Shown here in pieces: positions 1 through 64,000 of a DNA stretch of 64,000 nt. Every line of letters starts with the position of its first letter. Positions within the stretch are counted from its first letter, which is position 1. Location: positions 1-64,000 of the IMG/VR virus record IMGVR_UViG_3300035687_000003. The stretch is one strand, 5' to 3'. The notes under the pieces are model-generated. The model searched no databases. It was not told the DNA's origin and saw only the letters and a list, made by a program, of their open reading frames with translations. Origin of the DNA: a virus. The position numbers and the translations under genes are program-made.

Positions 1-40
1 TAACCCATCCTTCTGCTGCTTGCCGCTGAAGCAGTCCCAC
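1..40 (-). CDS. Possible partial small gene at left edge
   Basis: A GTG at 40 lies just after a strong Shine-Dalgarno run (AAGGAGGTGA) on the minus strand and opens a frame that runs off the window after 13 codons. A GTG at 72 in another frame is also open. The ribosome binding site is the main support; no family can be named from so short a piece. Confidence 0.25.
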   Translation of the reverse strand, partial: MGLLQRQAAEGWV

Positions 41-76
41 TCACCTCCTTCCGTAAGGACTGGCACCGACACGGTT

Positions 77-253
77 TTATCGGTTGCTCTCACCACGAGC
101 CTGGTGTCGCCGAGTTTCGTAGTAGTCATCGACCGCACGCGGGTCACCTGTTACCCGGTCCAGCATTGAGGTCACGTACCGGCAGTCCCCGGCGGACTGA
201 CGTTCGTCACGGGACTGTTCCCGGCCAGACCCTCGCGTACTGCCCATCTCCAT
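77..253 (-). CDS. Hypothetical 58-aa polar protein
   Basis: A frame of 58 codons starts at ATG 253 behind an AAGGAAA ribosome-binding stretch and ends with TAA. The product is rich in Arg, Asp and Ser, has one Cys and no membrane segment, and I do not recognise a family. It follows the zinc-finger gene at 284-505 closely on the same strand and continues the left-hand cluster of tiny genes. Confidence 0.55.
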   Translation of the reverse strand: MEMGSTRGSGREQSRDERQSAGDCRYVTSMLDRVTGDPRAVDDYYETRRHQARGESNR

Positions 254-283
254 CACCCGTTTCCTTACCGGAGATCCTCTTTA

Positions 284-505
284 CTAGCCGCACGCCTGGC
301 AAGGCTTATCGGGTGCCCCATGCCATTTACATTTCGGGCATGGCCTGCACATGCACGGGGCTTTGCCGCAGAGCACGCAGATGATCTGGCGCACCCCGAT
401 CCTGCCGGACGCATAGGCATCGAGACTAGGTGTCCATCTGGCACCGAGCTTGTTTAGCGCATCGACCGCAGCTTTACGATTCGATTGCTGACGACCCCGC
501 ATCAC
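284..505 (-). CDS. Small zinc-ribbon protein
   Basis: About 72 codons. The start is ATG 502 or GTG 505, preceded by a good AAGGAGA site. The C-terminal half carries a dense cysteine array (CVLCGKAPC, CRPCPKC, then CQACG at the very end), so it probably binds one or two zinc ions. Proteins of this size with CxxC knuckles are common in actinophage early regions; the role is unknown. The N-terminus is basic. Confidence 0.6.
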   Translation of the reverse strand: MMRGRQQSNRKAAVDALNKLGARWTPSLDAYASGRIGVRQIICVLCGKAPCMCRPCPKCKWHGAPDKPCQACG

Positions 506-533
506 TTGTCTCCTTCTGCAGCACGATCGATTC

Positions 534-746
534 TCACCACACCGAATCGGTCGTGCTCACGGATCGCATCGGCCGCCAGCATCGCAATGTAGGTGCTTCG
601 GTGTATGCCGCGAAGGCAAGCGCTTTCCATGTTTGACACTCGTCGCGCAGCTGGATAGGATCAGTGTCAAGCAACCAATCTTCGCGAGTGTATGACTCGT
701 CGCCGAAGGGTGGCATCTGCGACCAGTTATTCGTATGCTCACTCAC
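534..746 (-). CDS. Hypothetical 70-aa protein
   Basis: The start is taken as GTG 746 (V-S-E-H-T) because GGAGAG sits about five bases upstream and the GTGA overlaps the stop of the preceding gene by four bases. A competing GTG at 742 in another frame has poorer spacing. The product is acidic in the middle with a short helix-like stretch (QTWKALAFAAYTEAPTL). No family recognised. Confidence 0.55.
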   Translation of the reverse strand: MSEHTNNWSQMPPFGDESYTREDWLLDTDPIQLRDECQTWKALAFAAYTEAPTLRCWRPMRSVSTTDSVW

Positions 747-958
747 AGGATCTCTCCTCTGCACGTGTGGCATTTCCCGTCCGCGTCGATCTCGGAACCG
801 GCGCATCCCTTGTTGTACCGGTGGTCCCGGATCGGGTCGACAATGCGCAGTACTGGCCGGCCGACAATGCCGCGGAGGATACTTCCTGCCGCGTCGGGAT
901 GGTGGTGGTCAAGTTCCCAGATGGCGTCCTGCACTGCGGTGAGCTCCCGGGCCGTCAT
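743..958 (-). CDS. Small protein with C-terminal CxxC
   Basis: A 71-aa product starting at ATG 958, which overlaps the stop of the upstream gene as ATGA. It carries two His-rich positions (DHHHPD, DHRYNKGC) and ends with a CHTC knuckle, so metal binding is plausible. Role unknown. It belongs to a chain of genes at 534-2414 linked by short overlaps, which implies coupled translation. Confidence 0.6.
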   Translation of the reverse strand: MTARELTAVQDAIWELDHHHPDAAGSILRGIVGRPVLRIVDPIRDHRYNKGCAGSEIDADGKCHTCRGEIL

Positions 959-1197
959 TGCGGATCCAGCTCGTCGGCGTGAAACCGCAAGTGTCGGCGA
1001 TCCCACATATTGTCCGTCTCAGATGCTTCTACCTGATCAGCCATCTGCCGTAGCTTTGCCGCCACAATCAGTTTGGCCGCTTCAGTAAGCGCATGGGTAA
1101 TACTCTCAGGGGTTGGATAGATATACGGACATGCCGCGCGGAGCATGCTGTTCATGATGGCGAGGGCAGCTTCCGGGATCTCCAGCTCGTCGCTCAT
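955..1197 (-). CDS. Hypothetical 80-aa helical protein, copy B of a tandem pair
   Basis: Starts at ATG 1197, overlapping the preceding stop as ATGA. Its ends match the upstream neighbour at 1194-1349: both begin S-(D)-E-L-E-I-P-E and both end L-D-P-Q just before the same GGATCCGCAATGA junction. This copy has an insertion in the middle (CPYIYPTPESI) relative to the other. Predominantly helical; role unknown. Confidence 0.65.
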   Translation of the reverse strand: MSDELEIPEAALAIMNSMLRAACPYIYPTPESITHALTEAAKLIVAAKLRQMADQVEASETDNMWDRRHLRFHADELDPQ

Positions 1198-1349
1198 TGC
1201 GGATCCAATCGACTAGCTCTATCCCTGAGCTCTTCATCGGCCAGGTGGTTCAGGTATGCGGCCACGATGATCGGCGCAGCGGCTTTGAGTATGTCTTGGC
1301 TGTACTCAGCCGCTTTCCATGCCCGTTCCGGGATCTCCAGCTCACTCAC
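1194..1349 (-). CDS. Hypothetical 51-aa helical protein, copy A of a tandem pair
   Basis: A short frame from GTG 1349 to TGA 1194. The GTG overlaps the preceding stop by four bases (GTGA) and an AAGGAG lies just upstream. The product begins VSELEIPERAWKAAEY and ends ASRLDPQ, mirroring the start and end of the 955-1197 product. The matching junction sequences indicate a tandem duplication followed by internal divergence. Function unknown. Confidence 0.6.
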   Translation of the reverse strand: MSELEIPERAWKAAEYSQDILKAAAPIIVAAYLNHLADEELRDRASRLDPQ

Positions 1350-1645
1350 CGGACCGGCTCCTTAAGTGGCGACCCGAACTGACCGTTTTCGGTAGCCGAG
1401 ATCACAATATCCCGTACCGCGTCATGAATCTTGCCGAGAACAGCGTTCCTGCGCTGAATCAACCCAAACGACTCAAGCACTTCCCCGGTGTTACCGAACA
1501 ACTCATGGGTTTCATCTCGTGCCAGCTCTGTCAGCTCATAGAACGCGACCGGATTAGCGGAAAGCAAGCCCTCCAGTGCGATCATGGTTGGCGACACGAG
1601 AACTTCAGGAACCGTTGCACCGTTTTTCAGCACGCAAGTCTTCAT
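1346..1645 (-). CDS. Hypothetical 99-aa protein
   Basis: ATG 1645 overlaps the previous stop as ATGA. The product is mixed acidic and hydrophobic with several predicted helices (IALEGLLSANPVAFYELTEL) and no cysteine cluster or membrane span. No family recognised. Its position in the overlapping chain is the strongest evidence that it is expressed. Confidence 0.6.
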   Translation of the reverse strand: MKTCVLKNGATVPEVLVSPTMIALEGLLSANPVAFYELTELARDETHELFGNTGEVLESFGLIQRRNAVLGKIHDAVRDIVISATENGQFGSPLKEPVR

Positions 1646-1911
1646 GCCGTCACCGGCTCCAGCTGAGTTGCGTGTCGCCGGACCGCGGTAATGGCTGCGA
1701 GGAGTTTCAGTGCGTCGGCTTCGATCTCGTCGATCTGGTCACCGGGTTCGTAGAAGACACCACCGATTTCAACGCCATCGCCCCAGGCGATGGCGTCGGC
1801 GATGGCGAGGCAGCGGAACTTCCACTGCGGGACAGCACAGATGGTACCGTCGTCATCGATAGTGTCCATGAGGTGGTCCGCGGGCGGCAGCTTGAAGGTG
1901 ACTTCAGTCAT
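1642..1911 (-). CDS. Hypothetical 89-aa acidic protein
   Basis: Starts at ATG 1911 with a four-base overlap with the stop of the upstream gene and overlaps the next gene the same way. The product is acidic, with a central segment of alternating Gly and Asp (WGDGVEIGGVFYEPGDQIDEIE) that suggests a small beta-rich domain, and a final helix ending in basic residues. No family assigned. Confidence 0.6.
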   Translation of the reverse strand: MTEVTFKLPPADHLMDTIDDDGTICAVPQWKFRCLAIADAIAWGDGVEIGGVFYEPGDQIDEIEADALKLLAAITAVRRHATQLEPVTA

Positions 1912-2096
1912 GATTCATTCTCCTGTTCAGCGTCGATCGCTGCTCTCAGTACTTCGATTGCGGCACGAACCCGCTCACTGGGTAGTGCCTCAACATGGAA
2001 TGCATCGAATGCGCCGATGCTAAGCTCGTGATCATGTAGGTGATTGTAGAGCTCTTCGGCGATCACAATGATGGCGAGCCGTACGGCGGCGTTCAC
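1908..2096 (-). CDS. Hypothetical 62-aa helical protein
   Basis: The start is GTG 2096, with AAGGAG about eight bases upstream; the GTGA overlaps the previous stop. The N-terminal half is hydrophobic and helical (VRLAIIVIAEELYNHL) and the remainder is an amphipathic acidic helix (RVRAAIEVLRAAIDAEQ). It could form a small helical hairpin. Role unknown. Confidence 0.6.
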   Translation of the reverse strand: MNAAVRLAIIVIAEELYNHLHDHELSIGAFDAFHVEALPSERVRAAIEVLRAAIDAEQENES

Positions 2097-2269
2097 CGCG
2101 CGGACTCCTTGCTTGACGGGTCCACGCTCCGGGCGGTGGCGTGGCGATCCGTCTTATTATCGGCCCATTCGGCCCATAGGTTCTTGCGTTCCGCGGGTCC
2201 GGCGACGTGGCGACCGCCGATGGCACGGTGGTCGGTGTCGCGGTCACGTCCAGCGGGTGTTGCCGACAT
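2093..2269 (-). CDS. Hypothetical 58-aa basic protein
   Basis: A 58-codon frame from ATG 2269, with GGAGGG six bases upstream, to TGA 2093 overlapping the next GTG start. The product is rich in Arg, His and Asp, with a tryptophan pair (NLWAEWADNK). It overlaps the end of the 2244-2414 gene by 26 bases. It looks natively extended and perhaps nucleic-acid binding; no family is known to me. Confidence 0.5.
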   Translation of the reverse strand: MSATPAGRDRDTDHRAIGGRHVAGPAERKNLWAEWADNKTDRHATARSVDPSSKESAR

Positions 2270-2414
2270 TGTCGGCCCTCCGACCTTGCTGCGGGCGGTC
2301 GTCGGAGCGGGGGATGGCTTTCAGGAAGTCACGTCGATGCGTGGTGCGCTTTGCGTGGTCGCCGGGTAGCGGGTCCGAGGCCGGCCGCTGGGGGACATCG
2401 TTCTGCCTGCTCAT
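2244..2414 (-). CDS. Hypothetical 56-aa leader gene of the left minus-strand cluster
   Basis: The first gene of the leftward chain. ATG 2414 follows GAGAGGTGATCA and the frame ends at TGA 2244. The product is highly charged with a KRTTHRRDFLK stretch. Its start lies about 18 bases from a perfect 16-bp palindrome, so it is probably the first cistron controlled there. No family recognised. Confidence 0.5.
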   Translation of the reverse strand: MSRQNDVPQRPASDPLPGDHAKRTTHRRDFLKAIPRSDDRPQQGRRADNVGNTRWT

Positions 2415-2536
2415 TGATCACCTCTCTGTCGGACTGAACGTTCAGTCACATTGCCCTGCTGGATGGTGCGTGCCGTATAGTACATGCTGTACGGTAGCGC
2501 ACAAGGGGTACTTGAGCAAACAGGAGGATCAAACGG
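2415..2536. promoter_or_regulatory. Divergent control region with two dyads
   Basis: This 122-bp space separates a leftward gene chain from the rightward gene at 2537. It holds a perfect 16-bp palindrome, GACTGAACGTTCAGTC (2432-2447), and an inverted repeat GTACA-TGC-TGTAC (2480-2492). A minus-strand promoter with -35 TTGTGC, 16-bp spacer and -10 TACTAT overlaps the second dyad; on the plus strand a TATAGT lies at 2476-2481. The dyads are operator-like; the regulator is not known, but the product of 2537-2839 is an obvious candidate. Confidence 0.55.
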
Positions 2537-2839
2537 GTGGCGAAGGCCAGTCGGGTGAGCAACACCATCGACAAGCTGCGGGCGGACTACGTGTCCGCGC
2601 AGCGCGCGATCGAAGCGTTGCGACCGCGGGACATGTTCGTGGCGGCCACCCAGCTGCGGGATGTACTTGACGAGTTGCGGCGCGGGGCCGCTGGTCTGCG
2701 AGCCGTCGCGGTGGACAAGATCCGGGATGATGAGGACCTGTCCATGCGGGGGCTGGCCGACGAGCTCGGGTTGACCGCGAGCAGGATCCAGCAGCTCGTC
2801 CAGCAGGCCGCTGAGCAGGAACGCCACGACAATGGCTGA
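2537..2839 (+). CDS. Small helix-turn-helix DNA-binding protein
   Basis: A 100-aa product starting at GTG 2537 behind AGGAGG. Residues about 66-95 (MRGLADELGLTASRIQQLVQ) fit a sigma-region-4-like helix-turn-helix; the first 60 residues are helical and could dimerise. It is divergent from the minus-strand cluster, and the shared intergenic region contains two dyads, so autoregulation or control of the early cluster is a reasonable inference. The exact family is unknown. Confidence 0.75.
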   Translation: MAKASRVSNTIDKLRADYVSAQRAIEALRPRDMFVAATQLRDVLDELRRGAAGLRAVAVDKIRDDEDLSMRGLADELGLTASRIQQLVQQAAEQERHDNG

Positions 2840-2857
2840 CTGGGTTACCCTGGCCCG

Positions 2858-3046
2858 GTGACCACCTGGGTACCGGCCTACTGTCCCGTTGAGAAGTGCG
2901 GGTACGTGGCGCGGTTCCAGATGGACAAGACCGTGGACTGGCGCGGTGAGTTGATCTCCGTCCGGGAGCGGCTGTCACGGGAGCATCCGGAGCACCCCGG
3001 CGACGTCGAGGACATTGTCACCACGGACCCACCGTCGGACGACTAG
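2858..3046 (+). CDS. Small zinc-knuckle protein
   Basis: A 62-aa product from GTG 2858, 18 bases after the helix-turn-helix gene. It begins with a CPVEKCGYVARF motif and has a conserved-looking SREHPEHP segment that may supply histidine ligands. Proteins of this pattern occur widely in actinobacteria and their phages. Its end overlaps the convergent gene at 3043 by four bases. Role unknown. Confidence 0.6.
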   Translation: MTTWVPAYCPVEKCGYVARFQMDKTVDWRGELISVRERLSREHPEHPGDVEDIVTTDPPSDD

Positions 3047-3231
3047 CCGCTGGGCGGCGGATGATCCGGGATGGTGACGTTAGCTGCATCAGCGAAGATC
3101 TCAATCAGCTCTCTCGTGAAGCTCTTGTGCATAACCACCGTAATGAGGGCGATGAGGGCCTTGTCGTCATCACCTGCCAGTAATGTTTCGCGCAGGTCGG
3201 TGCATGCGCTGAATGTAGCGTCGCCGCTCAC
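3043..3231 (-). CDS. Hypothetical 62-aa protein
   Basis: GTG 3231 overlaps the stop of the cupin-like gene (GTGA). The product is mainly helical, with one Cys and a proline-rich end, and no known motif. An alternative 23-codon frame from ATG 3238 is less likely because it lacks the coupling. Confidence 0.55.
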   Translation of the reverse strand: MSGDATFSACTDLRETLLAGDDDKALIALITVVMHKSFTRELIEIFADAANVTIPDHPPPSG

Positions 3232-3731
3232 GGTCGTTCATGTCGGTTACTAGTGACATGGGCAGTGCTCCGTTCTAGGATTTGTCGGTTAGTGTCGAGG
3301 CCAAGGTATTCACGCCACGGGACCTTGCCGTGCTCGGTCCAGAAACGCCAGACGCGTCGGCGACGACCGGTAAGTATCAGGGTCAGAGTGTTGGGCAGGA
3401 CAAGCGTGATCTGGTGCGCTTGGTCGATTGGCATGCTGTGCAGCGACCAGCGGGTACAGTTATGGAGTCGACCAGTATCACTGATTGCCTTGTGGACCCG
3501 CTCGGTGTAACCGCCGTACAGGACCAGGGACCAGAAACGCCAGGGATGATCATGAGGGTGGCGATCGGCGTCCGGCTCATTGATCCAATGCAGGTACAGG
3601 TTGCACCACGGGGTTTGGACGATCCGCAGCCGCCGGAGGTAGGCACGCTGCGGATCGTCCTCCGAAGGAATGTCGCAGTATTGCATGAACGCCCACCGGG
3701 TCGACGTCGGCGCTGGATACTTGACCTCCAC
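3228..3731 (-). CDS. Cupin-like phage protein with HPHDHPW motif
   Basis: A 167-aa product from GTG 3731, whose first base is the last base of the upstream TAG. The central motif RHPHDHPWRFWSLVLYGGYTE resembles the metal-binding histidine strand of the cupin fold, and later strands (HQITLVLPNTLTLILTGRRRRVWRFWTEHG) fit a jelly roll. Such proteins are frequent in phage genomes and usually unassigned; an Fe(II)-dependent oxygenase or a binding role are both possible. I see histidines suited to metal binding but cannot name a substrate. Confidence 0.65.
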   Translation of the reverse strand: MEVKYPAPTSTRWAFMQYCDIPSEDDPQRAYLRRLRIVQTPWCNLYLHWINEPDADRHPHDHPWRFWSLVLYGGYTERVHKAISDTGRLHNCTRWSLHSMPIDQAHQITLVLPNTLTLILTGRRRRVWRFWTEHGKVPWREYLGLDTNRQILERSTAHVTSNRHERP

Positions 3732-3922
3732 TACTTCACCTCAGATTTCGATTTCCATCTCAGCGGCGACTCGGCGGTTGTCCAACCATTAGCCATCGCA
3801 TCAGTGGACCAAGCGATCTCATGGCGGCATACCGCGTCATGTACTACCGGTTGAGTCGGCGCTGTCGCCCCGATCCGGTTGGGCCGGGGTTCTGCTGGGG
3901 ACAAGCTTGCTGGCAGCCACAC
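3731..3922 (-). CDS. Hypothetical 63-aa protein
   Basis: GTG 3922 has AAAGGAGATC immediately upstream, and the TAG stop shares a base with the next gene's start. The product is Trp- and Pro-containing with two histidines and a Cys (VVHDAVCRHEIAW). A longer frame upstream exists but lacks a binding site. Family unknown. Confidence 0.55.
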   Translation of the reverse strand: MWLPASLSPAEPRPNRIGATAPTQPVVHDAVCRHEIAWSTDAMANGWTTAESPLRWKSKSEVK

Positions 3923-3947
3923 GCGATCTCCTTTATTCTCCCATACC

Positions 3948-4148
3948 ATGAGTCGTGGAGTTTGGGTGGCTATCACGGTCGGGGCCGTCGTGACGTGGAT
4001 TGTTCCCATCGTCACTGACGCTGCTGGTGCTCGCCCCGCATGGTCAGTGTTCATCGGCATCACCTGCGGTATCTTCTCGATGTTCATCACCGCATGGATC
4101 TACGGCGCTAGACCTTCGCGCCAGAGGCACCGCAGCGGCCGCATGTAG
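3948..4148 (+). CDS. Small two-span membrane protein
   Basis: A 66-aa frame on the strand opposite its neighbours. Two hydrophobic stretches (about residues 5-22 and 30-49) joined by a short polar loop suggest a helical hairpin with a basic C-terminal tail. No Shine-Dalgarno is visible, but TATTCT lies eight bases before ATG 3948, so a leaderless message is possible. A holin-like or other small phage membrane protein cannot be told apart from sequence. Confidence 0.5.
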   Translation: MSRGVWVAITVGAVVTWIVPIVTDAAGARPAWSVFIGITCGIFSMFITAWIYGARPSRQRHRSGRM

Positions 4149-4192
4149 CGAAGTAGCCCCAGAAGCGACGAGCAGGACTGCGCACCGAGTGA

Positions 4193-6826
4193 TCACGTTG
4201 CCTCCAGCTCCACGAGGTCGAACAAAGTGGGCATCTCGACGCGACGATCCTCCGCTGTCAGGTAGGCAACGCCGTCGTGGAAGTAGTCGGGATTGAGCTC
4301 AATGCTGTAGCCTCGCCGACCTTTCATGACGGCGCGCAGGGCCACCGTCGCTAGACCGCCGAAGGGATCGCAGATAAGATCGCCCGGATTCGTGTAGCGT
4401 CCGATGAGCCGGTCCACGATATCAAAAGCGAGCGGACAAATGTGCATTGTCTGCGACCGACGGGACTGCTCCGTATTCAATGTCGCCATCGGATTGACGT
4501 CCGACCAGACGTCCGGGTGGTGCGACGCCGGGGCAAGCGCCATGAACGTCGCGGGCAGTCGGCCGCGGGCTTCCAGCTTCTCACCGAGCTCAATGTGCGC
4601 CTCATAGTCGTAGACCTCACGCAAAGTCTGCTCAGTGAATAGCCGGGACATGAGCTCAGGTGTCAGCTGTGCCAGCTCGTCAGGTGAGAGGTGCCGGTCA
4701 CCCGACGAGCGCCAGAACGCGTGCGCATCGGTCTGCCACCTCGCGCGGGAATAAGCTCCGCGTTGGCAGCAGTCCGCATCGTAGCAACCACGGTGCGCTT
4801 CGCACTCAATGCACTCATTACAGATATGAAGCGGGTCCAGTTTACGTTTGGCGACCGGGATATCGGCGTAGCCTTTACTGCGGTCGGTCTGCGGCTTATG
4901 GAACAACAGGATGTACTCGGGTGACCCGACGCCCATCTTCGTGCCATCTTTAGAGTTCTCGGTCCAGCCAAGTCGGTAGGTCTGATTGTTCTCCCGGACC
5001 ACATCCCGGACAATGGTGACCATACCCATGTAGTCGAAACCGTGCTTGATTCCGTGCATGATGGCTTCAGCGTGGAATGGGGAGATCGTGGGGATACCGG
5101 CACCGGTGACATTGCCGAACAGGACCCGGTCCTTCACGTGACAAGCATAGATCCGGCCGGGTTGCAAGGTGCGGAACATCTCCGGAGTAAGATAGTCCAT
5201 CTGCGCCCAGAAATGCTCGTTACTGTCCGTGTGTCCGAAATCATTATAGCTCGGACTGTATTCATAGTGGTAGGCGAAAGGGATGGATGTCAGGTGCATC
5301 CCGAACATATCGTCAGGTAGCTGACGCAATTCCAGTACGCAGTCATTATGTACACTCGTCCACGCCTTACCCTTACGCTCAATCCGATCGACGCCCATGG
5401 AGCGGGTCAGCGCCGCGTCGATACTAGCCGGGTTGAGGCCGTGCTCACGGATCACATCGGACATCTTGGCGGTCAGCTCCTCGTGTTGCTTCCACTTTTT
5501 CTGCAAGACAACGACAACTTCACGTTCGCTCTCGGCGTGGATGATGTGCGCATAGCACTGACGTTCCTGGCCGTAGCGCTGAATGCGGTGGTTGGCCTGA
5601 ATCAAGTCATTGAACTTGTATGTGACACCGACAAAGATTGCGGTATTGCACTGCTGGAGGTTCATTCCCTGGCCGAGCATAACGGGCTTACCGATCAGGG
5701 CGTACGTCTCACGATTGCGCCACTGCTCGATCCGGCGCTCAGTTTCTTCCGGCGACAGCGATCCATACACCGACGAGTAGGTCAGTCCGCGCACTTTCAG
5801 AGCGGACTCGATAGCAGCCTGCTCGGCATTGAGATCACACCAGATGATAATCTGGTCGGACACCGTACCCTGTGCGCGGGCCGCAAGGTGGGCATCGACC
5901 GCTTCCATCATCTTGTCGATACGAGACGTCAAAGTATCCCGCTTCTCTCGCGCAGCGCTGCTCACGCCGAGCGCAGCGCCACCGCGGAACAATGGCCGCT
6001 GGCCGTCACGATCCGGCGGGGCAGTCGAATGGTCTACCGCCACCTCGTGATAGATCACTTCCAGTGGAGGAAGATCGTATCCCTCGTTTGAGAAGCCAAG
6101 GTCAGAAGGTTTACTAAGGAAACAGGCCCAGGTGTTCAACCACAGATGAAACTCTTCCACTTTGTGCGGGTAAAGGGTCAGGTTGTTCGCTTGAGTGCTA
6201 TCGCGCTGGAAAAATCGCGTAAGGCACTCTCCGGTATCCATAACGCCTAGGAACCCGGCATAATGGATCAACTCTTTGTAGCGGTTAGGGCTTGGAGTCG
6301 CTGTAGCGACAAAGCGGTACGGCACCTCACTGAACAGAGTCAGGAACGTCTGATATGTCTTAGAACCGTAGCTGCGTAGCACGGACGCTTCATCCAAGCT
6401 CGCCGTAGTGAACAGGTTAGGGTCGAGCTTGCCGTCGCGGACCGACTGATAATTCGTCAGATACAAGCCGTCGCTGTCGATCTCCTCGGATCGGCGAATG
6501 AATGTCGGCATCGGCATACCGAGCAACTTTGTTGCGTCATGCACGAACTCTAGCCTGACCCCCAGCGGGCAAACAATGAGACCTCGGCCACCGACGCTAT
6601 CGAGGATAATACGCGAAGTCTCCAATTGGATATTCGACTTTCCGAGGCCGAAATTAGCGAAGACCGCTCGGCGGCCACCTTTCACGGCCCATTGAGTAAT
6701 ATCCCGCTGATGCGGCTTCAGGACCGGGTTGATCTCCTCGAGCTCGCAGTCGAAACCGAACTCCTTATTGAAATCGACCTTGGCTCGCAGGAAATCCTCG
6801 TAAGATAGCTGAGTCGCGACGCTCAT
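4193..6826 (-). CDS. SF2 helicase fused to a DNA N4/N6 methyltransferase
   Basis: An 877-aa fusion. Residues 1-450 form an SF2 helicase: Walker A variant NFGLGKS, motif II as LDEAS, motif III TATPSPN, and a motif VI ending HRIQRYGQERQ. Residues about 490-870 are an amino-methyltransferase: a catalytic-type motif TSIPFA where S/D-PP-Y/F is usual, then HICPLAF and the SAM-binding segment DPFGGLATVALRA followed by GYSIELN. A cysteine cluster (CNECIECEAHRGC) lies between. Helicase-methyltransferase fusions of this order are known in actinophages. The start ATG 6826 overlaps the clamp gene's stop (ATGA). Likely in replication or self-modification of phage DNA; activity of the altered motifs is uncertain. 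Confidence 0.85.
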   Translation of the reverse strand: MSVATQLSYEDFLRAKVDFNKEFGFDCELEEINPVLKPHQRDITQWAVKGGRRAVFANFGLGKSNIQLETSRIILDSVGGRGLIVCPLGVRLEFVHDATKLLGMPMPTFIRRSEEIDSDGLYLTNYQSVRDGKLDPNLFTTASLDEASVLRSYGSKTYQTFLTLFSEVPYRFVATATPSPNRYKELIHYAGFLGVMDTGECLTRFFQRDSTQANNLTLYPHKVEEFHLWLNTWACFLSKPSDLGFSNEGYDLPPLEVIYHEVAVDHSTAPPDRDGQRPLFRGGAALGVSSAAREKRDTLTSRIDKMMEAVDAHLAARAQGTVSDQIIIWCDLNAEQAAIESALKVRGLTYSSVYGSLSPEETERRIEQWRNRETYALIGKPVMLGQGMNLQQCNTAIFVGVTYKFNDLIQANHRIQRYGQERQCYAHIIHAESEREVVVVLQKKWKQHEELTAKMSDVIREHGLNPASIDAALTRSMGVDRIERKGKAWTSVHNDCVLELRQLPDDMFGMHLTSIPFAYHYEYSPSYNDFGHTDSNEHFWAQMDYLTPEMFRTLQPGRIYACHVKDRVLFGNVTGAGIPTISPFHAEAIMHGIKHGFDYMGMVTIVRDVVRENNQTYRLGWTENSKDGTKMGVGSPEYILLFHKPQTDRSKGYADIPVAKRKLDPLHICNECIECEAHRGCYDADCCQRGAYSRARWQTDAHAFWRSSGDRHLSPDELAQLTPELMSRLFTEQTLREVYDYEAHIELGEKLEARGRLPATFMALAPASHHPDVWSDVNPMATLNTEQSRRSQTMHICPLAFDIVDRLIGRYTNPGDLICDPFGGLATVALRAVMKGRRGYSIELNPDYFHDGVAYLTAEDRRVEMPTLFDLVELEAT

Positions 6827-7965
6827 CTTGCACCTCGCAGCTGACGGGTCATGAGTAGGTGACGGTAACCGTCGGCCAGCGGTGCACCAGTATCGTCAGC
6901 GGCCTGGCACAGGAATTGCTTGCCCGGATCATCCGTGAACGTCAAGAATGCTTTCGGCGATCCGAGCGCGGATAGTGCGTCCAGCAGGTAGCGATGCGAG
7001 ACGCCCACTGTGATCGGGGGGCCGGTGATCGAATGCAGGTCAATGCCATTGTCCCCACTGGCATCGGTGTCGGTCTCCAGGCTCACCCCGACCTCATCGG
7101 GACCGATTTCCAGCCGGATCAACTCCGGGACCTTCGCGGTAGGAGTGGACACCGACGACACCTGCATTACCGCGCAGGCCAGGTCGTCAACATCGATCGT
7201 GGCCACCGTTGCCAGGAATGACTCCGGAACATCCATCACGGACCGCCAGGGGACATACTCACCCGCATGCAGCCGCCCGGTCACCCGATGTCGACCGGTG
7301 GCCAGCGTAATAGTGGATCCGTCGGAGTAGACCACCACATCCCCGTCGGTCATCACATCTCCCGCAACCTCCAGCAGTGCGGCAGGAATGACCAGTGACT
7401 CGGTAGCACCGGTAGCTCGCCAGTCGAGTTCCGCCGCCGCGATCCGGTAGCGATCGGTGGCGACCAGGACCGCGGCCTGCGTGGTGTCCAGCAGGACCCC
7501 GGTAATCACCTCCGGTTTGCCGTCAGGTGGCGCGACGACGGGCAGCACGCGGGACAGGCACCGGGCCAGTACGGGGGCACTCACGGTCCCCAGGTGTTCG
7601 TCCGGGGCCGGGAACGCCTGCCACTGCTCGGCGTCCATCTCCGGGAGACCGGCGCGCAGCCGGCCACTGCGCAAGCTGAGTCCCTTCCCGGAAGTTTCGA
7701 TACTCACCTCATCGGTGGGCCGCCGCAAGGTCTTCGCCAGTGAGGCGAGCAGGTAGGCACTGACCACGCATCGGCCGGGTTCGCCGATCGTCGCAGGCAC
7801 CTCAACCGTGCCGAAGGTATCGAAGTCGCTGGCCGCCAGCTGGAACACCTCACCGGCGTCAAGCATCACTCCGGCAGTAACCGGGACTCGCGGGGAGCGC
7901 GGTGCGATCCTCGCAGCCCAGCTCGCGGCAGAATTCAGTGCGTCGGCAGATAGTTGAACCTTCAC
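6823..7965 (-). CDS. dnaN: DNA polymerase III beta sliding clamp
   Basis: A 380-aa product, close to the usual DnaN length, with the three-domain pattern. The second domain shows a GVLLDTTQAAVLVATDRYRIA strand pattern, matching the bacterial clamp's characteristic 'ATD.yRL' motif, and the C-terminus ends YRHLLMTRQL near the typical hydrophobic-groove contact region. It would encircle DNA and tether a polymerase. It starts with ATG 7965 overlapping the upstream stop and is coupled to the helicase-methyltransferase. A clamp-loader subunit is encoded at 19475, but no polymerase is seen in the window. Confidence 0.85.
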   Translation of the reverse strand: MKVQLSADALNSAASWAARIAPRSPRVPVTAGVMLDAGEVFQLAASDFDTFGTVEVPATIGEPGRCVVSAYLLASLAKTLRRPTDEVSIETSGKGLSLRSGRLRAGLPEMDAEQWQAFPAPDEHLGTVSAPVLARCLSRVLPVVAPPDGKPEVITGVLLDTTQAAVLVATDRYRIAAAELDWRATGATESLVIPAALLEVAGDVMTDGDVVVYSDGSTITLATGRHRVTGRLHAGEYVPWRSVMDVPESFLATVATIDVDDLACAVMQVSSVSTPTAKVPELIRLEIGPDEVGVSLETDTDASGDNGIDLHSITGPPITVGVSHRYLLDALSALGSPKAFLTFTDDPGKQFLCQAADDTGAPLADGYRHLLMTRQLRGAR

Positions 7966-8243
7966 GAGCTCGCGTCTCCTATCGGCAGAGTGGGATGCGC
8001 TGGTCCGGATTCTTTGGGCTCAGCCGGTCCATCCGTAGCATTGATTAACCGGTCAACTTCCCACTGTGCCCGTTCAGCAATCATCTCGGCAATCTCCTCG
8101 GTGGCATAACCACCATCAATTCTCAACCACAGATCCCAGTACTGTGCCGTATAAGGTGACATTGCCGCCTCACGCGGCACAACCACCGGAGTAGGGTGCT
8201 GCGCCAGATTAGCGAACCATTGCGCATGCGGATTCACTGACAT
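7962..8243 (-). CDS. Hypothetical 93-aa protein
   Basis: ATG 8243 follows an excellent GAGGAGGT site. The product has a tryptophan-rich front part (HAQWFANLAQHP, YWDLWLRIDGGY) and an acidic helix, ending in a proline-rich tail. It precedes the clamp gene with a four-base overlap. No family recognised; co-translation with DnaN hints at a replication accessory role, which is inference only. Confidence 0.6.
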   Translation of the reverse strand: MSVNPHAQWFANLAQHPTPVVVPREAAMSPYTAQYWDLWLRIDGGYATEEIAEMIAERAQWEVDRLINATDGPAEPKESGPAHPTLPIGDASS

Positions 8244-8252
8244 CACACCTCC

Positions 8253-8366
8253 TCATCTATCTCTCGATCCATCTCTCGTAGCTTGACGGTCGCTCTCCTC
8301 GCACCGAGCTTCCCACTGACCCCGTGGGCACACGCGTCCAGCTGCGCTGCTTCTTGCGAATCTCAC
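8253..8366 (-). CDS. Tiny 37-aa frame with CP.GxWxxRC pattern
   Basis: GTG 8366 overlaps the stop of the preceding tiny frame (GTGA), and TGA 8253 is followed directly by the strong ribosome binding site of 8243. The product contains VCPRGQWEARCEE, a zinc-knuckle-like arrangement. With the 22-aa frame just upstream (CDNC) it makes a CxxC...C...C set, as if one zinc protein had been split by a frameshift. Real expression is plausible but unproven. Confidence 0.35.
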   Translation of the reverse strand: MRFARSSAAGRVCPRGQWEARCEESDRQATRDGSRDR

Positions 8367-8431
8367 ACCTCGGATGATGGCTGATCGCAATTGTCGCAGA
8401 CACCAACCCATCGAACGGCCCGGACACTCAC
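8363..8431 (-). CDS. Tiny 22-aa frame with CDNC knuckle
   Basis: GTG 8431 overlaps the stop of the membrane gene at 8428 (GTGA), and a GGAAGG stretch lies upstream. The product ends in VCDNCDQPSSEV and its stop overlaps the next GTG. It is either a leader for the following frame or the 5' part of a zinc protein now split into two frames. Confidence 0.3.
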   Translation of the reverse strand: MSVRAVRWVGVCDNCDQPSSEV

Positions 8432-8607
8432 CACTTACTCACCACCTTCCGGATCACCGGGGTCATGGCAATAAAGAAGGCGACGCATCCCAACGTGAAG
8501 ACGATCGGCCATGCCCACCCGGTGAACCACGCTGGTCGGCCCACCTGGGCGACGAACGAGACAATGACACCGACGGTGGCACCGGCGACGAAGTCGTTAC
8601 TGGTCAC
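8428..8607 (-). CDS. Small two-span membrane protein
   Basis: A 59-aa frame from GTG 8607, with GGAGG eight bases upstream, overlapping the end of the 8597-8881 gene by 11 bases. Two hydrophobic segments (about residues 7-21 and 29-48) flank a WFTGWAW turn, and the C-terminus is basic. A helical-hairpin membrane protein is the best reading. Function unknown. Confidence 0.6.
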   Translation of the reverse strand: MTSNDFVAGATVGVIVSFVAQVGRPAWFTGWAWPIVFTLGCVAFFIAMTPVIRKVVSKW

Positions 8608-8881
8608 CGCGCACGCCTCCGAGCCGGCTATGCACCCATTGCACCATACTGTCGAAATGGCCGCCGATGCGCCAGCGGATTACCGTGTCCGGCTGCAGCG
8701 GCTCGCTGTAGTAATCGTAGATTGTCACTGCATCGCCGGCAGGTGTCTGCAGTCGCCATTCCACTTGGGTCTTGTCTTCATCCGTCGGAAAGTCAGACGG
8801 ACCGAATGCTGTCACCAGCTCGCAGTAGGTGGCATACACGTAACCCACCTTGCGAGTGTAGGCGACATTCACGTCAGGCAC
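8597..8881 (-). CDS. Conserved actinophage small protein
   Basis: A 94-aa product from GTG 8881. It shows a compact alpha/beta pattern with VEWRLQTPAGDAVTIYDY followed by a WRIGGH motif, a combination I recall from many short unassigned actinophage proteins (a YDY...W.IGG signature). It lies between the small membrane gene and 8922. No biochemical role is known to me. Confidence 0.65.
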   Translation of the reverse strand: MPDVNVAYTRKVGYVYATYCELVTAFGPSDFPTDEDKTQVEWRLQTPAGDAVTIYDYYSEPLQPDTVIRWRIGGHFDSMVQWVHSRLGGVRGDQ

Positions 8882-8921
8882 TCTCGTTGCCTCACCTTCA
8901 CTTACATTCTCCGGTGCGGAT

Positions 8922-9113
8922 TCACTGCTTGCCCATCATCCGGCAATCACATCGCCAAGGGTCGATGTCACTGAACGAGACAAGCAGGCATTTCCCCTCG
9001 TCGTCATTGAACTCTAGCGTGTCCAACACGTGCCCGTATTCATTCTCGATCGGCAGGTCGCCGTACTCGGCCACCGCGTCAGTCAGCTTGCGAATCAACT
9101 CACTTGCGTACAT
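8922..9113 (-). CDS. Small conserved phage protein
   Basis: A 63-aa product taken from ATG 9113, with AAGTGAGG upstream. The opening ASELIRKLTDAVAEYGDLPIE and the following LEFNDDEG strand resemble a widespread short phage family described only as hypothetical. Two cysteines near the end (CDC) may bind metal. Confidence 0.6.
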   Translation of the reverse strand: MYASELIRKLTDAVAEYGDLPIENEYGHVLDTLEFNDDEGKCLLVSFSDIDPWRCDCRMMGKQ

Positions 9114-9154
9114 GGTCAAAGCCTCACTTCACTTGTTTTCTAGCCCGACTGCCA

Positions 9155-9196
9155 AGTGGGGAGAGCACCGCAGGCAGTTACGGTATTCTCCCCACT
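9155..9196. terminator. Intergenic hairpin
   Basis: Perfect 10-bp arms AGTGGGGAGA (9155-9164) and TCTCCCCACT (9187-9196), with an inner CCG/CGG pairing in the loop, between the stop at 9200 and the start at 9113. There is no clear T-run on either strand, so it may be a processing or attenuation site, not a classical terminator. Confidence 0.45.
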
Positions 9197-9199
9197 CAC

Positions 9200-9403
9200 T
9201 CAGAGCAGATCTTGCTCAGTGGTGTGAACGTAGTTGGGGACACGGAGGAGCGTGTCCAAACCTCCACCTGGCCCTGCGTCATAGCGATCCATGCTGCCGT
9301 TTTCGTACAGGACGGTAATACGACCGTCATCACCATCTTCAGTCACCATGCCGCATTCCACGGTGTCGTCGCTGCCATCACTTGCCGCCCATAACTTGCG
9401 CAT
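9200..9403 (-). CDS. Small acidic beta-rich protein
   Basis: A 67-aa frame from ATG 9403, preceded closely by GGAG and overlapping the upstream gene by 26 bases. The product is acidic with a strand-rich core (GMVTEDGDDGRITVLYENGSMDRY) that resembles a small KOW/SH3-like barrel. A later start at ATG 9346 is possible. Role unknown. Confidence 0.5.
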   Translation of the reverse strand: MRKLWAASDGSDDTVECGMVTEDGDDGRITVLYENGSMDRYDAGPGGGLDTLLRVPNYVHTTEQDLL

Positions 9404-10130
9404 CCCACTCCGCGAGTAGTCGCGCTCCCGCGTTCGTGAGTCGGATATTACCCATACGATTCATGGTCACATGCGTCTCATACATCCCGTTGATCGCAAG
9501 CTCCGTCAGATCCGACACCCGACGGCCGTTTCGATGGATGCGTTGGTTGCGCCAGTCGCCTTCGATGGTGAGCCATCCAGCTTTGACCCAGGTGAGTGCC
9601 AAGTGAAGCACGGGGTCGACCTTCGCGGCGCTGGCCTGTAGCGCTTCACGGGAATCATTGCTTCTGCCCGGCCCAACCACGCCTCGGATCTCTTCAGCGG
9701 TATGCGAGTTGCACACTGCGACCCGGCCGGACAGTGACATTGTGGGGACGAATCGCCAGGTAAGTCGCTTGGGTATGTCCCGACCGAGATTGACGTCGCA
9801 CACGGCGCACCAGATGTCCGTCCAAATCGCGTAGTCGGCGCATCTTCTGGGTTCACTCATTTCCTTAGCGATCACCTTGGGATCAAACAATGGATCACCC
9901 GCCACCGCGTACTCCGGATCGGTGACCGCCACAATGGCGTCGATCGACATGGTGGCACTTCGGATCTCGTCAATCGTGTGTGAACTACAGGCAGAGACGG
10001 GACCGGAGACCGTAGCCCATGTCCGCCACTTAACCCGTTTAGACCGAGTAGGGCCAAGGTCAGCATTGCACGCGACGCATCGCGTTGGATTCCAGTCGCC
10101 GACGTCGGCGCATCTTCCCGGTTCACTCAT
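9378..10130 (-). CDS. Protein with duplicated zinc-knuckle domain
   Basis: A 250-aa product with an internal tandem repeat. Residues 1-60 and about 91-150 each begin MSEP.RCAD, carry a C(x2)C knuckle (CVACNADLG; CAVCDVNLG), a K/R-rich strand with W.F/T and a C.SHT.EEIR-type end (ACSSHTIDEIR; VCNSHTAEEIR). The remaining 90 residues look like a winged-helix (VLHLALTWVKAGWLTIEGDW...RVSDLTELAING). The linker between copies is an Asp/Pro-rich spacer. ATG 10130 lies within an 8-base overlap with the ribbon-helix-helix gene. Possibly a DNA-binding regulator formed by domain duplication. Confidence 0.65.
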   Translation of the reverse strand: MSEPGRCADVGDWNPTRCVACNADLGPTRSKRVKWRTWATVSGPVSACSSHTIDEIRSATMSIDAIVAVTDPEYAVAGDPLFDPKVIAKEMSEPRRCADYAIWTDIWCAVCDVNLGRDIPKRLTWRFVPTMSLSGRVAVCNSHTAEEIRGVVGPGRSNDSREALQASAAKVDPVLHLALTWVKAGWLTIEGDWRNQRIHRNGRRVSDLTELAINGMYETHVTMNRMGNIRLTNAGARLLAEWDAQVMGGK

Positions 10131-10287
10131 CTTTTCTCAATTCCCGATCCTCGGCGTCCAGTGCCTTCAGTAGCAGGTACGTGATGGATTGCCCCATAAA
10201 ACGGTGTGTCCGCGCAGCGTGAGCCTTTACTCGCTCACGTACCTCTGGCGGCGGCCGGTAGATGATGGGCGATATTCGTTTCTCCAC
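10123..10287 (-). CDS. Ribbon-helix-helix (Arc/MetJ-type) protein
   Basis: A 54-aa frame from GTG 10287. The pattern is a basic beta-strand (RISPIIYRPPPEVRERV) followed by helices KAHAARTHRFMG and SITYLLLKALDAED, typical of ribbon-helix-helix repressors of this length. The message appears leaderless: a -10 element ends six bases before the GTG. It overlaps the next gene by 8 bases (ATGAGTGA) and so probably regulates its own short operon. Confidence 0.65.
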   Translation of the reverse strand: MEKRISPIIYRPPPEVRERVKAHAARTHRFMGQSITYLLLKALDAEDRELRKDE

Positions 10288-10322
10288 AGCGACACGATAC
10301 CAGATGGTAGCGCCCCGGTCAA
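10288..10322 (-). promoter_or_regulatory. Leaderless sigma-70-type promoter
   Basis: On the minus strand: -35 TTGACC (10322-10317), exactly 17-bp spacer, -10 TATCGT (10299-10294), six bases, then the GTG start codon at 10287. Transcription would begin at or beside the start codon, giving a leaderless message, which actinobacteria translate efficiently. The same geometry recurs at 17270 and in the divergent pair at 28620-28663. Confidence 0.7.
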
Positions 10323-10374
10323 CTCCCGGTCGAACAGAGGACGCTAGACACGGTAGTACTACTGCGGTGAAACA

Positions 10375-10824
10375 TCACTCGGTCACCAACTGGCGCGTAG
10401 ATCGTGGCCGGGTCAGTGCAATCACCGGGCAAACACGGCCCTCGTAGATCCGCACCGGGATACCCGCGGTCCGCGCAAGATCGATGCAGCCGCGGGTACC
10501 AGGGGACGACCCGATCGGAAACGTCAGGCAGATGTCCGCCCCGAGCTTCACCATCTCAGCGTTGCGCCGTGGACCAGCTGCGCGGCCGTAGCGGTTCCAG
10601 TCCGCCGGGTGGCATTCCACGGCCCAACCCCAGGCATGCGCGATCTCGCCGGCCAGGGTGTCGGCACCACGGGCACCACCATGCACGATCACCGGTGGCG
10701 GCCTGCCGTCACGCACTTCGGGTGACACTGCCGCGGCCCAGTCACAGATCGCCCGGACAATGACGCGACGGTCGGCAAGGTGACGAGATCCGGTGATGAG
10801 GATCCGTAACGGGTCAGTCGTCAT
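10375..10824 (-). CDS. SLOG-fold (YspA/DprA-like) protein
   Basis: A 149-aa product beginning with a Rossmann-like strand, RILITGSRHLADRR, then VIVHGGARGADTLAGEIAHAWG and a later AEMVKLGADICLTFP, the hallmarks of the SLOG superfamily (DUF2493/YspA type) that binds nucleotide-like ligands. Common in actinophages; proposed roles range from nucleotide sensing to DNA processing, none established here. Start ATG 10824 overlaps the previous stop. Confidence 0.75.
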   Translation of the reverse strand: MTTDPLRILITGSRHLADRRVIVRAICDWAAAVSPEVRDGRPPPVIVHGGARGADTLAGEIAHAWGWAVECHPADWNRYGRAAGPRRNAEMVKLGADICLTFPIGSSPGTRGCIDLARTAGIPVRIYEGRVCPVIALTRPRSTRQLVTE

Positions 10825-11084
10825 CTCAGTCCCCGGCGAGCTTTGTCCGCTTCAGTCATCTCCGGTCCGGCCCATCGACCGTTGCGGAAAAACATGACTC
10901 GGTCACCGCTCGGAGTAAAGATCGTTCGAGGATCGACGCAGCCGCCATGATCACCACGGGCACTACGGTGTCGATCGAACAGGCCAGTGGCACTGAAATC
11001 CCGATGACAAGATCCACAGTGAGCTGCGCCGATAGCAGTCCACGTGGCCCTGCAGCCGGAGCAGGTGATGGGCGGCTCAGGCAT
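10821..11084 (-). CDS. FDXHR-type zinc-binding protein
   Basis: An 87-aa product from ATG 11084 with GGGAG upstream. It contains CSGCRATW, then AAHCGSCHRDF and LFDRHRS, the CxxC...CxxC...FDxHR signature of a small actinobacterial and phage zinc-binding family. A single zinc ribbon is expected; function unknown. It overlaps its upstream neighbour by 8 bases. Confidence 0.75.
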   Translation of the reverse strand: MPEPPITCSGCRATWTAIGAAHCGSCHRDFSATGLFDRHRSARGDHGGCVDPRTIFTPSGDRVMFFRNGRWAGPEMTEADKARRGLR

Positions 11085-11511
11085 GCGCGCTCCCGTAGCG
11101 ATTCCCGGTGCCACGATCCGCGCTGGAGCCGCAAACAGAGCTTCCAGGGGTACCAGTGCCCGCCGTGGCGTCCTGGAGGCTCTGAGCCGCGTCCACGGCG
11201 TCTGTCCCCCGCTCCAGTCGCCGCGCGGCCCACGTGAGCCGGTAGCTCGTCGTCGCCCGCGTGGCGTACCGGCTGGATCGCCGGCTATAGATCCAGCCCG
11301 CGGCGCATGCCTCGGTCAGCAGGCCCAGTGCGGTGGCGCGGGTGATGCCGGTCAGATCGCACATGAGATCCGCCAGATCGGCCCCGGTCGCCTCGTCGAT
11401 CAAGTGCAACTCATCCCACACGGCCCGCCAAGCGGGGCCGATCTTCTCACCCCGCGATGGATAGCACGTTTCACTGAAATCGGGGGCCGTGGTGGTGATC
11501 CGGTCGTTCAC
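11077..11511 (-). CDS. Hypothetical protein, possible winged helix
   Basis: A 144-aa product from GTG 11511 overlapping the prior stop (GTGA). Residues about 27-90 have the spacing of a helix-turn-helix or winged-helix domain (LADLMCDLTGITRATALGLLTEACAAGWIY followed by basic RRSSRYATRATTSYRLT). The C-terminal 45 residues are Ser/Thr/Gly-rich and probably disordered. A DNA-binding accessory protein is a moderate inference. Confidence 0.55.
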   Translation of the reverse strand: MNDRITTTAPDFSETCYPSRGEKIGPAWRAVWDELHLIDEATGADLADLMCDLTGITRATALGLLTEACAAGWIYSRRSSRYATRATTSYRLTWAARRLERGTDAVDAAQSLQDATAGTGTPGSSVCGSSADRGTGNRYGSAHA

Positions 11512-11771
11512 GACAAGTCCCGCTCAGACCGCAGTTCACCCTGGTCTTCGGCCGGGGTGGCCGGCCCGACCAACCCGAGTTTGGTCAGCTCGGCTGTGAT
11601 CGCATCCTCAGTCTCTCCGCCGACGATGAGTACCTGCAAGCCGGGCAGGCCGACGTCGATCCCGTTGACACGGATCGGTTGGCCGCGCAGCAGCCATCGA
11701 GCGTTGAGCCGCGACAACCCGAGCAGCAGCAGAGTGTCGCCATCGGCGGTGCGACCGGTTGCCTTAATCAT
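11508..11771 (-). CDS. Conserved actinophage 87-aa protein
   Basis: The preferred start is ATG 11771. The product has LLLLGLSRLNARWLLRGQPIRV and LPGLQVLIVGGETEDAITAELTKLG, a pattern I recognise from a frequent unassigned actinophage family in which the first segment reads roughly 'LGLS..N...L..GQPI'. It likely folds as a small alpha/beta domain. It overlaps its neighbours by 8 and 4 bases. Confidence 0.6.
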   Translation of the reverse strand: MIKATGRTADGDTLLLLGLSRLNARWLLRGQPIRVNGIDVGLPGLQVLIVGGETEDAITAELTKLGLVGPATPAEDQGELRSERDLS

Positions 11772-12078
11772 GGGTTGATCCGCCAGGTATCTCCACAATC
11801 TCCTTATCGGTATTATTTTCATTCTCGGTAAACGTACCACAATGCTTGCAGTGCGGTGCATCAAGGCTCATGGAGTTGTGCGCGAACTCAGCAACATCTT
11901 TAAGCTCTCTACTGATCACATGGGCCGCGTTAATTGCATCACTTTCATCGCCGGCGTATCCGCTGTCCCATAGCACCAATGCGACGAGCCACCCAGGCTC
12001 ACCGTTTCGCTTAGGAACGACGATCGTAGCGGGGATATAGCGTCGAATACTGCGCACAACCCAATCGGTGGGATTCAT
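11764..12078 (-). CDS. Hypothetical 104-aa protein with CxxC
   Basis: ATG 12078 has AAGGAGA five bases upstream, which decides the start over an in-frame upstream ATG. The N-terminal half is strand-rich (WVVRSIRRYIPATIVVPKRNGEPGWLVALVLW), then a helix, then a C-terminal knuckle HCKHCGTF. Unknown family. Confidence 0.6.
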   Translation of the reverse strand: MNPTDWVVRSIRRYIPATIVVPKRNGEPGWLVALVLWDSGYAGDESDAINAAHVISRELKDVAEFAHNSMSLDAPHCKHCGTFTENENNTDKEIVEIPGGSTHD

Positions 12079-12162
12079 GTTAATCTCCTTCATTTAGGAT
12101 GTTCATGGTGACTATCTGCCTTCTTCCTGCCCTGAATGGCAATACGGACCGCACCGCCACTC

Positions 12163-14739
12163 CTATTCGTCCTCTCCGGCCGACGGGATGACCGGCCAAC
12201 GGTCCAGGTGGTCGCCGCCGTCATCGGGGACGCCGTAGGCGCACTGGGCGCAGATGCTCAGGCCGTGCATGGTCCGGCTGTCACTGCCGCCGCAGCGGCG
12301 ACATTCCAGCCTTGGTCCTTCGACTACTCCGGCGGTCGGCGCATCACGATCTCCGATGCCAGGACCGCTGAGCCTCGAGCTGTCGGTGGCGTCCCGTGCT
12401 GAGCTTCCCGGGCGTCCATCGCCTCCGCGGTCAGTTGTTCCACTGTCGCTGTCAGTGTCCAGCCGTGGAGATCCGCGAAGGCTTCCAGCCGGGCACGGAT
12501 CTCCGGGTTCAGTGTGAGGTTCGTCGGTACCTTCCGGCGGCCCGCTGTGTTCCAGCTCCGAGTCATGGCCCCACCCTACTTTGCGCGCGCGCGTTTCGGT
12601 GTCAGCCTCGCGCGCAGGAACGCGCATGGCCCCACTGTCGCCACTGGCATAACTACCTGGTCCAGCAGTTAGGCCAGTGGCCCCACTGGTAGGCGCGCTG
12701 TCAGGCCACTCCCCAGTGGGGCCACCAGTGGGGCCACTAGTGGGGCCACTGTATATATGCTGGTCAGCAGCAGTAGATACAGTGGGGCCACCCCGCTCCC
12801 CCGTGCGCGCGAGGCCAGTGGCCGCACTGGCCCCACTGTCAGGCCACGCCGGTAGCGACCAGTAAGTGACCCGCGGGAACCCCTCGGCCGAGATCTTGAC
12901 CTTGAGGGAGCCGCGGGCACGGGTCAGCGTGCGCTCAGAGATCCCCGCCGCGTTCGCTGCTCGTTTCGCGTCGCTGGACTTCACCCGACCTTGCCCTAAG
13001 TAATCACGCAGCCAGTCCCGAGCCTCGTTGCGCTCAGACCGGTCAGACGCGCCCTCCCCGCCGTCCAGCAGGTCCCTGGCGTCGTCATCGGTGTCGCCCA
13101 GCCACGTCACCTTCCCCACCGACGTCGGACCCTCTGGTGTGTCCACCGTGGCCGGCTCGATCTGCAACGCCAGCGACGAGGTGTCCATCGGTGCCAGGTT
13201 CGACTTGGACCCCGTCAGGACCAGCCGGCCAGTGTCGGAGTCCAGCGCGATCGCCAGGGTGGACCGGGCGACCTGCGACCATGCGATCGACCCGAGAATC
13301 AGCTTCCCGGTGTCGCTGGATTCCCGCTTACCGAAGTGGACGATACCGAGTACTGCGCAGCCGGTCCGTTCACCCACTTTAGTGGCAATAGCTTCCAGCG
13401 CTTGACGCATCTGGCGGTCTTTATCACCATCCAGCTTCCCGTCGATCACGCTGGTCGCCGCGTCCAACACAACCATAACGGCGTTATGTTCCATTACCGC
13501 TTCGGCAAGTAGCTCAGTGTCGAATGGCAATACGATCGATGTCGCCGTATCGTCAGGATTGAGCGCGTTAAGGAATATCACTCGCGTCAGATCCGCGCCG
13601 GCTGCTACTAGCCGTGGGACGATAGTGAAATCACGGGCATCCTCGGAGTGGATGTAGACGACCACGCCAGGAATCCCATGTGACTCACCCATTAAATCGC
13701 CGCGCGTCACCTGTGCGGTCAATTCCACCGCGAGGGTAGATTTGCCTAACCCTTCGCGACCCGCGAGCAGTGTCAACCCGCCGAGTGGAATACGATTCTC
13801 CCAGAGCCATCGCGTTCGGCGCATAATCACCTCACTGGCATACACGGGTTGCAACCGACGCATCGGTGGATTGTCGTCAGAATGACTTTCCAGCTCAACG
13901 GGACCCGCTCGGTGGCCGTTAGATCCTATAGTCGGCACGGGTATAAGTTGGTCGAGGGTGAACCCAGCGTCAAGATGGTCCGAGACATCAGATTTAGGCG
14001 TGTCTAGCTTGCCTCGGACCAGCCTAACCGACTTAGCTACACCGGTCAGCAGGGCCACTGTGTGACGAGCGTGATTGTATCCGGCTTTATCGTAGTCAGC
14101 TATTACGGTAACATTAGCGCCGGCAAGCAATGGATTATATTCAGACAGCCAAGACGGTGGTGATGCGCCGTCCTCGGTAGTGGTAGCCACTTTACCTAGA
14201 GCGGCCAACCGATTGGCATCTTTCTCTCCCTCGCATATGAAGATATGCTCACCGTGAGCAACTCCATCGATCAACTCGGGGAGCCTGAAAAGCGTCTTGG
14301 GTACATTCGGGGGCCGCTTATAAACCCATTTGCCGTTCGGGCCGCGATGGCGGTAGATAAAGCCTTTATCTCTCTTACCGTCGCCGAGCATCCGGAGGCG
14401 CTGAAAACGTTCCGTACCATCCGGCGCACGGTACGGGTAGGTCTCTAGTATCGTAAACCCGTTTCTCGGGGCGGTTTCTCGGGGAGTAAATAAATCAGAT
14501 TCTCTCAATCCCAACGCAGCGCAAATATCGCTGGTACTGCATTCGGCACTGCGGCACTTGAGAAAAACGGTATCGAGTCCATGCTTATCAATGCCAGGGT
14601 CTACGGAAAGTGACGGGCGTCTGTCGTCATGTGCAGGGCATTGTGCGTCGAATCCACGTTTTGTGGCATGCATGGTGGACCCGTGTCGACGCAGTGCAGC
14701 GATGATACGGTCGAATGGAGTGAATGCGGCGGCTGTCAC
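12163..14739 (-). CDS. TOPRIM primase / RecA-type helicase with long tail
   Basis: An 858-aa product from GTG 14739. Near the N-terminus: CPAHDDRRPSLSV, as in zinc-binding primase heads. Then a TOPRIM domain (IFICEGEKDANRLAALG, VTVIADYDKAG). Residues about 310-540 are a RecA/AAA_25 helicase: Walker A AGREGLGKST, Walker B VVLDAATS. A short DNA-binding-like segment (SDAKRAANAAGISERTLTRARGSL) follows. From about residue 640 the protein is low complexity (Gly-Pro-Thr repeats, then Asp/Ser/Gly-rich) and ends in a CRRCGG...CAQC zinc ribbon. It would prime and unwind phage DNA. The tail carries both the repeats at 12627-12838 and an overprinted frame at 12324-12566. Confidence 0.8.
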   Translation of the reverse strand: MTAAAFTPFDRIIAALRRHGSTMHATKRGFDAQCPAHDDRRPSLSVDPGIDKHGLDTVFLKCRSAECSTSDICAALGLRESDLFTPRETAPRNGFTILETYPYRAPDGTERFQRLRMLGDGKRDKGFIYRHRGPNGKWVYKRPPNVPKTLFRLPELIDGVAHGEHIFICEGEKDANRLAALGKVATTTEDGASPPSWLSEYNPLLAGANVTVIADYDKAGYNHARHTVALLTGVAKSVRLVRGKLDTPKSDVSDHLDAGFTLDQLIPVPTIGSNGHRAGPVELESHSDDNPPMRRLQPVYASEVIMRRTRWLWENRIPLGGLTLLAGREGLGKSTLAVELTAQVTRGDLMGESHGIPGVVVYIHSEDARDFTIVPRLVAAGADLTRVIFLNALNPDDTATSIVLPFDTELLAEAVMEHNAVMVVLDAATSVIDGKLDGDKDRQMRQALEAIATKVGERTGCAVLGIVHFGKRESSDTGKLILGSIAWSQVARSTLAIALDSDTGRLVLTGSKSNLAPMDTSSLALQIEPATVDTPEGPTSVGKVTWLGDTDDDARDLLDGGEGASDRSERNEARDWLRDYLGQGRVKSSDAKRAANAAGISERTLTRARGSLKVKISAEGFPRVTYWSLPAWPDSGASAATGLARTGERGGPTVSTAADQHIYSGPTSGPTGGPTGEWPDSAPTSGATGLTAGPGSYASGDSGAMRVPAREADTETRARKVGWGHDSELEHSGPPEGTDEPHTEPGDPCPAGSLRGSPRLDTDSDSGTTDRGGDGRPGSSARDATDSSRLSGPGIGDRDAPTAGVVEGPRLECRRCGGSDSRTMHGLSICAQCAYGVPDDGGDHLDRWPVIPSAGEDE
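12324..12566 (-). CDS. Ribbon-helix-helix protein overprinted on primase tail
   Basis: An 80-aa frame on the same strand as the primase but in another reading frame, from ATG 12566 (GGGTGGGG upstream) to TAG 12324. It has a clear strand-helix-helix pattern: KVPTNLTLNPEIRARLEAF, then DLHGWTLTATVEQLTAEAMDAREAQ, as in plasmid- and phage-type ribbon-helix-helix proteins. The overlapped primase residues are Asp/Ser/Gly-rich and without pattern, which suggests that the RHH frame is the older or more constrained one. Both could be translated. Confidence 0.55.
   Translation of the reverse strand: MTRSWNTAGRRKVPTNLTLNPEIRARLEAFADLHGWTLTATVEQLTAEAMDAREAQHGTPPTARGSAVLASEIVMRRPPE
12627..12838. repeat. 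Cluster of seven GTGGGGCCA-core repeats inside primase gene
   Basis: Three tandem 12-bp units lie at 12713-12724, 12725-12736 (both CCAGTGGGGCCA) and 12737-12748 (one mismatch), plus four more cores at 12627-12637, 12678-12689, 12780-12790 and 12828-12838 in both orientations. A TGTATATATG stretch, unusual for this GC-rich region, follows the tandem block. On the coding strand they encode Gly-Pro-Thr linkers. Either linker expansion or iterons of an in-gene replication origin. Confidence 0.65.
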
Positions 14740-14746
14740 CCTAGGT

Positions 14747-15241
14747 TCACCCTGGGCATCCCGCGACGGCGGCAGTCAGGTCCGGTGGTTCATAGTCCGG
14801 CCCCTTGAGGATCTTGCCCGCAGGATGCTTCACCGGCTGACCGTTCGCCGGCATTTTCGTCATGTTGGACCGGTGCACCTCAACCAACGCCGCGTCAAGG
14901 TCAATGCCCCAGGTCAACGCCGCACCGTTGATCACGTAGGCGAGATCGGCCAGGGCGTCGGCCACCGCAATGATGTCGCTGGCCGCTAGCGCGTCGCGGA
15001 GCTCAGCCAACTCCTCCTCGATCAACGCCAGCCGCAGTGCCGCAGTCGGTTCGTCGCTAAGCGGGACACCGATAGCGACACCGAAGCGTCGGTGAAACTC
15101 GGCCACTTGCACAAGCGGACTCACGTGCACCGCACCAGGCGGAACGGGGCACAGTTCGGTACTGGCGCGCTCACACCGGGTCCGTGAGTCCCGTGTCATA
15201 GTGCGGGACACCACGGCTCCCGGAAGATCGTGTACATTCAT
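14747..15241 (-). CDS. MazG-like nucleotide pyrophosphohydrolase
   Basis: A 164-aa product. Residues about 70-145 carry the all-alpha NTP-pyrophosphatase signature: ALIEEELAELRDAL (EExxE), then VADALADLAYVINGAALTWG (DAxxD) and a lysine-containing SNMTKM. These acidic residues bind Mg2+. Such phage enzymes hydrolyse nucleoside or dinucleotide pyrophosphates and may adjust nucleotide pools or blunt stringent-type alarms. Start ATG 15241, with AGAGGACGG upstream, is preferred; the first 45 residues are extra to the family and an internal GTG start is possible. It directly precedes the primase. Confidence 0.75.
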   Translation of the reverse strand: MNVHDLPGAVVSRTMTRDSRTRCERASTELCPVPPGAVHVSPLVQVAEFHRRFGVAIGVPLSDEPTAALRLALIEEELAELRDALAASDIIAVADALADLAYVINGAALTWGIDLDAALVEVHRSNMTKMPANGQPVKHPAGKILKGPDYEPPDLTAAVAGCPG

Positions 15242-15339
15242 GAATCAACCGTCCTCTTGGCAGATGCGGCGGTGAAGCAAGTCAGGCAGTAGCAGTGCGG
15301 GCGACGGCGCTATCCGGGCAGGAGCGCCGTCGCTTGCGT

Positions 15340-15684
15340 TCAGGGGTCAGCACCGCGGTCCCGCAGGAATCGGCAGCAGGCGGGATCATGCTGCTGGATG
15401 ATCATGTCAGTGATCCCCTCATCGATCGCTGGGCGTCGGACCAGCTCAACCCATTGCCGCGTGGTTGCACCAATGGCAGCCCGTAGCCGGACCTCCCGCG
15501 ACTCACCGAGAAGATCGAGTGTGGCTAGTAGTCGAGTCACTATCGGCTCGTCGGTCTGCTCAATGATCGTTAGTGGGGTACCGCAGCACTCACACGGGAC
15601 AGACTTCAGGTCCGACCATGCGCCGTACCGGAGGAGGGACCACGAACGCTCGCCGGCTTCGCTGGCACGGGGATCACTGGGCAT
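15340..15684 (-). CDS. Hypothetical 114-aa protein with CxxC
   Basis: ATG 15684 overlaps the previous gene by 11 bases. It has CECCGTPL near residue 32, a helical middle (TRLLATLDLLGESREVRLRAAIG) and CC near the end. No family recognised. The cysteines at both ends could form one zinc site. Confidence 0.5.
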   Translation of the reverse strand: MPSDPRASEAGERSWSLLRYGAWSDLKSVPCECCGTPLTIIEQTDEPIVTRLLATLDLLGESREVRLRAAIGATTRQWVELVRRPAIDEGITDMIIQQHDPACCRFLRDRGADP

Positions 15685-15901
15685 TGGGGGTCTCCGCAGG
15701 GCAGCGCGGCAGGGCGTCCAACGTATCCCAGTGCGCCGTCGTCAGCTCCCGATGACGAGCTGCGAGCATCGTCACCAGCGTGTCGACACTGTGCCGCGCC
15801 GCAGCTGCCCGTCGGGCACGATCCGACCGTGCATCTGGGCTCATGGTCTTCGCGGCCGCATGGCCACCGAGGCGACCGGACTCCGCGCGATCCATCGTCA
15901 T
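15674..15901 (-). CDS. Small basic Ala-rich protein
   Basis: A 75-aa product from ATG 15901 (or 15895). The N-terminal part GRLGGHAAAKTMSPDARSDRARRAAAARHS resembles Gly-Gly/Lys-Ala nucleic-acid-binding stretches found in many small actinobacterial and phage proteins. It is the first gene of the leftward replication operon and diverges from the GntR repressor gene across a 392-bp regulatory space, so it is probably under that repressor's control. Confidence 0.55.
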   Translation of the reverse strand: MTMDRAESGRLGGHAAAKTMSPDARSDRARRAAAARHSVDTLVTMLAARHRELTTAHWDTLDALPRCPAETPNAQ

Positions 15902-16096
15902 GGCGCTAGCTTAGCTTGCTCAGCGTCTAGGGGTACCTGTACGGTGCAGATGCTCGGCGGGTGGCGTGGACAGCCACGTAATGACCAGGGTTAGTGCAGC
16001 GGGCTGGATGGCTGTGTAACAGGGAGCCTGGCCCTGGTAGCCCCCGTCGGGCTCACGCGCGCTATCCTCGACGCCGACGCCACCGCATGACGTCAA

Positions 16097-16132
16097 GGCG
16101 GCCCCGGAGCTGGGCGAGGCACCGGGGCCGCC
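16097..16132. terminator. GC-rich hairpin
   Basis: Perfect 11-bp arms GGCGGCCCCGG (16097-16107) and CCGGGGCCGCC (16122-16132) with a 14-nt loop. No T-tract follows, as is usual for actinobacterial terminators. It would stop transcription crossing the intergenic hub in either direction. Confidence 0.5.
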
Positions 16133-16140
16133 GTCATGCC

Positions 16141-16168
16141 TGCGGTACGTACTGGCGGACGTACCGCA
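16141..16168. promoter_or_regulatory. 10-bp inverted repeat
   Basis: TGCGGTACGT (16141-16150) and ACGTACCGCA (16159-16168) are perfectly complementary around an 8-bp spacer. The centre-to-centre spacing of 18 bp suits a dimeric regulator, and the arms share GGTAC with the repeat at 16250-16273, so both may bind the GntR-type protein encoded next door. Confidence 0.5.
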
Positions 16169-16249
16169 GCACGGCCGTTCGACTGCCCGGCCGCTAGCTT
16201 GGCAGGACTACCTCAGCTGCCGCATGCTAGCGAGTGCTACTCTCATCTT

Positions 16250-16273
16250 GAGGTACCGTTACAGCGGTACCTC
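16250..16273. promoter_or_regulatory. Operator-like repeat before GntR gene
   Basis: GAGGTACCG (16250-16258), 6-bp spacer, CGGTACCTC (16265-16273): a perfect 9-bp inverted repeat 20 bp before the GntR start codon and just downstream of a possible -10 TACTCT (16238-16243). Autorepression is the straightforward inference, as for KorSA-type regulators of actinobacterial mobile elements. Confidence 0.6.
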
Positions 16274-16293
16274 CTCCTGTCCGGGGGACACTC

Positions 16294-17031
16294 ATGGCCA
16301 ATGGTTACGAGGGCATCGCCGATGAACTACGTGCCGCGATCCACCGCGGGGACTACCCGCCTCGCGCGTTCCTGCCCACCGAAGAAGAACTCGCTAAGCG
16401 CTACCAGGTTGCTATCGGCACCATCCGTCGCGCCACCGACCAGCTCCAGGCCGAAGGCCTCATCGACAAGACCCGCCGGGGTAGTGAAGTGAAGCCCCGC
16501 AAGCTGCTCCGTCTCCTCGCCACACGTTACGACGAGATCACGCCGGGAGCCGGACCCTGGGAGAGGGCCTGCGCTGAGCAGGGCTACGTCGGGAATACTG
16601 TCGTGCTGGCCGTGGAGCAGCAGCCGGCTCCCGACGGCATCGCCGAGCACCTCGGCATTCCGCCCGGCTCACCGGTCGTTCGCCGCGACAATCACATGAA
16701 GATCGGCGATGAAGTGCTGCAGCTGCAGACCACGTGGCTGCCACTGGCGATCGCGGAAGGGACCCCACTGGCCAAGCTCGGCAAGGTGGTCGCCGGCATC
16801 TACGGGGGTCTCATCGCCGCTGGGCACCGGCCCGCGACGGCGATGGACACTGTCACGAGCCACCGGTCGACGAAAGAGCAGTCCGAAGTGTTCGGGTTGC
16901 GCATCGGGAGTCCCGTTTCCCATGTTCACCGCACCACGTTCAATGCGGCGGGTACCGCCATCGTGCACGTTCATCTGGTGGTCAACGCCGACCGCGTGTC
17001 GCTTGGGTATCCGCAGACCTTGTCTGTGTAG
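16294..17031 (+). CDS. GntR/HutC-family transcriptional repressor
   Basis: A 245-aa product with an N-terminal winged helix: YEGIADELRAAIHRGDYPP, PTEEELAKRYQVAIGTIRRATDQLQAEGLI, the standard GntR recognition pattern. Residues 90-240 match a UTRA effector domain (HLGIPPGSPVVRRDNHMKIGDEVLQLQTTWLP...EVFGLRIGSPVSHVHRTTFN). HutC-type proteins respond to small ligands and in Streptomyces elements (KorSA) repress transfer and replication genes. Start ATG 16294 follows GGGGGA. A matching inverted repeat sits just upstream. Likely the regulator of the flanking divergent operons. Confidence 0.85.
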   Translation: MANGYEGIADELRAAIHRGDYPPRAFLPTEEELAKRYQVAIGTIRRATDQLQAEGLIDKTRRGSEVKPRKLLRLLATRYDEITPGAGPWERACAEQGYVGNTVVLAVEQQPAPDGIAEHLGIPPGSPVVRRDNHMKIGDEVLQLQTTWLPLAIAEGTPLAKLGKVVAGIYGGLIAAGHRPATAMDTVTSHRSTKEQSEVFGLRIGSPVSHVHRTTFNAAGTAIVHVHLVVNADRVSLGYPQTLSV

Positions 17032-17058
17032 CACGTGCCGCAGTGTTAGGGGTTGGTG

Positions 17059-17238
17059 ATGATGACCGCACCTCGGCCGGTTTCTCCGTTGGATCGCGAT
17101 GAGATGGTGGTCACTGCGGTTCGTGCGGCGCTGCGTCGGCGGTTGCCTGCCCTGCCCGCGTGGCTTCTCGATGATCTGACGACGGATGTGGTGGTCGCTG
17201 TGCTGGTCCCGGACCTGCTGGGTTTGCCACGCCCGTGA
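17059..17238 (+). CDS. Hypothetical 59-60-aa protein
   Basis: A short frame starting at ATG 17059 or 17062 after AGGGG. The product is helical and Leu/Val-rich (DEMVVTAVRAALRRRLPALPAWLLDDLTTDVVVAVLVPDLLG), amphipathic but not clearly transmembrane. It sits between the repressor and a promoter at 17270. Function unknown. Confidence 0.5.
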   Translation: MMTAPRPVSPLDRDEMVVTAVRAALRRRLPALPAWLLDDLTTDVVVAVLVPDLLGLPRP

Positions 17239-17269
17239 TCGTTTCTCATGCGAACGTGGTCCAAGTCAC

Positions 17270-17304
17270 TTGACAAGTGGGGTCCGATGCCCCATACTAG
17301 AGAT
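17270..17304 (+). promoter_or_regulatory. Leaderless sigma-70-type promoter
   Basis: Consensus -35 TTGACA (17270-17275), exactly 17-bp spacer, -10 CATACT (17293-17298), six bases and then ATG 17305. The distance fits transcription starting at the A of the start codon. It mirrors the promoter at 10288-10322 and is among the strongest -35 matches in the window. Confidence 0.75.
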
Positions 17305-17796
17305 ATGACAGAGACAGAGACCACCATCCCGGCCGCGAATATCGGCACAACCGGATGGAAGCTCACCGGAATGTCGGAAGGCTCCGGCGGCTGCGACCAC
17401 TGCGGCCGATCCTTGAAACACCTGTACGCGGTAATCAACCCAGCCGGTGAGACTATGACTGTTGGCCGCGGATGCGTAAAGAAGCTCACCGGTTGGACAC
17501 TCAACGCCTCGCAGGCAGCGCAGGCTCTTCGCAGTGCGGCCCGCGGAGTGGAGATGGATCGTCGCCGCAGCATTGTCGGTGCCGAATGCCCCGAGCTTGC
17601 CGCGGCGCACGTTGAGCTGGAAGCCGCGGCCCGGACGCTGCGCGCGGAAGGGTTCGATCCCCAGGGAGCTTACGGCCGGGTCGGTCGTACGGTGGCAAAC
17701 AATGCAGCTCTATTCACTCAGGCGACTATTGCGGACCATCTCTGGAACGGCAGTAGTTATGGCACCTGGCAGGAATATCTAGCCCGGAATCTGTAG
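17305..17796 (+). CDS. Zinc-knuckle protein with GRGCVKKLTG motif
   Basis: A 163-aa product; ATG 17305 is chosen because a near-consensus leaderless promoter ends six bases before it. It contains CDHCGRSLKHLYAVINPAGE and VGRGCVKKLTGW, an arrangement (CxxC then a third cysteine in GxGCVKK) seen in a recurrent actinophage family of unknown role. The C-terminal half is helical. Metal binding is likely; function is not known. Confidence 0.7.
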   Translation: MTETETTIPAANIGTTGWKLTGMSEGSGGCDHCGRSLKHLYAVINPAGETMTVGRGCVKKLTGWTLNASQAAQALRSAARGVEMDRRRSIVGAECPELAAAHVELEAAARTLRAEGFDPQGAYGRVGRTVANNAALFTQATIADHLWNGSSYGTWQEYLARNL

Positions 17797-17832
17797 AAGG
17801 TATCCGCATCATCTGATAAAGGAGAGAACGTC

Positions 17833-18189
17833 ATGAGAAAATCTGCTATTGCCAGGACGCCGACGGAAACCTTTGCGATTGGCGACAAGATTGAACCTAA
17901 CGACTTACCCGGCCTCATTCTCACCGTGCTAGAAGTTACGCAATGCCCAGACTACTGCGGCGGCTGCTCAGCTTACGTCGTCGAGAACGACATCGGTGAC
18001 AGGTACGCGCTTTGTGCGTATGAAGTCCATCGTGCGTCGATTCGCGGATTCGAGGGACTCTGCTCCAAGTGCGGTGAGATTTTCATCCCAGCCGATTTCG
18101 ATGACCTGGAGCACCTGGAGCGTGAAGACGGAACTGAGTGTGGTGGCCCTGGAATATTGTCGAACGCTTACGGAATGATTGTGCGGTAA
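17833..18189 (+). CDS. Hypothetical cysteine-rich protein
   Basis: A 118-aa product from ATG 17833 with AAAGGAGAG upstream. It has CPDYCGGC near residue 40, then CSKCGEIF and a final C, giving two probable zinc sites. The N-terminal part is strand-rich (FAIGDKIEPNDLPGLILTVLEV). No family recognised. Confidence 0.65.
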   Translation: MRKSAIARTPTETFAIGDKIEPNDLPGLILTVLEVTQCPDYCGGCSAYVVENDIGDRYALCAYEVHRASIRGFEGLCSKCGEIFIPADFDDLEHLEREDGTECGGPGILSNAYGMIVR

Positions 18190-18229
18190 CCGGCGTACTT
18201 GTGAGTTGCGGAAGGAGACGAGGTGAATT

Positions 18230-18397
18230 ATGGGCCGCGTACAAGCTAAGTGTACTGTCACTGCATATCTTAGCGATCACAATTCGGAGCAAGACGATAC
18301 CGACCGAGCGTCGTTCGAAAATCTAGTAGAACGCATCCGGGAGCTGGCCGATGATCCGCAGTACGAGGAGCTCATGCTTGATGTTGACCGGATGTAA
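18230..18397 (+). CDS. Hypothetical 55-aa acidic protein
   Basis: A 55-codon frame from ATG 18230 (GAAGGAGACG upstream) to TAA 18397. The first 15 residues are strand-like (RVQAKCTVTAYLS) and the rest is a charged amphipathic helix ending in MLDVDRM. The stop codon is part of the next gene's AAGGAG site, so the two are coupled. Unknown role. Confidence 0.6.
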   Translation: MGRVQAKCTVTAYLSDHNSEQDDTDRASFENLVERIRELADDPQYEELMLDVDRM

Positions 18398-18405
18398 GGA
18401 GTGTC

Positions 18406-18567
18406 ATGGGAAATACGCCATATGTCGGCAGTGACGAGTGGCGCAACGCATCGCCGGTGGAACGCTTGGCTCGCATGCAGAACATCTCTCTGGAAGAGGC
18501 GACCAGGCGCATTTACGCCGCTATGCGGATTACGTCCGGAGAGCCTGGAGGCGATGAAGAAGATTAG
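18406..18567 (+). CDS. Hypothetical 53-aa protein
   Basis: ATG 18406 follows TAAGGAGTGTC. The product contains SPVERLARMQNISLEEATRRIYAAMRI, a helical pair resembling the core of small helical phage proteins, and an acidic tail. No family named. Confidence 0.55.
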   Translation: MGNTPYVGSDEWRNASPVERLARMQNISLEEATRRIYAAMRITSGEPGGDEED

Positions 18568-18716
18568 TCGCTAATGTTTGACTTTGGCGTTGACCAGGCA
18601 TAAGCGTGGTGGAGGCGCGCGCATTCCCTGCCCACGATGTAGACGGCCTTAGTCGGGTCGCCGCGGTACGCTAATCGTGAGCCAAGCTAATGCACACTAC
18701 GCGAAGGAGTTGGACT

Positions 18717-19022
18717 ATGACCAAGATCACGATCTACGAGGATAACGCAGGTGCCGTTTACCTCGGCAATGGAACCCAATTATGGGGTCTCGGTTCCGTC
18801 ACATTAGATTTGGAGGGTACAGCAGCTGAGCACGCTAAGGCATGGACAGATAAAGAGTGGTTCCCAAATGAAGCCGACGGCCAAGTGCCGGCAGATTATG
18901 CCGGACTCGACATTATCGCTGAGTGGAGCCCGCGTAACGGTCTGAATATTGCCAGGTGCGGAGACAATCAGATCGTCGCAGGTTCCGGTGGTTGTCGCTT
19001 CCTGGGCATAGAAACGCCGTGA
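18717..19022 (+). CDS. Hypothetical 101-aa protein
   Basis: ATG 18717 has GAAGGAG seven bases upstream. The product looks like a compact beta-rich fold (TIYEDNAGAVYLGNGTQLWGLGSVTLDLEG) with many aromatic and glycine residues. About 150 bases of mostly empty sequence precede it, with two TTGAC words (18588, 18599) that could be -35 elements. Function unknown. Confidence 0.6.
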   Translation: MTKITIYEDNAGAVYLGNGTQLWGLGSVTLDLEGTAAEHAKAWTDKEWFPNEADGQVPADYAGLDIIAEWSPRNGLNIARCGDNQIVAGSGGCRFLGIETP

Positions 19023-19082
19023 GTGAACGGCCTGGGTACGAATCGTTAACGCTTGGCTGACGAGGGATAGAGGGAAGATGCA

Positions 19083-19478
19083 ATGACCATCCGCAACGGT
19101 ACCGCCCAGCTAGGCGGCGGTACCCATGTGCACGAGGTGATCGACGGTAACCTGCGCTGCGGGATCGACCGGCGGCCCCAGCTAGCCGGTGAGCCACTGC
19201 ATCCCGCCGACGGCCCCGTGACCTGCCGACGATGCCTGCGCTCAGCAGTGGCCCACGCGGAGCCTGTGTCAGGGCCAGGGACGATTGCCGAGGCAGCGCG
19301 GCTCGCGGCGCGTTGGCTGCAGATCCGGGACCTGCGGATCTGTGCGGCCGTGGCAGCTGGCCGAGGGCTAAGGGAGGTGGCGCGGGAAGCTGACCTGGAG
19401 CACAGCACGGTGCGCAAGATGGTGGCGCGCCGCACCGGCCGGCGCGATAAGCTACTGTCGGAATCGGAAACGCAATGA
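19083..19478 (+). CDS. Zinc-knuckle plus helix-turn-helix protein
   Basis: A 131-aa product. The front part has LRCGIDRR and VTCRRCLRS (one zinc site with a histidine-rich HVHEV lead). Residues 85-125 (RICAAVAAGRGLREVAREADLEHSTVRKMVARRTGR) fit a helix-turn-helix. Probably a DNA-binding protein. Its TGA overlaps the DnaX start (ATGA), so the two are co-translated, which may link it to replication control. Confidence 0.65.
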   Translation: MTIRNGTAQLGGGTHVHEVIDGNLRCGIDRRPQLAGEPLHPADGPVTCRRCLRSAVAHAEPVSGPGTIAEAARLAARWLQIRDLRICAAVAAGRGLREVAREADLEHSTVRKMVARRTGRRDKLLSESETQ

Positions 19479-21352
19479 CCGCGCTCGACGACGTGCGATG
19501 CGCACTACCTCGCCGTATGTCGTTGTGGGCCTATGGCCGGCGGCTCGACAAAGAGGCGGCCGTGGCACTGGCCCTTTACCGCAAGTACCGCCCCGCAACT
19601 TTCGCCGAGGTGATCGGCCAAGAACACATCACCGAGCCGCTGCGTGTTGCTCTGGCGACTGGCCGGATTAACCACGCCTACCTGTTCTCCGGCCCGCGCG
19701 GCTGCGGGAAGACCTCCAGCGCGCGCATCCTAGCCCGCTCGTTGAACTGCGTGCAGGGCCCGACGCCGGACCCGTGTGGGGTCTGCACGTCCTGCGTTGC
19801 ACTGGCACCTGAAGGCGCGGGGTCCCTCGACGTCGTTGAGCTCGACGCCGCCAGTCACGGCGGCGTCGATGACGCCCGTGACCTGCGGGACCGCGCGTTC
19901 TACGCCCCCGCCGAGTCCCGGTATCGGGTGTTCATCATCGACGAGGCCCACATGGTCACCACACAGGGTTTCAACGCCCTGCTCAAGATCGTGGAGGAAC
20001 CTCCGGAGCACCTCGTCTTCATCTTCGCTACCACCGAGCCGGAGAAGGTACTGGCGACTATCCGCTCCCGCACTCACCATTACAGGTTCCGGCTGCTGCC
20101 ACCGGGCACCATGCGCGATCTACTGGAACAGGTGTGCGCTGAGGAAGTGGTGCATGTCGAGCCCGCCGTGTACCCACTGGTGATCCGCGCCGGTGGCGGC
20201 TCCGCTCGGGACTCGCTATCCGTGCTGGACCAGTTACTTGCCGCGACCGGCACCGAAGGCATCACCTACTCGCGAGCGGTGACGCTGCTCGGCGTCACCG
20301 ACGTCACGCTGATCGACGACATGGTCTGTGCGCTTGCCGCTCAGGACGGGGCGACGGTATTCGCCACCATTGACCGGCTGGTCGAGGCGGGGCACGATCC
20401 CCGGCGCTTCGCCTCCGATCTTCTGCAGCGGTTCCGGGACCTGGTCCTGCTTCGGGTCGCCCCGGAGCCAGCCCGCCACGGGCTGATCGACGCTCCCGAG
20501 GATCAGCTCGCGACGATGACCACCCAAGCTGAAGCGCTGGGCGCGGGCAGTCTCACTCGGTTCGCCGAGATCACGCACAACGGGCTCACTGAGATGCGCG
20601 GCGCCACCGCCCCTCGGCTGCTACTGGAACTGCTGTGCGCCCGAATGCTGCTGCCAGCCGCCACCGAAGGGGACGGCGCGATGCTGCACCGGCTGGAGCA
20701 ACTGGAGCAGCGACTTACCATCGCCGCCGCGACACCGACCACGCCCGTCGTCCAGTCTCCCTCGTCGGGAGCGAAGCCCCTGCCAGTACCAGACCAACTC
20801 GACGCAGCGGGAGTGCGACGGGCGTGGCGGTCGTTGCTGGACGCGGTGCGTGAGCAGAGTCGGATCACCCATGTCCTGCTCAGCAGCGCCACCGTGAGTG
20901 CGGTGGCGGGCAGCACCCTCGTGCTGACCCTGCCTAATGCCCCGCTGGCCCGCCGGCTGGGCGATGAGCGCAATGTTGAGATGATCAAGCGGGCGCTGCG
21001 CGCCGTCTTGGGCGTTGACTGGCAAGTGCGCTGCCAGCACGCCGACGGCGACACCGGCCCCTGCGGCACCCAGCAGCAGCCCCAGCGGACCCGCTCACCG
21101 CAACGCACGGTGGAGCGTCCCGCCGGCCGTCGTCCGGCGATGCCGCAGTCCCCCGACGACGGTGTCCCCCGCTCGCCACCGGAACCCCCGGATCCCGAGG
21201 ACAGCCCGCCGCAGGTGCCGATGGACGATGAGGTGATGCTCGCCGAGGCCGCCAGCATGACCAGGCAGCATCCCGTCCGTCGGGACCCCGAGGAGGTCGC
21301 GCTGGAGTTGCTCGCCGAGCAGCTCGGTGCCCGCCGCATCGACGAGGGCTAA
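19475..21352 (+). CDS. dnaX: DNA polymerase III gamma/tau-like clamp loader
   Basis: A 625-aa product close to bacterial DnaX. After an extra ~32-residue front comes ALYRKYRPATFAEVIGQEHI, Walker A SGPRGCGKTSSARILAR, a four-cysteine zinc module (CVQGPTPDPCGVCTSC), Walker B FIIDEAHM, and sensor FATTEPEKV followed by the RSRTHHYRF arginine-finger region. The central part matches DnaX domain III (STSLLDQ-like DQLLAATG). The C-terminus is proline-rich and disordered. It would load the phage DnaN clamp. Start ATG 19475 is coupled to the previous gene; a GTG at 19562 in frame would give a family-like N-terminus. No slippery A-run for tau/gamma frameshifting was noticed. Confidence 0.85.
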   Translation: MTALDDVRCALPRRMSLWAYGRRLDKEAAVALALYRKYRPATFAEVIGQEHITEPLRVALATGRINHAYLFSGPRGCGKTSSARILARSLNCVQGPTPDPCGVCTSCVALAPEGAGSLDVVELDAASHGGVDDARDLRDRAFYAPAESRYRVFIIDEAHMVTTQGFNALLKIVEEPPEHLVFIFATTEPEKVLATIRSRTHHYRFRLLPPGTMRDLLEQVCAEEVVHVEPAVYPLVIRAGGGSARDSLSVLDQLLAATGTEGITYSRAVTLLGVTDVTLIDDMVCALAAQDGATVFATIDRLVEAGHDPRRFASDLLQRFRDLVLLRVAPEPARHGLIDAPEDQLATMTTQAEALGAGSLTRFAEITHNGLTEMRGATAPRLLLELLCARMLLPAATEGDGAMLHRLEQLEQRLTIAAATPTTPVVQSPSSGAKPLPVPDQLDAAGVRRAWRSLLDAVREQSRITHVLLSSATVSAVAGSTLVLTLPNAPLARRLGDERNVEMIKRALRAVLGVDWQVRCQHADGDTGPCGTQQQPQRTRSPQRTVERPAGRRPAMPQSPDDGVPRSPPEPPDPEDSPPQVPMDDEVMLAEAASMTRQHPVRRDPEEVALELLAEQLGARRIDEG

Positions 21353-21371
21353 CGGCACCTTCGCGAGGGCT

Positions 21372-21554
21372 GTGATCTTGGGAAGACAATGGTGGTCGGT
21401 CAGAGAGATCCGAATCGTCGGTCGCTCTCATGTCTATGCTAACGGGAAATGCTACGAACGTAATTGTGCGTATGAGTTCTACAGCGCACCGATATGGGCT
21501 AGGGAGTTCGCCGAGAAGCATCGTCCTACCGATCCGGCGGCTATTCCGCGCTAA
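21372..21554 (+). CDS. Hypothetical 60-aa protein
   Basis: Frame from GTG 21372 (GAGGGC directly upstream) to TAA. The product starts with a strand (VREIRIVGRSHVYANGK) and has two cysteines in CYERNC, then an aromatic helix (YEFYSAPIWAREFAEKH). It looks like a genuine small domain but is unassigned. Confidence 0.5.
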   Translation: MILGRQWWSVREIRIVGRSHVYANGKCYERNCAYEFYSAPIWAREFAEKHRPTDPAAIPR

Positions 21555-21685
21555 CCTGTTGTCGTCGTGATTCTATGTTGTAGGTGTCGTCTTAGGGTAT
21601 AGTGCGCTAGGGAATTGGCAAGTATGAGCGCGGTTATAGGCACACTTCTACTGACGGTTGTATGATTCGGTTAGGGAGTAGGCAC

Positions 21686-21874
21686 ATGTTTCACGGCTGG
21701 AGACCCGAGTTCAGGTGGAGCATCCCCTTACCGTTCTGGAAATGGAACTTCGTTAACTTTCACTACACATCACGATCGTTCCGGCTCGGCCCTTATTCCC
21801 GTAACTCCCGCGGCCGTGAATCCTTTGACGTCCTAGGCTGGGGCTACCTTCGCCGACACCGGTTCCGGAGATGA
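21686..21874 (+). CDS. DUF4236-like small protein
   Basis: A 62-aa product from ATG 21686 after GGGAGTAGGCAC. It is strand-rich and aromatic (FRWSIPLPFWKWNFVNFHYTSRSFRLGPYSRNSRGRES) with a basic tail, like a set of short actinophage proteins related to DUF4236, in which an 'R.NF...' strand is followed by 'IGP..WNSR'. Function unknown. Confidence 0.55.
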   Translation: MFHGWRPEFRWSIPLPFWKWNFVNFHYTSRSFRLGPYSRNSRGRESFDVLGWGYLRRHRFRR

Positions 21875-21937
21875 ATAGTTTGTGCTATGATGAAACCAAG
21901 TGCTGACCCGTACTCTTCCGCGGTGTAGGCGCTTTCC

Positions 21938-21991
21938 GCCCCGGCCCATCAGCGATATTGCAGTGGCTGCTGCAAGCTGTCGAGCCGGGGC
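21938..21991. terminator. Possible bidirectional terminator
   Basis: GCCCCGGC (21938-21945) and GCCGGGGC (21984-21991) are complementary, with a smaller GCAG/CTGC pairing in the 38-nt loop. It lies exactly between two convergent gene groups ending at 21874 and 21993, where a bidirectional terminator would be expected. Confidence 0.4.
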
Positions 21992-21992
21992 C

Positions 21993-22442
21993 CTACTCGG
22001 TATCTGCTGCCGCGGCGGTCAGATTACGCAGGTGAAGTTCGAACTGTTGCGCTGCTGCAACAGGTCTCAGCACTGGCCCCAGTGTTTCACCACACAAGCA
22101 GGTAACCCAATAGTAGGGACCGTAGTCCTCTTTCCATTGGGCAGTGAATCCGCCATGCTGACGTGCGGCAAGGGAATGGGCCGCCGCCGCCCGTTCCTGC
22201 GTTTCTGTTGGCGCGGATCTGCGGGGAGCTGGCATTATGAAAGTGAACCTCGGCACCATCCCCCCGTCCGGTAGGTTGACCAGCTCCAGAAACTCAGATT
22301 CGCGCATCACGTTGACACTGCCCGCGTATGGTGCACTTAGTGACATGTAGATCACTACGTCTTCATTGTTACTGTTCCGACCGAGCATGAGGACGGCGTA
22401 GTGCCCGCCTTTGTAATGTCGGTAGACGCCGAGCTCCATCAC
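21993..22442 (-). CDS. DUF1653-domain protein
   Basis: A 149-aa product starting at GTG 22442 or ATG 22439 after AGGAGGAG. Residues 4-55 (GVYRHYKGGHYAVLMLGRNSNNEDVVIYMSL) match the DUF1653 pattern 'G.YRHYKG..Y.VL......E..VVY..L'. The rest is a separate domain with HGGFTAQWKEDYGPYYWVTCLCGETLG. The domain is widespread in bacteria and phages with no firmly known role. Confidence 0.7.
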   Translation of the reverse strand: MMELGVYRHYKGGHYAVLMLGRNSNNEDVVIYMSLSAPYAGSVNVMRESEFLELVNLPDGGMVPRFTFIMPAPRRSAPTETQERAAAAHSLAARQHGGFTAQWKEDYGPYYWVTCLCGETLGPVLRPVAAAQQFELHLRNLTAAAADTE

Positions 22443-22446
22443 TTTG

Positions 22447-22623
22447 TCACTCCTCCTGGGAAGCTGCGATCACGTCTTCCACTTTGGCGAGTGTCGTTCT
22501 CAGTTCGCTAACCATCGCCCCGGTGTCGGTTTCGAGTGCTTTGATCCGGCGGCTGCAGTAGAGATTCGCAGCCGCACTGGCAATGAATGCCAGTGCAATG
22601 AGCACGTTGAACGTGGCTTGCAT
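22447..22623 (-). CDS. Small single-span membrane protein with coiled coil
   Basis: A 58-aa frame from ATG 22623 to TGA 22447, beginning just after the methyltransferase-half stop (GGAAAGGG upstream). Residues 4-22 are a hydrophobic span (FNVLIALAFIASAAANLYC) and residues 27-58 are a charged helix with heptad spacing (IKALETDTGAMVSELRTTLAKVEDVIAA). Similar one-span coiled-coil proteins in phages are often spanin- or Rz-like, but no evidence places it in lysis. Confidence 0.6.
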   Translation of the reverse strand: MQATFNVLIALAFIASAAANLYCSRRIKALETDTGAMVSELRTTLAKVEDVIAASQEE

Positions 22624-22627
22624 CGGT

Positions 22628-23332
22628 TTATCCCTTTCCCGGTTCTGTCAAGGGCTGCAGAATCGCTGCGGCGAGCAGTGGCGGTATTGCGTTCCCGCAC
22701 TGCTGGTATTGTTGCGTCTTCGTTCCCTTCCACGGGTAATCTGCCGGAAACGACTGAAGTATCCCGGCTTCCCGGACTGCGACCCGCTCGGTCGAGTTGC
22801 TCTGCGGTCCATTGATTATCCGCCATTCAGTTCCCGATGGATGTGAACCGCTGCCACTCGCGCGAACAGTATAGCTAGGAGCGTCCATGTCTCGCGGATC
22901 ACGTTCAGCACCGGGGCCAGAGTTTCGTGCCTGAACCCAGTCGACTGCATTGCCTCTCTCACTATGGAATATGGTCTCCGCAGGTTCGTCCAGTCTGCGA
23001 GCGCAGGCGTTGCCCTGGGTCCCGTTGCGCAGTATCGCGTTTCGTCCAATCTTCCCGGTGACCGTCGGAGCGGGTTCGGTACCCTGTCGTTCGCCGCGGT
23101 CGGTCGGATCACCTCCAGTTCCGTAGCTGGATCGCAGCGTCCAGCCGGTGCTGTAGCTGTTGCCTTGCCCGTATGACCATCGGGGCGAGCTTTCGCCGTA
23201 GACCGTTCTCCCTGGCCGGTCGATACCAGCCCGTCCGAGGGCTTGAGCCATTGATACCGCAACCGGTAGCGGCGGTCCGAATAAGCTCTCTGCGGTTTGT
23301 GGCTCAACAGCGAACAATTCGAGGATCATCAT
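22628..23332 (-). CDS. C-terminal half of a cytosine-5 DNA methyltransferase
   Basis: A 234-aa product that contains only the target-recognition part and late motifs: APTVTGKIGRNAI, APSYTVRASG, motif IX-like RVAVREAGILQSFPADYPWKG and motif X-like QQCGNAIPPLLAAAI. The SAM-binding motif I, the PCQ catalytic loop and ENV are absent, and the upstream gene ends within a few bases, so the first half is not encoded here. It may be a decayed methyltransferase or the second subunit of a split enzyme, as in the two-subunit M.AquI type. Start ATG 23332 or 23329. Confidence 0.75.
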   Translation of the reverse strand: MMILELFAVEPQTAESLFGPPLPVAVSMAQALGRAGIDRPGRTVYGESSPRWSYGQGNSYSTGWTLRSSYGTGGDPTDRGERQGTEPAPTVTGKIGRNAILRNGTQGNACARRLDEPAETIFHSERGNAVDWVQARNSGPGAERDPRDMDAPSYTVRASGSGSHPSGTEWRIINGPQSNSTERVAVREAGILQSFPADYPWKGTKTQQYQQCGNAIPPLLAAAILQPLTEPGKG

Positions 23333-23342
23333 TCCAAGCTGG

Positions 23343-23753
23343 TCATGAAATTACCAGCTGTCCAATGCAACGCTTTGCGTCAGCAATTATTGCATCGAGA
23401 TTAGGCACGTTATCACTGCCATTGCTCCATCTGTTTTCAACCGAATCCAGTAAGCCCCGCAGTGTTGTTGATTCAGGATATTCTCTCCGATGCTCGGTCA
23501 GTTCGTCTCGCAACATTGTTAACGGGTACCCACCGCATGCCACCTGTATCCAGAGCCCAGCAGCGACGCAGTGCTGGCAGGTGCGATACGATTCCCACTT
23601 GGAGTTGTATCCAGAAATTCCGGTCAGGTATGTGTATATTTCGCCTGCCTTAATTTTGCGCCAACATTCGTCACAAGTATGCTCCGTTCGGGCTTTTCTC
23701 TTCACCTCTCCGTTTGTGAACTTGAAAGGCTCACTGTCGTCAATGGCGCACAT
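23343..23753 (-). CDS. Zinc-binding protein (CDEC...CQHC)
   Basis: A 136-aa product from ATG 23753. Residues 22-65 have RTEHTCDECWRKIKAGEIYTY and TCQHCVAAGLW, a two-knuckle arrangement common in phage proteins of unknown role ('C.EC...I..GE.Y...RTC.HC'). The C-terminal half is helical. It overlaps the upstream gene by 14 bases. Confidence 0.7.
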   Translation of the reverse strand: MCAIDDSEPFKFTNGEVKRKARTEHTCDECWRKIKAGEIYTYLTGISGYNSKWESYRTCQHCVAAGLWIQVACGGYPLTMLRDELTEHRREYPESTTLRGLLDSVENRWSNGSDNVPNLDAIIADAKRCIGQLVIS

Positions 23754-23937
23754 CTACATCTCCGTTCAGTCGATTGCTTAGCCGTATCGCATTGAGGTGA
23801 TCCGCTCCAGCCTGCCGGGCGTCGGCGTTACTGTCATACTTCGGCAGCGTGTACCATTTACTGCAGCTGCATTGTGCGAAATAGCGTCCGTGACTATCAC
23901 AGTCCGTCCAGATCCGGTGCTGAGTGTTGCCGCTCAC
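23740..23937 (-). CDS. Hypothetical 65-aa protein
   Basis: GTG 23937 overlaps the previous stop (GTGA). It has an RIWTDCDSHGRYFAQCSCSKWY segment with three cysteines and a His, then a helix with ADARQAGADHLNAIR. A small zinc-ribbon is likely. Similar short proteins in phages are uncharacterised. Confidence 0.6.
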   Translation of the reverse strand: MSGNTQHRIWTDCDSHGRYFAQCSCSKWYTLPKYDSNADARQAGADHLNAIRLSNRLNGDVDVRH

Positions 23938-24296
23938 GGCGACTCCGCTTCGATACGAGCTGTGACAATTAACCGAGTACCAACCGGAAAGTCTTCCGCA
24001 TACGCCATGAATCCCGGCCCTGACTGTATCCCCGATTTCAATAGTGGGGATCCCTCGTCTGCCCAGTACCGATGATTAGATTCGGATTTAGAAGTGACGA
24101 CCATAACGTGAATCTTTTCTGTCGCAACTGAGCTGAGTATTTCGTGCGCACGCTTATGCCGCATGCACATCCATTCTTTACGCAACGCTTTCAATTCAGC
24201 GAGTTCACGCTGCGAAGCGTAATCACTACATCCGCTCTCTACACAGCCTGGATAAGCACATGTGTACCAGAGCGTACCGCCTCTTCGCCTGCTCAT
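23934..24296 (-). CDS. Hypothetical 120-aa cysteine-containing protein
   Basis: ATG 24296 overlaps the RecT-like stop (ATGA). The first 50 residues have CAYPGCVESGC and later CMRHKRAHE, a plausible zinc site; the second half is strand-rich (IHVMVVTSKSE, GTRLIVTARIEAE). Co-translation with the recombination genes is the only functional hint. Confidence 0.6.
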   Translation of the reverse strand: MSRRRGGTLWYTCAYPGCVESGCSDYASQRELAELKALRKEWMCMRHKRAHEILSSVATEKIHVMVVTSKSESNHRYWADEGSPLLKSGIQSGPGFMAYAEDFPVGTRLIVTARIEAESP

Positions 24297-25678
24297 GATG
24301 TGCTCTCCTGCGACATCTGTTCCATTTGCTCAACTAGCCGGCCTTCCCGCCGGTAGCCTTCCAGCGCGACAATTACCTTCGCGAGCTCCAGATCAGTCAG
24401 GCCATCGGACGTGGTGACGGCTGGCACCTTGACGAGCAGTCGGTTGAGGATGAGTAGCCGCGTTGCCCGGCCCACGGCGGTGTCCGTGATCCCACCTTCA
24501 CCGAGCCGCTTGAACATCCGCTTGCGAAGCTCGTCTCGTGTTCTACTCTCGGCCAGCTGCTCCGCATCGAGGTCATCGGGTGACGCGGCATCGGGGTCCT
24601 GCTCGCCGGATCTTTCGCCGATCACCGCGAGGGCCTGCGGCTTGGCTGCCTTGATCCGTTCGTGCAGCTCGGTGTTCTCGGGTTCCGCGACGAGAGCGGA
24701 GTGGTAGGTCCCGTACAGTCCCTCAAGGTCCCCGGCTGCTACGGACTCCTCGATCGCAGCATCCCAGTCGGCGTCAGTGAGACCGGCCGTGGGTGCGGGC
24801 TCAGACGGTGCGGCCCGCGTAGGTGGCGGCTCTACGGGCGGTTCAGCCGGGCGGACAGGCATTTCCGAATCGTCCGCTATCTCAGCACTCGTCGCGCCGT
24901 TCTCATTGGATTCGACCGGCTCAGTTCGGTCTTTGATTGCAGTCACTGCGGCCCTAATCAATCCAAGTGCCTCTTTATTGGTAGGGTCGTCGCGACGAAT
25001 TTGATCCCATAGCCGCTTGAGTCCCGAAAGGTCGTCGGCGGCTTCGCGCTGAGCGATCTCGGCATTCCAGTCTCTTCCGTTTCTGTTGCCTTCCGCTGTG
25101 ACTCGCGTGGCCGTTGCTTGCACCGGTTGACCCTCGCCGTCCACGTCTACGCCCAGTTCTTCCGGTGTGTAGTGCAGGCCGCATAGCACCTCTTCGCAGG
25201 CGTCGCGTGCACACTCGGAAATGGCGCGAGCCTTGAGCATCGCCGCTGGATAATTCTTCCAGACCGGCTTGCTGGCAAGACCGGCTTGCCTTGCGCGTGC
25301 TATCGTCCATTCGGACCGGAAAACAAAGTCTGGATCATCAGAACGGACGATTTCTGCGGTGGCCTTCTCGTCATTGCCTGTAATCCGCAACCGATGCCCA
25401 GCCCGTCGGACTAGCGCCGACATGAGTGCGGCCGATGCTGATGGCTTGCCTTCGATCACGTGGATACCGGTGATCGCTGCCATTGGAGCTAGACCGAGCA
25501 TCTGCGCGTACTCGTACGCAAACAGGATGTTTGCTGGATTCTTCCGAAAATGCGTGGGCAGTAGCCCGGATTCTGCGAGATACCGCGCGTACTCAATTTT
25601 TTGGGCAATTGTCACTTGCTGAGTGGGTATGCTTGAAACGATGGCGACGTCGTTATTTCCGTTCTTATCAGTGATCAT
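24293..25678 (-). CDS. recT: RecT-like single-strand annealing protein
   Basis: A 461-aa product. Residues 20-190 match the RecT fold: YARYLAESGLLPTHFRKNPANILFAYEYAQMLGL, then GIHVIEGKPSASAALMSALVRRAGHRLRI, and WKNYPAAMLKARAISECARDACEEVLCGLHYTPEELG. The rest is Pro/Glu-rich linker and helical regions, longer than the usual ~270-330 residues. It would anneal complementary single strands in phage recombination together with the exonuclease at 26135. ATG 25678 overlaps the HNH gene by 11 bases. Confidence 0.8.
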   Translation of the reverse strand: MITDKNGNNDVAIVSSIPTQQVTIAQKIEYARYLAESGLLPTHFRKNPANILFAYEYAQMLGLAPMAAITGIHVIEGKPSASAALMSALVRRAGHRLRITGNDEKATAEIVRSDDPDFVFRSEWTIARARQAGLASKPVWKNYPAAMLKARAISECARDACEEVLCGLHYTPEELGVDVDGEGQPVQATATRVTAEGNRNGRDWNAEIAQREAADDLSGLKRLWDQIRRDDPTNKEALGLIRAAVTAIKDRTEPVESNENGATSAEIADDSEMPVRPAEPPVEPPPTRAAPSEPAPTAGLTDADWDAAIEESVAAGDLEGLYGTYHSALVAEPENTELHERIKAAKPQALAVIGERSGEQDPDAASPDDLDAEQLAESRTRDELRKRMFKRLGEGGITDTAVGRATRLLILNRLLVKVPAVTTSDGLTDLELAKVIVALEGYRREGRLVEQMEQMSQESTS

Positions 25679-26138
25679 CCTGTAGCTCCTTCGCGTAGTT
25701 CCTGTTAGCTCGATTGCGGTTACATGTCAGGCAGTAGCGATTAAATGTGTTACCGTTGCGACGGATTCCGTCAAGGGGATGACCGCAGCGCCGTCCCGTG
25801 ACACGCTTGGCAGCTGCACGACGATTATTTTCTAGTTGTGTTACCACTTCAAGATGAAGCGGATTTACACATCTCCTATGTAGGCAGACAGTGCCGCCGC
25901 GACACAATTTATCCAGGTTGTGACATTTATGGTCGACGTGCAGGCCGTCCAGAATTGGCCCGATATGTAGAATATAGGACGCGCGATGGGCATACATTGA
26001 TTTGCCGTCTAACGAGATTTGTCCGTACCCATTAGGCAGTATGTAGCCATTCCATTGATGGCACCCATTGGCGTTAATCTCGACTTTCGCCGCCATGGCT
26101 GCGCGTCGCGCGTCGTGCGATTGCGGACGACCTGTCAT
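25668..26138 (-). CDS. HNH endonuclease (HNH_3-like)
   Basis: A 156-aa product from ATG 26138, overlapping the exonuclease stop (ATGA). It shows GYGQISLDGKSMYAHRASYILHIG, HVDHKCHNLDKLC, CLHRRCVNPLHLEVV and then LENNRR, the usual HNH zinc-supported catalytic core. A C-terminal zinc ribbon (GHPLDG...RYCLTCNRNR) follows. Probably a homing-type nuclease; its perfect embedding by ATGA and ATGATCACTGA overlaps between the exonuclease and RecT genes shows good adaptation to the operon. Confidence 0.8.
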   Translation of the reverse strand: MTGRPQSHDARRAAMAAKVEINANGCHQWNGYILPNGYGQISLDGKSMYAHRASYILHIGPILDGLHVDHKCHNLDKLCRGGTVCLHRRCVNPLHLEVVTQLENNRRAAAKRVTGRRCGHPLDGIRRNGNTFNRYCLTCNRNRANRNYAKELQDDH

Positions 26139-26965
26139 GCTGACTCCAGTTCTCTGATTGCCCATCGTGGCAAGCTCACTGTCACTGGGCCGTCAGCGTA
26201 GCCTGGCCAGTGGTCGAATGTCTTGCACTGATAATACAACTCGATCGCCTCACGATTCTGGGCCCGACCGTAGGCCAGCATCTCCTCATCGGGAGTGGCC
26301 ACGGTCACGACGTAGGGTGGTGTCTTCTCTTGAAAAATGAAAGTGAACTCCGGCGGGTAGTCGGCCAGTCCGACATCGACCACCGCATCCTGGTACCAGG
26401 GTGCCTGCATGAAGTAGCCGTAGTTTACCATTGATTTCGCTATCGCTGACGGCGCGGCCGAGTTGCAGGTCTTATAGTCGATAACATCTCCGTTACGGAG
26501 CAGGTAATCCAACCGGGCCCGTCGCGGTACCTCCGTCGCCTCGTCTACCCAGAACAAACTTTGCTCCGGCTGGCCCATTTCGTGAAGCAGTTCAGCTGCG
26601 TGAGGATGTTGGAACAGTGCGTCTACCATGTCCTGGGCTTGGATATGGTCGCTCCGTAGGATCGGCACTTCGCCGGCCGTGTACGCGGCCTTGCGCGCTC
26701 CCTGCGCAGCCTTCGTCTGCCAGCTGTCAGCGTCGATCACCTTAACGGGGTCGCCGATGCCGAAGAGTAAGCCGTGGACGACGTGGCCGAAATCCCAGTC
26801 CGCTTTCGGCGGCTCCCCGTGATCCACCCAGTGCCGGTAGTGCGCCGGGCAGGACGGCGGCAGGAGTTTGCGGGCACCGGTGTGTGACAGGCTCCCGCCC
26901 GGCCAAGGGTCGGCGTGGTAGGTGGCAGCGGGGATGTCGTAGACGCCGGGTTGGTCGATCATCAC
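26135..26965 (-). CDS. PD-(D/E)XK exonuclease (RecE/DUF3799-like)
   Basis: A 276-aa product starting at GTG 26965 or ATG 26962. Early motif SLSHTGARKLLPPSCPAHYRHW with a following FGHVVHGLLFG, then catalytic RRARLDYLLRNGDVIDYKTCNSA (D...DYK) and a helix with YGYFMQAPWYQDAV, the normal order for Cas4/RecE-like nucleases. It would resect DNA to supply ssDNA for the RecT-like protein, as RecE-RecT or lambda Exo-Bet do. Confidence 0.8.
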   Translation of the reverse strand: MMIDQPGVYDIPAATYHADPWPGGSLSHTGARKLLPPSCPAHYRHWVDHGEPPKADWDFGHVVHGLLFGIGDPVKVIDADSWQTKAAQGARKAAYTAGEVPILRSDHIQAQDMVDALFQHPHAAELLHEMGQPEQSLFWVDEATEVPRRARLDYLLRNGDVIDYKTCNSAAPSAIAKSMVNYGYFMQAPWYQDAVVDVGLADYPPEFTFIFQEKTPPYVVTVATPDEEMLAYGRAQNREAIELYYQCKTFDHWPGYADGPVTVSLPRWAIRELESA

Positions 26966-27075
26966 TCAGAATCTCGCTTTCCAGTGATCTCGAACGCGCC
27001 GAAACGGCCCCGGCGGGCGTCAATCCAGGGTTGCGAACCGGACTCATAGTGACCGAGCAGGATGGCGGCAGTCAT
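26962..27075 (-). pseudogene. 37-aa stub resembling a YqaJ exonuclease N-terminus
   Basis: ATG 27075 overlaps the previous stop (ATGA) and the frame ends at TGA 26962 touching the next start. The product contains LLGHYESGSQPWIDARRGRFGAFEI, very like the first strand and motif 'G.Y..GS..W...R.G..GGSEI' that opens YqaJ-type viral recombinases. Nothing else of such an enzyme follows; a different exonuclease family starts immediately. It may be the remnant of a replaced exonuclease, kept for translational coupling. Confidence 0.55.
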
Positions 27076-27251
27076 GGCTTGATCTGTGATCTCAGCATCA
27101 CCGTCAAACTGTCTAACGGATAAAGCTCCGTGAATGGGTATCCATCGAATTGCACGTCCGCACTTGCCCGATGTTGCACGGTACGGAGCTGGATAACGGT
27201 GCCAATGCGCCCATAGGCAGCGACCCGGTCGTTTGGTTGAATCTCGTTCAC
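27072..27251 (-). CDS. Small KOW-like protein
   Basis: GTG 27251 overlaps the DnaQ-like stop (GTGA), with GAAGGGA upstream. The 59-aa product has NDRVAAYGRIGTVIQLRTV and ADVQFDGYPFTELYPLDSLT, a strand pattern like a KOW/SH3 barrel. A binding module of unknown partner. Coupled to the exonuclease genes. Confidence 0.55.
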   Translation of the reverse strand: MNEIQPNDRVAAYGRIGTVIQLRTVQHRASADVQFDGYPFTELYPLDSLTVMLRSQIKP

Positions 27252-28003
27252 GATACTGTTCCCTTCATCGGCCATCCGTCCGCACTTGCCACCACACCGT
27301 CCGCTCGCTCCATGATCCCCGGTCGCTCCGACGGCTCCGCTTGCGCTACCACCTTGTCGCGCAGGTACGTCGCGAACGACAATTGACTCTCCCGGTACCA
27401 GACAGCCTGCACGACTTGCAGCTCGTCCAGCGACATCGCTCCGATCTCCGGGTAACACTTCGCAAGCTTCCACGCCAGACGCATCGCGGCCAAGGTGTCA
27501 GCGCTGGCACTGTGCGCCTCCAGTAAGATAATGCCGTAATGCTGGCAGGTGTCGACCAGCTTACGTGACCCGCGGCGGTAGCGATCGCAGTGTTTGTCTA
27601 TTACCAGCGGGTCGATCACTGGTCCGACTGGCCCGTACGCGAGCAGGCCTTGCGGCTTACCGCAGTGCCGGATGAGTTCGTGGTGCAGTACTGTCAGGTC
27701 GTAGCTGGCATTGTATGCGATGATCGGCAGACCCTTGGCCCATGCTTTCGTTACCTCTTCGGCGACTTCTGTTGCCACTTCAGCGGGGTCACGGCCGTAC
27801 CGACGCGCATCTTCCGTGTTGATTCCATGTTTCTCCGTCGCTTCGGCCGGGATCTCTACTCCCGGGTCAGCCGTCCACTCGCGGACGTTCGTTTCCCGGC
27901 CGACGACGACGATCACGCTTGCGGTGACGATCCGGGCTTCGGTGGGCAGCGGCGAAGTTGTTTCGAAATCCAGCCCTGCGATCGGTTCGTCGATCCAACT
28001 CAC
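27248..28003 (-). CDS. DnaQ-like 3'-5' exonuclease (DEDDh)
   Basis: A 251-aa product from GTG 28003 with AAGGGGA upstream. The DEDD motifs are visible: LDFETTSPLP (Exo I, D and E), AYNASYDLTVLHHEL (Exo II), and HSASADTLAAMRLAWKLA (Exo III with H and D). Resembles the polymerase III epsilon subunit and phage proofreading or RNase T-like nucleases. It sits beside recombination genes, so end trimming or proofreading are both possible. Confidence 0.8.
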   Translation of the reverse strand: MSWIDEPIAGLDFETTSPLPTEARIVTASVIVVVGRETNVREWTADPGVEIPAEATEKHGINTEDARRYGRDPAEVATEVAEEVTKAWAKGLPIIAYNASYDLTVLHHELIRHCGKPQGLLAYGPVGPVIDPLVIDKHCDRYRRGSRKLVDTCQHYGIILLEAHSASADTLAAMRLAWKLAKCYPEIGAMSLDELQVVQAVWYRESQLSFATYLRDKVVAQAEPSERPGIMERADGVVASADGWPMKGTVS

Positions 28004-28016
28004 GTTTGGATTCCCC

Positions 28017-28436
28017 TTAGCGTGTCGCGGTGTCTGCCAGTCGGCCTTCAGTGGCCATACGGTATGTGTCGCATGGCCAGCGGTCGCGACATTCCACGCA
28101 GTAGTTTCCGACTAACCCGCCTCCTGCACTCTCCCGGCAATGCCACGTGGCGATTCGATCCAACCGCAGCTGGAGTTCTGCAATAGCGTAGGCGTCTCCG
28201 TGTGCGCCGATCACTGCCGCGCGAGCTTCCGCTAGTGCCGCCTGCTCGTCGTTGAGCAGCGCGGAGAGTCCCGTGACGGCCAGGGAGGCGACTTGGACCT
28301 GCCAGGGTGCGACGATCCAGTCAGGTGAACCCACGGGAGTTATTGCGAAAGATCCACCTTGCGCTTTAGCTGACGCTAGTGCCTCGTGGATCGCCTCGTG
28401 CGCGGCCTGCAGCACGTCAGGGGTGAGCATGGTCAT
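28017..28436 (-). CDS. Hypothetical 139-aa protein with C-terminal cysteines
   Basis: ATG 28436 overlaps the ribbon-helix-helix stop (ATGA). The product is largely helical (VLQAAHEAIHEALASAKAQG, ALLNDEQAALAEARAAVIG, AYAIAELQLRLDRIATWHC) and ends with YCVECRDRWPCDTYRMA, a zinc-like cluster recurrent in actinophage small proteins. Role unknown. Confidence 0.6.
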   Translation of the reverse strand: MTMLTPDVLQAAHEAIHEALASAKAQGGSFAITPVGSPDWIVAPWQVQVASLAVTGLSALLNDEQAALAEARAAVIGAHGDAYAIAELQLRLDRIATWHCRESAGGGLVGNYCVECRDRWPCDTYRMATEGRLADTATR

Positions 28437-28627
28437 GGGGAGCCTTCCGGTGAGGTTGGCAGGGTAGGTGGCGGGTCTGACATGCCAGCCCGCAAGTGAC
28501 GCAAGCTGGGTAGATGTTGATCCAGCAGCCACAGGATGTGAGCGTTCGCGGAACGTCGCTCCCGTGCAGCCGCCAATTTCAACCGCTCATGGAGATCGTC
28601 CGGGAACCGCACGTTCAGGTTGGACAC
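28433..28627 (-). CDS. Ribbon-helix-helix (Arc-like) protein
   Basis: A 64-aa product from GTG 28627. SNLNVRFPDDLHERLKLAAARERRSANAHILWLLDQHL is a textbook Arc/CopG strand-helix-helix. The C-terminal 20 residues are proline-rich. The gene heads the leftward recombination operon and its promoter forms one arm of a symmetric divergent pair, so it is probably an autorepressor controlling both directions. The message seems leaderless. Confidence 0.75.
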   Translation of the reverse strand: MSNLNVRFPDDLHERLKLAAARERRSANAHILWLLDQHLPSLRHLRAGMSDPPPTLPTSPEGSP

Positions 28628-28663
28628 GGTGCCAGTGTAGGGCTAGAGTGGTGCCGTGTCCAA
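28620..28663. promoter_or_regulatory. Mirror-symmetric divergent leaderless promoters
   Basis: Plus strand: TTGGAC (28620-28625), 18 bp, TAGAGT (28644-28649), 6 bp, GTG 28656. Minus strand: TTGGAC (28663-28658), 18 bp, TACACT (28639-28634), 6 bp, GTG 28627. Each -35 overlaps the opposite start codon, and both genes begin GTGTCCAACC. The outer arms are a perfect 12-bp inverted repeat that extends to 15 of 17. A dimeric repressor such as the adjacent ribbon-helix-helix protein could close both promoters at once. Confidence 0.7.
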
Positions 28664-29016
28664 CCCACCTCCTGGCATCCCGCACCGCCGTCATCCCTGC
28701 CCACCCCTGCCCCTGGCGGGTAGACGTGGAGCCCGGCCGGTTCCCGCTCTGCCGCTACGAGGCTCTGCGCGCGACGTCAGGTGCCCCGGGCCGGGAAGCT
28801 CCCCTCAGTGCGCCCATGTTCGCCTGTCACAAGACTGCGGAAGGTGCCGAGCAGGCGTGCGCAGGATGGCTGGCCGCGGTCGGTCGGAAGCGCATCGGAG
28901 TGCGTGCCGCAGTGGCGCTTGGCCGTTTGCCGGTCTCGGTCCTGGACCCCGGCGAGGGCTGGCCGCAGCTGCACACTGGGTATGACGAGATGGTCGCAGC
29001 GAAAGTGATCTACTGA
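28656..29016 (+). CDS. DUF6283-like protein with apparent +1 frameshift
   Basis: From codon 28708 on, the frame encodes a DUF6283-type zinc protein: CPWRVDVEPGRFPLCRYEALR, then APMFACHKTAEGAEQACAGWLAAVG and IGVRAAVALGRLP. The natural start, GTG 28656 of the leaderless promoter, is in another frame that reads ...RHPCPP up to a CCCC run at 28704-28707. Dropping one C joins them as HPCPP-CPWRVD, which restores the family's CxxCPWR motif. The break may be a sequencing slip, a real mutation or +1 recoding. The 5' 17 codons are therefore listed as part of this gene. Confidence 0.6.
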
Positions 29017-29027
29017 AAGGGGCTCTC

Positions 29028-29240
29028 GTGAGCGAGCGCACGGAAATCAATGGTGTACCCGTTGAGATGTATGGCACATGGTGCCCACACGGCCACCATG
29101 TCTTTGTGGTCAATCCAGCTGACACTCGTCCGAACCCGACGACGATTGCGGCTGACCCGTGGCCATGCACTCAAGGGTGCACTGCGGAAGGAATTAACGC
29201 TGAAATGGAAGCCGAGATCGACGAATGGCTAAACCCATGA
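29028..29240 (+). CDS. Hypothetical 70-aa protein
   Basis: GTG 29028 follows GAAAGGGG. It has WCPHGHHVFVVNPADTRP and PWPCTQGCTAEGINAEMEAEIDEW; the cysteines and histidines may hold one zinc. The C-terminal segment is an acidic helix. No known family. Confidence 0.6.
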   Translation: MSERTEINGVPVEMYGTWCPHGHHVFVVNPADTRPNPTTIAADPWPCTQGCTAEGINAEMEAEIDEWLNP

Positions 29241-29273
29241 GTCTTCCACCTAATGAGATGAGGATGTAGCGTC

Positions 29274-29528
29274 GTGACAGCTTTCGATCCGCAAACTGCG
29301 ACTGAGAATCAAGTATTGCGGAATAAGGCATATTGGCAAGCTCACGATATCGCCGATGAATTAGGGAAGCTTGCTACCAGAATAGCTCATGAAGCTGCGC
29401 CGCTTCGCAATGAATCACGTCCAGCGGCTTCCATTGTCGCCGATGTGGTCAATGCGTACACTCAGGGCAGTAATGCTATCGGCGCGATATTCTGGTCGAT
29501 GATCCGCGAACTTGAGCGAATGAAGTGA
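29274..29528 (+). CDS. Hypothetical 84-aa helical protein
   Basis: GTG 29274 after GAGGATG. Entirely helical in appearance (ENQVLRNKAYWQAHDIADELGKLATRIAHEA; ASIVADVVNAYTQGSNAIGAIFW). Its stop overlaps the RuvC-like start. It could be an adaptor for that nuclease, but this is only positional. Confidence 0.55.
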   Translation: MTAFDPQTATENQVLRNKAYWQAHDIADELGKLATRIAHEAAPLRNESRPAASIVADVVNAYTQGSNAIGAIFWSMIRELERMK

Positions 29529-30133
29529 TGAGCCTCCCGCGTATGATGAAAATCGGTGGCCTAGATTACTCTATGACCAATTCCGGAATTGCAATCCTGA
29601 CTCGTCGTGTCACTGGTGAATGTGTTATGCACACTACTACGGTTCGCAGTACTGGTCATCGCGGGGATTCGCTGCCTGTTCGTCGGCAGAGATTGGCTAC
29701 TCTTGCCGCCGACGTGGTGCACCATCTGGGCACCTGCGACCTGGTCGTCATTGAAGGTGTCATCCGCGGGGCGACGGGGGCGCTGCTGGACCGCTACGGT
29801 GGACTATGGTTCATCATGGACCCGCTCATCCGTCGCGAGGTTCCGATCGCTGTAGCCGGTCCCGGTTCCGCTAAGAAGGCGATCACGGACAACGGTCGGG
29901 CGGACAAGGCGCTCATGTCCCGATACATCACGAAACTCTGGCCGGACCTAGAAACGGCTAACGAGCATGAAAGCGACGCCGCGGGGCTAGCGCATCTCGG
30001 GGCCGTGGCTCTCGGATGGAACGTGTCCACTTTGGAGCGGCACAAAGCGGTGAAGTGGACGGAATGGCCGGAGTTCGGGCCAACGGCCCATCTGGTCGCA
30101 TTGCCGATGGATTATGCGGAGGAGGTTTCGTGA
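29525..30133 (+). CDS. RuvC-like Holliday junction resolvase
   Basis: A 202-aa product (ATG 29528 preferred). The RNase H-fold acidic residues are visible: IGGLDYSMTNSGIAIL (first D), LVVIEGVIRG (E), and ESDAAGLAHLGAVALG at the end (D). In between PIAVAGPGSAKKAITDNGRADKALM matches the family's lysine-rich strand. RuvC-type phage nucleases resolve branched DNA before packaging. It fits the recombination genes across the divergent promoter. Confidence 0.75.
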   Translation: MMSLPRMMKIGGLDYSMTNSGIAILTRRVTGECVMHTTTVRSTGHRGDSLPVRRQRLATLAADVVHHLGTCDLVVIEGVIRGATGALLDRYGGLWFIMDPLIRREVPIAVAGPGSAKKAITDNGRADKALMSRYITKLWPDLETANEHESDAAGLAHLGAVALGWNVSTLERHKAVKWTEWPEFGPTAHLVALPMDYAEEVS

Positions 30134-30294
30134 CCAGGTGGAACCATGCGTTTATCGCGGGATGCACCTTGTCGATCGTATCAGTGGTTGCAAACTCGTC
30201 GGAAGCTTATCGTCAGGTCATGGTATATGCGTGGGAGGTTTTCCTGGTCGCCTTAATCGTCGACGCCGTAATTGGTGGCTACCGGGATAGGTGA
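30130..30294 (+). CDS. Small two-span membrane protein
   Basis: GTG 30130 overlaps the RuvC-like stop. The 54-aa product has hydrophobic stretches at about residues 6-20 (AFIAGCTLSIVSVVA) and 34-49 (AWEVFLVALIVDAVIGG) and a basic end. A small membrane hairpin; function unknown. A 10-bp palindrome GGTGATCACC overlaps its stop. Confidence 0.6.
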   Translation: MTRWNHAFIAGCTLSIVSVVANSSEAYRQVMVYAWEVFLVALIVDAVIGGYRDR

Positions 30295-30347
30295 TCACCT
30301 ATTCGCAGGCAATGCTCCGTTCAGAATACGACAGAGGAGAGTAAATA

Positions 30348-30848
30348 ATGGCAGGCGAAGTGACTGTGACGATTGTCGGCACAGTATGTGCTGACCCGGA
30401 GATGCGGTTTATTTCCAGCGGTGATGGGGTGGTTAACTTTACGATCGCTTCCAACTCCCGCCGGCTCAATAAGGATACGGGCAAGTGGGAAGATTCGGAT
30501 GCATTGTTCATGCGGTGCAATGCTTGGCGGCAGCTCGCGGAGAACATTAACGAAAGCCTGTCGAAAGGTGACCGAGCTATTGTCACCGGTCGACTTAAGC
30601 AACGCAGCTATACGACAAAGGAAGGTGAGAAGCGTACCGTCGTTGAGCTGGAGGTCGACGAGATCGGGCCTAGTCTCAAGTGGGCTACGGTCAAGGTGAA
30701 CAAGGCTACCCGTTCCGGCGGCAAGGCAACCCAGGATGACGACCAGTGGGCCTCCGCTCAGCCGGCCAAGGCGTCTGCGGGTGGTGACAGCTGGGATGAT
30801 GACCCGCCGCCGTTCTTCCGGTCCGAACGGTTCGACAATGAGTTCTGA
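30348..30848 (+). CDS. ssb: Single-stranded DNA-binding protein
   Basis: A 166-aa product with AGAGGAGAG upstream. The OB-fold core is clear: VTIVGTVCADPEMRFISSGDGVVNFTIASN, WEDSDALFMRCNAWRQLAENINESLSKGDRAIVTGRLKQRSYTTKEGEKRTVVELEVDEIGPSLKWA. The acidic tip is DDDPPPFFRSERFDNEF, with a DDPPPF segment recalling bacterial SSB C-termini but not terminal. It coats ssDNA in replication and recombination and may recruit partners. Confidence 0.9.
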   Translation: MAGEVTVTIVGTVCADPEMRFISSGDGVVNFTIASNSRRLNKDTGKWEDSDALFMRCNAWRQLAENINESLSKGDRAIVTGRLKQRSYTTKEGEKRTVVELEVDEIGPSLKWATVKVNKATRSGGKATQDDDQWASAQPAKASAGGDSWDDDPPPFFRSERFDNEF

Positions 30849-31032
30849 CATGGGCTGCAGCAGATGGCTCGACAATGGTGCGCTATGCGGGAAGCCGGTC
30901 GCATGGGGCAGGCCGGTGACCATACTTCTCGACCCAGTACTTTGCCGGTACGGAACATATATGGCGAAAGTATGTTCCGAGCATCGGCAGGAATACGATA
31001 ACGCAATGGCTGCGATGGGTATAGGGAAGTGA
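30838..31032 (+). CDS. Small cysteine-containing protein
   Basis: 64-aa product starting at ATG 30838 (overlapping SSB) or ATG 30850. Pattern CSRWLDNGALCGKPVAW...LCRYGTYMAKVCSEH: four cysteines and a histidine spaced like a small zinc domain found repeatedly in phages. Role unknown. Confidence 0.6.
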   Translation: MSSDMGCSRWLDNGALCGKPVAWGRPVTILLDPVLCRYGTYMAKVCSEHRQEYDNAMAAMGIGK

Positions 31033-31053
31033 GTCCTGACATGGGTTCAAGTC

Positions 31054-31371
31054 GTGATTGACCCGGTCAGCCTCGCGGTAGGCGCTATAATCTTTCTCGG
31101 CGGCCTAGCGGCTGGTCGTCTCATTTACCGAACTAGCGTCTTAATCGGTTCAAACGTGAAGTCGCCTGTAGCTAAATGCTCGTGCGCGCATGGTTGTGGC
31201 GCGCACGAACCCAATGGCGGCGCCTGCAATGAGCAGGTTAAGCGGGCGTCAAGGTGGAATTATGAAGGAGACGCAATTGGGTACGAGTGGGTTGGTTGTC
31301 CGTGTCGCGCGTATGATGGGCCGGAGCCTCTTCCTCGGGTATGGTCTACCAACCCGCCATTATTGCCATGA
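31054..31371 (+). CDS. Membrane-anchored zinc-knuckle protein
   Basis: A 105-aa product from GTG 31054. Residues 4-22 are hydrophobic (PVSLAVGAIIFLGGLAAG), predicting one N-terminal span, followed by a cysteine-rich module KCSCAHGCGAH...GACNEQV...VGCPCRAYDGP. Its stop overlaps the next start (ATGA). Unknown family. Confidence 0.6.
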   Translation: MIDPVSLAVGAIIFLGGLAAGRLIYRTSVLIGSNVKSPVAKCSCAHGCGAHEPNGGACNEQVKRASRWNYEGDAIGYEWVGCPCRAYDGPEPLPRVWSTNPPLLP

Positions 31372-31685
31372 CTACGAGTCCTGACCCGCTATTAGCCTAC
31401 GTCACTTGCCATGACCTAGCCGCTCAAGGTGCCACCTACCGGCAGATCGACCACTGGACAAACCGTGGGTGGTTGGTAGCTGCCAACTCGTTTCCAGGGT
31501 CCGGGAACCAACGGAGATACCCACTGGACCAGCTGGACGTCGTCCGTAAGATGGTGCGGCTCACTGCTGCGGGCATTGCCCCTGCAGCGGCGCACCGGGC
31601 CATCCGCGACGGTGGTTACCTGGCCGCTGGCGTACGTGTGATTATTGAAGATGAACCACAGGACCTGACCGAGGGAACGGAATGA
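31368..31685 (+). CDS. MerR-like helix-turn-helix protein
   Basis: A 105-aa product from ATG 31368. After a short lead: TYRQIDHWTNRGWLVAANSFPGSGNQRRYPLDQLDVVRKMVRLTAAGIAPAAAHRAIR, which is the MerR winged-helix pattern (Y..IDyW...G.l......GSG..R.y...dl...r.). It lacks a long effector domain, as with phage excisionase or control proteins. DNA binding is likely. Confidence 0.7.
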   Translation: MTTSPDPLLAYVTCHDLAAQGATYRQIDHWTNRGWLVAANSFPGSGNQRRYPLDQLDVVRKMVRLTAAGIAPAAAHRAIRDGGYLAAGVRVIIEDEPQDLTEGTE

Positions 31686-31695
31686 GGAGACCGTA

Positions 31696-32181
31696 ATGGC
31701 TAACGCAGAAGTGATCAGGGAGACCCTCGCTGTAGCGCGCGAAAACCGTCACCGGTTCAATATGAGGACGTGGATAAGCGGCCAGGGTAATCCGGACGCC
31801 ACGTCCTGGCAGGAATGCGGCACGACTGCGTGCCTCGGCGGTTGGCGGTGCCTGCTCGACGGACTGCGGCCCAAGTTGTACCCGGATGGATACGTAACGA
31901 CCGAGTTCATTGACCCGTCTACGGGAAAGACGGTGCACCCAGAAGACTGGGCGATGCAGCGTATGGAGCTCCATCGCGGCGAAGCTGAGGCACTACTTCA
32001 GGCTACGCATCTCGGTGATGATATTGATGCCGTGGAGAGGCTTGCAGAGCTAGTTATCTCCGGTGAATGGGTTGGATGCGAAAGCTGCGGCGGTAATGGC
32101 GGCTGCGGCGACTGCGACAACCTAGGGATCGTGCGTTATTCCGGTGGAGCTGCTGACCACCGAAGCGACGGGAGCATGTGA
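31696..32181 (+). CDS. Conserved phage protein with TTACLGGW motif
   Basis: A 161-aa product with GAGGAGACCGTA before ATG 31696. RFNMRTWISG, then ECGTTACLGGWRCLL, matches a family recurring in actinophages, whose role is unknown to me. A Gly/Cys-rich tail CESCGGNGGCGDCDNLG looks like a DnaJ-type zinc finger fragment. Confidence 0.65.
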   Translation: MANAEVIRETLAVARENRHRFNMRTWISGQGNPDATSWQECGTTACLGGWRCLLDGLRPKLYPDGYVTTEFIDPSTGKTVHPEDWAMQRMELHRGEAEALLQATHLGDDIDAVERLAELVISGEWVGCESCGGNGGCGDCDNLGIVRYSGGAADHRSDGSM

Positions 32182-32435
32182 TGGCAACTAGAAACGAGCA
32201 CGGCGGCTGGGATCTCACGACCGAAGAAGCGTCCGATTTAGAACCTGCAGAGATCGAAGAAGTGTCCGATTGGGAACCTTCGGTAACTATCCCCTTCAAG
32301 CAACTATTCGACCGAGATCACTGCGATGCTCAGCGCGGGATTTACCTCTACGCCTGCATTATCTGCGGACGGATCACGCCCAACCGGATCACTCACTTAC
32401 AGACCGAGCACGGAGCGACCAACGTAGATCATTAA
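32178..32435 (+). CDS. Hypothetical acidic zinc-finger protein
   Basis: The 84-aa product (ATG 32181, overlapping the previous stop) has an acidic half with a repeated S-D-L/W-E-P motif (ASDLEPAEIEEVSDWEP) and a C-terminal C2H2-like finger: CIICGRITPNRITHLQTEHG. The finger suggests nucleic-acid contact; the rest is unknown. Confidence 0.6.
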   Translation: MMATRNEHGGWDLTTEEASDLEPAEIEEVSDWEPSVTIPFKQLFDRDHCDAQRGIYLYACIICGRITPNRITHLQTEHGATNVDH

Positions 32436-32474
32436 CCTGGTGGAGTCGGCGGCGGTCAGGGTCTCCGGGAGGCC

Positions 32475-32885
32475 TTGCATGTTCACCTGGCACTGTGCTC
32501 TACGCTGCGGCGCGTGCTCCGTACGTCACGTCAGCCCCCCTGTTACCGCGCTCAACCGCCGACCGCGCCGGACCTGGCGCAGGTTCATGCTGACGACGAG
32601 ATGCTCACCCGGCTATCCCGTAGTCACTACACGGGCACCGACGCGTTGAGCCGACGGTTCGCGGCGCTGCGAGATCGCGTGAGGGGCCAGTCGGCGGAAG
32701 ATGGGCAGCCCGCGCCGTCCACTACCGTGATCTGCGCACTGCTCCTGTTGACCTTGACGTGCTTCGCGTGCGCCACGGTAGTCATGATCACCTCTAAGCG
32801 GCTCGGCGCGTTCATGCTGGCCGTGACCGTGATGCCCTTGATCGCTGCGGGAGTTATCAGCAGGTGGGTCAGGCTAAAAGGTTAG
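32475..32885 (+). CDS. Two-span membrane protein, start uncertain
   Basis: The frame ends with two hydrophobic spans (about 20 residues each: TTVICALLLLTLTCFACATVVMI and GAFMLAVTVMPLIAAGVI) after a polar, helical N-terminal part. A TTG at 32475 has GGGAGG close by; ATG 32599 is an alternative. A 56-aa frame from ATG 32479 overlaps in another register and fits the same ribosome binding site, so the true 5' end is unclear. Confidence 0.5.
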   Translation: MHVHLALCSTLRRVLRTSRQPPCYRAQPPTAPDLAQVHADDEMLTRLSRSHYTGTDALSRRFAALRDRVRGQSAEDGQPAPSTTVICALLLLTLTCFACATVVMITSKRLGAFMLAVTVMPLIAAGVISRWVRLKG

Positions 32886-32999
32886 TTTCACCTGGACGGA
32901 TGCACTAACGACGGCTCTAGCTGTCTACGCGAATGCCATGGTCCTCCAGCTTAGGTTACTATCGCGGTCACTAACCACTCACCGCTTAGGAGGCGCATC

Positions 33000-33377
33000 A
33001 TGGCCCAGGTAACCACCGTCGAGTTGATCGACGACCTGGACGGTTCGGCCGCAGAGGAGACAGTAAAGTTCGCGCTGGACGGCAAGCCATACGTCATCGA
33101 CTTGTCGGGGCATAACGCGGGCGTGCTCCGCGACATCCTCGGTGACTACGTGGGCGTTGCCCGCCTTGACCCTGAGGCGCTACTGGCCGCTGGTCGTTCT
33201 CGTGTGACCCGTAAGCCGGGTAGCGGTGCTCCCGCAGCCAACCGCGAGCAGACCGCCGCTGTGCGCGAGTGGGCACGGCGCAACGGCCACCAGGTGTCCG
33301 ACCGGGGCCGGATCTCTGCCACTGTGCAGGCCGCGTTCGATGATGCGCACCGGTCCCCGCTCGCGGTAGCAGGGTGA
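33000..33377 (+). CDS. lsr2: Lsr2-like nucleoid-associated silencer
   Basis: A 125-aa product with TTAGGAGG before ATG 33000. The N-terminal dimerisation domain matches Lsr2: [50 protein letters not shown]. The C-terminal part has [26 protein letters not shown], including the RGR minor-groove hook. Lsr2 bridges AT-rich DNA and silences foreign genes in actinobacteria. A phage copy may silence host or own genes, or interfere with host Lsr2. It strongly supports an actinobacterial host. Confidence 0.9.
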
Positions 33378-33383
33378 TTTACC

Positions 33384-33776
33384 GTGCGTAAAGAGCTGAA
33401 GATCACTGAAGAGGAGTTATTCATCGCTAGGCGGGGTGTGAGTACCCGTTGCGCCATCGCTGCGGCGATCATGACGCAGGTGCCGTCAGCGCGCCGGATC
33501 AAGGTCGACCAGTCCGAGATCTCGTGGTTGGATGTAGAACGTAACGAGCGGCTGGTGTTCCGGACACCACCGAGTGCACAGGAGTTCGTGCGGCGCTGGG
33601 ATAATGCGCAGGAAGTCGCTCCGTTCACTTTCGTGCTCAGTGACGCCATGCTGCTCGCTCGACGGAAACCCAAGGTGCGTTCTCGGGAAGCGCGGATCGC
33701 CGCGCCGCTACGATCCACGCCCACTAAGAGACCTGGCCTGCTCATGAATCGGCGTGAGGAGAACTGCGAGGCATGA
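33384..33776 (+). CDS. Hypothetical 130-aa basic protein
   Basis: GTG 33384 seven bases after the Lsr2 stop. The product is helical and basic with a central EWLDVERNERLVFRTPPSAQEFVRRWDN-like region. No known family. It probably shares the Lsr2 message. Confidence 0.55.
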   Translation: MRKELKITEEELFIARRGVSTRCAIAAAIMTQVPSARRIKVDQSEISWLDVERNERLVFRTPPSAQEFVRRWDNAQEVAPFTFVLSDAMLLARRKPKVRSREARIAAPLRSTPTKRPGLLMNRREENCEA

Positions 33777-33949
33777 TCCCGTGGCTGACCAAGCTTGGTC
33801 AGTGCCTAGTTTGCGGTGGTCGCGGTGGGTATCCTGGTCCCGGCTGCACGATTCTGTGCGGTCGATGTGAGGGTACTGGTCGAGATCTGGTTCGTAGCTC
33901 GGACTGGTATATGGATTTCGTGTTACCGCAGCAGGCCACGCAACCCTGA
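33773..33949 (+). CDS. Small DnaJ-type zinc-finger protein
   Basis: A 58-aa frame: ATG 33773 overlaps the preceding stop (ATGA). CLVCGGRGGYPGPGC and LCGRCEGTGRD are the CxxCxGxG repeats of DnaJ-like zinc fingers. The rest is a short aromatic tail. Function unknown. Confidence 0.6.
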   Translation: MIPWLTKLGQCLVCGGRGGYPGPGCTILCGRCEGTGRDLVRSSDWYMDFVLPQQATQP

Positions 33950-34083
33950 CCAGCTCCCGCGCGTCTAGTCATCGTCATCGGTGGCGCGGCGACGGGAGTG
34001 CGACATGGGGGATGGCCAGGTGAGCGTCCGGCGGCCGAGGCGTTGGTCTGGCGGCCGTCTTCGCGCGGGCCGATGATCCCGCA

Positions 34084-34827
34084 ATGCCCGCTGACGAGCG
34101 TCCAGCCGGATCGTGCCTGACGCACTTGCCCCCAAGGGAGGGGCGAGTTCCGCGGCGCGCCGATGATGGCTACTGCACCTGCTCGGACTGTTGTGCCCGG
34201 CTGCATCGGTGGTTGTCCCCCGTCGCGGTCGATGACGCTGGTCGACCGGATGGTATCCCTGGCCTGTACGCGACACTCAACCCTCGACCGGGCTCCGGTG
34301 GGGACACTGGCGGTATCCGGGCCCCCGGCTTCGGGTCCCGCTCGCCAGCGAATGATCACGTGCTAGCAATGCGGGATGCGCGCACTGCGCAGATCGATCC
34401 CGGTGACCCGGCGGCGGCCCCGGCGGTGTTGCGGCAGTGGGTGCTCTACGTCTGGGATGAAAGATTCGACGACGCGGCGCTGGACCAGCCGGACTACCGG
34501 GCACGCCGCGCCGCGCTGCCCACGGCCGTGGAGCCGGCCGCGGTGTGGCTTGCGCGGCAGATGGATTGGCTGACGCGGCGTGAGGTCGTCATTGACTTGT
34601 TCGATGAGCTGCGCAGTCTGCATGCCCAGCTGCGATCCATCGGGTCCAGACGCCGACCGATTGGTGCTTGTCCGAATATGGTTGACGATGGCGGCTCTAC
34701 GCGACGCTGCGGATCGATGCTGTACGCGCCGCGGACGGGCGACTGCATCCGGTGTTATGCGTGCGGCCAGGAGTGGCCGCGGGCGGCATGGCTCCGGCTG
34801 GGGGACCTGCTGTCGACGGTGGACTAG
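34084..34827 (+). CDS. Conserved actinophage zinc-ribbon protein (DUF7341-like)
   Basis: A 247-aa product. Features: CTCSDCCARLHRWLSP, a conserved-looking Pro/Gly stretch (LYATLNPRPGSGGDTGG), PAVLRQWVLYVWDERFDD, AVWLARQMDWLTRREVVIDLFDELR, and a C-terminal zinc ribbon (CPNMVDDGGSTRRCG...CIRCYACGQEW). I recall this layout from many actinophages, always near small HTH proteins. A DNA-binding or replication accessory role is suspected. An upstream 23-codon frame (34006-34077, arginine-rich) may be a leader. Confidence 0.7.
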   Translation: MPADERPAGSCLTHLPPREGRVPRRADDGYCTCSDCCARLHRWLSPVAVDDAGRPDGIPGLYATLNPRPGSGGDTGGIRAPGFGSRSPANDHVLAMRDARTAQIDPGDPAAAPAVLRQWVLYVWDERFDDAALDQPDYRARRAALPTAVEPAAVWLARQMDWLTRREVVIDLFDELRSLHAQLRSIGSRRRPIGACPNMVDDGGSTRRCGSMLYAPRTGDCIRCYACGQEWPRAAWLRLGDLLSTVD

Positions 34828-34830
34828 CGG

Positions 34831-35037
34831 GTGGTCGGGCCGCGTAGGCGACTGGTCGACGCTACGGTCGCTGCGCTGCATATCCGGCAGACGTACGGTG
34901 TGACGGTGGCACCATCGACCATCCGGTCATGGGCAACTCGCGGCCACATTGCCCGCTACGGCACTGGCCGGCGCGGCGCGCACTACGACCTGGATGAGGT
35001 GGATTGCTACGCCAGTCAGCGGTTCGATCACCAGTGA
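34831..35037 (+). CDS. Small helix-turn-helix protein
   Basis: A 68-aa product from GTG 34831 right after the zinc-ribbon gene. VDATVAALHIRQTYGVTVAPSTIRSWATRGHIARYGTGRRGAHYDLDEVDCYA is an excisionase/MerR-like winged helix. Pairing of such a protein with the DUF7341-like gene is common in actinophages as I recall. DNA-binding is likely. Confidence 0.65.
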   Translation: MVGPRRRLVDATVAALHIRQTYGVTVAPSTIRSWATRGHIARYGTGRRGAHYDLDEVDCYASQRFDHQ

Positions 35038-35105
35038 TGTTGCGGATCGTCTTGATCAGGTGCCACACTAGGATCTCTGGACCGGATTATGTCCACTTGC
35101 TCCCG

Positions 35106-35246
35106 ATGTTCTCGCCAGCGGCGTGCTCACCGTGTGCCACCTTCCGTTCGTCGCGCTCCGAGAATTGCCCTATTTTCAAGATCAAGCGCACGTTGCGGGG
35201 TCTTGACAGGCAGGGTATGATCAAGGCACGCCTAAAAGGCTCTTGA
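35106..35246 (+). CDS. Doubtful 46-aa zinc-like frame
   Basis: ATG 35106 to TGA 35246. It contains CSPCATFR and a later C, followed by KIKRTLRGLDRQGMIKARLKG, a basic helix. No Shine-Dalgarno is seen, and the last third coincides with the dyad and promoter, so it may be chance. Confidence 0.25.
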   Translation: MFSPAACSPCATFRSSRSENCPIFKIKRTLRGLDRQGMIKARLKGS

Positions 35247-35272
35247 TCATCCCCCTGGCAAGACGCAACGTG
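35189..35272. repeat. 84-nt nested inverted repeat over a promoter
   Basis: The outer arms CACGTTGCG / CGCAACGTG (35189-35197, 35264-35272), next TCTTG / CAAGA, then CAGG / CCTG and GGG / CCC, and inner arms ATGATCAAG / CTTGATCAT (35217-35225, 35242-35250) around a GCC-TAAAA-GGC tip. As RNA it would form a long hairpin of about 30 pairs; as DNA the inner arms overlap the -10 element and look like an operator. Confidence 0.65.
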
Positions 35273-35414
35273 ACCTGCGGAAACGTATTTTTCGCTTCAC
35301 GGGGCCGCGTGGACCGATCTACCTGCGGAAACACCGTGATTTCGCGATCTTCCAGGACTGCCGTGGACCTATCGTGGACCAACCGTGGACCAACCGTGGA
35401 CCAACCCGTGGACC
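35273..35414. repeat. Iteron-like direct repeats
   Basis: ACCTGCGGAAAC occurs at 35273-35284 and 35321-35332. CGTGGACC occurs at 35308 and then at 35362, 35373, 35384, 35395 and 35407, a period of 11, 11, 11 and 12 bases with AAC or AT between. One helical turn per unit suggests repeated protein binding on one face of the DNA. Confidence 0.7.
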
Positions 35415-35468
35415 AATCCTGACGCCACCTGAGTGACGGTGCCGTACGCGGGTGAGCGGAGGTGCCAG

Positions 35469-35624
35469 GTGGTGATACTTGGCCTAATCTTGATCCTTCT
35501 AGGATACTTCCTGCCGATGTCGATCCTGGTAACCATCGGGTTGGTCTTGCTTGTGGTCGGCGTTGTCCTCGTGCTGCTCGGTGCGACCGGGCACCCGGTA
35601 GGAGGCCGTTCGTACTGGTATTAA
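35469..35624 (+). CDS. DUF6131-like membrane protein
   Basis: A 51-aa product from GTG 35469 or 35472, with GGAGGTG upstream. Two hydrophobic spans (VVILGLILILLGYFL; VTIGLVLLVVGVVLVLLG) and the ending GHPVGGRSYWY fit the small DUF6131 membrane family of actinobacteria. First gene after the control locus. Function unknown. Confidence 0.7.
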   Translation: MVILGLILILLGYFLPMSILVTIGLVLLVVGVVLVLLGATGHPVGGRSYWY

Positions 35625-35661
35625 CTTGATCACCTACCGGGACTGTCTTGCGGAGGTGATC

Positions 35662-35901
35662 ATGAGCCCCGCATGGTTCGACGGCGGCCAGATGCTCCCC
35701 CCGGCCCGCGGCACCTCACGGGAGCGTCACGCAGCGCGTCTCACCTGCGCACGGGCCGCACAGGGTGACGCTGACAACCTGCGGCTGTACTTGAACGTCT
35801 TAGCGCTATGGCCTGCCCAGGACGTCGATGTCACCTACACCGACACACCGACAGTCTGGGGTGCTGACTACATCTCCCGTCGCAGCGGGTTGAGCGACTG
35901 A
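35662..35901 (+). CDS. Hypothetical 79-aa protein
   Basis: ATG 35662 has GGAGGTGATC immediately upstream, which decides this start over an earlier in-frame TTG. The product begins SPAWFDGGQMLPPARGT, then a helix RERHAARLTCARAAQGDADNLRLYLNVL. No motif recognised. Confidence 0.6.
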   Translation: MSPAWFDGGQMLPPARGTSRERHAARLTCARAAQGDADNLRLYLNVLALWPAQDVDVTYTDTPTVWGADYISRRSGLSD

Positions 35902-35934
35902 CCAGCGTTGCTACTTGATCGAGAGGACCTGCAC

Positions 35935-36141
35935 GTGTCCCGCTTCACCCGGCTCGCCGCTGTAGCAGCCGTCATTACTCCCCTGGCCGCCGTGTTGCTC
36001 GCCGGTCCCGCCAGCGCGCACACCGTCTGCCCCCGCACCCTGCTGTGCGCACCGGTCGATGCTCCCCTCGTCGACGTCGATGGCCCACTGCTCACCTCGC
36101 CGCTGGTCACTGGCGTCAGCGTGACGGGGGACGCCAAGTGA
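35935..36141 (+). CDS. Small secreted protein
   Basis: 68 residues from GTG 35935 (GAGAGGACC upstream). A typical signal peptide, basic start SRFTRLAAVAAVITPLAAVLLAGPASA with AXA cleavage, precedes a 40-residue mature part with a CPRTLLC pair. Export by Sec is likely. Overlaps the next gene (GTGA). Secreted phage proteins of this type may alter the host envelope or exclude other phages; unproven. Confidence 0.65.
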   Translation: MSRFTRLAAVAAVITPLAAVLLAGPASAHTVCPRTLLCAPVDAPLVDVDGPLLTSPLVTGVSVTGDAK

Positions 36142-36590
36142 GGATTCCCCTGGTAGTCGCAGGTGTTGCTAGTGGAGCTGCCCTGGTGTTCGTCGCCGCC
36201 GCGCTGCCAGCGCAGGCCGCGTCCAGCGGGTCAGGGTCGGGATGCGTGAAGGCGCAGCAGGAGCTCAACGCCATCATCATCAACTCGGATAACGCGTCGA
36301 TCAAGCAGCACGCCGAGATCATCGCCAAGTGCAAGGTGACTCATGTGCCGACACCCGCACCGACGCCTGCGCCTACCGTGGTCCCGACGCCTGCACCGAC
36401 TACGGTTCCGGTCCCCGCGCCGACCACTTCGCCGGCCCCGGTCACGATCATTAACAATCCGCCGGCGGTAACCGTAGTACAGCCGCGTCAGCCTGCGCCC
36501 CCGGTGGTCGTTAATCAGACGGCACCTCGTGTTGTGCGGCAGGCCCCGCCGCCGGTCGTGGTTAACGACGACCTCACCGTTACGCACTGA
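36138..36590 (+). CDS. Secreted Pro/Thr-rich protein
   Basis: A 150-aa product from GTG 36138. Signal peptide RIPLVVAGVASGAALVFVAAALPAQA, then a short region with two cysteines (CVKAQQELNAIIINSDN...AKC), then Pro-Thr repeats (PTPAPTPAPTVVPTPAPTT) and a Val/Pro/Gln-rich end. The repeats suggest an extended, perhaps cell-wall-spanning region. Paired with the previous secreted gene by overlap. Confidence 0.65.
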   Translation: MRIPLVVAGVASGAALVFVAAALPAQAASSGSGSGCVKAQQELNAIIINSDNASIKQHAEIIAKCKVTHVPTPAPTPAPTVVPTPAPTTVPVPAPTTSPAPVTIINNPPAVTVVQPRQPAPPVVVNQTAPRVVRQAPPPVVVNDDLTVTH

Positions 36591-36595
36591 TCGAC

Positions 36596-36889
36596 ATGCG
36601 GACAATGACGAACGCTGAAATCTTGCTGCCCCGCAGCGATCACCCGGTTATCGACTACACGCCGATCTTCATTGAGCAGATTCTATCCACCATCGGCGGG
36701 CATTTCGACCGGCACCAGGTGACGCACCACGACCTCGTATTCGCGATCCGGCGGATCGAGAAGAAGCTGGACATGCTCGTGGCGGCCGTGCAGGGCCTTG
36801 CGCAACCACGTAACGAACCGAGCGCCGAGCAGGCTAAGGCCCCGGACGCGCTTATCGTCACAGGCCCGTCTCCGGCTCCGCCGGAATGA
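36596..36889 (+). CDS. Hypothetical 97-aa protein with helical core
   Basis: Start ATG 36596 (or 36605). Residues 30-70 form an amphipathic helix pair (QILSTIGGHFDRHQVTHHDLVFAIRRIEKKLDMLVAAVQ), possibly coiled-coil. Proline-rich tail. Lies directly before the packaging genes. Family unknown. Confidence 0.55.
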   Translation: MRTMTNAEILLPRSDHPVIDYTPIFIEQILSTIGGHFDRHQVTHHDLVFAIRRIEKKLDMLVAAVQGLAQPRNEPSAEQAKAPDALIVTGPSPAPPE

Positions 36890-36906
36890 TTCAGGTGGTT
36901 GAGCAC

Positions 36907-37143
36907 TCAGGGCTGGAGTCGTATGTCTAGCCCTGAGTACTTCCTGACGCTACTGATTGCGTTCGGTATCCCGCGGTAGCTACAGCGGTGCACGCTAACG
37001 AACGCCACGCCGGCTGGCCCCACCACCCGCAGGTGCCCACTCGCCGTCAACGTCCAGGTTCCCCGCGCCGCTTCGACCGCTGTAGCGATCGCCCGGGCGT
37101 GCTTACTGAGCTTGTCCGGCCGGCTGCTGCATCTTCGTGGCAT
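36907..37143 (-). CDS. HicA-like small protein on minus strand
   Basis: A 78-aa frame from ATG 37143 to stop 36907, opposite to its neighbours. RAIATAVEAARGTWTLTASGHLRVVGPAGVAFVSV has the helix-strand 'G.W......GH.r...' layout of HicA-type dsRNA-binding-fold proteins found singly in phages. No antitoxin partner is visible. Minus-strand placement between early and late genes suggests independent expression. Confidence 0.5.
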   Translation of the reverse strand: MPRRCSSRPDKLSKHARAIATAVEAARGTWTLTASGHLRVVGPAGVAFVSVHRCSYRGIPNAISSVRKYSGLDIRLQP

Positions 37144-37182
37144 GCCGCCATGGTCGCATAGGCAGCCGGGGCAGGGGTGATC

Positions 37183-37683
37183 ATGTCTAGTGTCGATCCC
37201 TCCATAAGTCTGCCGTCGGACGTGCCGCCGCAGAACCATCAGCATGATCGGCTCGCCGGTCGCAACGGCGAGATCTGGCGGATGTACACCTCTGGCCTCA
37301 CTCAGCAGGCCATCGCCGCGCGACTCGGCATGCACCAGAGCAGCGTGTCCAACGTGCTCAAACAGGTCCGCGATGCGTTGCCAGCTGACGAGCGTGACGA
37401 CTGGCGGATCATCGCGATTGAGACGCTACGGGAGCTGCACGCCGTGGCCGTGGAGATCGTCCGGTCCGACCCGCCGCCGACGTTCCACCAGGGGGAACCG
37501 TTGCGGGACGAGAACGGCGAGATTGTGCGTGACGCGTCCACCCGTCTGGTCGCTATCGACCGGCTGATCCGTATCCAAGAGCGCGCTGCCCGGGCGCTCG
37601 GAACCGATTCGCCGGACAAGCTACAAGTGGGTGCGACTGTGCGTTACACGGTGAATGGGGTTGATCCGGAGGCGTTGAAGTGA
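37183..37683 (+). CDS. Terminase small subunit
   Basis: A 166-aa product; ATG 37183 is preceded by GGGGTGATC. An N-terminal helix-turn-helix, EIWRMYTSGLTQQAIAARLGMHQSSVSNVLKQV, binds packaging sites, and the rest is helical with RLVAIDRLIRIQERAARALG, an oligomerisation-type helix. It stands directly before the large subunit with one base between. Assigned mainly by context and domain layout. Confidence 0.7.
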   Translation: MSSVDPSISLPSDVPPQNHQHDRLAGRNGEIWRMYTSGLTQQAIAARLGMHQSSVSNVLKQVRDALPADERDDWRIIAIETLRELHAVAVEIVRSDPPPTFHQGEPLRDENGEIVRDASTRLVAIDRLIRIQERAARALGTDSPDKLQVGATVRYTVNGVDPEALK

Positions 37684-37684
37684 A

Positions 37685-38998
37685 GTGACTGCCACTATCA
37701 CTCACGAATACACGCCGCGTGGCGCTGCGAAAGAGTTGTTTGTCCGGCGGGATCCTGAATTGCTTATCTGCGGTCCATCGGGGACTGGCAAGAGCCGGGC
37801 CGGACTCGAAAAGTTGCACATGATGGCGCTGCTCACTCCGGAAATGCGCGGTCTCATTGTTCGCAAGACGCGGGAAAGCCTCGGCACTTCGGCGCTGGTA
37901 ACGTGGCGAAAGCATGTAGCGAAAGAAGCCATTGCAGCCGGGATCATGGACTTCTACGGTGGTTCAGCGGAGGAACCGGCGCAGTACCGATATAAGGAAA
38001 ACGGTTCCATTGTCGCTATTGCGGGGTTAGATAAGTCGTCTAAGGTGATGAGCACGGAATGGGATTCGATCTTTGTTCAAGAGGCGACAGAGCTCACGAA
38101 AGATGACTGGGAATCCCTGACCACCCGGCTCCGTAATGGTCGTACCTCATTTCAGCAGTTAAGCGCCGACTGCAATCCGGATGCGCCGACGCATTGGCTG
38201 AAGCAGCGATGCAATGAGGGCACTACGGTGCTGCTGGAATCGCGACACGAGGACAATCCGCTCTACTTTGATGACAACGGGAGCATGACGCCCAAAGGCG
38301 TCGATTACATCCGGGGGAAGCTCGACAAGCTCACTGGCGTGCGGTACCTGCGGCTACGTAAAGGTCTCTGGGTCGCCGCCGAGGGCATGATATTCGAGGA
38401 CTGGGATCCGGCGGTCCACCTGGTCGACCGGTTCGAGATACCGGACTCATGGCCGAGATATTGGAGCGTTGACTTCGGGTTCACCCATTCTTTCGTCCTG
38501 ACCCGGTGGACCGTGGACCCGGACGGGCGGCTGTATTGCTACGGCGAGCAGCACCAGACGAAACGATTGGTCGAGAATCATGCCAGGGACACGCTGTCCA
38601 TTGTGGCACCCGGTGGGATATGGCGCGAGCCTAAGCCGCGGGCAATTGTCACAGATCACGCGGCGCAGGAACGGGCCACGTTAGAACTCCATCTCGGACT
38701 ATCTACGGTACCTGCCACTAAAGCGGTGGATGGCGGTATTCAGCTGGTAGCCGCCCGGATGCAACGCGCCGGGGACGGTAAACCTCGAATCTTCATTATG
38801 CGAGACAGTTTGCATTATCGTGATCCGGAGCTGGTAGAGGCCAGTCAACCCACGTGCTTAGCTGAGGAGATCCCCGGCTACTGCTGGCAGGAGAATAAAG
38901 AACGGCCAATCAAGGAGCGCGATGATGCGGTCGACACAATGCGCTACGTCGTAGCTGAGCTGGACAGCGGTGTCCGGCCCCGCGTGCGATGGCTGTAG
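37685..38998 (+). CDS. Terminase large subunit
   Basis: A 437-aa product. ATPase: Walker A CGPSGTGKS near residue 30, RKTRESL, and Walker B-like IFVQEATEL. Nuclease: YWSVDFGFTHSF (first D), AIVTDHAAQERAT, ERDDAVDTMRYVVAEL at the end (acidic pair), typical of phage terminase. It pumps and cuts DNA at the portal. GTG 37685. Confidence 0.88.
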   Translation: MTATITHEYTPRGAAKELFVRRDPELLICGPSGTGKSRAGLEKLHMMALLTPEMRGLIVRKTRESLGTSALVTWRKHVAKEAIAAGIMDFYGGSAEEPAQYRYKENGSIVAIAGLDKSSKVMSTEWDSIFVQEATELTKDDWESLTTRLRNGRTSFQQLSADCNPDAPTHWLKQRCNEGTTVLLESRHEDNPLYFDDNGSMTPKGVDYIRGKLDKLTGVRYLRLRKGLWVAAEGMIFEDWDPAVHLVDRFEIPDSWPRYWSVDFGFTHSFVLTRWTVDPDGRLYCYGEQHQTKRLVENHARDTLSIVAPGGIWREPKPRAIVTDHAAQERATLELHLGLSTVPATKAVDGGIQLVAARMQRAGDGKPRIFIMRDSLHYRDPELVEASQPTCLAEEIPGYCWQENKERPIKERDDAVDTMRYVVAELDSGVRPRVRWL

Positions 38999-39008
38999 GG
39001 TGGTCGGC

Positions 39009-39305
39009 GTGACCATCTATTCGTCTGATTTGCGCTCTATTATCGATTCGCCGTTAGCGACAGCTGGAGCGGATCAATGTTCATCGTTGGATGGCTTCGG
39101 CACACCAGTAACAATTGAATACTGTGGTTACTTAATCCCGGCGAATGTCAGTGATACTCGATTCATGGAGTCGATGGCAATAATCAGTAACCGAGTCATT
39201 GAATCTGCAGTGAATCATCAAGACGCTTCCCGTCCCGACACTTCGCAACCCTACTTCCTAGATCTGATCGCCCGGATAGACGATGTAACCGGCGAGCGGG
39301 GGTAG
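39009..39305 (+). CDS. Hypothetical 98-aa protein
   Basis: GTG 39009 (or GTG 39000). The product is acidic and neutral-rich, with two cysteines, no membrane span and no motif that I know. It separates the terminase from the membrane protein at 39315. Lower G+C than its neighbours. Confidence 0.5.
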   Translation: MTIYSSDLRSIIDSPLATAGADQCSSLDGFGTPVTIEYCGYLIPANVSDTRFMESMAIISNRVIESAVNHQDASRPDTSQPYFLDLIARIDDVTGERG

Positions 39306-39314
39306 CATCCTCGG

Positions 39315-39491
39315 ATGCCACGCACCCGTGTCACCTTGAGCTTCCTGGGCAACCCCGGCGTCGGTCCACTCGTGATCGTCGCGCTGTCCCTCGTCGCGGG
39401 GATTATCGGTGTTTGGGGCTATGACTGGCGCTGGGGCATGATCGCCATTATGGTCGCCGGCCTAGTGTTCGTGGCGACCACTGAGTGGTGA
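39315..39491 (+). CDS. Small two-span membrane protein
   Basis: A 58-aa frame from ATG 39315 to TGA 39491. Two hydrophobic segments (VGPLVIVALSLVAGIIGVWG; WGMIAIMVAGLVFVATTEW) joined by YDWR. No Shine-Dalgarno is obvious. Function unknown. Confidence 0.6.
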   Translation: MPRTRVTLSFLGNPGVGPLVIVALSLVAGIIGVWGYDWRWGMIAIMVAGLVFVATTEW

Positions 39492-39505
39492 GCCCGATGG
39501 TCCCG

Positions 39506-39742
39506 CTACCGTTTGTGAATCTTACGACCGCGGGGCGGTGGCCACACCATCTGCAGCCATGATCTCCGCCGCGGTTTGGCCGTGGTTAGTGAATAGATCC
39601 ACTCCGCGAGGGTGGGTTTGCTCGGCGCCCGGTGCTTACCAGTCTTGCCGGGACCGAGGAGGATCACGGTTTCGCGGCTGGCAGATTCAGGTTCATTTAG
39701 CACAGTAGACGTCGATTCTTCAGGGATTGTGGGGAACGCCAT
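39506..39742 (-). CDS. Minus-strand 78-aa basic protein
   Basis: ATG 39742 on the minus strand has a strong TAGGAGAATCA site. The product has TVILLGPGKTGKHRAPSKPTLAEWIYSLT and a very basic end (KPRRRSWLQMVWPPPRGRKIHKR). It lies within the rightward late genes and is probably expressed alone. No family recognised. Confidence 0.55.
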   Translation of the reverse strand: MAFPTIPEESTSTVLNEPESASRETVILLGPGKTGKHRAPSKPTLAEWIYSLTTAKPRRRSWLQMVWPPPRGRKIHKR

Positions 39743-39866
39743 TGATTCTCCTATTACCGATGTCGATGGCCTAGGCCGGGATGGGCGCAGCGTACTGGGC
39801 GGCTAGCTGCGGCTGATGGGTAGCTGAGACGGGAAGCTTAGCGTGTTACCACGGAGGTGCCCAATT

Positions 39867-40028
39867 GTGACCGAGGTCCGCAATATTGCTCCGGGTGTCT
39901 GGACGCGGCTACCAAACGGGATCACCATCATGCAACCGGACACGCCTCGCGAGGACGCGACGTGCACCGTGGCCAGTGACGGAACCGTGACGCTAAGCAG
40001 TGGTGCAACGTGGCGCGTACGGGTGTGA
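39867..40028 (+). CDS. Hypothetical 53-aa protein
   Basis: GTG 39867 with GGAGGTG upstream. Strand-rich product (VRNIAPGVWTRLPNGITIMQPD, TVASDGTVTLSSGATWRVRV), like a small beta-sandwich piece. Immediately precedes the hairpin and homing endonuclease. Unknown role. Confidence 0.5.
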   Translation: MTEVRNIAPGVWTRLPNGITIMQPDTPREDATCTVASDGTVTLSSGATWRVRV

Positions 40029-40059
40029 TCAATTAAGTGATGTAGGCTAGAACGATAAG

Positions 40060-40090
40060 TGCCCCGGTAGCGTGCCATCGCTCCGGGGCA
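40060..40090 (+). ncRNA. Hairpin element upstream of homing endonuclease (copy 1)
   Basis: TGCCCCGG, one unpaired T, AGCG, 6-nt loop, CGCT, CCGGGGCA: 12 pairs with a single 5'-side bulge. It is preceded by ATAAG (40055-40059) and ends 25 bases before the GTG of the HNH gene. An element of the same architecture, also after ATAAG, stands 24 bases before the endonuclease at 45700. Confidence 0.6.
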
Positions 40091-40115
40091 GTCAACCTGG
40101 TCAGAGCAGGTCAAC

Positions 40116-40697
40116 GTGGACGAGTCTAGCTCAGCTGAACGATGGTTGCCGATCCCCGGCTGGATCGGTCTTTACGAAGCGTCGGATCTCGGCCGAGTCC
40201 GCAGCCTTGATCGAGTTATGACACTTACCAATGGAGAGAAGCGCCGCTATCGGGGACGTGTGCTCGTCCAGTCCATAGATCACTACGATCGGCGAGTGGT
40301 GACACTCTATTCAGCTGGGTTCAAGACAACACTGAAAGTGCATACTTTAGTGCTGAAAGCGTTTACCGGGCCCCGACCGCTGGGAATGGATGGTTGCCAT
40401 AATGAGGACAATCTAGCGGATAATCGAATAAGCAATTTGCGCTGGGATACCCGTCGTGAGAATGCGCTTGATACGCAGCGCCACGGAACCAACTATTACC
40501 GCAATTTGATCAATTGCCCCTTTGGTCACCCGCTGAAGTCGCCGAATCTAGTGGCGTGTATTGCGGCGCAAGGTAAGCGATCGTGTTTAGCTTGCAGCCG
40601 GGCACGTGAAAGATATTGGTATTGGTCGCATCGCGGCGTTGAGTTGGACTATCAAGCCATGTCGGATGGGTATTACCGGAAGATCATCGCCACCTAG
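40116..40697 (+). CDS. Homing endonuclease (NUMOD4-HNH)
   Basis: A 193-aa product from GTG 40116. N-terminal ERWLPIPGWIGLYEASDLGRVRSLDR is NUMOD4; then LVLKAFTGPRPLGMDGCHNEDNLADNRISNLRWDTRRENALD is the HNH core (H-N-N). C-terminal zinc-like part CPFGHPLKSPN...SCLACSRARERY. A free-standing selfish nuclease inserted between a small gene and the portal gene. Lower G+C than neighbours. Confidence 0.88.
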   Translation: MDESSSAERWLPIPGWIGLYEASDLGRVRSLDRVMTLTNGEKRRYRGRVLVQSIDHYDRRVVTLYSAGFKTTLKVHTLVLKAFTGPRPLGMDGCHNEDNLADNRISNLRWDTRRENALDTQRHGTNYYRNLINCPFGHPLKSPNLVACIAAQGKRSCLACSRARERYWYWSHRGVELDYQAMSDGYYRKIIAT

Positions 40698-40726
40698 GCC
40701 AGATCACGGCTCCGGATAGGAGTCGT

Positions 40727-41992
40727 ATGCGTACCGCCCTGTCTGGCCTGCTGCGGCCCCGCAACGCGGACTTCCCCACCCGGCACATCACCGGCGGGCT
40801 GTCTCACCTCATGGGCTCCGGCGCGTCGCGCGTGATGGAAGCGCAGATGGCCGCGATGTCCAGTGTCTCGACACTGTTTGCCATCGTGGACCTCCTGGCC
40901 AACTCAGTGTCGATGGTCAACTGGCGGCTGTGGCGACTCGCGCTCAGCGGAAAGAAAGAAGACCGGGTAGAAGTCACCCGCCACCTTGCGCTGCAGGTGT
41001 TGAGCAAGCCTAACCCGTACATGCCGCGGCAGGAATACGTAGAGGTCGGTCAGCAGCATTTCGAGCTGACCGGTGAGAAGTGGACCGTCATCGTCTCCGA
41101 CGGTCGTATGAAAGGTGTCCCCACTGAGCTTTGGCCAATCCGTCCGGACCGCATGGAGCCGGTCCCGAGCAAAGAGGACTACCTGCACGGCTACATCTAC
41201 ACCGCCCCCGACGGAGAAAAGATCCCGCTGCAACTCGACCAGGTGATATTCGAGCGTCGGCCCAACCCACTGGACCCCTATCGCGGTATGGGGCCGGTGC
41301 AATCGCTGCTCACAGATCTCGACGCCTCGAAATACAGTGCACGATGGAACCGCAACTTCTTCCTTAACTCGGCCGAGCCCGGCGGCGTGATCGAGATTGA
41401 CAAGCGGCTGTCAGATGAAGAGTGGGATGAGTTCACCTCCCGATGGAACGCGCAACACAAGGGCGTGGCGAACGCGCATCGGGTGGCGGTCATCGAATCC
41501 GGCAAGTGGGTGCCGCGCGCTTTCAGTCAGCGCGACATGCAATTTACGCAGCTCCGCATCATCACCCGCGACACCATCATGGAAGCGTTCCGGATTCATA
41601 AATCAATGCTGGGCATCGCCGATGACGTGAACCGCGCCAATGCCGCAACTTCACGGATCGTGTTCAGTGAGTCACAGCAGGTGCCGCGGTTGGAACGCAT
41701 GAAGGGCTCCCTCAACGCGGAGTACTTGCCAATGTTCGGGAAGGCCGCAGCCGGGCTGGAGTTCGACTACGATTCGCCGGTTCCACCGAACGCTGAAGAT
41801 GACCGGGCTGACCTCCTGGCCAACGCGCAAGCCGCGCTTCATTACATTCAGGCAGGGTACGACGGCCAATCCGTGATCGAAGCGTTGAGCTTGCCGGATT
41901 CCCTGGTCTGGAATGGACCCGCAGCACCTCCGCCTATCTCTGTTACCGCTGAGCGGGTAGCTCCGCTGAAAGCGATCAACGGGGCCACGTGA
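40727..41992 (+). CDS. Portal protein (HK97 family)
   Basis: A 421-aa product. Phage portal signatures: SVSTLFAIVDLLANSVSMVNWRLWR, QVLSKPNPYMPRQEYVEVGQQHFELTGEKW, LPTELWPIRPDRMEPV-like segment, IFERRPNPLDPYRGMGPVQSLLTDLDASKYSARWNRNFFLNSAEPGG, and IHKSMLGIADDVNRANAATSRIVFSE. A dodecameric gate for DNA at one capsid vertex. ATG 40727 with GGAG ten bases upstream. Confidence 0.88.
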   Translation: MRTALSGLLRPRNADFPTRHITGGLSHLMGSGASRVMEAQMAAMSSVSTLFAIVDLLANSVSMVNWRLWRLALSGKKEDRVEVTRHLALQVLSKPNPYMPRQEYVEVGQQHFELTGEKWTVIVSDGRMKGVPTELWPIRPDRMEPVPSKEDYLHGYIYTAPDGEKIPLQLDQVIFERRPNPLDPYRGMGPVQSLLTDLDASKYSARWNRNFFLNSAEPGGVIEIDKRLSDEEWDEFTSRWNAQHKGVANAHRVAVIESGKWVPRAFSQRDMQFTQLRIITRDTIMEAFRIHKSMLGIADDVNRANAATSRIVFSESQQVPRLERMKGSLNAEYLPMFGKAAAGLEFDYDSPVPPNAEDDRADLLANAQAALHYIQAGYDGQSVIEALSLPDSLVWNGPAAPPPISVTAERVAPLKAINGAT

Positions 41993-42033
41993 CCGCTACT
42001 GCCGCATGGCCACTTCAGCTATAGTGTGGCACT

Positions 42034-42249
42034 ATGAGTTACATTCGGTTCGGAGAAGAAGATAGCTCAGTCTATGTGTACGAGCACGTGAACGGTTGGA
42101 TCGACTGCTGCGGATGTTCGATTCTGCCGGACTGCGGCAAGTTCTACACGAGCGAAGCCGCTGCGGCGCATTTAAGAGAGCATCTGGCGGCAGGAGACCA
42201 TGTGCCGGACTCGGTGTTCGACGACGTGAAGTATCGACCGCAACGTTAA
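42034..42249 (+). CDS. Small zinc-like protein, probably leaderless
   Basis: A 71-aa product with CCGCSILPDCGKFYTSEAAAAHLREHLAAGDHVP, a C2H2-like arrangement found in phage proteins. TATAGT lies eight bases before ATG 42034, and no Shine-Dalgarno is seen, so a leaderless message is likely. It may be an independently expressed small gene. Confidence 0.6.
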   Translation: MSYIRFGEEDSSVYVYEHVNGWIDCCGCSILPDCGKFYTSEAAAAHLREHLAAGDHVPDSVFDDVKYRPQR

Positions 42250-42254
42250 CCAAA

Positions 42255-42749
42255 CTACAGAGTTGCCTTCATGGCCGCAATTGCTTCAGCAGTAAATTGC
42301 CATACGAATGGCGGATCGTTAAGTGAATCCAGTGCATGGAAACGCATCGAAGTGTGACTGAACTCTATTATGCCGCCAGGTGGTCGTGTAAATTTACATG
42401 GATACCAACCGGTGAGTTTGGACAATAACAATACTTGTTCCCAGGTGGGATAAAGAACACCAGCTTCCCACATGTCAACGTCGGGTTCAGTTGTGCCACA
42501 TGCTATGTCGACTTCCGGTCCATCCAGACAGTGAAAGTCAAGCGACATAGTAATGTAGTGGGGAACGAGCAGGCCAGCGGCCCATTTTGCTTTAGCTGTC
42601 CTATCGGACGCCGTACGACTCTCTTGTTTACGAGTTCGCTCAGCTGTGGATCGAAAGTCTCTGCTCTGCATTTCCCGCGAGGTCAGCTGTACCCCAGCCT
42701 TGCCCCATCTTCGTTTCGCTGATTGAGGACCACTCTTACCTGAAGTCAT
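42255..42749 (-). CDS. Conserved minus-strand protein
   Basis: A 164-aa product from ATG 42749. The N-terminal 65 residues are basic and extended; the C-terminal 95 (MSLDFHCLDGPEVDIACGTTEPDVDMWEAGVLYPTWEQVLLLSKLTGW...FSHTSMRFHALD) look like a defined domain that I recall in actinophages without function. TAGAAT lies seven bases before the ATG, consistent with a leaderless promoter (TTTCGG, 17 bp, TAGAAT). It interrupts the late plus-strand genes. Confidence 0.6.
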   Translation of the reverse strand: MTSGKSGPQSAKRRWGKAGVQLTSREMQSRDFRSTAERTRKQESRTASDRTAKAKWAAGLLVPHYITMSLDFHCLDGPEVDIACGTTEPDVDMWEAGVLYPTWEQVLLLSKLTGWYPCKFTRPPGGIIEFSHTSMRFHALDSLNDPPFVWQFTAEAIAAMKATL

Positions 42750-42769
42750 ACCGCCTATTCTACATTATT

Positions 42770-44158
42770 ATGAAAGTGGCCGAAATGCAGACGGTAGTAA
42801 ACGGCGCGCTATCGGTGCACCATACTGATACGGTCGACACTCCCTGGGATGCGACGGCTGCGGTCGCGGCGATGCCGAATGATCCGGCGGTACTGAAATA
42901 CTGCCACGCCTGGGTAGACAGTAACGGTAAGCCTGACGCTAAGGGTAGCTACAAGTTCCCGCACGCGACGAAAGACGGCGGACCCGCGAACCTGGCAGCC
43001 TGCCGCAACGGACTCGCGCGCTTACCCGGATCGAACATCCCCGCCGCGGACAAGCCCGGTGTGGAGCGGCACCTGAAAGCGCACCTCGCCGACGGTGGCA
43101 GTGACGCCGACAACCATCACCACCATCACGTCACGGGAGGTGGCCGCATGGATGCGCAACGCCGTGAGTGGTTCCAGATCCGCAACGCTGACGACGGGCC
43201 GACGCAAGTTTACTTGTACGACGAGATCGGCGGTGGCGGATGGTTGAGCGACGGCATCGCCGCAGCGGATTTCGTGACTGAGCTGACCGCTATCAAGGCC
43301 AGCGCGATCGACCTGCACATCAATTCACCTGGTGGTGACGTATTCGATGCGATCGCCATCTACAATGCGTTGCGTCGGCACCCGGCGACCGTGACATCCT
43401 ACATCGACGGTATCGCCGCGTCAGCTGCATCATTCATCGCGCAAGCCGGCGACAAAGTAGTGATCGAACGCAACGCGCAATTCATGCTGCATGACGCCAG
43501 TGGGATGTGCTGGGGTAACGCCGCGGACATGGCGAAGATGGTGGATCTGCTCAATAAAGCGTCCGACAATATCGCGGACATCTACGCGCAGCGCTCCGGT
43601 GTTGACCAGTCAACGTGGCGTGACGTGATGAAGGCCGAGGCCTGGTACTCCAGCTCTGAGGCAGTGCTCGCCGGCCTTGCGGACAGCGTGGCCGAGCAGC
43701 CGGTGACCACCGACGCCCGGTTGCGCGACGTGTCCCGGTTCGACCTGAAGGCCCTAGGTGCCCGCTACGCAAGCCGCGGCGAGGCTCCGGACCCGCCGCT
43801 GCCGTCGATGCGATTGGCAGCCGCGACGCGCGATCTAGCGCCCGCCGTGGCCGATTCTGGGCTCACCGCTCCCGCCGCTGCGGTGACGCACTCGGTTCCG
43901 CGCCCAGCTGCGCATGCTGAGTCGGACGTGATGGTGGCGCAAGCTCCGGCTCGCACGTTGACCGCGTTCGAGCAGGAGATCGTCGACGTGGTGCGCAGTG
44001 GGTTCCGGGCCAGGCAAGAGCCGCCCACGCCACCACCGGTAGCGCTGGAGCCTGCGCTCGTGGACGAGCCTGTGTCCACCGCAGCACCGGAAGGTTTAGC
44101 GCCGTTCGATCCGGCTGTCTTTCGTGCCGCGGTGAAAGCCGGGTTGCGGGCCCACTAG
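42770..44158 (+). CDS. Prohead protease fusion (DUF-N-terminal plus Clp/S14)
   Basis: A 462-aa product. Residues 20-115 (WDATAAVAAMPND...GSYKFPHATKDGGPANLAACRNGLARL...AVERHLKAHLAD) are a phage scaffold/protease-associated domain. After a His-rich linker (NHHHHHVTGGG), residues 128-310 are a ClpP-like protease: INSPGGDVFDAIAIYNALRR, IDGIAASAASFIA (catalytic Ser), QFMLHDASG (His). The C-terminal 150 residues are Ala/Pro-rich, scaffold-like. It cleaves the capsid precursor. ATG 42770. Confidence 0.8.
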   Translation: MKVAEMQTVVNGALSVHHTDTVDTPWDATAAVAAMPNDPAVLKYCHAWVDSNGKPDAKGSYKFPHATKDGGPANLAACRNGLARLPGSNIPAADKPGVERHLKAHLADGGSDADNHHHHHVTGGGRMDAQRREWFQIRNADDGPTQVYLYDEIGGGGWLSDGIAAADFVTELTAIKASAIDLHINSPGGDVFDAIAIYNALRRHPATVTSYIDGIAASAASFIAQAGDKVVIERNAQFMLHDASGMCWGNAADMAKMVDLLNKASDNIADIYAQRSGVDQSTWRDVMKAEAWYSSSEAVLAGLADSVAEQPVTTDARLRDVSRFDLKALGARYASRGEAPDPPLPSMRLAAATRDLAPAVADSGLTAPAAAVTHSVPRPAAHAESDVMVAQAPARTLTAFEQEIVDVVRSGFRARQEPPTPPPVALEPALVDEPVSTAAPEGLAPFDPAVFRAAVKAGLRAH

Positions 44159-44250
44159 TTCTCAACATGTAACCGATTCGCTATTCACGACCTCACCTGC
44201 CGGCGGGGTTATTCAGCATGACTAAACCCGCTCGGGGAGGATAACGAACA

Positions 44251-45600
44251 ATGACCGCGCCCACGCTTGCCATTCCCACCAACTCCACGGAGCTGGAAGA
44301 GTGGATCGGCGACTCCGCACGGATGCAGACCGTGCTCGCCGATAAAGCCAAGTTCCAGGAACTCATTCAGAACTACGTGGCCACGATCCGGGATAAGGAT
44401 CCCGCGATCCAGGCGCAGATCGAGCAGCAGAAAACCGATCTGATCAATGCGCACATTGAGACCGAAGTGCAGCTCGCGCTGGCGAACGCGCTGAAAGATG
44501 ACCGCAAGCTGACTCGCCCAGACATGACGCCGGCCCCCGTCGGCCGCCAGAAAGGTGTCTACCCGCGCGCGTTGGGATCCTCGGTCAACGGGGTATTCGA
44601 TAGCGCGGTCGACCTGTTCGAGGCCGTGTACCGGGGCACTCCGGCGGATAAGCTTGCGCAGCTGCGCAACGCTTTCGGTTCCCAGGTGCCGTCGGATGGT
44701 GGGTTCCTGATTCCCGAAGTGCTGCGAGCCGAGCTTATGCGGGTGGCGCTGGAGTCCGCAGTGGTCCGGCCGCGGGCCCGGGTAGTGCCGATGGACAGCC
44801 TGCGCGTGCCGTTCCCAATGATTGACTCCAGCACCGACGTGGGCAGTGTATTCGGTGGCGTCACGGCCTACTGGACGCAAGAGGGTGCCAGCCTCAACAT
44901 CGTCAGTCCGTCGTTTGGCCGCGTGGTGCTGGACGCCAAGAAGCTGACGATCTACACCGAGGTCCCGAATGAGCTGATCCAGGACTCGGCGATCTCCATT
45001 GAGCCGCTGATTAACGAGCTCATGCCGGAAGCGTTGAGCTTCTATGAAGACGACGGTTTCATCAACGGCAACGGCGCTGGTGTGCCACTCGGGTTCATCA
45101 ACGCTGACGCCGCGGTGCAGGTGGCGAAGGTGGTAGGCCAGACCGCAGCGTCTATCCTCTGGGAAAACATTGTTGGATGCTACGCCCGTATGATCCCCTC
45201 TTCGCTGGGCCGGGCCGTGTGGGTTTGCTCTATCGACACCTTCCCTGAGTTGGCCACCATGGCACTGTCGGTGGGTACTGGCGGAAGTGCGATCTGGATT
45301 AACAACGGCACTGTGGGGCCGCCGATGACGATCTTGGGCAGGCCAGTCTTGTTCACCGAAAAGACGCCTGCGCTTGGCTTGGCCGGGGACGTTAATTTCG
45401 TCGACCTTGGCTACTACCTGGTGGGCGATAGGATGGCGATGAGCGTGGCACGGTCCGATGACTACCGGTTCGGCAATGACGTGGTTGCGCTTAGGGTGAT
45501 TGAGCGTGTGGACGGAAGACCTTGGATCTCCAGCTCCATCGTTCCACGCAACGGTGGCCCTTCGCTCTCACCGTTTGTCAAGATCAGCGTGCGGTCCTGA
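44251..45600 (+). CDS. Major capsid protein (HK97 fold)
   Basis: A 449-aa product, with GGGGAGGATAA before ATG 44251. The first ~120 residues are helical, probably the scaffolding delta domain (LQKLIQNYVATIRDKDPAIQAQIEQQKTD-like). Then DGGFLIPEVLRAELMRVALESAVVRPRARVVPMDSLRVPFPMIDSS, with the HK97 E-loop and TEVPNELIQDSAISIEPLINELMPEALSFYEDDGFINGNGAGVPLGFIN spine pattern, and LGRPVLFTEKTPALG. It follows the protease, as in HK97-like modules. Confidence 0.88.
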   Translation: MTAPTLAIPTNSTELEEWIGDSARMQTVLADKAKFQELIQNYVATIRDKDPAIQAQIEQQKTDLINAHIETEVQLALANALKDDRKLTRPDMTPAPVGRQKGVYPRALGSSVNGVFDSAVDLFEAVYRGTPADKLAQLRNAFGSQVPSDGGFLIPEVLRAELMRVALESAVVRPRARVVPMDSLRVPFPMIDSSTDVGSVFGGVTAYWTQEGASLNIVSPSFGRVVLDAKKLTIYTEVPNELIQDSAISIEPLINELMPEALSFYEDDGFINGNGAGVPLGFINADAAVQVAKVVGQTAASILWENIVGCYARMIPSSLGRAVWVCSIDTFPELATMALSVGTGGSAIWINNGTVGPPMTILGRPVLFTEKTPALGLAGDVNFVDLGYYLVGDRMAMSVARSDDYRFGNDVVALRVIERVDGRPWISSSIVPRNGGPSLSPFVKISVRS

Positions 45601-45644
45601 TCAAGATGAGTGCGCTATCTAGTACTGTACCATGAGCGCATAAG

Positions 45645-45675
45645 GTCCCGGCGAGCGCAACAACGCTCCCGGGAC
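45645..45675 (+). ncRNA. Hairpin element upstream of homing endonuclease (copy 2)
   Basis: GTCCCGG, one unpaired C, GAGCG, 6-nt loop, CGCTC, CCGGGAC. It is preceded by ATAAG and lies 24 bases before ATG 45700. Bulge position, AGCG/CGCT inner stem and loop size match the element at 40060-40090 although the outer pairs have different sequence, which is compensatory-type covariation. Confidence 0.6.
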
Positions 45676-45699
45676 GTGGCCGATCGGTAAGGGATCGAC

Positions 45700-46527
45700 A
45701 TGACTCAGGGTAGCAGGAGTTCAGCGGGCAGGGAACAGTCTCCATGGTCTTCGGCGAAGTCTTCATGGTCCGCCATGAAGAGGCGTTGTAACTACACTGG
45801 CAGTATCAACTACAAGTATTACGGTGGCCGAGGCATCAAGGTTTGTGATCGGTGGATGAAGTTCGAGAACTTCTATACCGACATGGGCGAACGTCCGGTT
45901 GGACATGAGCTTAGCCGCATCGACAATGACGGCGATTATGAGCCTGGTAACGTAGTCTGGGAATTGAAACTCAAGAATCTCGCAGATCGAAATGAGCGAG
46001 GTAAATGGAAGACTAGAGGATACGGCCTAGGCGCAGAAGAACGACGTGGGCAAGTTCGGTCTTACCACTCATGGAATAGTATGCGGAGCCAGTGCAATAA
46101 CCCGAATGACCCTAAATACTATTGTTATGGTGGATGCGGAATCATTGTGCACCCGCGCTGGGACAGCTTTGACGATTTCTACGCAGATATGGGCGCCAGA
46201 CCAGTCAACATGGTATTAGGGCGAATCGATAAAAGCGGTAATTTCGAACTTGATAACTGCCGCTGGATGACGCCTAAGGAACGGTCTGCTAATCAGCGAC
46301 CGCAACGTCGACGCGATATCTGCAAGAATGGTCATAAGTTCGCCGAAGTGGGCGTCTATGAACGTCAGAGCGGAAAATATTTTGTGCGACAGTGCAAGCA
46401 ATGTGCGCTAGATAGAGCTAATGCGCGACATATCGCGATGACGCCGGAACAGAAGCTAGCGGATAACGAACGACGTAATGTGAATCGCCGTAAACGTATG
46501 GCGGCTCGCTGCGAACGTTCGGAGTAA
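45700..46527 (+). CDS. Homing-endonuclease-like protein with duplicated domain
   Basis: A 275-aa product with two tandem copies of the same module: SWSAMKRRCNYTGSINYKYYGGRGIKVCDRWMKFENFYTDMGERPVGHELSRIDNDGDYEPGNVVW and SWNSMRSQCNNPNDPKYYCYGGCGIIVHPRWDSFDDFYADMGARPVNMVLGRIDKSGNFELDNCRW. This family (often called AP2/HNH-type endonuclease) is mobile in phages. A zinc-like end CKNGHKF...CKQCALDR follows. Lower G+C and a leading hairpin like the gene at 40116. Confidence 0.75.
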   Translation: MTQGSRSSAGREQSPWSSAKSSWSAMKRRCNYTGSINYKYYGGRGIKVCDRWMKFENFYTDMGERPVGHELSRIDNDGDYEPGNVVWELKLKNLADRNERGKWKTRGYGLGAEERRGQVRSYHSWNSMRSQCNNPNDPKYYCYGGCGIIVHPRWDSFDDFYADMGARPVNMVLGRIDKSGNFELDNCRWMTPKERSANQRPQRRRDICKNGHKFAEVGVYERQSGKYFVRQCKQCALDRANARHIAMTPEQKLADNERRNVNRRKRMAARCERSE

Positions 46528-46600
46528 GCCGGTGGATAACACATAAAGAACAGGCCGCTAATAAACGGCGTCCGATCAAACAATAGAGAAGAGGCGCTAA

Positions 46601-47011
46601 ATGCGTGGCCTAGGGCGACTGTTTAATGCGCAGGTGTCAGCGACTACCGCTGCTGTCCGCGTCAACCTGAAGAATGCGCAAGCGGTGACAATTTTCGCGT
46701 ACAATGCAACATCCGGTGTGGCCACCATCCAGGAGTGCAACGCTGCTTCGGGTGGTACCGCACAGAACCTCGCGGCGATCACCACGTATTACACGAGCGT
46801 GTCCGGTGTGTGGACGAAGGTCACGCAGGTGGCGGCGGCAACATTCACCCTGGTCACGGGTGGACTCGCGGCCGTCGAGATCGACGCGACGCAGCTCAGC
46901 GCCGGCTTCACCTACATCACCGCGAGCCATGCTTCCGGAAGCTTCCTGATCCTCCCGCATGGTCTGACATCGCAGCGCAAGCCGGAGAGCCTGGTAGGTG
47001 CGTCGCTGTGA
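46601..47011 (+). CDS. Putative head decoration protein
   Basis: A 136-aa product from ATG 46601, the first gene after the capsid-proximal endonuclease. Ala/Th-rich strands (VSATTAAVRVNLKNAQAVTIFAYNATSGVATIQECNAASGG) suggest a beta-sandwich cement or decoration protein. Its stop overlaps the first member of a paralog trio. Function inferred from position only. Confidence 0.5.
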   Translation: MRGLGRLFNAQVSATTAAVRVNLKNAQAVTIFAYNATSGVATIQECNAASGGTAQNLAAITTYYTSVSGVWTKVTQVAAATFTLVTGGLAAVEIDATQLSAGFTYITASHASGSFLILPHGLTSQRKPESLVGASL

Positions 47012-47484
47012 GCAGCTTGCTGAAGAACACCGCGCTGCGGACCCTTGACCTGGGAACCAAAGTTGAGGCACCTGCAGCGGTACTGCCCGCCACGGCGACA
47101 GCGAACATCTTCACTGTCGCTGGTGGACGTGTCGCCATCACCGGTCTGGTCGGCGTCTGCACCACGGTCTGCAGTGCTACGGCGACCACCTTGGCTCTGG
47201 GTACCGCGCCCACCGTGGGCACCGCGAACACCACGGGCCTCACGTCAGCCACGGCCATCACCTCTAAAGAGGCCGGCACGATGGTGAGTCTGCCGCCTGC
47301 GGTGGGCAGCGGTCTAGTAGTCGGGACGAACGCGGGTGTTGCGGCTCAGCTGTCCGGCCAGGGAGCATGCGTCGTGTCCGCCGGCACGATCACGATCACG
47401 ACGAGTGCCACGAACACGGGGGCTTTCCGGTGGACGCTCACCTACATCCCGTTCGATGACGGCGCGTCGGTCGCCGCGTCCTGA
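47008..47484 (+). CDS. Virion-associated beta protein, paralog 1 of 3
   Basis: A 158-aa product from GTG 47008 (overlaps the previous stop). Core: NIFTVAGGRVAITGLVGVCTTVCSATATTLALGTAPTVGT... then TSKEAGTMVSLPPAVGSG and FRWTLTYIPFDDGASVAAS. The segments 'LFTVAGGRV.ITGIVG.VTT', 'T.. .DI.GKE.GT' and 'W.LTYIPLD.GA.V.A' recur in the next two genes. Probably a capsid or tail decoration protein. Confidence 0.6.
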   Translation: MSSLLKNTALRTLDLGTKVEAPAAVLPATATANIFTVAGGRVAITGLVGVCTTVCSATATTLALGTAPTVGTANTTGLTSATAITSKEAGTMVSLPPAVGSGLVVGTNAGVAAQLSGQGACVVSAGTITITTSATNTGAFRWTLTYIPFDDGASVAAS

Positions 47485-47486
47485 CG

Positions 47487-47948
47487 ATGACAGTTACGGT
47501 CTCGGGTGCGCAGGTTCGGCAACTATTGTTCGGAACCATGGTCACCCGGGCTGCTGCGAATCTACCGGCTTCCACGACGAGTGACCTGTTCATTGTGGCC
47601 GGTGGGCGAGTGTTGCTCACCGGCATCGTCGGCGAGGTGACGACCGTCATTCAGGCGCAGGCCTGCGCCTCGAAGCTGCGAATGGCGCCCATCACCGGGA
47701 CTGCGGTCGACTTGTGCGCCACGCTTGACATCTCGGGCAAGGAGATAGGCACTTTACTGGGGGTGACCGGAACGTTCGCGACTGCGATGGTCGGCCCCAA
47801 CGCAGGGGCCACAGTTTATCCGAGTAATCGGATCGTATTGCCGATCGGCAGTGTGCAGCTGAGTTGCGTGGCCACGAACACCGGCCAGATTAAATGGGCG
47901 ATGACCTACATCCCGCTCGACGAAGGGGCCACCGTGTCGGCCGCGTAG
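47487..47948 (+). CDS. Virion-associated beta protein, paralog 2 of 3
   Basis: A 153-aa product from ATG 47487, two bases after paralog 1. LFIVAGGRVLLTGIVGEVTTVIQAQACASKLRMAPITGTAVDLCATLDISGKEIGTLL and IKWAMTYIPLDEGATVSAA align with its neighbours at both ends. The front 25 residues are unique to it. Likely arose by tandem duplication. Confidence 0.6.
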   Translation: MTVTVSGAQVRQLLFGTMVTRAAANLPASTTSDLFIVAGGRVLLTGIVGEVTTVIQAQACASKLRMAPITGTAVDLCATLDISGKEIGTLLGVTGTFATAMVGPNAGATVYPSNRIVLPIGSVQLSCVATNTGQIKWAMTYIPLDEGATVSAA

Positions 47949-47993
47949 CTCACTGCTGCCTCATCCGGTGCTGTGACGGGAGGCGGGCCGACG

Positions 47994-48509
47994 ATGCCTC
48001 TCCCCTCCCTCTCCCTGGCGCCTTCGCTCACCCTAGCCCCCTCGTGGCCCGGGGCTCCCAACTCCACTACAGGGCCGCTACGCAACGCCACGGGAATCCT
48101 GGTCGCCTGTTCAGCGAAGGCACTGCCGCAGTCCGGTGTCTCCACATTGTTCACCGTGTCGGGTGGCCGGATTCTCTTGACATCGATAGTCGGTCTGGTC
48201 ACCGTGGCGATCCAACCGCAGGCGAACAATACGAAACTCCAGAGCGTTCCTACGGTGGGAACCGCGGTCGACTTGTGCGTGACTGCGGATATTACTGGTC
48301 GGGAGTCGGGGTCGATGCTGACCCTTACCAGTGTCTTCACCTCCGCACTTCAGGTGGCGAACGCGGGTGGTGCCGCAACTCAGCTCGCCGCGATCGTGAT
48401 TCCGCCCGGCGTCGTGGCGTTGAGCTGCAATGCCGGTAGCGCCGGACAGATGAGCTGGGTGGCCACGTATGTCCCGCTTGATACCGGCGCATCTGTCGCT
48501 GCTGCATAG
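47994..48509 (+). CDS. Virion-associated beta protein, paralog 3 of 3, with PSLSLAPSL leader
   Basis: A 171-aa product from ATG 47994 (GGGAGG upstream; GTG 47973 is possible). LFTVSGGRILLTSIVGLVTVAIQPQANNTKLQSVPTVGTAVDLCVTADITGRESGSML and MSWVATYVPLDTGASVAAA align with paralogs 1 and 2. It begins with PLPSLSLAPSLTLAPSW, a peptide shared with the tail-tube protein at 60737 but absent from the other two copies. Confidence 0.6.
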   Translation: MPLPSLSLAPSLTLAPSWPGAPNSTTGPLRNATGILVACSAKALPQSGVSTLFTVSGGRILLTSIVGLVTVAIQPQANNTKLQSVPTVGTAVDLCVTADITGRESGSMLTLTSVFTSALQVANAGGAATQLAAIVIPPGVVALSCNAGSAGQMSWVATYVPLDTGASVAAA

Positions 48510-48619
48510 GGGTCCGATAGTAGGACACTGCGATGGGTTAATAGTCGGGGTGGTCGATATTTGCGAATATTCAACCGCTCATTTTCTAGTATATCACTGC
48601 TGCGGGAGGAGACTGCCCG

Positions 48620-49156
48620 ATGGCGTTATCCTATTGCGCTGAATGCACAACCGCGTACAGCAATGATCTTGCGACGTGTCCGCATTGCGGATCTCAGGAA
48701 ACATGTTCAGAGGAGGCCAGGATGGCGAAGATCAGTGGCACCGGTGTCAGTCATGACCAGGGAGACGAGCCCGACGGCTGGCCGGAGAATGCCGTTGTGG
48801 GCGCTGGTAACGATATTAGCCCGCACGATCCCCTGGCCAGGTTGCAGCATGTTCCACCGGTAGCTGACCCGACTGCCGATCCTTACGAGAAGTCGGTTGA
48901 TACTGGCACTGCCCGTGCAGGCCGCGTCAATGATGACGACAGGACTGAGTCCGTACGCACGAGCAGTGCCGATGCCGGTAGCAGGGGTGACAGCGATACC
49001 GACGACTCGCACGAACCGGACCAGAGCCGCGTGGATGAAGTTACCGGTGTTCCGACCCAGGAATCCGATGAATCTTCGACTGCGATCCGGTCCGATGAAC
49101 CGGTACGCATCACTCCCCATGATGACCGCACGGCCGGTCGTCCCGTTTCCGAATGA
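48620..49156 (+). CDS. Zinc-ribbon protein of the structural region
   Basis: A 178-aa product with GGGAGGAG before ATG 48620. N-terminal CAECTTAYSNDLATCPHCGSQE is a zinc ribbon; the remainder is acidic, Asp/Ser/Thr-rich and probably disordered. Comparable short zinc-ribbon proteins sit beside capsid genes in many actinophages, as I recall, with unknown role. Confidence 0.6.
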   Translation: MALSYCAECTTAYSNDLATCPHCGSQETCSEEARMAKISGTGVSHDQGDEPDGWPENAVVGAGNDISPHDPLARLQHVPPVADPTADPYEKSVDTGTARAGRVNDDDRTESVRTSSADAGSRGDSDTDDSHEPDQSRVDEVTGVPTQESDESSTAIRSDEPVRITPHDDRTAGRPVSE

Positions 49157-49311
49157 GCCTGTTCTCAAACCGAGTCATCCGCCCGAGACCGGCTACCGCA
49201 AGGGGTGCCGTCGCCGTTCCGCGGCCAGTGAAGTCTAACGGTGCCACTCCTCATGCGCGCCCAGCGTTGATCACTGTTTCTCTGGGCGCGGCGAAGGCGA
49301 GAGTGAGGTAG
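49153..49311 (+). CDS. Small basic protein (52 aa)
   Basis: ATG 49153 overlaps the previous stop (ATGA), and the frame ends three bases before the next start at 49315. The product is rich in Arg, Pro and Ala (NRVIRPRPATARGAVAVPRPVKSNG). A hairpin CGCGCCCAG / CTGGGCGCG (49256-49264, 49282-49290) lies in its 3' part. The precise fit of both ends supports translation; no family known. Confidence 0.5.
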   Translation: MSLFSNRVIRPRPATARGAVAVPRPVKSNGATPHARPALITVSLGAAKARVR

Positions 49312-49314
49312 TCG

Positions 49315-49602
49315 ATGCCGCAATGGTACTGCCCGCATTGCACCGAAGCGGCCCGCACCGTGGATGACGCGATCCCCTACCACCGCTGCCATAGCACGAA
49401 AGGCCTGCTGACCCCGCTCATCGTGGCTGGCACGAAAGCGAAGGTCGAGGTTCGGGAACGCGAGGACTACGTGGGTAAGGAACGCGTGCAAACCAACGCC
49501 GAAGGTCGGCCTGTGATGAGTGTGGTCACAACTAGGTCTGACGGTCAAGATTGCATCATCTTCCCACCGACAGCTCACGTCATAACCGAAGCGTCCATCT
49601 AG
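49315..49602 (+). CDS. Hypothetical 95-aa zinc-knuckle protein
   Basis: ATG 49315 with GAGTGAGG upstream. WYCPHCTEAARTVDDAIPYHRCHSTKGL suggests a CxxC...HxxC zinc site; the remainder is strand-rich (AKVEVREREDYVGKERVQTNAEGRPVMSVVTTRSDGQDCIIFPP). In actinophage structural clusters similar proteins are uncharacterised. Confidence 0.6.
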   Translation: MPQWYCPHCTEAARTVDDAIPYHRCHSTKGLLTPLIVAGTKAKVEVREREDYVGKERVQTNAEGRPVMSVVTTRSDGQDCIIFPPTAHVITEASI

Positions 49603-49675
49603 CCCTGGGAAACATGGGCCATGGTGCGCGTTCATTAACGATCCGACACACCGGCACATTAATGAGGAGCAGTAG

Positions 49676-50161
49676 ATGGCATGGACTGACAGTAGGATCT
49701 TCCGTGCCTACATTACAGATCAACTTAACCTCGCCACTACCACGAAAATCAAGCTCGATGGTACCGATACCCTGAAGAATGCGCTGTACGTTACGGGTGC
49801 TACCCCTGACCGCAACGTGACCCGAGCGAACACCGCTTACGCCGTTGACCAGTGGGTTGTCGGCAATGAGGTCAGCCAAGCCGTGCAGTGGCCCGTCGGT
49901 GGCATCGCACTCACCGGTCAATCACTGAACTCCGCAACCGCGAACACTGTATTCTTCACCGCTTCCAACACCGTGTCCGGATCGTCATTCACCACCACGG
50001 CCGCCGTGTTTGGCAGCCTCATCTACGACACCACCGCAACCACTGCCACCAACCAGGGGATCTGCTACTTGTATTTCGGCGGAGGCAATTCGGTCACATT
50101 GGGAACCCTAACGATCAGTTACGCTGCGTCACCAGCGGGCGTGTTCAATATCACTGTGTAG
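49676..50161 (+). CDS. Putative structural protein
   Basis: A 161-aa product from ATG 49676. SRIFRAYITDQLNLATTTKIKLDGTDTLKNALYVTGATPDRNV and a Thr/Ala-rich second half with predicted strands resemble head or tail decoration proteins. Placed by context; no strong motif. RBS AATGAGGAGC. Confidence 0.55.
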   Translation: MAWTDSRIFRAYITDQLNLATTTKIKLDGTDTLKNALYVTGATPDRNVTRANTAYAVDQWVVGNEVSQAVQWPVGGIALTGQSLNSATANTVFFTASNTVSGSSFTTTAAVFGSLIYDTTATTATNQGICYLYFGGGNSVTLGTLTISYAASPAGVFNITV

Positions 50162-50221
50162 GTCACTGACCTGCGACGATGGTAGATCGCATGACCTTGA
50201 GCGTGTGATACTGTGTAAGCT

Positions 50222-50998
50222 ATGGAACATAGTCGCTGCTCAGTCACTGGTTGTAACCGACCGTTCTACGGTGCCGGTTACTGCAACCGGCACCATCGCC
50301 AGCACTGGAAGACCGGCACTGTGCCAGTACTTGACGTGTCGTTACGAAAGTGCGTTCACTGTAAGTTGCCACTCGACCGGCATAATACCAACATCAGCGA
50401 TCGTGCGATCTACTGTTCGCGAGATTGCAAAGACGCCGCCAGAAGCCTCGAACTGATCTACGAGACGCAGCGAAAGAAGCAGAATAGAACGTGCCTTCAC
50501 TGTAAGCGGCCCATGGGTCAGGACAGAGGAGGCAAGGCCAAGTTCTGCTCGCTGGATTGTACCACTAAATTTCACAATCACCGGCGCGCTGCCGAGAAGT
50601 ATGCTGCCAAACTAGCTGACAGGAAACCATGTAGAGGCTGCGATCAACCGATACCGGAAACGTGTCGATCAAGCGCTGTCTACTGCTCACGTGAATGTAA
50701 GGAACGGCATGATCACGAGAGCCCGCGCGCACGCGGAAACGCTTTAGAGTGGCGAAGAAGGCACTATTACAATCTTCTTCCAGACGAATTCGACGCTCTG
50801 CTCGATAGTCAGGGCGGCAAGTGCGCTATATGTCGCCTTGACACGTGGCCTGGGAAATATAACAAGCCTCACGTGGATCATTGTCACGAAACGAACACGG
50901 TACGTGGAATTCTTTGCCATAGTTGCAATGTCGGTCTCGGGAATTTTCACGACAGCATAGATCTACTAGAGGCCGCCATCGCCTACTTGAAACGGTAA
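50222..50998 (+). CDS. Homing endonuclease (endonuclease VII-type HNH)
   Basis: A 258-aa product. Several short zinc knuckles (CSVTGCNRPFYGAGYCNRHH; CLHCKRPMGQ; CRGCDQPIPE) precede the HNH: KCAICRLDTW...HVDHCHETNTVRGILCHSCNVGLGNF. The endonuclease VII-type His-Asp-His core is intact. TACTGT stands seven bases before ATG 50222, so it may carry its own promoter. Inserted between structural genes. Confidence 0.88.
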   Translation: MEHSRCSVTGCNRPFYGAGYCNRHHRQHWKTGTVPVLDVSLRKCVHCKLPLDRHNTNISDRAIYCSRDCKDAARSLELIYETQRKKQNRTCLHCKRPMGQDRGGKAKFCSLDCTTKFHNHRRAAEKYAAKLADRKPCRGCDQPIPETCRSSAVYCSRECKERHDHESPRARGNALEWRRRHYYNLLPDEFDALLDSQGGKCAICRLDTWPGKYNKPHVDHCHETNTVRGILCHSCNVGLGNFHDSIDLLEAAIAYLKR

Positions 50999-51025
50999 CG
51001 CGAGAAGCTCAGACGGGATGCGTCA

Positions 51026-51670
51026 GTGACCATCAACGTTCGCTCGGCAGTGAAATCCGGCGATCCCTCTACCAGTTTCAATTGCTACACCGCCCCCGCT
51101 GGCACGTTGCCCGGGGATTTGCTTCTCGGCCTCCACTTCGGCCTCGTCGCGGGCGGTAACACTGTCGCCGGTATGACGGGGCCGTCAGGGTTCACTCAGG
51201 TCGGATCCACATACGCGGACAATGACTGTATCATCAAAGTGTGGAAAGCTCCCGGGACCACAGCCACGCCCTACACGTTCGGTGGTGTGGGTATCGGCGC
51301 AGCCGGGGTACTTGCCATCGACCAAACAAACGTGTCAACACCGATACATATCTTCCCGCAGTACAACTCGGGGACTGAGATAGACGCGCAGATCGCCCCG
51401 TCCGTCGTGCCGACGATACCGGCGTTCCTGCTCATCTGTGGGTGGTGCTGCACGCAAGGTAGCGTTCCATCGTATTCCCCAGCGTGGGGCATGACTGAAA
51501 ATGTGGATTTCACTGACGGGTCCACACCGTTCACTATCACAGTCAACAGTCAAGTATTTTCAGACATCTTCAGTTATGCGAACCAGCCCACAGGGACTAA
51601 ATGCGCGAAACCGGGTGGCACTGAGGGGAGCACCCGGTACGCGTCGGTTACCCTCGTCGTCAGCCCGTAG
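51026..51670 (+). CDS. Putative beta-rich structural protein A
   Basis: A 214-aa product from GTG 51026. Gly/Thr/Ser-rich with alternating hydrophobic strands (AGTLPGDLLLGLHFGLVAGG, VGSTYADNDCIIKVWKAPGTTATPYTFGG). Similar order ('aGd..l....') appears in the next product, so the two may be distant relatives. Probably a virion surface protein. Confidence 0.55.
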   Translation: MTINVRSAVKSGDPSTSFNCYTAPAGTLPGDLLLGLHFGLVAGGNTVAGMTGPSGFTQVGSTYADNDCIIKVWKAPGTTATPYTFGGVGIGAAGVLAIDQTNVSTPIHIFPQYNSGTEIDAQIAPSVVPTIPAFLLICGWCCTQGSVPSYSPAWGMTENVDFTDGSTPFTITVNSQVFSDIFSYANQPTGTKCAKPGGTEGSTRYASVTLVVSP

Positions 51671-51674
51671 CCCC

Positions 51675-52406
51675 ATGGCTATCACCGAGGACGCGTCGAC
51701 ACCTGCGGTGACAACGCAAACCGGCACCGGCACCACCATCACGTCCCCCTCCTTCACCCCCCCACAGGGAACATTGCTCGTCGCGTTGGTCAGCGCCGGT
51801 AAAAGCAACAACTTCAACAACCCGCCCACCGTGACGGACACCGGCAACCATTCATGGACGCTGATCAACTGGAACAGCGCCAACACTGTCGACAATGGCG
51901 GGTTCGTCGGAGTGTATTACGCACCACAAGGCGTGACCCCGGCGGCTGTCACGGTCACTGCAACTTTCGGTGCGTTCGGTTCCGGTGGGGGCAGCATGCT
52001 CGACGTTCGCGTACTCAATGGGGCCAGTCCCGACCAGTCGACTGCGGGATACGCGAACTACGTTTACACCGTCGCCGCCGCCACCGCGAACTGTGAGATC
52101 AACGTAGTCACCACCGTCACCGGGTCCGTGGTTTACGGGATCTGTGTCGATACCAGCGGCAACGCCGCTCTCGGCGTGAACGGACTCACCACTGCGATCA
52201 ACACGTTCGCTAACGCCACCGACCTCAGCCGGAACGTGACCTGGAAGTCGACGTCCGCGACCGGCGTTCCTGGCCTCACCCGGTTCGGTGGGAACTGGCC
52301 AGGGACCGCCACGAGCCTCATCCTCGGCACCGAGTTCATTCCCGCTATCCGACCGACTCCTGTACGCAATCTCCGGCAAGCGCCGAAGCGGGCTTCTTTC
52401 TACTGA
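51675..52406 (+). CDS. Putative beta-rich structural protein B
   Basis: A 243-aa product from ATG 51675. TQTGTGTTITSPSFTPPQGTLLVALVSAGKSNN, TGNHSWTLINWNS and AGVYYAPQ-like segments are typical of tail or fibre surface proteins (concanavalin-like). C-terminus basic. Context: between HNH and the repeat protein. Confidence 0.55.
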   Translation: MAITEDASTPAVTTQTGTGTTITSPSFTPPQGTLLVALVSAGKSNNFNNPPTVTDTGNHSWTLINWNSANTVDNGGFVGVYYAPQGVTPAAVTVTATFGAFGSGGGSMLDVRVLNGASPDQSTAGYANYVYTVAAATANCEINVVTTVTGSVVYGICVDTSGNAALGVNGLTTAINTFANATDLSRNVTWKSTSATGVPGLTRFGGNWPGTATSLILGTEFIPAIRPTPVRNLRQAPKRASFY

Positions 52407-52419
52407 TGGGGTGTCGCTC

Positions 52420-52905
52420 GTGGCTGACCTTTATTTCGCTGCGTCCGAAGCGATCAACCTCGGCGCGGCGACTGCTCTTGTCGTGTTGGACGTGGCGATG
52501 ACCTCCACGAACCGGCGCATAGCGCCAGTGGAGATCAGTGTCTCATTCAACGGGGTTTCCGCGACGGCGGTCCCTGTGATCGTGAGGCTGGTTCGTACGA
52601 CCGTCGCCCCTGTGGGTGGTGGCACCATCACCCAAGCCCCGGTCCCATTGGACCCTAACTCCCCTGCGTCACTCGCGACGGCGTACATGCCGACCACGGC
52701 GAGCCCCGGTGTTTATGCGACCACCGCCCCGACCGTGGGGGTGACGCTCCGCACATGGTACGTGCCACCCACGTCCGGACAGGTGATACAATTACCCCTC
52801 GGGCAGGAGATGATATCCCCCGCGGTCGCCGGATCCGGTTTCGGTATTCAGTGTGTCGCACCGGCCGTGGTGGCCGCGATCACATACCTGACATGGCTGG
52901 AATAA
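52420..52905 (+). CDS. Putative structural protein C
   Basis: A 161-aa product. Starts at GTG 52420 or 52411. Mixed strand pattern (INLGAATALVVLDVAMTSTNRRIAPVEISVSFNGVSATAVPVIVRLVRTTVAPVGGG), ending AAITYLTWLE. No cysteine cluster. A small beta-sandwich virion protein is the likely reading. Confidence 0.5.
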   Translation: MADLYFAASEAINLGAATALVVLDVAMTSTNRRIAPVEISVSFNGVSATAVPVIVRLVRTTVAPVGGGTITQAPVPLDPNSPASLATAYMPTTASPGVYATTAPTVGVTLRTWYVPPTSGQVIQLPLGQEMISPAVAGSGFGIQCVAPAVVAAITYLTWLE

Positions 52906-52936
52906 TCGGCTAGTGATTTAGCGGCCGGGGGTTTCT

Positions 52937-55372
52937 GTGGCGCGGATCGGTCGTAGCCGTCCATCGCGGGTTCGGAAAACGCGTCCGGTCCGGCTGGATA
53001 ACACAGTCCCGTACTCCCCGTCCGGGACTGGTACGGCCGGTCCAGCGACACCTTCCTGCTCTTTTCCCGCGACCGGCGCTACCGGTGCCGGCGCTGCAAG
53101 TAATCCCACCGTCACGGTAACATCCAACGCCACGGTCTCCGCAGCTTCAGCGGCGGCTACCGGGACGGCGAGCAACAGTCCCTCAAGGCAAGTAGTCCTC
53201 AACCCCATCGCCGCGGCCGGTATCGGATCGGCATCCGCTACGGCCGGAATCACGTTCGCCGCGCTCACTACCGCGGGCACCGGTACCGCTGGTCCTACGT
53301 CTCCAGTGGTGACGGTTCCCCCCGCCGCAGCGGCATCGAGTGCTACAGCGTCGAATCCCGCAACGGCGGTCGTTTACCCTGCCGCTGCAGCGGCAGGTGC
53401 AGCCGCGGCAGTAACCTCGATCGCGGGAATCACCGCAAGCCCGAGCTCCGCGACTGCAACCGGTACCGGTGCGGCACCCGTACTCGCGTTGACGATCAGC
53501 TCCACGGGTGGTGGCGGTTCCGGCTCAACAGGGGCCACGGTCGGCGCCACTACCTTCACTGCTGGCATCGGTAGTGGAATCGGTACCGCGTCGAACGCTG
53601 GCAGCTCGGTTGTCGCTCAGCCCAGTGCTGCCAGTGGACTCGGGTCTACCGGCACCGCAGCCCCCGGCGTCGCGTTCACCGGGTCCTCGGCACCGGCCGC
53701 CGCGGCCGCCGCGGTTCCAGCCCTGGCAGTCACTACTTCATCCGCCGCAGCGGGATCGACCGCTACTGCGACGAACCCGCTGGCGTCGACCGGCTTTACT
53801 GTCATAGCCGCAGCGGCCAGCGGGACCGCGACCAACCCAAGCGCTCGTATCACGGTGGGGCCAGCCGCGGACGCCGGTACCGGTACAGCCACATCGCCAT
53901 CGGTGACGACGGCATCGACCTGGACGGTTAACGCCGCGACTGCTGCAGGTATCGGGTCAGCTGCTAGCGCAACGCTTGCCGTTGCCATCGTCGCGTCAGC
54001 AGTCGGTGGGATTGGCTCCACGTCGGGAGCCGTCCCGGCCGTCGGTCCTACCGTGGGATCGTCGGCGGCGGCCAGCTCAACCGGGGCCGTGTCGACCGCT
54101 GTAATCGCAGCTGCGGGCAGCGCCAGTGGCAATGGCGCATCGACTGGTGCCGTCACCGCAGGCCTGGTCAGCGCGGGCTCAGCGGTTGTTACGGGGCAAG
54201 CTGGCACTAGTTCTGCCGCGGTATGGATCGACCCTGCGACTGCCAGCGGGTCCGGGACTGCCAGCTCGCCACCACTGGCAGTGGTCGACAGTCCGGCCGC
54301 GGCGGCGGCAACCGGTAACGCGAGTAACCCATCTGTCGCTTTGCTCGCCACTTCGGCGAGCGCAGCTGGCATCGGTTCAGTCGGGGCCTCGGCCGCTCAG
54401 GTCACGGTTAAGCCAAGTACTGCGGCTGCCAGCGGTGTTGCCGTCAATCCTGCTGTCACTGCCAGTAGCAACGCCACTGCACTGCCGGCCAGCGCGTCAG
54501 CGGTAGGTGCCGCGGGTCCCGTCTCTTTCGCGGTATCGGTGGCAGGGGGCGTCGCGTCGGCCACCGGTATTGCCGGTCCCGTTAGCCGTGCGGTAGCGAA
54601 GATTGCTACTTCCGCTACCGGCAACGCGGCATCGACCGGACCGGCTCTGAGTGAGACGGTTAACGCCAGTAGCGCCACGTCGACCGGTGCGGCGAGCAAT
54701 GCCACCGTAATTACCGGAGTGGTTGCCTCTGCTGTCACGGCTCCCGCCATCGCTACTGCGGGTACCGCTACCGCCAGTGGCTCCAGTGCCATTACGGCCA
54801 GTCCTGTCACGGCCGCTGGCATTGGATCAACGGCGACACCTGTTCCCGCATCGGTCACCGTTTACCCGACGATCGCAGCAGGGACCGGTTCAGCCGGGAA
54901 CGTCACCGGTCGGATCACGGTTGCCCCTGCAGCCGGATCAACTATCGGTGCCGCGTATTCAGCGCCGCGGCTGCTAACTTTCCAAGCCAGCTCGGCGAAT
55001 GCTGCGGGCTCCACCGCTGCACAAGCGACTGTCACCGCACTACCGCCAGCCGCTACAGGTGCCGCGGTCGCCGTAAACTCCAGCGCCAATCCGAGCGCCA
55101 GTGTTATCACAGTCCATGCGGCAACGGCGTCAGCCGTCGGCATCGTGCCAGCGATCGTCAGCCCCACCTATGTAGCACCCGAGCCTACGATCGCAGGCTC
55201 CTGGTATCAGCTGGTCGAAGTATACCGAGAAGCCGCGGAGCTCAAGCGGTACGGCGACACCCGAACGCCTGTCGCATGCCCGAATGATGGACTGCTGCTC
55301 ACCGGGAACAGTCATGGTCAGCTGCACTGTGCGTGGGATTCCTGGCAGCCGGGAGCCACCGATCCAGAATAG
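52937..55372 (+). CDS. 811-aa Ala/Thr/Ser/Gly-rich repeat protein with zinc-ribbon end
   Basis: GTG 52937. After a basic start (RIGRSRPSRVRKTRPVRL) comes a roughly 700-residue tract of imperfect units of about 25-30 residues built on 'A..A.GTGTASNPSV.V..', almost free of charged and aromatic residues. The last ~60 residues change abruptly to SWYQLVEVYREAAELKRYGDT...ACPNDGLLL...HCAWDSW, a small zinc-ribbon-like module repeated as a separate gene at 55394. Likely a long, flexible virion fibre or brush; low complexity limits assignment. Confidence 0.7.
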   Translation: MARIGRSRPSRVRKTRPVRLDNTVPYSPSGTGTAGPATPSCSFPATGATGAGAASNPTVTVTSNATVSAASAAATGTASNSPSRQVVLNPIAAAGIGSASATAGITFAALTTAGTGTAGPTSPVVTVPPAAAASSATASNPATAVVYPAAAAAGAAAAVTSIAGITASPSSATATGTGAAPVLALTISSTGGGGSGSTGATVGATTFTAGIGSGIGTASNAGSSVVAQPSAASGLGSTGTAAPGVAFTGSSAPAAAAAAVPALAVTTSSAAAGSTATATNPLASTGFTVIAAAASGTATNPSARITVGPAADAGTGTATSPSVTTASTWTVNAATAAGIGSAASATLAVAIVASAVGGIGSTSGAVPAVGPTVGSSAAASSTGAVSTAVIAAAGSASGNGASTGAVTAGLVSAGSAVVTGQAGTSSAAVWIDPATASGSGTASSPPLAVVDSPAAAAATGNASNPSVALLATSASAAGIGSVGASAAQVTVKPSTAAASGVAVNPAVTASSNATALPASASAVGAAGPVSFAVSVAGGVASATGIAGPVSRAVAKIATSATGNAASTGPALSETVNASSATSTGAASNATVITGVVASAVTAPAIATAGTATASGSSAITASPVTAAGIGSTATPVPASVTVYPTIAAGTGSAGNVTGRITVAPAAGSTIGAAYSAPRLLTFQASSANAAGSTAAQATVTALPPAATGAAVAVNSSANPSASVITVHAATASAVGIVPAIVSPTYVAPEPTIAGSWYQLVEVYREAAELKRYGDTRTPVACPNDGLLLTGNSHGQLHCAWDSWQPGATDPE

Positions 55373-55393
55373 GTTAACTGAGAGCGGTGCACC

Positions 55394-55582
55394 GTGGGGT
55401 CCTGGTATCAGTTGTATGACATCTTCCGGGAAGCGGAGCAATTCCAGATCGATGCCGTTTCTAGTCCACCGACAGTGTGCCCGCTATGTGGAACAACGCT
55501 GAGTTTGGGGCCGGCCGGGGAGAGGCATTGCCAATTCGAGGGATGGGTTGAGGGTGATACACCGGTTAAGTGGAATGATTAA
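55394..55582 (+). CDS. Stand-alone SWYQL zinc-ribbon module
   Basis: A 62-aa product from GTG 55394: SWYQLYDIFREAEQFQIDAVSSPPTVCPLCGTTLSLGPAGERHCQFEGW. It aligns along its length with the end of the 811-aa protein (SWYQLVEVYREAAEL...P.ACPNDG..L...G..HC..DSW) and keeps CxxC where the larger protein has C only once. A duplicated domain; may dock on the same partner. Confidence 0.7.
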   Translation: MGSWYQLYDIFREAEQFQIDAVSSPPTVCPLCGTTLSLGPAGERHCQFEGWVEGDTPVKWND

Positions 55583-55602
55583 CGAATGGTGAGAGGTGAA
55601 CT

Positions 55603-55818
55603 GTGAGCGAGCGGTCCCGCACGTATGCGTGCCATAACCGTGCCTGCACTCAATACCAGATGCGGGCAACTGTATGGGGACAGCTGTGCAGTGTCCGGTT
55701 CTACAGTTGGCCGATTCTCACCTGCACGGGATGCGGACAGGTGCCGCGGATCGTCACAGACAAACCGGTGGCCGTCGACGCACCGGTCAAACCGGTGAGA
55801 AAGGTCTCGACGCGCTGA
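55603..55818 (+). CDS. Small zinc-ribbon protein
   Basis: A 71-aa product from GTG 55603 (GAGAGGTGAACT upstream). CHNRACTQYQMRATVWGQLC and LTCTGCGQVPRI form two knuckles; the tail is Val/Pro/Lys-rich. Similar proteins are frequent near actinophage head-tail genes; role unknown. Confidence 0.6.
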   Translation: MSERSRTYACHNRACTQYQMRATVWGQLCSVRFYSWPILTCTGCGQVPRIVTDKPVAVDAPVKPVRKVSTR

Positions 55819-55835
55819 CCGCTGGAGGCCGCGCT

Positions 55836-56189
55836 ATGGCCGTAAGTGGCCGATTGCTTGACATGCTAAGAGAATACTCGCAGATGCTCAATCGTCTGGT
55901 GAGTAACCATGGTAACCGTATTGAAGGGTTGGAACATCGAATGAATGCTACCGCCGACAAGATCCTCCAGATTGACAACGCATTGAACCGGCAGGGTGAT
56001 GGTCTGCGGTTGGTCGCCGACCGCTTGACCGCGTTGCAGACCCAGGTCGGAGGGTTGGACAACAGCATTGCGGAGCAGCTGACTCCTTTGATCGACACCC
56101 TCAACGCGCACGCTGACCGGTTGACTGAGCTGGCCGCTGACCCGAACAACCCGGTGCCCAATCCGGAGCCAATCCCTAACCCGGCCTGA
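55836..56189 (+). CDS. Coiled-coil protein
   Basis: A 117-aa product; GGAGG lies nine bases before ATG 55836. Residues 5-100 are continuous heptad-like helix (LLDMLREYSQMLNRLVSNHGNRIEGLEHRMNATADKILQIDNALNRQGDGLRLVADRLTALQTQVGGL), then a Pro-Asn tail. Likely a trimeric or dimeric structural stalk. The strong terminator follows directly. Confidence 0.6.
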   Translation: MAVSGRLLDMLREYSQMLNRLVSNHGNRIEGLEHRMNATADKILQIDNALNRQGDGLRLVADRLTALQTQVGGLDNSIAEQLTPLIDTLNAHADRLTELAADPNNPVPNPEPIPNPA

Positions 56190-56195
56190 CCATCC

Positions 56196-56233
56196 GCCAC
56201 CCGGTATCAATGAGGGCGCGGATACCGGGTGGC
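56196..56233 (+). terminator. Strong rho-independent terminator
   Basis: Perfect 13-bp arms GCCACCCGGTATC (56196-56208) and GATACCGGGTGGC (56221-56233), 12-nt loop, followed by AGTGTTGTTTG. It lies seven bases after the coiled-coil gene and separates the first head block from the connector genes. Confidence 0.75.
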
Positions 56234-56290
56234 AGTGTTGTTTGTAAGCGGAAGTGGCCAGCGGGAACTACTTGACATCGATGGAACAGG

Positions 56291-57376
56291 GTGACTGCTG
56301 TGACCATTACGTCCCCCTGTTACGCGTCGAGAGACACCGTCAAACGAGCAATGGATGTCGCAAATACTGCGAGGATGAACGCTCGGATTGATCGCCTTAT
56401 CCAGGCTTCATCGCGTCAGATCGACAGTACCTGCAATCGGACGTTCTACCCGTGGTCCGGTACCCGCCACTTCGACTGGCCGATCAACTATTCGGGTAGC
56501 GGAGGCAGGCCATGGCAGATATGGCTAAACGCTGACGAGCTTATCTCCGTGACCGCGGTGAGTTCCGGCAACGTAGCTATTCCGGTGGGCAGCGTGTACC
56601 TGGAACCCGCTAACTCCGGGCCGCCGTACAGTCGTCTGGAGGTTGCGCTGGCGTCGGGTGCCTCATTCTCCGGAGCGTCCACCTGGCAGCGCGGTGTGGC
56701 CGTCACCGGGTTGTACGGGTACGACAATGACGAGGTAGCGGCTGGCGCGATCGTTGGCGCGATGACCAGCTCGCAGACCGCGGTGACTGTGACCAGCTCC
56801 AGCATGTTGTCCGCCGGGGCACTGATCCGGGTTGATAACGAGCGGATGCTGGTTACGGACACGGCCATGGTCACCACCGGGGTCACGTTCACTGGGCCGA
56901 TCACTGCCAGCGCGGCTGACGTGTCGCTTGACGTGGGCGGGCCGGCCAGTGGGTTCACGGTCGATGAGACGATCATGCTTGATGCTGAGCGGATGCTGGT
57001 CGTCGACATTGCCGGTACCCGGCTGGTCGTGAAGCGTGCCTGGGATGGCAGCGTGCTCGCCGCCCACTCCAATGCTCTGATTTACGCGGCCCGGTCCTTG
57101 TCCCTGATCCGCGGCTACCTGGGCACCACGGCGGCATCGCACCTCACTGGGATACCGGTGCAGCTGCACGTGCCGCCCGCACAGGCAGAGCAAGCATGCG
57201 TCGGGCTCACCCTGTATGGACTCATCACGGAACACGGCGGGATGCGCGCTACGCCGATCACTCCGCTGGGCAGTGATCGGTCGGCATCGGTGAAACGCAC
57301 CTCCAGTCCGGTCGACGCATTGCTTGACGAGCTTTACTCCGCACTGGGAAGAAAAGGTCGGACACGTGTGATCTGA
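56291..57376 (+). CDS. Head-tail connector / adaptor
   Basis: A 361-aa product from ATG-like GTG 56291. The start TSPCYASRDTVKRAMDVANTARMNARIDRLIQASSRQIDSTCNRTFYPWSGTRHFDWP is typical of phage head-tail adaptors ('V...LD......A.IDR.I...SR.Ie....R.FYP...TR.FD.P'). The larger beta part with paired 'DNERMLV' / 'DAERMLVVD' repeats is an added domain. It docks under the portal. Confidence 0.72.
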   Translation: MTAVTITSPCYASRDTVKRAMDVANTARMNARIDRLIQASSRQIDSTCNRTFYPWSGTRHFDWPINYSGSGGRPWQIWLNADELISVTAVSSGNVAIPVGSVYLEPANSGPPYSRLEVALASGASFSGASTWQRGVAVTGLYGYDNDEVAAGAIVGAMTSSQTAVTVTSSSMLSAGALIRVDNERMLVTDTAMVTTGVTFTGPITASAADVSLDVGGPASGFTVDETIMLDAERMLVVDIAGTRLVVKRAWDGSVLAAHSNALIYAARSLSLIRGYLGTTAASHLTGIPVQLHVPPAQAEQACVGLTLYGLITEHGGMRATPITPLGSDRSASVKRTSSPVDALLDELYSALGRKGRTRVI

Positions 57377-57384
57377 AAGATCGG

Positions 57385-57762
57385 GTGACATTGGTGACTG
57401 ACGTATCCGGCCCACTTTTTCACAGCGAAGCGCAGCTGGATGGAATGCTCCACGAGATTGAATCCGCAGTCGCGCAACGCGGATACGAGTTAGTGCAAGC
57501 CAACCTGGCGGGCAGTCTGCAACATCCCCGCGGCGGATACCAGTCGACAATCAACGTGCGACATGACGGGCCGGGAGCGGAAGTCACTGACAATGGTACG
57601 AAAGTCTATAATCATTGGCTGGAGGGGACGGGTAGCAGGAATGCGCCTGCGACTATATTTGCGGGCTACCATTCGTTCCGCCGTGCCAGTGAGGAGCTGG
57701 ATGCGCAAGCGGAGGATATTGCTGAGCCGATCGTGGCGCAATTCTGTGCGGCGGTGAACTGA
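57385..57762 (+). CDS. Minor head-tail joining protein (gp10-like)
   Basis: A 125-aa product from GTG 57385. Single compact domain with helices around AQLDGMLHEIESAVAQRGYELVQANL and strands GGYQSTINVRHDG, then TIFAGYHSFRRASEELDAQAEDIAEPIVAQ. Size and position fit HK97 gp10-like tail-completion proteins; sequence support is weak. Confidence 0.55.
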   Translation: MTLVTDVSGPLFHSEAQLDGMLHEIESAVAQRGYELVQANLAGSLQHPRGGYQSTINVRHDGPGAEVTDNGTKVYNHWLEGTGSRNAPATIFAGYHSFRRASEELDAQAEDIAEPIVAQFCAAVN

Positions 57763-58242
57763 GTGCCTAACCCTAACCTTGTGGCAATGGATGTCGTCGG
57801 CATTTTCAATGCCATCCAAAGTCACGCCATGACACTTGGCCTATTCGAGACTGTCTGTGGTCATGAGACGGTGAACGCCCCCGGTCACGGGCTGCATTAT
57901 GAGATCTGGGCCGGCCCGATCGGGCCTATCCGTGGCGGATCCGGTCTGGACATCACCAGCGCTTCGGTCACCATTCAGGGCCGTGTGAAAGTGAACACGA
58001 CACGGGACCCGCGGGATCTGGTCGAAACGGACCTGCTGTACGCGGTGGACCGGCTCATCTCCGAATACACCGCTAACTTCCAGCTCGGTTTGCCCGGTGT
58101 CCGCAACATCGACGTACACGGCGCATACGGGCTGGCGTTGAGCGCTAGGCCCGGGTATATCAGTCAAAGCGGTGACCTCTTCCGTGTCGCGGACATAACC
58201 ATCCCGATCATCTGTAACGATGTCTGGGAACAGCTTCCATGA
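57763..58242 (+). CDS. Tail terminator-like protein
   Basis: A 159-aa product from GTG 57763, immediately after the gp10-like gene. Helix VAMDVVGIFNAIQSHAMTLGLFETVCGHE then strands YEIWAGPIGPI, ASVTIQGRVKVNTTRDP and a helix-loop DLVETDLLYAVDRLISEYTANFQ match the tail-terminator (gpU-like) pattern. Context places it before tail proteins. Confidence 0.6.
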   Translation: MPNPNLVAMDVVGIFNAIQSHAMTLGLFETVCGHETVNAPGHGLHYEIWAGPIGPIRGGSGLDITSASVTIQGRVKVNTTRDPRDLVETDLLYAVDRLISEYTANFQLGLPGVRNIDVHGAYGLALSARPGYISQSGDLFRVADITIPIICNDVWEQLP

Positions 58243-58258
58243 CTTGGGCGGTGACTAG

Positions 58259-58330
58259 GTGACTTATCCGCTGCCAGGGACGTTCGTCGACGAAAACCTC
58301 ACCGTCCCGGTGTCCGCCAGATCATCGTAA
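58259..58330 (+). pseudogene. 23-codon N-terminal stub of a tail protein
   Basis: GTG 58259 (GGCGGTGA upstream) to TAA 58330 encodes TYPLPGTFVDENLTVPVSAR, nearly identical in peptide to the first 20 residues of the gene at 58349 (TYPLPGTFINDSITVPVSAQ). Its codons are GC-rich like the rest of the phage, unlike the copy at 58349. It looks like the 5' anchor of the original gene, left behind when the downstream cassette was exchanged. Confidence 0.65.
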
Positions 58331-58348
58331 GAAGGGTGTTTATCGACG

Positions 58349-59314
58349 ATGACTTACCCGCTACCCGGTACATTTATAAATGATTCTATAACGGTGCCCG
58401 TGTCTGCTCAGAACCTTAATGAGTTCACAGCAGCAATTATTGATCTAGATGCGAGAATCACAGCTGGTACGAATATGGTTCGCGTAGTGGCTTACACATC
58501 AATTAGTCAAGCAAGACCAGCGTGGGCGGGTTCAGTGGTCTGGCAGGGTGACATCACCAGCTTGGGGATGCCCACTAATATGATTGCTCGTAGGGATTGG
58601 ACACAAGATTTTGGTCCAGCGGTCCCCGACGGAGCTAGATTCCTCGATGGTACATCCGGCAACTACGCGTCAGCGGTAGACTCAGCCTCTTTGCGCACCC
58701 CGTCTACTGCTATCACTTTAGCAGGATGGTGGAAACCAACCACAGGTGGTATTGCAGACTATGGCGTCTTCGACAAAGCGGGTAACACGGTAAGTCGAGC
58801 TGCGTCATATGGGATTGTACGTGACGGTAGTGCCGACAACCGTAATCTGCGGTTCCGACTTGGCTTGACCACGGCAGGCAACGTTACCGTCGACAATCCA
58901 ACTATGTCATCGGTGCTCGCGTCGGACACGTGGTACTTTATCGCCGCGACATGGATATCTGGCGCTGCTCCTCGATTTCGAGTGTGGTCTCAAGCAGGAA
59001 CTTTAGTGATTGACAACTCTGGGTCTACATTTACGGATAGCATCATTTATGGGGCGGATCAGTTCCGAGTTGGTCGAGATGATGTGGCCAGAGATGGGCG
59101 TTTTACTGCCGCGGCTATTGGCGTGCACAATGCAGTGCTCACTGACCCACAGATACAAACATGGCGTAATACGGGTGTGCCGCCCATTACGCTATCCGGC
59201 GGGTTTTGGGCATTTAACGGTTCGGGTGCCACTGAGGCGGATACAGCACAATCAAATACACTCACTATCAATGGCACTATTACACGAGTGCTCGGCCCCT
59301 ATGGTGGGTACTAA
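58349..59314 (+). CDS. Tail protein with LamG/concanavalin-like domain
   Basis: A 321-aa product from ATG 58349. The first 20 residues form an anchor shared with the stub at 58259. Residues about 100-310 fit LamG: FLDGTSGNYASAVDSASLRTPSTAITLAGWWKP, WYFIAATWISGAAPRFRVWSQAG, FRVGRDDVARDGRFTAAAIGVHNAVLTDPQIQTW. LamG domains bind glycans; a receptor-binding or host-range role is probable. A visibly lower G+C marks it as imported with the next gene. Confidence 0.7.
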   Translation: MTYPLPGTFINDSITVPVSAQNLNEFTAAIIDLDARITAGTNMVRVVAYTSISQARPAWAGSVVWQGDITSLGMPTNMIARRDWTQDFGPAVPDGARFLDGTSGNYASAVDSASLRTPSTAITLAGWWKPTTGGIADYGVFDKAGNTVSRAASYGIVRDGSADNRNLRFRLGLTTAGNVTVDNPTMSSVLASDTWYFIAATWISGAAPRFRVWSQAGTLVIDNSGSTFTDSIIYGADQFRVGRDDVARDGRFTAAAIGVHNAVLTDPQIQTWRNTGVPPITLSGGFWAFNGSGATEADTAQSNTLTINGTITRVLGPYGGY

Positions 59315-60615
59315 TGCTTGCTGAAAAGTACTTAGGTGCTGATGGTAGGGTCCGATCATTATCGGCACGCCGCGTTGCATTACCTGGATCACCATTGACT
59401 GCATTGTCGCATAATCACAAGGAAGGCACTAGCCGCGGAACACATACGTACTTTGGAAGCCTAGTCACGCTATCAGCTCAAATTTCAGCGGAGCGTAATG
59501 GTGGGACATCTATCGCGATGATAGAACCTGGCTGGAATTCGTGGGAAACCGCAGATAATGTATTTTCATCATCCTATGCAGCTACGATTGCTGCGAGTGT
59601 AAAAGCTGCACAGGACTACAACTCGAAAGTAACACTCGCACTCGGTACGTATAATCCTCCTACCTATGTTGCTGCACTTACCAATGGCGTATACGTTAAT
59701 CAAGCTGGAGCCTCGTCAACAGAAGCAAACATTGTATTTAATCAAACCATTCGGACACGAGTGGAGCGATATTATACGCAACTGGCAGCGTCAGTCGATC
59801 TTAGCAAGATATGGGCAATCAGGATCACTTCCGGTAGCGATCCAGAACTGCTTTACCCCAATGGAGCTTACTGGGCATACGATGTCAATGCACAGAATGG
59901 AACGAACCGCCCACCAACTATGCCCTTGTGCCCTTTCCCTGGATGGGTACCAGGTAACACATCCATTACCATCGCCCAAGTTAGACTATGGGTACAATGG
60001 TATATTCAGTGCCTTGCTGATGTTGTAGATTGGCAGATGCGCTACCTCAGAGGATTAGGCTTTCGTGGACACTTTGAAATCATCACTCCAGGTCAAGGGA
60101 CACGGCCAGGAGTGTGGGATACTGAAATAAATGCTCGGCTTATCCCCACAACGTCAGTAACCGGTCGTGGCGCGGTATGGCATTATCTATATCAGGTACT
60201 GTTAGACAAGTCTCACATCACCGCATACGTGTCGTCAGTCGCCGATGGTTCTGGATCAGATGATGTAACTCTCACAACTGATGATGGAGTAGGGTTGGCT
60301 GATGCAGCATCAGCGAATTGGTCAGCCGTTCGGTACATCACCCGAGTGGCACGCGAGTACGGAATGCGTATTGGTGGAGAAAATGTCGGATACAACTCCC
60401 CACCAGCGTTCAACGCGAAATACATTGACCTAACCGCAACGGGGATGTTGCAGACCTCGTTTCGTCAACTGATAGGCAGCAATTTCGATGTTTACTATTG
60501 GGCGCACTCAGATCAGATGTGGCCTGCGCTCAACCGTATGCCATTCAGTAACTACTCGAGCCAAATACTAGCCAGGAACCCTGGCCCCGTAGCTGTTCCA
60601 CCAACAGCAATCTAA
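59314..60615 (+). CDS. Putative glycoside-hydrolase-like tail protein
   Basis: A 433-aa product; ATG 59314 shares a base with the previous TAA. A TIM-barrel-like run is visible: strands SIAMIEPGWNSWE, VTLALGTYNPPTYVAAL, IWAIRITSGSDPELLYP, and GMRIGGENVGYNS (possible catalytic E in a GGEN motif), then FDVYYWAHSDQMWPAL. Resembles GH42-type or other clan-A-like hydrolases by layout only. It probably cleaves or binds cell-surface polysaccharide. One sampled line (59521-59580) is about 42% G+C. Confidence 0.55.
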   Translation: MLAEKYLGADGRVRSLSARRVALPGSPLTALSHNHKEGTSRGTHTYFGSLVTLSAQISAERNGGTSIAMIEPGWNSWETADNVFSSSYAATIAASVKAAQDYNSKVTLALGTYNPPTYVAALTNGVYVNQAGASSTEANIVFNQTIRTRVERYYTQLAASVDLSKIWAIRITSGSDPELLYPNGAYWAYDVNAQNGTNRPPTMPLCPFPGWVPGNTSITIAQVRLWVQWYIQCLADVVDWQMRYLRGLGFRGHFEIITPGQGTRPGVWDTEINARLIPTTSVTGRGAVWHYLYQVLLDKSHITAYVSSVADGSGSDDVTLTTDDGVGLADAASANWSAVRYITRVAREYGMRIGGENVGYNSPPAFNAKYIDLTATGMLQTSFRQLIGSNFDVYYWAHSDQMWPALNRMPFSNYSSQILARNPGPVAVPPTAI

Positions 60616-60736
60616 TAGGCAGATCTACGTCGAGTTCCTACCCTAGAACTAACGACAGCCGTGCTGCAATCGGAACGGCGGTGCGATATCAACTCGATGG
60701 TGCCTTCAGCTCTTAAGAGAAGGGACGCGGCTCACG

Positions 60737-61549
60737 ATGCCCGCACCATCACTGTCGCTCGCACCATCACTGTCGCTAGCTCCGTCACTGTCGGGAGGCA
60801 CTGCAATGAAGGGCTCTGGACTCGGTGACCTATTTTTCATTGGCGGGATGAACGTATCTGGCGATATTAATTCATTGTCCAGTGTCAGTGGTGGCAATAC
60901 CCCGATCGACGTTACCGCGATCAACCAATCCGGAGTGGCCCGGCTTGGCGGGCAGCGCACCGGCGCAATGGATTTCGTGTGCTATCACAACACGACGGCT
61001 GGGCAGATTCACTCGGTGTTGGCCGCATTGCCTACTGCTGACGTGATTGCTACTTACCTGCGCGGCTCCGCGTTGGGTACGCCGGCTGCGTCGATCAACG
61101 CTAAGCAACTCGATTACTCGCCTAAGCGGGCCGCGAACGGTGCGCTGACTATCGACGTAAAAACGCTATCCAACTCGTTCGGGTTGGAATGGGGGCTGGC
61201 CGGAACCGCGGGAGTCCGGACGGATAGTGCTGCCACTAACGGTTCAGGATTTGACAGTCTCGGCTCTTTAGGTATCGCCGGAGTGCGGCTATATGTGCAC
61301 CTGCTTGCATTCACTGGGACTTCGGTGACGATTAAGCTGCAAGAGTCTAACGATATTGGCGGTGTTGACCCATGGGCTGATATTACGGGGGCCACTACCG
61401 GAGCATTGACTGTCGCCGGGGCAACGCGAATCGCCACCGTCAGCGGCACAAAGCAATTTCTGCGAGTGGTGACTACGGGCACATTCTCTAACGCTCAATT
61501 CGTTGCCAACGTGGTACCCACCGATTACGCGGTGGGGGTGGTGTTCTAG
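60737..61549 (+). CDS. Major tail (tube) protein
   Basis: A 270-aa product. Core: GLGDLFFIGGMNVSGDINSLSSVSGGNTPIDVTAINQSGVARLGGQRTGAMDFVCYHN, typical of siphophage tube proteins, with a duplicated-looking second domain (VRLYVHLLAFTGTSVTIKLQES). ATG 60737 gives a PAPSLSLAPSLSLAPSLSGG leader; ATG 60806 has GGGAGG eight bases upstream and would remove it. Located before the tail chaperones. Confidence 0.75.
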   Translation: MPAPSLSLAPSLSLAPSLSGGTAMKGSGLGDLFFIGGMNVSGDINSLSSVSGGNTPIDVTAINQSGVARLGGQRTGAMDFVCYHNTTAGQIHSVLAALPTADVIATYLRGSALGTPAASINAKQLDYSPKRAANGALTIDVKTLSNSFGLEWGLAGTAGVRTDSAATNGSGFDSLGSLGIAGVRLYVHLLAFTGTSVTIKLQESNDIGGVDPWADITGATTGALTVAGATRIATVSGTKQFLRVVTTGTFSNAQFVANVVPTDYAVGVVF

Positions 61550-62001
61550 TGAGCGGACTTAACCGGCTGGAGCCCGCGATGCCGGTCGGAACGTACCGCA
61601 CATTCAGCGTAGCAACGCCGCTGTCCACGCATACCCGTGTCGCTAGTTGCTTAGAGGTGGAATGCCTCGCGCACGAGAACGGGTGGATGACGACGGTGGA
61701 CGAGCGCACCGAGCTCGGCCGGGGCCAGGCCGATTACATCCGACATGCGATGACACCGCGGCGGCACTACACAGAGAGCCGGGAAGGCGACCTGACGGTG
61801 TTCACGTTCCCGGCTGGCCAGAAGTGCTTCGCTGAGCACCGGATCGACTTGGACCGGCCAGCGTTTTTCCGGGCCCGGCCAGGGGACCATCGGATCCGGC
61901 CGGCGCAACACGAGATCTACCAGTACGCGAATGGCGATGATTTCGTGGATGACTTCGCGAACAATCAGCAGGCACTCGCGGAGCGCATTAACAGGGGTTA
62001 G
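61549..62001 (+). CDS. Conserved structural-region protein
   Basis: A 150-aa product from GTG 61549, one base overlapping the tube gene. HTRVASCLEVECLAHENGWMTTVDE, GRGQADYIRHAMTPRRHYTESREGDLTVFTFPAGQKCFAEHRI are well-defined motifs that I recall from many actinophage tail regions, without known function. Confidence 0.6.
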   Translation: MSGLNRLEPAMPVGTYRTFSVATPLSTHTRVASCLEVECLAHENGWMTTVDERTELGRGQADYIRHAMTPRRHYTESREGDLTVFTFPAGQKCFAEHRIDLDRPAFFRARPGDHRIRPAQHEIYQYANGDDFVDDFANNQQALAERINRG

Positions 62002-62093
62002 ATGTGCTGATCTAAAGTTAACAAGGGATGTATAGGCAGGTGGACTGCCTGCATGGCGTATAGTTTATGCCGCCAAGCTTGTACTGTTTGGCT

Positions 62094-62738
62094 ATGGACG
62101 CTCCTTATTCTCGGCACTGCACAAAATGTGGCCTACTTAAATCGTTAGAAGCCTTCTCTAAGGCACCTAACGGAAAGTATGGACGTAAGGCAACATGTAA
62201 GGGTTGTGACGCTGCACGGTTCGCTGTCAAATATGTGCCGCACCCGGAAGGCCGAATTGGCCCACGCCGACCCCCGTTACCACTGGATACGTTAAGGTCG
62301 TGCACGAAATGTAAGACGACTAAGCCGCTATCAGAATTCAGCCTGTCTCGACGAGCGCGCGGTACACAGAATGCCGTATATCGCAGTAATTGCAAAAAAT
62401 GCGCTTCGCTGGATACGATAGAATGGCATAAACGGAATCCTGGTCGTGTCGAAGCTAACCGACGTACTCGTAATCTAAAATTATACGGCATGACGAAACA
62501 GGACTATGTTGATTTACTCCATAAACAAGGCGGTGGCTGTGCCATATGTGGCACTGACAGAGGTGGGCAGAAATCAGGTAAAGTGATGCGAATGTCGGTA
62601 GATCACGATCATCGAACTGGTGCATTTCGCGGTATTCTGTGCAATCGCTGCAATCGGGCAATAGGCTTACTGGGCGACGATCCAATCTTACTCCGTAAGG
62701 CTATAAGCTATCTTATAAGAGCCCGATCCAAAGGTTAG
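62094..62738 (+). CDS. Homing endonuclease (endonuclease VII-type HNH)
   Basis: A 214-aa product with TACTGT six bases before ATG 62094, a leaderless-promoter layout. Zinc knuckles CTKCGLLKSLEAF...CKGC and CTKCKTTKPLSEF...CKKC precede GCAICGTDRGGQ...SVDHDHRTGAFRGILCNRCNRAIGLLGDDP, the endonuclease VII core. It separates 61549-62001 from the next tail gene, whose usual start codon is missing. Confidence 0.88.
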   Translation: MDAPYSRHCTKCGLLKSLEAFSKAPNGKYGRKATCKGCDAARFAVKYVPHPEGRIGPRRPPLPLDTLRSCTKCKTTKPLSEFSLSRRARGTQNAVYRSNCKKCASLDTIEWHKRNPGRVEANRRTRNLKLYGMTKQDYVDLLHKQGGGCAICGTDRGGQKSGKVMRMSVDHDHRTGAFRGILCNRCNRAIGLLGDDPILLRKAISYLIRARSKG

Positions 62739-62747
62739 GAGAGAGCA

Positions 62748-63149
62748 ATTAGCAAAAGCTCCGGAATTGGGCAAACCACACTTACAGTAGACGATGCTTC
62801 GGGTACCCCGACAGTCATTAAGAATGACGTGACAAACTGGGATATCAGCACACCGCGAGCCGTTCAAGACGTGACCGGTGTTGACAAGTCAGCAATCGAA
62901 CGGCTGCTCCTGTTGGCAGATGTTTCAGTCACGCTGAGCCTTGTTTTCAATGCCACGGGAGCGCACCTCGTGTTCAGGACGGTCCCGTCCACGTCCGTGG
63001 CCCGGACGTCCACATTCACAGTCAACGGCGTGACGCTGGCACCGGAGATCCTGTACACCGACTACAAGCTGACGAGAGCTGCCAACGGCGCATTGACGGC
63101 GAGTGCGCCGGGGAGTCTTGCGGATGGCGTTGTGCCGACGTGGTCTTAA
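62748..63149 (+). CDS. Tail protein beginning at an ATT codon
   Basis: The frame is open from 62748, encoding SKSSGIGQTTLTVDDASGTPTVIKNDVTNWDISTPRAVQDVTGVDKSAIERLLLLADVSVTLSLVF...FRTVPSTSVARTSTF. A strong AGGAGAG (62737-62743) is ideally spaced for ATT 62748; the next conventional start in frame is GTG 62829, without a ribosome binding site and inside the conserved-looking domain. I recall this as a common actinophage minor tail or tube-like family that starts near here. 133 residues. Confidence 0.65.
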   Translation: MSKSSGIGQTTLTVDDASGTPTVIKNDVTNWDISTPRAVQDVTGVDKSAIERLLLLADVSVTLSLVFNATGAHLVFRTVPSTSVARTSTFTVNGVTLAPEILYTDYKLTRAANGALTASAPGSLADGVVPTWS

Positions 63150-63200
63150 CTCTCTGTAGTAGTTGTTAACTTACGGTCAACAGAGAGAGGATCTTGCCGA

Positions 63201-63674
63201 ATGGGGTTCGTGCCCGAGCGGAACACCTACCGACTCACCTTCGCTGACGTCGAGAAATATGCGAACCTTACTGTCCGGATGACCGGGCTGGACGTCGGCG
63301 AGATCCTTGACTCCATGACCATCGACGGCCAGGCATTAGATACCGCCGCGCTGGAAAAGGCCATGGAAAGCAACGACGTGGCAGGTGCCGTCGCCATGTT
63401 TGCCGAGATTAGAGACACCGTGACCCGCACATACGAGACGTTTGCCCGGCATCTCGTGTCATGGAATGTGGAAACCCCGGACGGCGAACATGTGCCAGAA
63501 ACGTTGGACGGCGTGCGATCCCAGGACGCGGCATTCATCCGCGACATCATGGACGCCTGGCGGACCGGCGTGACAGGGGTTGATAGAAATTTAGCTCAGC
63601 CATCGAAAAATGGCGCGCCGTCGGCGGCGCTATCGATACCGATGGAACCATTGTCTCCAAACCCGCCGAGCTAG
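63201..63674 (+). CDS. Tail assembly chaperone (G-type)
   Basis: A 157-aa product read in frame 0. FVPERNTYRLTFADVEKYANLTVRMTGLDVGEILDSM, helical C-terminal half (ALEKAMESNDVAGAVAMFAEIRDTVTRTYETFARHLVSWNVET). It precedes the tape measure and contains the slippery heptamer at 63587, so it is the short product of a G/GT pair that folds tape-measure protein. Confidence 0.8.
   Translation: MGFVPERNTYRLTFADVEKYANLTVRMTGLDVGEILDSMTIDGQALDTAALEKAMESNDVAGAVAMFAEIRDTVTRTYETFARHLVSWNVETPDGEHVPETLDGVRSQDAAFIRDIMDAWRTGVTGVDRNLAQPSKNGAPSAALSIPMEPLSPNPPS
63587..63593 (+). promoter_or_regulatory. -1 programmed frameshift heptamer
   Basis: A AAT TTA in frame 0 (codons from 63588) is the X XXY YYZ type. Slipping to AAA TTT and reading AGC next opens a 77-codon frame to TGA 63826. 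This is the usual mechanism in tail chaperone genes of siphoviruses. Confidence 0.8.
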
Positions 63675-63826
63675 TCACCGCAGAGTTCGTACTCGGTGCC
63701 TGCGAACGCTTCGGATGCCTACCCTCACAGCTCTACCGGGAGGATGCGGACCTTATTCGGTTGCTAACCCTTGAGCAGCTGGGGGGTAGCCGGGAGCAGG
63801 CGACTACGGATAATCCGTACAGCTGA
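63593..63826 (+). CDS. Frameshifted extension of the tail assembly chaperone (GT)
   Basis: After -1 slippage at 63587-63593 the frame continues SSAIEKWRAVGGAIDTDG..., LVTAEFVLGACERFGCLPSQLYREDADLIRLLTLEQLGGSREQATTDNPYS to TGA 63826. The end has the 'R.D..L..L...' helix typical of T domains that bind tape measure. It has no start of its own, so it is made as a fusion with the 63201 product. Confidence 0.75.
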   Translation, partial: SSAIEKWRAVGGAIDTDGTIVSKPAELVTAEFVLGACERFGCLPSQLYREDADLIRLLTLEQLGGSREQATTDNPYS

Positions 63827-63883
63827 GCACGACGAAAGGTTGACCAATCAACCCTGCCCGCAAGGAAGGGGAACTGGCCAGCC

Positions 63884-64000
63884 TTGAACGAGATCAATAT
63901 AGAAGTTCACGCGACATCCACTGGCCTCATGCGTGGCGAGATCAAGCGTGACATCGACACCGCCGCAGCCGGCCAAGAGATCAAGATTCCGGTCAACGCC
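63884..64000 (+). CDS. Tape measure protein, 5' end only
   Basis: TTG 63884 with AAGGAAGGGG upstream opens a frame that runs to the window end (39 codons): NEINIEVHATSTGLMRGEIKRDIDTAAAGQEIKIPVNA. The start matches tape measure N-termini ('I.V.....G....I...l..A..G..I.IPV'). Position after the chaperone pair makes this the expected gene; only the first part is visible. Confidence 0.75.
   Translation, partial: MNEINIEVHATSTGLMRGEIKRDIDTAAAGQEIKIPVNA

Follow-up and report, generated by a model that had tools for sequence, protein, structure and literature searches.

Two gene clusters of a virus diverge from a 48-bp segment that is nearly palindromic and appears to carry both of their promoters and both of their start codons. 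Is this symmetry an operator at which one protein controls both clusters, or is it only what two interleaved promoters leave behind? The window analyzed here comprises bases 1-64,000 of a 73,409-base IMG/VR virus record (G+C content 60%), and its relatives by protein match are phages of Gordonia, Rhodococcus, Thermobifida, and other actinobacteria. Leftward from the segment, on the minus strand, a gene for a ribbon-helix-helix (RHH) protein is followed by a cluster (24293-28436) that contains an ORF at 28436-28017 and genes for a DnaQ-like exonuclease, a RecE/exonuclease VIII-like protein, and two proteins that we take, from reading their ORFs, to be HNH-like and RecT-like. Rightward, on the plus strand, a gene of the DUF6283 family precedes a cluster (29028-33377) with two small ORFs, genes for RuvC-like and SSB proteins, more ORFs and, further right, a gene for Lsr2, which is a nucleoid protein.

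Two divergent promoters with leaderless-type starts

On the plus strand, TTGGAC (28620-28625) is followed after 18 bp by TAGAGT (28644-28649) and, 6 bp further on, by a GTG codon (28656-28658). The minus strand repeats this arrangement with TTGGAC (28663-28658), 18 bp, TACACT (28639-28634), 6 bp, and GTG (28627-28625). The rightward (28620-28649) and leftward (28634-28663) promoters are both sigma-70-like and face outward, and each -35 element touches the opposing GTG. The -35 register is ambiguous on both sides, since it can be read as TTGGAC with an 18-bp spacer or as TGGACA with a 17-bp spacer. A promoter scan of positions 28300-29000 (701 bp) returns two sites, exactly these, where 0.1 are expected; both have 9 of 12 consensus bases, in the TGGACA-17 register. 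Every statement that the original prediction made about this sequence layout, including the inverted repeat described below, is borne out.

The RNAs would be expected to start at 28656 and 28627, on the first base of each GTG codon. Leaderless transcripts are the natural reading of these sites, because a TANNNT -10 element lies six bases upstream of GTG on both sides, which is the actinobacterial leaderless type of spacing, and neither GTG is preceded by a Shine-Dalgarno (SD) or other purine-rich sequence beyond a chance GGTG that adjoins the right start. SD motifs of the AAGG/AGGAG type occur before most of the downstream genes checked, and the RecT, SSB, Lsr2, terminase, portal, and capsid genes all have one. 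Each GTG is also the earliest start in its own frame, with homology beginning just past it. Across the window, TANNNT elements 6-8 bp before candidate starts are just slightly enriched (3, 5, and 6 cases versus about 2.5 per spacing). This does not establish leaderless starts as a widespread feature, and the case rests on the two sites at this locus. Two divergent leaderless promoters are very probably present here, and we infer that their transcripts start at the two GTG codons. The sequence likewise gives good support to the claims that the left product is an RHH protein and that two RNA polymerases would exclude each other.

The ribbon-helix-helix protein

The leftward promoter opens directly into a gene for a 64-amino acid protein (28433-28627, minus strand), which is a candidate autorepressor. 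Its profile scores place it among the Arc/Mnt/HicB RHH proteins, as they exceed the curated cut-offs of two Pfam families (FitA-like_RHH, 27.1 bits with a cut-off of 27.0; HicB, 25.6 bits with a cut-off of 21). It also matches Arc-like PHROGs, and its RHH matches include antitoxin and partition families. Among solved structures, Mnt comes nearest in sequence, although the match is not significant (E = 0.42), and an N-x-R ribbon pattern is common to both proteins in the alignment. The matches to RHH models start at residues 1-8 of the product and the putative ribbon, NLNVRFP, runs from residue 3. This supports the GTG at 28627 as the true start, because a later one would cut the DNA-binding strand. 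A structure predicted for the single chain has helices at residues 12-38 and 40-49 (mean pLDDT 74.7); the beta-strand forms only in the dimer. Sequence searches of phages and viral contigs found no relatives of this protein, and consequently no operator is available for comparison.

The right-hand gene and its frame break

The DUF6283 gene (28656-29016, plus strand) has a +1 frame break in the recorded sequence. The ORF in the frame of GTG 28656 (109 amino acids) has no family match, and the conserved DUF6283 body (PF19800) lies one frame on. All 10 of the plasmid and phage relatives compared have the motif PCxxCPWR in one frame, often after PHRRR or something similar (e.g., FPHRRRPCAECPWR). 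In the window this motif is split across two frames: the 28656 frame reads IPHRRHPCPP, and the frame after it reads CPWRVD. The DUF6283 score is 60.3 bits for the body alone, 64.5 bits from a start at 28651, and 74.3 bits when the reading crosses the break. Because the conserved N-terminus is found in the 28656 frame and the cross-break score is higher, we conclude that the gene starts at GTG 28656 and breaks frame at the run of C residues at 28704-28707. Starts in the body frame at 28651 or 28648, which would abolish the symmetry, were rejected because PHRRxPC and the first cysteine of the CxxC motif are in the 28656 frame. Programmed +1 frameshifting at CCC-C was also rejected, since it is seen in no relative compared. 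A mutation or a sequencing or assembly error is therefore likelier, and a programmed frameshift is the least likely origin of the break. Frame errors do not pervade the record, as every long gene scanned is intact.

Symmetry beyond the promoter elements

The near-palindrome spans 48 bp (28618-28665) with 19 of 24 pairs matching, and it is a candidate shared operator. Its outer arms form a perfect 12-bp inverted repeat (28618-28629 and 28654-28665) that extends to 15 of 17 positions. The 17-bp left arm (28618-28634) contains the -35 element of the rightward promoter and the first ~10 bases of the predicted leftward transcript; the right arm (28649-28665) contains the leftward -35 element and the first ~10 bases of the predicted rightward transcript. 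No other even-centered 48-bp dyad in the window scores as high (runner-up 17), and 19 pairs were reached in none of 20 simulated 64-kb sequences (Markov-1). In a repeat search with free choice of arm length, a cluster of repeats at 12.6-12.8 kb comes out ahead of the dyad, which ranks fourth. Outside the dyad, the window shows hardly any enrichment of the 12-mer. The record contains no third exact copy of it, and a second copy of the candidate operator was not found there.

Much of this symmetry is the direct result of having two promoters in the same place. The -35, -10, and GTG elements on both sides force 11 of the 24 pairs, and thus about 11 of the 19 that match. With these elements fixed and the other positions randomized at the base composition of the window, a dyad of at least 19 pairs is uncommon (p ~0.007), and it is rarer still (p = 0.001) when only TTG and the C beside the start codon are fixed in the -35 element. 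The symmetry is largely, but not wholly, forced by the two interleaved promoters, and the modest surplus is consistent with an operator.

The same numbers are open to a simpler reading, in which the symmetry is mostly a by-product of the interleaving, the RHH protein regulates something else in the manner of an antitoxin or partition protein, and polymerase exclusion is the sole coupling between the two operons. The families among its profile matches fit this explanation, as does the large share of forced pairs. However, the perfect 12-bp arms reach past the promoter elements in both directions (by GG on the outside, and by GG and then CCA on the inside), and the promoters need none of these extra matches. 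We consider this explanation rather unlikely. A recent inverted duplication of the promoter-start region, with no operator role, would account for the sharp end of the likeness between the two halves at 28618 and 28665. That likeness ends less than 10 bases from each start codon, however, and the coding sequences are unrelated beyond codon 3-4. The differences between the halves are also non-random, with TANNNT kept in both -10 elements, and a duplication of this kind is quite improbable.

The repeat cluster mentioned above consists of direct and inverted copies of CAGTGGGGCCACTG at 12560-12860, in the tail of a primase-like ORF. It adjoins a leaderless-type ATG at 12566 on the minus strand (TAGGGT-GGGGCC-ATG), which opens an 80-amino acid ORF with no significant family match. 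These copies are possibly iterons or an operator array.

The layout in other genomes and in the nearest relative

The original prediction proposed, as checks, the same paired layout in other actinophages and conservation of the symmetry in relatives. The layout was not found in other phages or genomes, and the second check goes against the prediction in the nearest relative found. The exact TTGGAC mirror pattern has no match in 2.9 million viral contigs and none in GTDB contigs. A version with the consensus -35 element (TTGACA) has 74 viral matches, 66 of which share one spacing and correspond to one coding motif, LTFDNTIVIVDECQ, which from reading we take to be PhoH-like. None of the viral TTGACA matches has two convincing ORFs, and they were rejected as examples of the layout. 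In these loci (L016-L089) the coding motif mimics two divergent leaderless promoters and is a trap for pattern scans. GTDB yields 26 TTGACA matches, in which the two ORFs are mostly absent. Two alphaproteobacterial loci (L103, 6678-6718, and L104, 1323-1363) have mirror-symmetric TTGACA promoters, and in both a gene for a TetR-like regulator begins at the leaderless-type start on the left. They may represent convergent use of the mirror layout, with a long ORF on both sides in L103 only.

Single-protein searches of viral contigs for relatives of the RHH, DUF6283, and DnaQ proteins found none by short exact peptides, which is a weak method. In the 86 loci where a RecT or exonuclease relative is present, there is no RHH or DUF6283 relative and one divergent pair, which is unrelated (L157). 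A DNA-level search of the region against phage records also gave no match. The nearest relative found is locus L126, with protein identities of 69% for the exonuclease, 59% for DnaQ, and 46% for RuvC. It has the same divergent organization, with RuvC on one side and the DnaQ-exonuclease genes on the other. The RHH and DUF6283 genes are absent from it, the dyads in its gap do not exceed 14 of 24 pairs, and an SD-like GAAAGGATG precedes its rightward gene. The divergent gene order can thus occur without the palindrome, and conservation of the symmetry fails in this locus. The joint absence of the RHH gene, the DUF6283 gene, and the palindrome from operons that are otherwise present is, in this one relative, as expected for a regulator that brings its own operator. 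The two loci also differ in the position of the terminase gene, which is ~7.5 kb from RuvC in the window; a terminase-like gene lies ~1.2 kb past RuvC in L126 (1406-4518).

Predicted joint repression of the two operons

We propose that the 48 bp may be a compact promoter-operator with two interleaved, outward-facing sigma-70-type promoters. Each -35 element would overlap the start of the gene on the other side, and the two mRNAs would begin with the first base of GTG. Since each arm combines one -35 element with approximately positions +1 to +10 of the other transcript, an RHH oligomer would block both promoters from whichever arm it occupied. The RHH protein is the first leftward product, and it therefore probably represses its own operon together with the DUF6283/RuvC/SSB operon once it has accumulated. 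We infer that an early burst of expression could be followed by shut-off of both operons. Binding of the RHH protein to the palindrome is plausible by analogy and from the modest surplus of symmetry. That the gene travels with its own operator and shuts off both operons jointly by autorepression is the reading toward which we lean, with somewhat better than even confidence. More tentatively, a single RHH arm might double as the -35 element of one promoter and as the opening codons of the leaderless gene on the other side, such that both operons are blocked by one binding event. Both products begin with Met-Ser-Asn, and under the single-arm reading they would do so because the operator is written into both N-termini.

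The original prediction went further and suggested that the locus could act as a bistable switch, with the recombination genes on one side and the RuvC/SSB/Lsr2 genes on the other. The two polymerase sites do overlap completely, and the EcoRV model indicates that transcription can be coupled when a regulator is bound at overlapping divergent promoters (PMC5333194). However, a switch of the lambda type has a repressor heading each side, and a recognizable DNA-binding regulator is found here on the left side only, which gives negative rather than double-negative feedback. The first gene on the right encodes DUF6283, which is not a known DNA-binding family. With no second repressor recognized there, the wiring alone gives no two stable states. 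At basal strength, polymerase competition alone proved too weak in the E. coli bidirectional promoters tested (PMC12825309), and both operons contain DNA-metabolism genes that are likely to be needed together. We regard the bistable switch as most unlikely and favor joint repression by the RHH protein.

Comparison with known systems

The P22 immI region has a divergent promoter layout on which phage RHH repressors act, and to our knowledge its starts are not mirror-symmetric leaderless ones. This region holds mnt, arc, and ant (PMC2629481). Like immI, where Mnt and Arc control ant, the present locus combines a small phage RHH protein with a compact divergent-promoter region, although its RHH protein is a candidate for this role, other genes would be controlled, and homology between the two regions is not demonstrated. 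The cluster O mycobacteriophages (Corndog) have divergent SigA-like promoters, PL1 and PR2, in one gap, and both of their mRNAs are likewise predicted to be leaderless. The Corndog gap is AT-rich, however, with 37 A/T in 39 nucleotides, and no palindrome spanning both start codons is reported (PMC4351075). The bidirectional promoters of Warman and Grainger share the pseudo-symmetric DNA, divergent transcription, and mutual exclusion of two polymerases (PMC10268837, PMC12825309). Their start sites are 7-25 bp apart, usually 18, and they have -10 positions in common (PMC10268837), whereas the present locus has separate -10 and -35 elements for each promoter, with a 4-bp gap between the -10 boxes, and a distance of 29 bp between the expected starts. 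In control regions of EcoRV-type restriction-modification systems, too, divergent promoters overlap and the gene on one side encodes an autoregulator (PMC5333194).

What is new in this locus is that two promoters, their two start codons, and a palindrome are fully interleaved within 48 bp. If RHH binding is shown, then this would be near the most compact divergent control region possible, one in which leaderless starts let promoter, operator, and coding start occupy a single short segment. If the proposed model is true, then leaderless translation would free phages from 5' leaders and let N-terminal codons serve as operator, and the locus would be a small system in which polymerase exclusion could be tested in actinobacteria.
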